Shown piece after piece: positions 1 through 6,950 of a stretch of 6,950 bases of DNA. The position numbers were made by a program, and so were the translations under genes. The stretch's first letter is position 1, and every line of letters begins with the position of its first letter. Source of the DNA: Elusimicrobiota bacterium (lineage in GTDB: Bacteria; CAYTYR01; UBA6262; DAOVJB01); assembly GCA_030673425.1 (NCBI GenBank), contig DAOVJB010000067.1:1-6950 (forward strand). Reading direction: 5' to 3'. The notes beneath the pieces were generated by a model that saw only the letters and a list, made by a program, of their open reading frames with translations, did no database searches and was not told the DNA's origin.

Positions 1-31
1 AATAAAAAAATATAAAATATTTATATAGGTT

Positions 32-59
32 TTGTTATTATATATTATAATATTATAAT
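32..59 (+). promoter_or_regulatory. possible distal sigma70-type promoter
   Basis: TTGTTA (32-37) is followed 16 nt later by a perfect TATAAT (54-59). Transcription would start near 66 and pass through the 149-175 hairpin before reaching the first gene, giving a leader of about 165 nt. In DNA this AT-rich, TATAAT boxes arise often by chance (another lies at 46-51), so this is a weak call. Confidence 0.25.
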
Positions 60-148
60 GAATCTTCAAGATTAACCCAAAATCATTACTAGACGTTAGG
101 TTTATCCTTTTTATAAGAATATCTAAAAAATGCAGAAGTCAAAGTCAC

Positions 149-175
149 AAAAAGTCTTGATATTTAAGACTTTTT
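149..175 (+). terminator. hairpin, possible intrinsic terminator or attenuator
   Basis: A perfect 10-bp inverted repeat (AAAAAGTCTT at 149-158, AAGACTTTTT at 166-175) encloses a 7-nt loop. On the + strand the right arm ends in T5 and is followed by more T-rich sequence. The stem contains only three G:C pairs, so it would be a weak terminator. The arms are symmetrical and could also work on the - strand. It may insulate the operon from upstream transcription or, if a promoter lies further upstream, act as an attenuator. Confidence 0.45.
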
Positions 176-196
176 ATTTATTTTTATAAAAACTTG

Positions 197-225
197 TTGC
201 CATGAGTTTTTCTTTATGGTAATAT
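197..225 (+). promoter_or_regulatory. candidate operon promoter with almost no leader
   Basis: TTGCCA (197-202, five of six matches to the -35 consensus) is separated by exactly 17 nt from TAATAT (220-225, four of six matches to the -10 consensus). A transcript from here would begin around 231-234, on or next to the ATG at 234. That fits the lack of a Shine-Dalgarno sequence before the first gene. The call rests on pattern matching alone. Confidence 0.35.
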
Positions 226-233
226 AAATCGAT

Positions 234-716
234 ATGAAGAAACGTTCTGGTTTCACATTTGTTGAATTATTAATAGTTATTTTGGTAATCGCTCTTTTAT
301 CTGTGGTTGCTGTAAGCAGATTCAAAGGGGTTTACTCCATGAGGCTTTATAATGCAAGTCGGCGTCTCGTCAGTGACATAGAATATACACAGAATTTAGC
401 TGAAATAAGTCAGAATAGTCATAGAATTGTTTTTTATCCTGCGATAGATAAATATTCCGTTTTCGAAGGAACAACTACGATAGTGGCAGATCCTGTTAAT
501 CAGAAACCTATGGTGAGAGATTTTGCTCTAAGCAGTGAATTTAAAAATGTTGATATAGAATTTGCCGAATTTCCTGCAGGAACCGAATATGTTGAATTTA
601 ATCCCATAGGAGTTCCAATCAGTGGAGGAACCGTACGATTATCTTATGACGGGGAAATCTACGATATATATGTTGAAAATAATACAGGAAACGTAACATT
701 ACAAAGAATCAATTAG
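234..716 (+). CDS. FimT/FimU/GspH-like minor (pseudo)pilin
   Basis: This 160-residue protein is a type IV prepilin-like subunit, expected in the inner membrane and then in the fibre or its tip-priming complex. The short basic leader MKKRSG ends in Gly6, followed by the class III cleavage context FTFVELL. Mature +1 is Phe7 and +5 is Glu11. A hydrophobic helix spans about 7-28. The amphipathic region after it (about 37-68, NASRRLVSDIEYTQNLAE, then a beta strand) and the C-terminal pattern FNPIGVPISGG...TGNVTLQRI (122-159) resemble the GspH/FimT domain. There are no cysteines. The start is fixed: an in-frame TAA at 225-227 lies just upstream and ATG 234 encodes the leader. No Shine-Dalgarno sequence is visible, so translation may be leaderless. 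It is the first gene of the cassette, the usual place for FimT/FimU or GspH. Family assignment is firm for pilin-like and moderate for the H/FimT type. Confidence 0.88.
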   Translation: MKKRSGFTFVELLIVILVIALLSVVAVSRFKGVYSMRLYNASRRLVSDIEYTQNLAEISQNSHRIVFYPAIDKYSVFEGTTTIVADPVNQKPMVRDFALSSEFKNVDIEFAEFPAGTEYVEFNPIGVPISGGTVRLSYDGEIYDIYVENNTGNVTLQRIN

Positions 717-746
717 TATCTGTGTTTATTTTTCGGATAGAAAATT

Positions 747-1268
747 ATGGATATTAAAAATTCTAAAGGTTTTACACTTGTCGAGATCTTGATCTCAGTT
801 GTAATTTTGGCAATGGTTATCGTTCCTTTTATAGGGGTGTTTACAAGTGGTATTAAAGCAGGAGGGGCAGCACAAAAAATTGTAATTGGCAATAATCTAG
901 CCCAGGATTTAATGGAGGAGATACTAAGCAGGCAATTTGATGAGGATCCTTCAGATCTCACTCCGCCTGATCAATTGGGTCCTGAACTGAACGAGGACCG
1001 AACAAATATGTCACCAAATGATTTTGACGATGTTGATGATTATAACGGGTATGTTGATGCTCCTCCGGAAGAGGTGGACGGGACGGTTATGAATGAATAT
1101 GACGAATACAGCCGTTCTGTTACGGTGGAATATGTTACAGAAGATGATTTTAACATAGTTGCAACAGAAACTACTCCATTTAAGCGGATCACAGTCATTG
1201 TTACATGGGAAGCAGGCCAGCAGAATGTTACACTCATGACGGTACCTGCTAACTACGTACGGGAGTAG
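747..1268 (+). CDS. PilV/GspI/MshD-like minor pseudopilin
   Basis: This is a 173-residue prepilin. The leader MDIKNSKG ends at Gly8 and is followed by FTLVEILISVVIL, with mature +1 Phe9 and +5 Glu13. The helix spans about 9-32. The segment LAQDLMEEILSRQFDE (51-66) and the motif DFDDVDDYNGY (92-102) resemble MshD/PilV-type proteins. The C-terminal strand RITVIVTW (147-154) is typical of GspI/PilV/MshD ends. Residues 65-120 are strikingly acidic, with about 20 Asp/Glu, one Arg and no Lys. The gene starts 30 bp after the first gene stops. Only a weak ribosome site is seen (GGATAG near 735). In related systems this subunit forms the H/I/J/K or FimU/V/W/X complex that primes fibre assembly. Pilin identity is certain. 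The exact subfamily (PilV, GspI or MshD) cannot be settled by eye. Confidence 0.85.
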   Translation: MDIKNSKGFTLVEILISVVILAMVIVPFIGVFTSGIKAGGAAQKIVIGNNLAQDLMEEILSRQFDEDPSDLTPPDQLGPELNEDRTNMSPNDFDDVDDYNGYVDAPPEEVDGTVMNEYDEYSRSVTVEYVTEDDFNIVATETTPFKRITVIVTWEAGQQNVTLMTVPANYVRE

Positions 1269-1279
1269 TGTACGTACGG
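1254..1279. repeat. short direct repeat TACGTACGG
   Basis: TACGTACGG occurs at 1254-1262 and again at 1271-1279, a 17-bp period. The second copy sits within the 8-bp palindrome GTACGTAC (1270-1277). The repeat covers the end of the PilV-like gene and the gap before the next one. It may be chance or a small protein-binding site. Confidence 0.35.
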
Positions 1280-1294
1280 TGGAAAGGTTAAATA

Positions 1295-1819
1295 ATGTCT
1301 AGGAATGTGAGAATTTATACCAATGAGTCGGGATTGAGTTTTGTTGAATTCCTGATAAGTGTGGTTCTGATAGGTATTCTTGCTGCCGCCTTGTTTAATA
1401 TAGTGCAAAGTGGATTAAATACATGGCGCTTCGGTGAGATGAAAACAGACCTTATGAGCAGAACAAGAAGGGCTATGGAACACATGTCCAGGGAATTGCG
1501 TCACGGAGGGAGCGATTCGGTTATAATTACGCCTGTTGACCAATATAGTGATATTATCGAATTTGATGCGGATATCGAGTATGGTGTCAGTGAACCTGAT
1601 GACTTGGAGCATATCCAGTATGAATTGCTTGGTACAGGTGAAGTTCAAAAAACAGTCACTGATACTGATATGACAGTGGAGACATTCATTATCGCGCATA
1701 ACATTGTGGAGTTGCATTTTTTTTCTGAAGAAGGTGGTGTTGTTGCGATACGTCTGAAAGGACAAAAGGACGATTTGGTGATTGACATAGCAACAAAAGT
1801 TTGGCCCAGAAATATCTGA
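1295..1819 (+). CDS. PilW/GspJ-like minor pseudopilin
   Basis: This is a 174-residue prepilin with a longer leader of 13 residues ending ESG, cleaved before LSFVEFL. Mature +1 is Leu14 rather than Phe and +5 is Glu18. The helix spans about 14-38. The following segment, NTWRFGEMKTDLMSRTRRAMEHMSRELR (42-69 in part), matches the conserved R-A-x3-M-S-R-E-L-R region of PilW/GspJ. The C-terminal half has the beta pattern of that group (VETFIIAHNIVELHF, 128-142) and ends in VWPRNI, close to the usual RN-containing terminus. ATG 1295 is preceded by AAAGG (1283-1287) at a 7-nt spacing, which supports the start. The gene lies 26 bp after the PilV-like gene. It is the expected third member of the minor-pilin set, before the PilX/GspK position. 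Confidence 0.85.
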   Translation: MSRNVRIYTNESGLSFVEFLISVVLIGILAAALFNIVQSGLNTWRFGEMKTDLMSRTRRAMEHMSRELRHGGSDSVIITPVDQYSDIIEFDADIEYGVSEPDDLEHIQYELLGTGEVQKTVTDTDMTVETFIIAHNIVELHFFSEEGGVVAIRLKGQKDDLVIDIATKVWPRNI

Positions 1820-1857
1820 ATACCTGTTTAAGATAACTATTACGTGAAGGTTTTATT

Positions 1858-3321
1858 ATGAAAATAAGGGTCTATTTGCAAAACCAAAGAGGGGCGCTTT
1901 TCATTTTAATGCTTGCCATTGTCATGGTGTTCCTGGTTGCGGGAATTTTATTTGTTACGTTGGTAACAACTGATGCAAAAATTTCTGCACGCCACAGGCA
2001 TTCAACAGTTGCCTTTTATATTGCGGAGGCAGGGCTTGCCAAGGCGATATTGAGTATGTCAGATAATTTCGGCTTGCAGGATCCTATGATAGGTACACTC
2101 AATGGGGGGATGTTCAGTGTCACATTCACTCCTGAGTCAGGTGGACGTATCTTGCTCACCTCAGTGGGGACATATCGAAATGCTCAGCGTACCATAAAAG
2201 TAAAGGTTCTGCTTGGTTCCTGGCCGATGTTTAAATTCGGTCCAGAAAGACGGAGTTCCACCCCCCAGGCTATTTTAACACCTTTAATTCCGGACTGGAA
2301 CTATGATACTGGTTCACCGATTTACTCTTCACCTGTTATTGAAGGTGGTATAGTATATTTTGGATGTGATGACGGGAATGTCTACGCGCTCAATGCATTG
2401 AGCGGGGCTTTTATAGGAACTTTTCCTACAGGGGGGCGAGTTACTTCTACGCCTGCAATCGATAATGGTGTGCTTTATGTAGGTTCATGGGATACATATA
2501 TGTATGCCATAGATGTCATAACAGGGGAAGAGTTGTGGGCTAAAAATGATCCTATTTCTCCAGATGTCATTCAGTCTTCACCGGGTGTCGTGAACGGCGT
2601 GGTTTATTACGGTGCGGACAACGGGAAAGTGTATGCACTTGACGCCGAGACAGGGGATCTTTTACCGGGATGGCCTTTTAGTACAGGTGGAGCGGTTGTG
2701 GGTTCGCCGGCTATCTACAACGGCACCGTATATATCGGATCACTTGATAGAAAAATGTACGCTCTGGATGCCATAACGGGTCAATTGAAGTCCGGTTGGC
2801 CCTACACAACTGGCGGTGAAATACATTCTACGCCCGGCATTGAGAATGGACGTATATACTTTGGCTCGGATGACAGCTATATGTATGTTCTGAATGAATC
2901 TGGTAGCCGTCTCTCGCGCGTAAAAGCACAGGGGACCCTTCATTCTTCCCCTGCAGTCCTAAACGATTGGATATACTTTGGGTCAGGGCAGAAGAAAGTG
3001 CATGCTTTCAGGTGGACGGGCAGCAAGTTAAAAAATGAATGGAGATACAATACACAGGATGCTGTCTTATCATCACCTGCTTTGTGTAACAATGTAGTTA
3101 TAGCTGGGTGTGAGAATGGCTGGGTCTTTGCCCTTGACCTTTATAGTCGTGGTCTGAGGGATAAGCATGCTACAGACGGGCCTGTACCGTCTTCTCCGGC
3201 AATATTTGCAGACAATATCTATGCTACCTCTACGGACGGACATCTTTATGCATATAGAGGATCTTTCTCGAGTCCAGGACCTGTCAATCTTGTTAATTTT
3301 TCCTGGTATGACAGATATTAA
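1858..3321 (+). CDS. PilX/GspK-like pilin fused to an eight-repeat beta-propeller
   Basis: This 487-residue protein has two parts. Residues 1-118 look like a PilX N-terminal domain: a leader ending QNQRG (Gly12), a hydrophobic helix at about 13-36, and the hallmark YIAEAGLAKAI (54-64). Mature +5 is Leu17, not Glu, as is common for PilX and GspK tip subunits. After a linker, residues 156-469 carry eight PQQ/BamB-type repeats of about 39-43 residues. Each has a core of the form S-S/T-P-x-x-x-x-G-x-(V/I)-Y-x-G-x4-(V/M)-Y-A-(L/I)-(D/N). The key prolines are 159, 199, 242, 284, 326, 365, 407 and 447. Eight repeats suit a closed eight-bladed propeller. No CXXCH haem motif is seen and nothing suggests PQQ catalysis, so a binding or structural role is more likely. 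ATG 1858 has a good ribosome site (GAAGG, 7-nt spacing). A role as a fibre-tip adhesin or cargo-contact subunit is inferred. Confidence 0.85.
   Translation: MKIRVYLQNQRGALFILMLAIVMVFLVAGILFVTLVTTDAKISARHRHSTVAFYIAEAGLAKAILSMSDNFGLQDPMIGTLNGGMFSVTFTPESGGRILLTSVGTYRNAQRTIKVKVLLGSWPMFKFGPERRSSTPQAILTPLIPDWNYDTGSPIYSSPVIEGGIVYFGCDDGNVYALNALSGAFIGTFPTGGRVTSTPAIDNGVLYVGSWDTYMYAIDVITGEELWAKNDPISPDVIQSSPGVVNGVVYYGADNGKVYALDAETGDLLPGWPFSTGGAVVGSPAIYNGTVYIGSLDRKMYALDAITGQLKSGWPYTTGGEIHSTPGIENGRIYFGSDDSYMYVLNESGSRLSRVKAQGTLHSSPAVLNDWIYFGSGQKKVHAFRWTGSKLKNEWRYNTQDAVLSSPALCNNVVIAGCENGWVFALDLYSRGLRDKHATDGPVPSSPAIFADNIYATSTDGHLYAYRGSFSSPGPVNLVNFSWYDRY
2323..3264 (+). repeat. eight degenerate propeller-blade repeats (protein level)
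   Basis: Eight repeats of roughly 117-129 bp encode the propeller blades of the PilX-like protein. They are recognised by the S-S/T-P motif and the Y-A-L/I-D motif at similar offsets. They have diverged at DNA level, so they are old rather than a recent tandem expansion. Hand-counted GC over 2581-2820 is 127 of 240 bases (about 53%), well above neighbouring genes. Confidence 0.75.
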
Positions 3322-3345
3322 TATACCAAAAGCTAAATCTTTAAA

Positions 3346-3350
3346 AGAGG
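3346..3350 (+). promoter_or_regulatory. ribosome site selecting a TTG start
   Basis: AGAGG at 3346-3350 lies 6 nt before TTG 3357 but 18 nt before the first in-frame ATG (3369), and nothing ribosome-site-like precedes that ATG. This favours TTG 3357, which adds MSFL to the protein. The difference is only four residues and does not affect the domain. Confidence 0.6.
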
Positions 3351-3356
3351 TATAAC

Positions 3357-5027
3357 TTGTCATTCTTAATGAAATCTAAATCTATTTTGGGATTGGACAT
3401 CGGGATTAGTTCAGTTAAAATTATAGAATTAACTCCAGGGGCAAAGGCAGTCTCTCTTGTTAATTTAGGAATTGCCCCGATAGAAATTCCTCCTGATGAT
3501 AAAGAGGAAGATGCCAGGCAAAGAGCTGTTGTTAAAGCAATAAAAAATATTCTTACAACAAAGAAAATTAAGACAAAAAGGGTTATTTCTGGCTTGTTGG
3601 GGCAGGATGTTTTTATACGTATGGTTAAACTGCCTAAATCAGTACTGGAAAAGATGCAAAAAGAGCAGATTATAGGTATGTTAAAAAATGAAATAGAGGC
3701 AGAAATTCCTTTCCCGCTTGAAGAGGCGACAGTAGATTTCTTCTATCACGGAGAAGTTGAGGAAGAAAGGACATTAAAGTATAAAATCACTGTTGTTGTT
3801 GTGCCGCAGAGAATTATACAGGAGAACCTTGAGATTATCCAGAAAGCTGGTCTGCAGCATGTAATTATTGACACCGCGACATTTGCCCTTTGCCGTGCAT
3901 ACAGGAGATTAGTAAAGGAAGAAGACCTGGTTAAGACAGTTGCTTTGCTGGAGGTCAGTGCCAATACCACCGAGCTTAATGTAATTCAGGAGAATAAGCT
4001 GCAGTTAACAAGGACAATCAATTTAGGAGGGTATGGTTTTACTAAAGCAATAAGTGAAGCACTAGATATATCATTTGAGGAAGCAGAAAAAAAGAAAAAA
4101 GAAGAAGATGTGCTTGAGACAATCTCACCACAATTAGAAAAACTGACAGAAGAACTCCGTAGCTCATTTAAGTATTATCAATTACAGATGCACCAGCAAG
4201 TTGAGAAGGTTATACTCTGTGGCGGGGGTGCAAAACTTAAGAATATAGGCGAGTTCTTAAGTCAGAAATTAAGTCTGCCTGTAGAGTGCTTAAATCCCCT
4301 GGAGAATATCCAGTATGATTCTAATCTGTTTTCCAGCGAGTTATTAAATGACCTTTCTCCAAGTCTTGGAGTTTGCATAGGTTTAGCTTTAAGAAATGTT
4401 AAAGAAGAAAAAGCGATAAATTTTCTTCCTTTTGAACTATGGGAACGGCCCTTTTTTATTAAAAGACCGTTTCTGTCAGAAGGTATAGCCTTAAGTTTTA
4501 TAGTAATCACTTTATTTGCAATTTTCAGTTTAAGGCTTGCGGGGTATACAAGGAAGTTTAATAAAACTGATATGGACCTCAGGGCTTTGAATCCTCAGGA
4601 TATATTGGGAAAATTGAAGGAGTTGAGTCAGAAAAAGAAAAGATCGGAAGAAGATCTACAGATTATTAACAAATTAACCGGAGAGAAGTTAGCATATTCA
4701 GAAATTATAAAAAGAGTAGTAGACGGACTTCCCCGTGATGTTTGGCTTAATAATTTATCATTAGCTGTCGAGCAAGAAGTTATAGTAGAACAGATACCTG
4801 CAGATAAGAAGAAAAAAAAGAAGAAACAAAAACCCAAGGTAACAGTAATCGAAAGTTTGAAACTTACTATAAATGGTGCATCTCTTAAGACCCAGGGTGT
4901 GGCTTCCTTTATGCTTTATCTAAAGACTTATGCTGATTTTAAGGATGTTAATTTAATTGATTTGCAGCAGGCTCCTGTAGCAGAAATTTCGGTTATGAGT
5001 TTTGTAGTGGAATGCACTGTGGAATAG
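3357..5027 (+). CDS. PilM-PilN fusion, inner-membrane assembly platform
   Basis: This 556-residue protein joins two usually separate proteins. Residues 1-349 are PilM-like with an actin/FtsA-type fold: phosphate-1 motif LGLDIGISSVKIIEL (11-25), conserved QIIGMLKNEIEAEIPFPLEEA (104-124 in part), adenosine motif VILCGGGAKL (285-294) and closing helix SLGVCIGLALR (336-346). The phosphate-2 position reads EVSANTTEL (199-207), with Glu and Ser where Asp and Gly are usual. Next comes INFLP (354-358), the short motif with which PilN normally docks into PilM, then one membrane helix (about 373-395), a charged coiled region (about 400-445) and a PilN-like periplasmic domain (about 447-556). A run of seven lysines (484-490) sits in a loop of that domain. 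GspL of type II secretion has the same overall order of cytoplasmic actin-like and periplasmic PilN-like parts. The protein would pair with the downstream PilO. TTG start as explained at 3346. Confidence 0.9.
   Translation: MSFLMKSKSILGLDIGISSVKIIELTPGAKAVSLVNLGIAPIEIPPDDKEEDARQRAVVKAIKNILTTKKIKTKRVISGLLGQDVFIRMVKLPKSVLEKMQKEQIIGMLKNEIEAEIPFPLEEATVDFFYHGEVEEERTLKYKITVVVVPQRIIQENLEIIQKAGLQHVIIDTATFALCRAYRRLVKEEDLVKTVALLEVSANTTELNVIQENKLQLTRTINLGGYGFTKAISEALDISFEEAEKKKKEEDVLETISPQLEKLTEELRSSFKYYQLQMHQQVEKVILCGGGAKLKNIGEFLSQKLSLPVECLNPLENIQYDSNLFSSELLNDLSPSLGVCIGLALRNVKEEKAINFLPFELWERPFFIKRPFLSEGIALSFIVITLFAIFSLRLAGYTRKFNKTDMDLRALNPQDILGKLKELSQKKKRSEEDLQIINKLTGEKLAYSEIIKRVVDGLPRDVWLNNLSLAVEQEVIVEQIPADKKKKKKKQKPKVTVIESLKLTINGASLKTQGVASFMLYLKTYADFKDVNLIDLQQAPVAEISVMSFVVECTVE
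4806..4826 (+). other. lysine-coding A-rich tract with slippery heptamer
   Basis: The codons for Lys484-490 include an A8 run (4812-4819). In the reading frame, 4814-4820 reads A AAA AAG, the heptamer used for -1 frameshifting in E. coli dnaX. A -1 shift here would end at TAA 4886-4888, giving a protein of about 510 residues without the end of the PilN domain. No strong upstream ribosome-like stimulator or downstream stem is obvious, so use of the site is unproven. Confidence 0.4.
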
Positions 5028-5060
5028 TGTAGTATATTCTTCAGGATAGACAGGTGTTTT

Positions 5061-5615
5061 ATGAACTTAGAGAACTTGAATGAAAAGCAGAAATTGATGA
5101 TACTAATAGGAATTGCTGTTTTTGTATTAGCAGGTTCAGGTTTTTTAATCTACACGACGCGCTTAAAAAAGATAAAATTTATGAAAAGCAGGATTTCTTC
5201 CAATCAGGCGAAAATAATAGAGGTCAGCCGGGCTAAGGATAATATAGGTAAATTTGAAGAAGAACTTAAATTGGATGAAGAGAGACTTGAAAAAGTTAAC
5301 GAGAAACTACCTCGCGAAAAAGAACTCCCTGAGTTACTGGGTGAATTGGCCGAGTTAGCAACACCTTTCCCGACCAAGGATTATGTTTCGGTAGTTCCCG
5401 GAGACCTACAAGACACAGGCCCTTATTACAAATTGCCTCTTAATATAAATATGCAGTGTACATACTCAAACCTGCAGGATTATTTAAGACGGCTTGAGAG
5501 TTTGCCCAGATTGGTTAAGATAGAAAGTGTTGAAGTTGCTCCAGGCGGAGAAAATCCTGCTGTGTTAGTTGTGAACTTGGAAATAAGCGTATATTATCTC
5601 AAGCAGGCATCTTGA
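5061..5615 (+). CDS. pilO: PilO-like inner-membrane alignment protein
   Basis: This 184-residue bitopic protein has a short cytoplasmic N-terminus (1-11), a membrane helix (about 12-31), a charged coiled coil (about 35-82) and the PilO signature LPREKELPELLGELAELA (83-100). A ferredoxin-like periplasmic domain follows, with YYKLPLNINMQCTYSNLQDY (122-141) and RLESLPRLVKIESVEV (144-159). In type IV pili, PilO pairs with PilN in the periplasm and links PilM to the secretin. GspM is the counterpart in type II secretion. The length is close to typical PilO. AGGTG at 5052-5056 lies 4 nt before the ATG. The gene follows the PilM-PilN fusion by 33 bp, the order expected for partners. Confidence 0.9.
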   Translation: MNLENLNEKQKLMILIGIAVFVLAGSGFLIYTTRLKKIKFMKSRISSNQAKIIEVSRAKDNIGKFEEELKLDEERLEKVNEKLPREKELPELLGELAELATPFPTKDYVSVVPGDLQDTGPYYKLPLNINMQCTYSNLQDYLRRLESLPRLVKIESVEVAPGGENPAVLVVNLEISVYYLKQAS

Positions 5616-5652
5616 AAATATCTTGCTACAGTAGGAATGATAGAAGAGAAAT

Positions 5653-6950
5653 ATGAAAAGATATAGGTTAACTATTGTAAGAATTATAATTGCCGGTTTT
5701 ATAATTTTGAGCATTGTTAATGTTAATACCTGGGCCAAAGAATTAAGACATAAAGAACGTTTCAGTTCAAACGCCTATTATTATTTTATAAAAGGCGTTA
5801 TGCATGATAACCAGGGTCAATATCAGGAGGCTGTCCAGGAGTATAAAAAGGCATTAAAAATAGACCCCGCGGCAGGTATTATCCGCTTTTATCTCCTCAG
5901 GGACTATCTCTATATCGGTAAATATGATGAAGCCATTATCGAAGCAGAAAATATCTTAATAAACGACCCCGATAATTTAGATGTTTATTTCATTTTAGCC
6001 TCAGCCTATACACGCAATAAACAAATTAAGAAGGCTGTTTCCATCTATGAAGAGATTATCGCTATTGATGCGGAAAATATAGATGCTTATTTCTATTTAG
6101 GTGAGCTCTATGTTGCCGAAGAGGATTATTCCCGGGCTACGGATGCATTTAATAAAATTATCAAGTTAGAGCCAGATTATATAGAGGCTTATTTGAGTCT
6201 TGGCTTTATTTACCAGAAACAGGGAAGGTTAAAAAAAGCTGTAAAAGAGTATAAGAAAGTCCTGAGTTTAGATCCCACCAGTCGCATAAGCCATCTGAGT
6301 TTAGGTGAAATTTATGGTCAGGAAGGGGAAACAACCAAAGCTATAGAAGAGTACAAAGAACTTATAGAACTTAATCCTGACAATATATTAGCTCACTATC
6401 AGCTAGGTCTGATTTACTTCAAGCAGGAAGACCCGGATAAAGCCCTGAGGGAATTTTTAATCGTCTTAGACACTTTCCCCGAAGATTTATCTACCCTTTT
6501 TCATATTGGAATTATTTATGAAGAAAAGAGCATGCTTAACGAGGCATTGGTCCATTTTGAGAAAATAGTAGCTATTACCGATGAGTTACCTTCGCCTTTT
6601 GTTCATATAGGGTATATCTATGTAAACCAAAAGGATTATAAAAAAGCCATAAAAGCATTCCAAAAAGCGATCAAGATTGATTCTAATGATGATATCGTAT
6701 ATTTCTTTTTAGGCTTATCGTATAGTTATCTCGATAATTTCAAGAAAGCTCTTAGTGCTTATAAAAAATCAATTGAATTGAATCCGGATAACGAAAATGC
6801 TCATTTTCATTTAGGCGTAGCATTTGATAAAACAGGACAATTTGCGAAAAGTGTTAAGTCATTAGAAAAAACCATTGAAATTAATCCTGAGCATGCGCAG
6901 GCTCTTAACTATCTTGGCTATTCTTACGCTGATAGAGGTATAAACCTGGA
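5653..6950 (+). CDS. exported TPR-repeat protein, 3' truncated by window edge
   Basis: The frame is open from ATG 5653 to the window end, 432 codons with no stop. A basic N-terminus (MKRYRLTIVR) and hydrophobic stretch (11-22) ending in NTWA-KEL (cut after Ala28) look like a Sec signal peptide. There is no lipobox cysteine, so it is not a PilF/PilW-type lipoprotein. From about residue 40 there are eleven roughly 34-residue TPR units, for example QYQEAVQEYKKALKIDP (56-72), RLKKAVKEYKKVLSLDP (192-208) and NFKKALSAYKKSIELNPDN (362-380). The beginning of a twelfth reads ALNYLGYSYADRGINL (417-432). That last motif is common in long secreted or periplasmic TPR proteins, so more repeats probably follow. 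It sits 37 bp after pilO with only a weak ribosome site (AGAAGAG). A scaffold role for the secretin or envelope part of the machine is inferred from position only. Confidence 0.85.
   Translation, partial: MKRYRLTIVRIIIAGFIILSIVNVNTWAKELRHKERFSSNAYYYFIKGVMHDNQGQYQEAVQEYKKALKIDPAAGIIRFYLLRDYLYIGKYDEAIIEAENILINDPDNLDVYFILASAYTRNKQIKKAVSIYEEIIAIDAENIDAYFYLGELYVAEEDYSRATDAFNKIIKLEPDYIEAYLSLGFIYQKQGRLKKAVKEYKKVLSLDPTSRISHLSLGEIYGQEGETTKAIEEYKELIELNPDNILAHYQLGLIYFKQEDPDKALREFLIVLDTFPEDLSTLFHIGIIYEEKSMLNEALVHFEKIVAITDELPSPFVHIGYIYVNQKDYKKAIKAFQKAIKIDSNDDIVYFFLGLSYSYLDNFKKALSAYKKSIELNPDNENAHFHLGVAFDKTGQFAKSVKSLEKTIEINPEHAQALNYLGYSYADRGINL

Follow-up and report, generated by a model that had tools for sequence, protein, structure and literature searches.

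In the type IV pili of Myxococcus, Neisseria and Pseudomonas, four minor pilins carry a propeller on top, that of PilY1, a separate, soluble protein of the PF05567 family with seven blades and a calcium site. PilX and GspK lack Glu5 and are placed at the tip (PMC7541494) and, in published models, PilX lies directly beneath PilY1, whose C-terminal strand is added to the PilX sheet (PMC11046646, PMC13190605). Heads can also belong to the pilin chain itself. Pilins with grafted modules are already known, such as PilB and PilC of Streptococcus sanguinis, those surveyed being of the N_methyl type, IPR012902 (PMC8179133); ComZ of Thermus thermophilus is a GspK-like pilin without Glu5 and with a large beta domain, proposed as tip pilin, whose head, a beta-solenoid with a supposed DNA-binding role, lies inserted ahead of its final pilin strand (PMC6561018). 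The saccharibacterial PilX2 (Nanosynbacter lyticus TM7x, Patescibacteria), a PilX-like minor pilin that has a beta-propeller of seven RCC1-repeat blades in the C-terminal part of the same chain and is without a predicted PilD cleavage, is a proposed tip adhesin, and its deletion lowers host binding (PMC12206443). Here we describe a PilX/GspK-type pilin that is conserved in one bacterial phylum and bears an eight-bladed head of the PQQ type; this combination is new, and PilX2 is its published precedent.

The window, i.e. the whole stretch of DNA analysed, is one entire contig of 6,950 b from a MAG of 1.32 Mb (199 contigs, 4.7% contamination). Its phylum, probably UBA6262 ('Candidatus Dobariota'), is uncultured and has genomes of 1.33–1.99 Mb (PMC11382960); no described pili were found for it in the literature. 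It was sampled here by five genomes, the window genome (G000) and its relatives G001, G002, G003 and G004. The ORF at 1858–3321 is uninterrupted, encodes 487 aa and is the fourth gene of a gspH-pilV-pilW-pilX cassette, all of whose genes lie on the forward strand (+). It is preceded by a GspH/FimU-type minor pilin (234–716, +; Glu5 present in G/FTFVE, where the slash marks the cleavage site; N_methyl 28.1 bits; NCBIfam ComGD/GspH-like below the cut-off), with orthologues in all four relatives, by a PilV/GspI-type minor pilin (747–1268, +; Glu5 present in G/FTLVE; N_methyl 32.3 bits; TIGR02523 PilV 41.1 bits, below the cut-off), 46% identical to its G004 orthologue, and by a PilW/GspJ-type minor pilin (1295–1819, +; Glu5 present in G/LSFVE; N_methyl 21.1 bits, borderline; GspJ-like below the cut-off), the orthologues of which were found in relatives. 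Downstream follow PilM and PilN in one chain (3357–5027, +; TIGR01175 201.8 bits, above the cut-off; PilN 32.2 bits), PilO (5061–5615, +; PF04350 59.4 bits) and a TPR protein truncated where the contig stops (5653–6948, +), assigned by TPR families and by a position matching that in the relatives. G004 and G001 have retained the order H-I-J-K-PilMN-PilO-TPR; in G002 and G003, contig ends split it into fragments. The one-chain PilM-PilN also resembles the Amuc_1101 family, at 190.8 bits against a cut-off of 650, thus below it. In G002 (L034, 10315–11349), two near-identical GspG/PilA-like major-pilin genes lie upstream of the cassette, and a glycosyltransferase and three large membrane proteins are encoded between them and the cassette.

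The protein starts as a pilin, unlike PilY1 with its type I signal peptide. The prepilin leader MKIRVYLQNQRG (1858–1893, +) has a predicted cleavage site after G12, and R11-G12-A13 is invariant in five relatives; with Gly preceding the cleavage site (MKIRVYLQNQRG/ALFIL) and a hydrophobic alpha-1 following, it is a class III leader. Residue 5 of the predicted mature protein is Leu, at variance with the Glu5 of the three pilins encoded upstream, and the relatives are alike in this. The hydrophobic alpha-1 helix (1894–2064, +; modelled as helix 2–69) contains the PilX/GspK motif A-x-Y-x-A-E-x-G and matches PilX_N (PF14341) over residues 12–61, in the window protein with 20.4 bits, below the cut-off of 25.5, and in three relatives above it (33.7, 28.7 and 28.4 bits); neither of the GspK models, the T2SSK domain and NF037980, matched the window protein. 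The AlphaFold2 model adds a pilin beta-sheet of four strands at residues 77–118 (2086–2211, +), namely 77–81, 84–93, 97–106 and 109–118, with pLDDT of about 55–80.

At the junction GSWPMFKFGPER (2215–2250, +), where W-P-M-F-K and P-E-R are invariant in five relatives, the chain passes into a start motif like that of stand-alone secreted propellers (DWPMFRHN); in fact, one such propeller of the same lineage, in L099, begins with ADWPMFRHN. The earlier note had placed a linker at about codons 119–150; instead, the propeller part follows nearly without a linker, from about residue 120 ('GSWPMF...'), though segment 118–141 is unreliable in the model. Residues 144–468 (2287–3261, +) form an eight-bladed beta-propeller of the PQQ/BamB/YxaL type, as indicated by motif repeats, model and fold searches. 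Eight [STG]-[ST]-P or G-S-P motifs, at residues 157, 197, 240, 282, 324, 363, 405 and 445, are spaced by 39–43 residues, and PQQ_2 (E 4.5e-31) and Beta-prop_ACSF4 (E 1.3e-49) of Pfam match above their cut-offs; the model TIGR03300 of BamB reached 126.6 bits against a cut-off of 285.2, which it therefore does not pass. AlphaFold2 gave the propeller pLDDT values mostly of 80–96 (whole protein: mean pLDDT 77.5, pTM 0.66), and the closest folds were Cake8, YxaL and BamB (VIA-align Z of 48.3, 41 and 37–39, respectively). These share the eight-bladed PQQ-type fold (Z 37–48) but are stand-alone, secreted or lipoprotein, and without a pilin. Thus, the PilX-type N-terminus and the eight PQQ/BamB-like repeats that the earlier note had recognised do stand in one intact ORF, and a fold other than a propeller is excluded by the prediction for the full protein.

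After the last blade, the chain continues for about 19 residues, mostly missing from the stand-alone propeller of L099. This C-terminal tail, SFSSPGPVNLVNFSWYDRY (3262–3318, +), shows an 'h.h..W.D' motif, and we propose that it supplies the final strand of the pilin and so closes the sheet. Aligned on the Trp, it ends with ...VNLVNFSWYDRY in the window and with ...INLIEESWRDTF in the relatives; other large PilX/GspK-type pilins end similarly (MTSWKEVL, IIYWQEKM, IISWQNKY), and PilY1 C-termini from unrelated genomes look alike (RINIDSWRDF, DVQINMWREI, LKTLLNWREVF, KKKYVYWNEVY). The motif was defined on the first pilin tails and only afterwards tested on PilY1. A Trp within the last 12 residues is present in 33/40 large PilX/GspK-type pilins, a set that takes in the orthologues of the fusion protein itself, in none of 10 short ones, one of which may be a false match, in 23/27 PilY1 proteins and in 15/153 control ORFs, which are mechanical. 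By Fisher tests that ignore kinship, PilY1 differs from the controls with p = 2.8e-15, and large from short pilins with p = 1.9e-6. In the PilY1 proteins (loci L056–L063 and L135–L156), a conserved 'h.h..W[RKQ][ED]'-like ending was observed, common to the large PilX/GspK-type pilins. In the model of the G004 orthologue, the tail is an 11-residue strand (497–507) of low confidence (pLDDT about 40–46), longer than the blade strands and near the pilin strands in length; in that of the window protein, it is disordered (pLDDT about 25). Because of this, we rely on the motif and on homology in suggesting that the tail strand pairs with the pilin sheet of its own chain. The topology would be that of ComZ, which the fusion protein also resembles as a pilin without Glu5 and with a large beta domain, the head of the former being a solenoid and that of the latter a propeller.

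A broader reading, which we hold as possible but somewhat doubtful, is that PilY1 and the heads of large PilX/GspK-type pilins represent one type of module, in which a head precedes the last pilin strand: short PilX, without this strand, would receive that of PilY1, and the fusion protein would be the one-piece counterpart of PilX-PilY1. If this is true, one-piece and two-protein tips would interconvert by gene fusion or fission. The C-terminal motif ties PilY1, the modular GspK/PilX pilins and the fusion protein together by a testable rule, i.e. that the head precedes the last pilin strand, and we suggest it as an annotation aid for head-bearing PilX/GspK-type pilins and PilY1-like partners. 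The rule may already be described in part in the 2026 preprint of Ellison; according to its citation in PMC13190605, beta-strand complementation is proposed there as a general licence for the assembly of type IV filaments.

The fusion is present in all five genomes of the phylum. The orthologues in G004 and G001 are full-length and 37–40% identical from end to end, also across the junction G[NS]WPMFK; in G002 and G003, the genes are truncated at contig ends, and this junction is again present. Since full-length orthologues share the junction in independent genomes, a frame error joining two genes at the linker, which the earlier note had considered, is excluded. When 386 representatives were searched with a pilin-plus-junction profile, a full-length alignment was obtained in the five genomes of the phylum only; this search covers PilX/GspK-type pilins, so that propeller fusions to other pilin types would escape it. 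In G302 and G192, the matches reach past the junction region, but lead into other heads, and these two were rejected as the same fusion. PilX_N proteins as such are common (107/290 genomes, many in long frames). By Pfam, none of 30 other large PilX/GspK-like proteins has a propeller, and that of the window is the only one of 31. A PDB search with a large PilX-like pilin returned no relatives. The survey of modular pilins (PMC8179133) could miss this protein, because it is of the PilX_N and not of the N_methyl type.

The earlier note had seen no pilY1 following the gene, and none was found in the five genomes: PF05567 matched neither the window protein nor any other protein of the five genomes, and a PilY1 profile built here gave in them only weak cross-hits to stand-alone propellers. 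Fourteen control genomes had no PF05567 match at all; therefore, the 30/386 other genomes with a match at E 1e-6 served as positive control. Among the 97 genomes sampled by both searches, a PilY1 match is also missing in 21 of the 28 other PilX_N-bearing ones, so that its absence is weak evidence; the argument that the genes were fused since pilY1 is lacking was rejected, being without pilY1 the norm in the sample. Moreover, the propeller does not belong to the PilY1 family, as judged from PF05567, from the number of blades (eight, not seven) and from calcium, for which the pattern test, the only one applied, found no EF-hand-like D.D.[DN] in the window protein. The structure 3hx6 was not among the 50 structure matches listed, which excludes nothing. 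At the superfamily level the two propellers are homologous (hhalign probability 92%). Thus, the one-piece PilX-PilY1 that the earlier note had called possible is supported by the single chain, the conserved gene order and the PilY1-like tail motif, but not by the identity of the propeller, which is eight-bladed, of PQQ/BamB/YxaL type and not PF05567. The protein would work like a PilX-PilY1 tip, with four minor pilins and a propeller on top, and is not a PilY1 family member; a fusion of PilX with PilY1 is an analogy. Since stand-alone propellers with the WPMF start exist in these genomes, the insertion of a secreted PQQ propeller would be an equally good account of its origin.

On the whole, we consider it probable that the fusion protein is a tip pilin with the propeller inserted before the last strand as a head, which probably binds a ligand. 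Prepilin peptidase would cleave it after G12 and, judging from gene order and homology, it would top an initiation complex with the three pilins encoded upstream, in the uppermost position, Glu5 being missing from it just as from PilX and GspK. The last strand would fold back and close the sheet of its own chain. This would fix the propeller, which lies between pilin sheet and C-terminal motif, at the fibre tip, and its most likely role there is to bind a ligand, for adhesion or recognition. We infer the ligand-binding function by analogy with PilY1 and with the saccharibacterial PilX2; a role as adhesin may be supposed on the same lines. The protein would offer, in a single chain, a tip complex that is hard to study in its two-chain form, PilX-PilY1.

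The propeller may also be a plug priming assembly. That it is mainly this, a structural element that primes assembly and stops full retraction without any specific ligand, appears unlikely to us. A priming or cork role has been proposed for the complex of PilY1 and minor pilins (PMC7541494), and the propeller shows roughly the conservation of the pilin module and is not hypervariable: identities of propeller and pilin module are 37.7% and 42.0% between families, and 67.3% and 70.4% within the family. The two parts diverge at similar rates, and a fast-evolving adhesin head is therefore not supported. However, PilX/GspK pilins with short heads cap filaments without a propeller, and PilX2, the only studied propeller-bearing minor pilin, aids host binding, its loss altering only the number and length of the filaments (PMC12206443).

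We regard it as rather improbable that the filament is a pseudopilus similar to those of type II secretion, in which the propeller would recognise or push secreted substrates, as proposed for the GspK tip. The gene order H-I-J-K is common to T2SS, PilM-PilN in one chain resembles the plan of GspL, PilO also weakly matches GspM, and the major pilin upstream in G002 is best matched by GspG, below the cut-off; all this would fit a pseudopilus. By contrast, PilM scores above the cut-off for type IV pili, none of the GspK models matches the window protein, and a recognisable GspK and a GspD-like secretin are encoded elsewhere in the window genome, in a distinct T2SS-like cluster. This cluster (G000:C93, L102, 1–10548) encodes the minor pseudopilins H, I and J, a GspK-like K, a PilM-like L, and GspM-like, GspC-like and GspD-like (secretin) proteins; its GspK-like protein is above the cut-off of T2SSK_1st and just below that of the GspK equivalog.

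That the propeller is a PQQ-using enzyme or redox head is very improbable: it does match models of PQQ dehydrogenases, but only in part and far below the NCBIfam cut-offs (TIGR03075, 62 bits against 480), adjacent cysteines, i.e. the vicinal disulfide pair, are absent from the window protein (Cys only at 170, 410 and 418), and the nearest folds are designed propellers, YxaL and BamB. An assembly artefact or chimaeric gene, which the fragmented MAG with its contamination might suggest, is already refuted by four other genomes, each assembled separately, in which the fusion recurs beside the same genes, and its probability is negligible.

Besides the tip pilin proposed here, these genomes encode other pilin sets. 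In the window genome, a further minor-pilin set (G000:C155, L038, 8962–12926) includes PilX-like proteins of 511 and 338 aa, without a Pfam head domain and both with the C-terminal W motif; neither this set nor the GspK-like protein of C93 has a propeller. A separate T4aP cluster is present, complete or in part, in the four relatives: in G004, it consists of PilB (partial, at a contig end), PilT, PilC, a 102-aa PilX, PilM and a PilQ-like secretin; portions of it occur in G001, G002 and G003. In the T4aP clusters of G004 (C17; L157, L158) and G001 (C18; L159), the headless 102-aa PilX and a TPR protein are followed by a secreted protein of 1034–1041 aa with Ig-like domains and a FlgD/Por-type C-terminus, possibly a separate tip partner.
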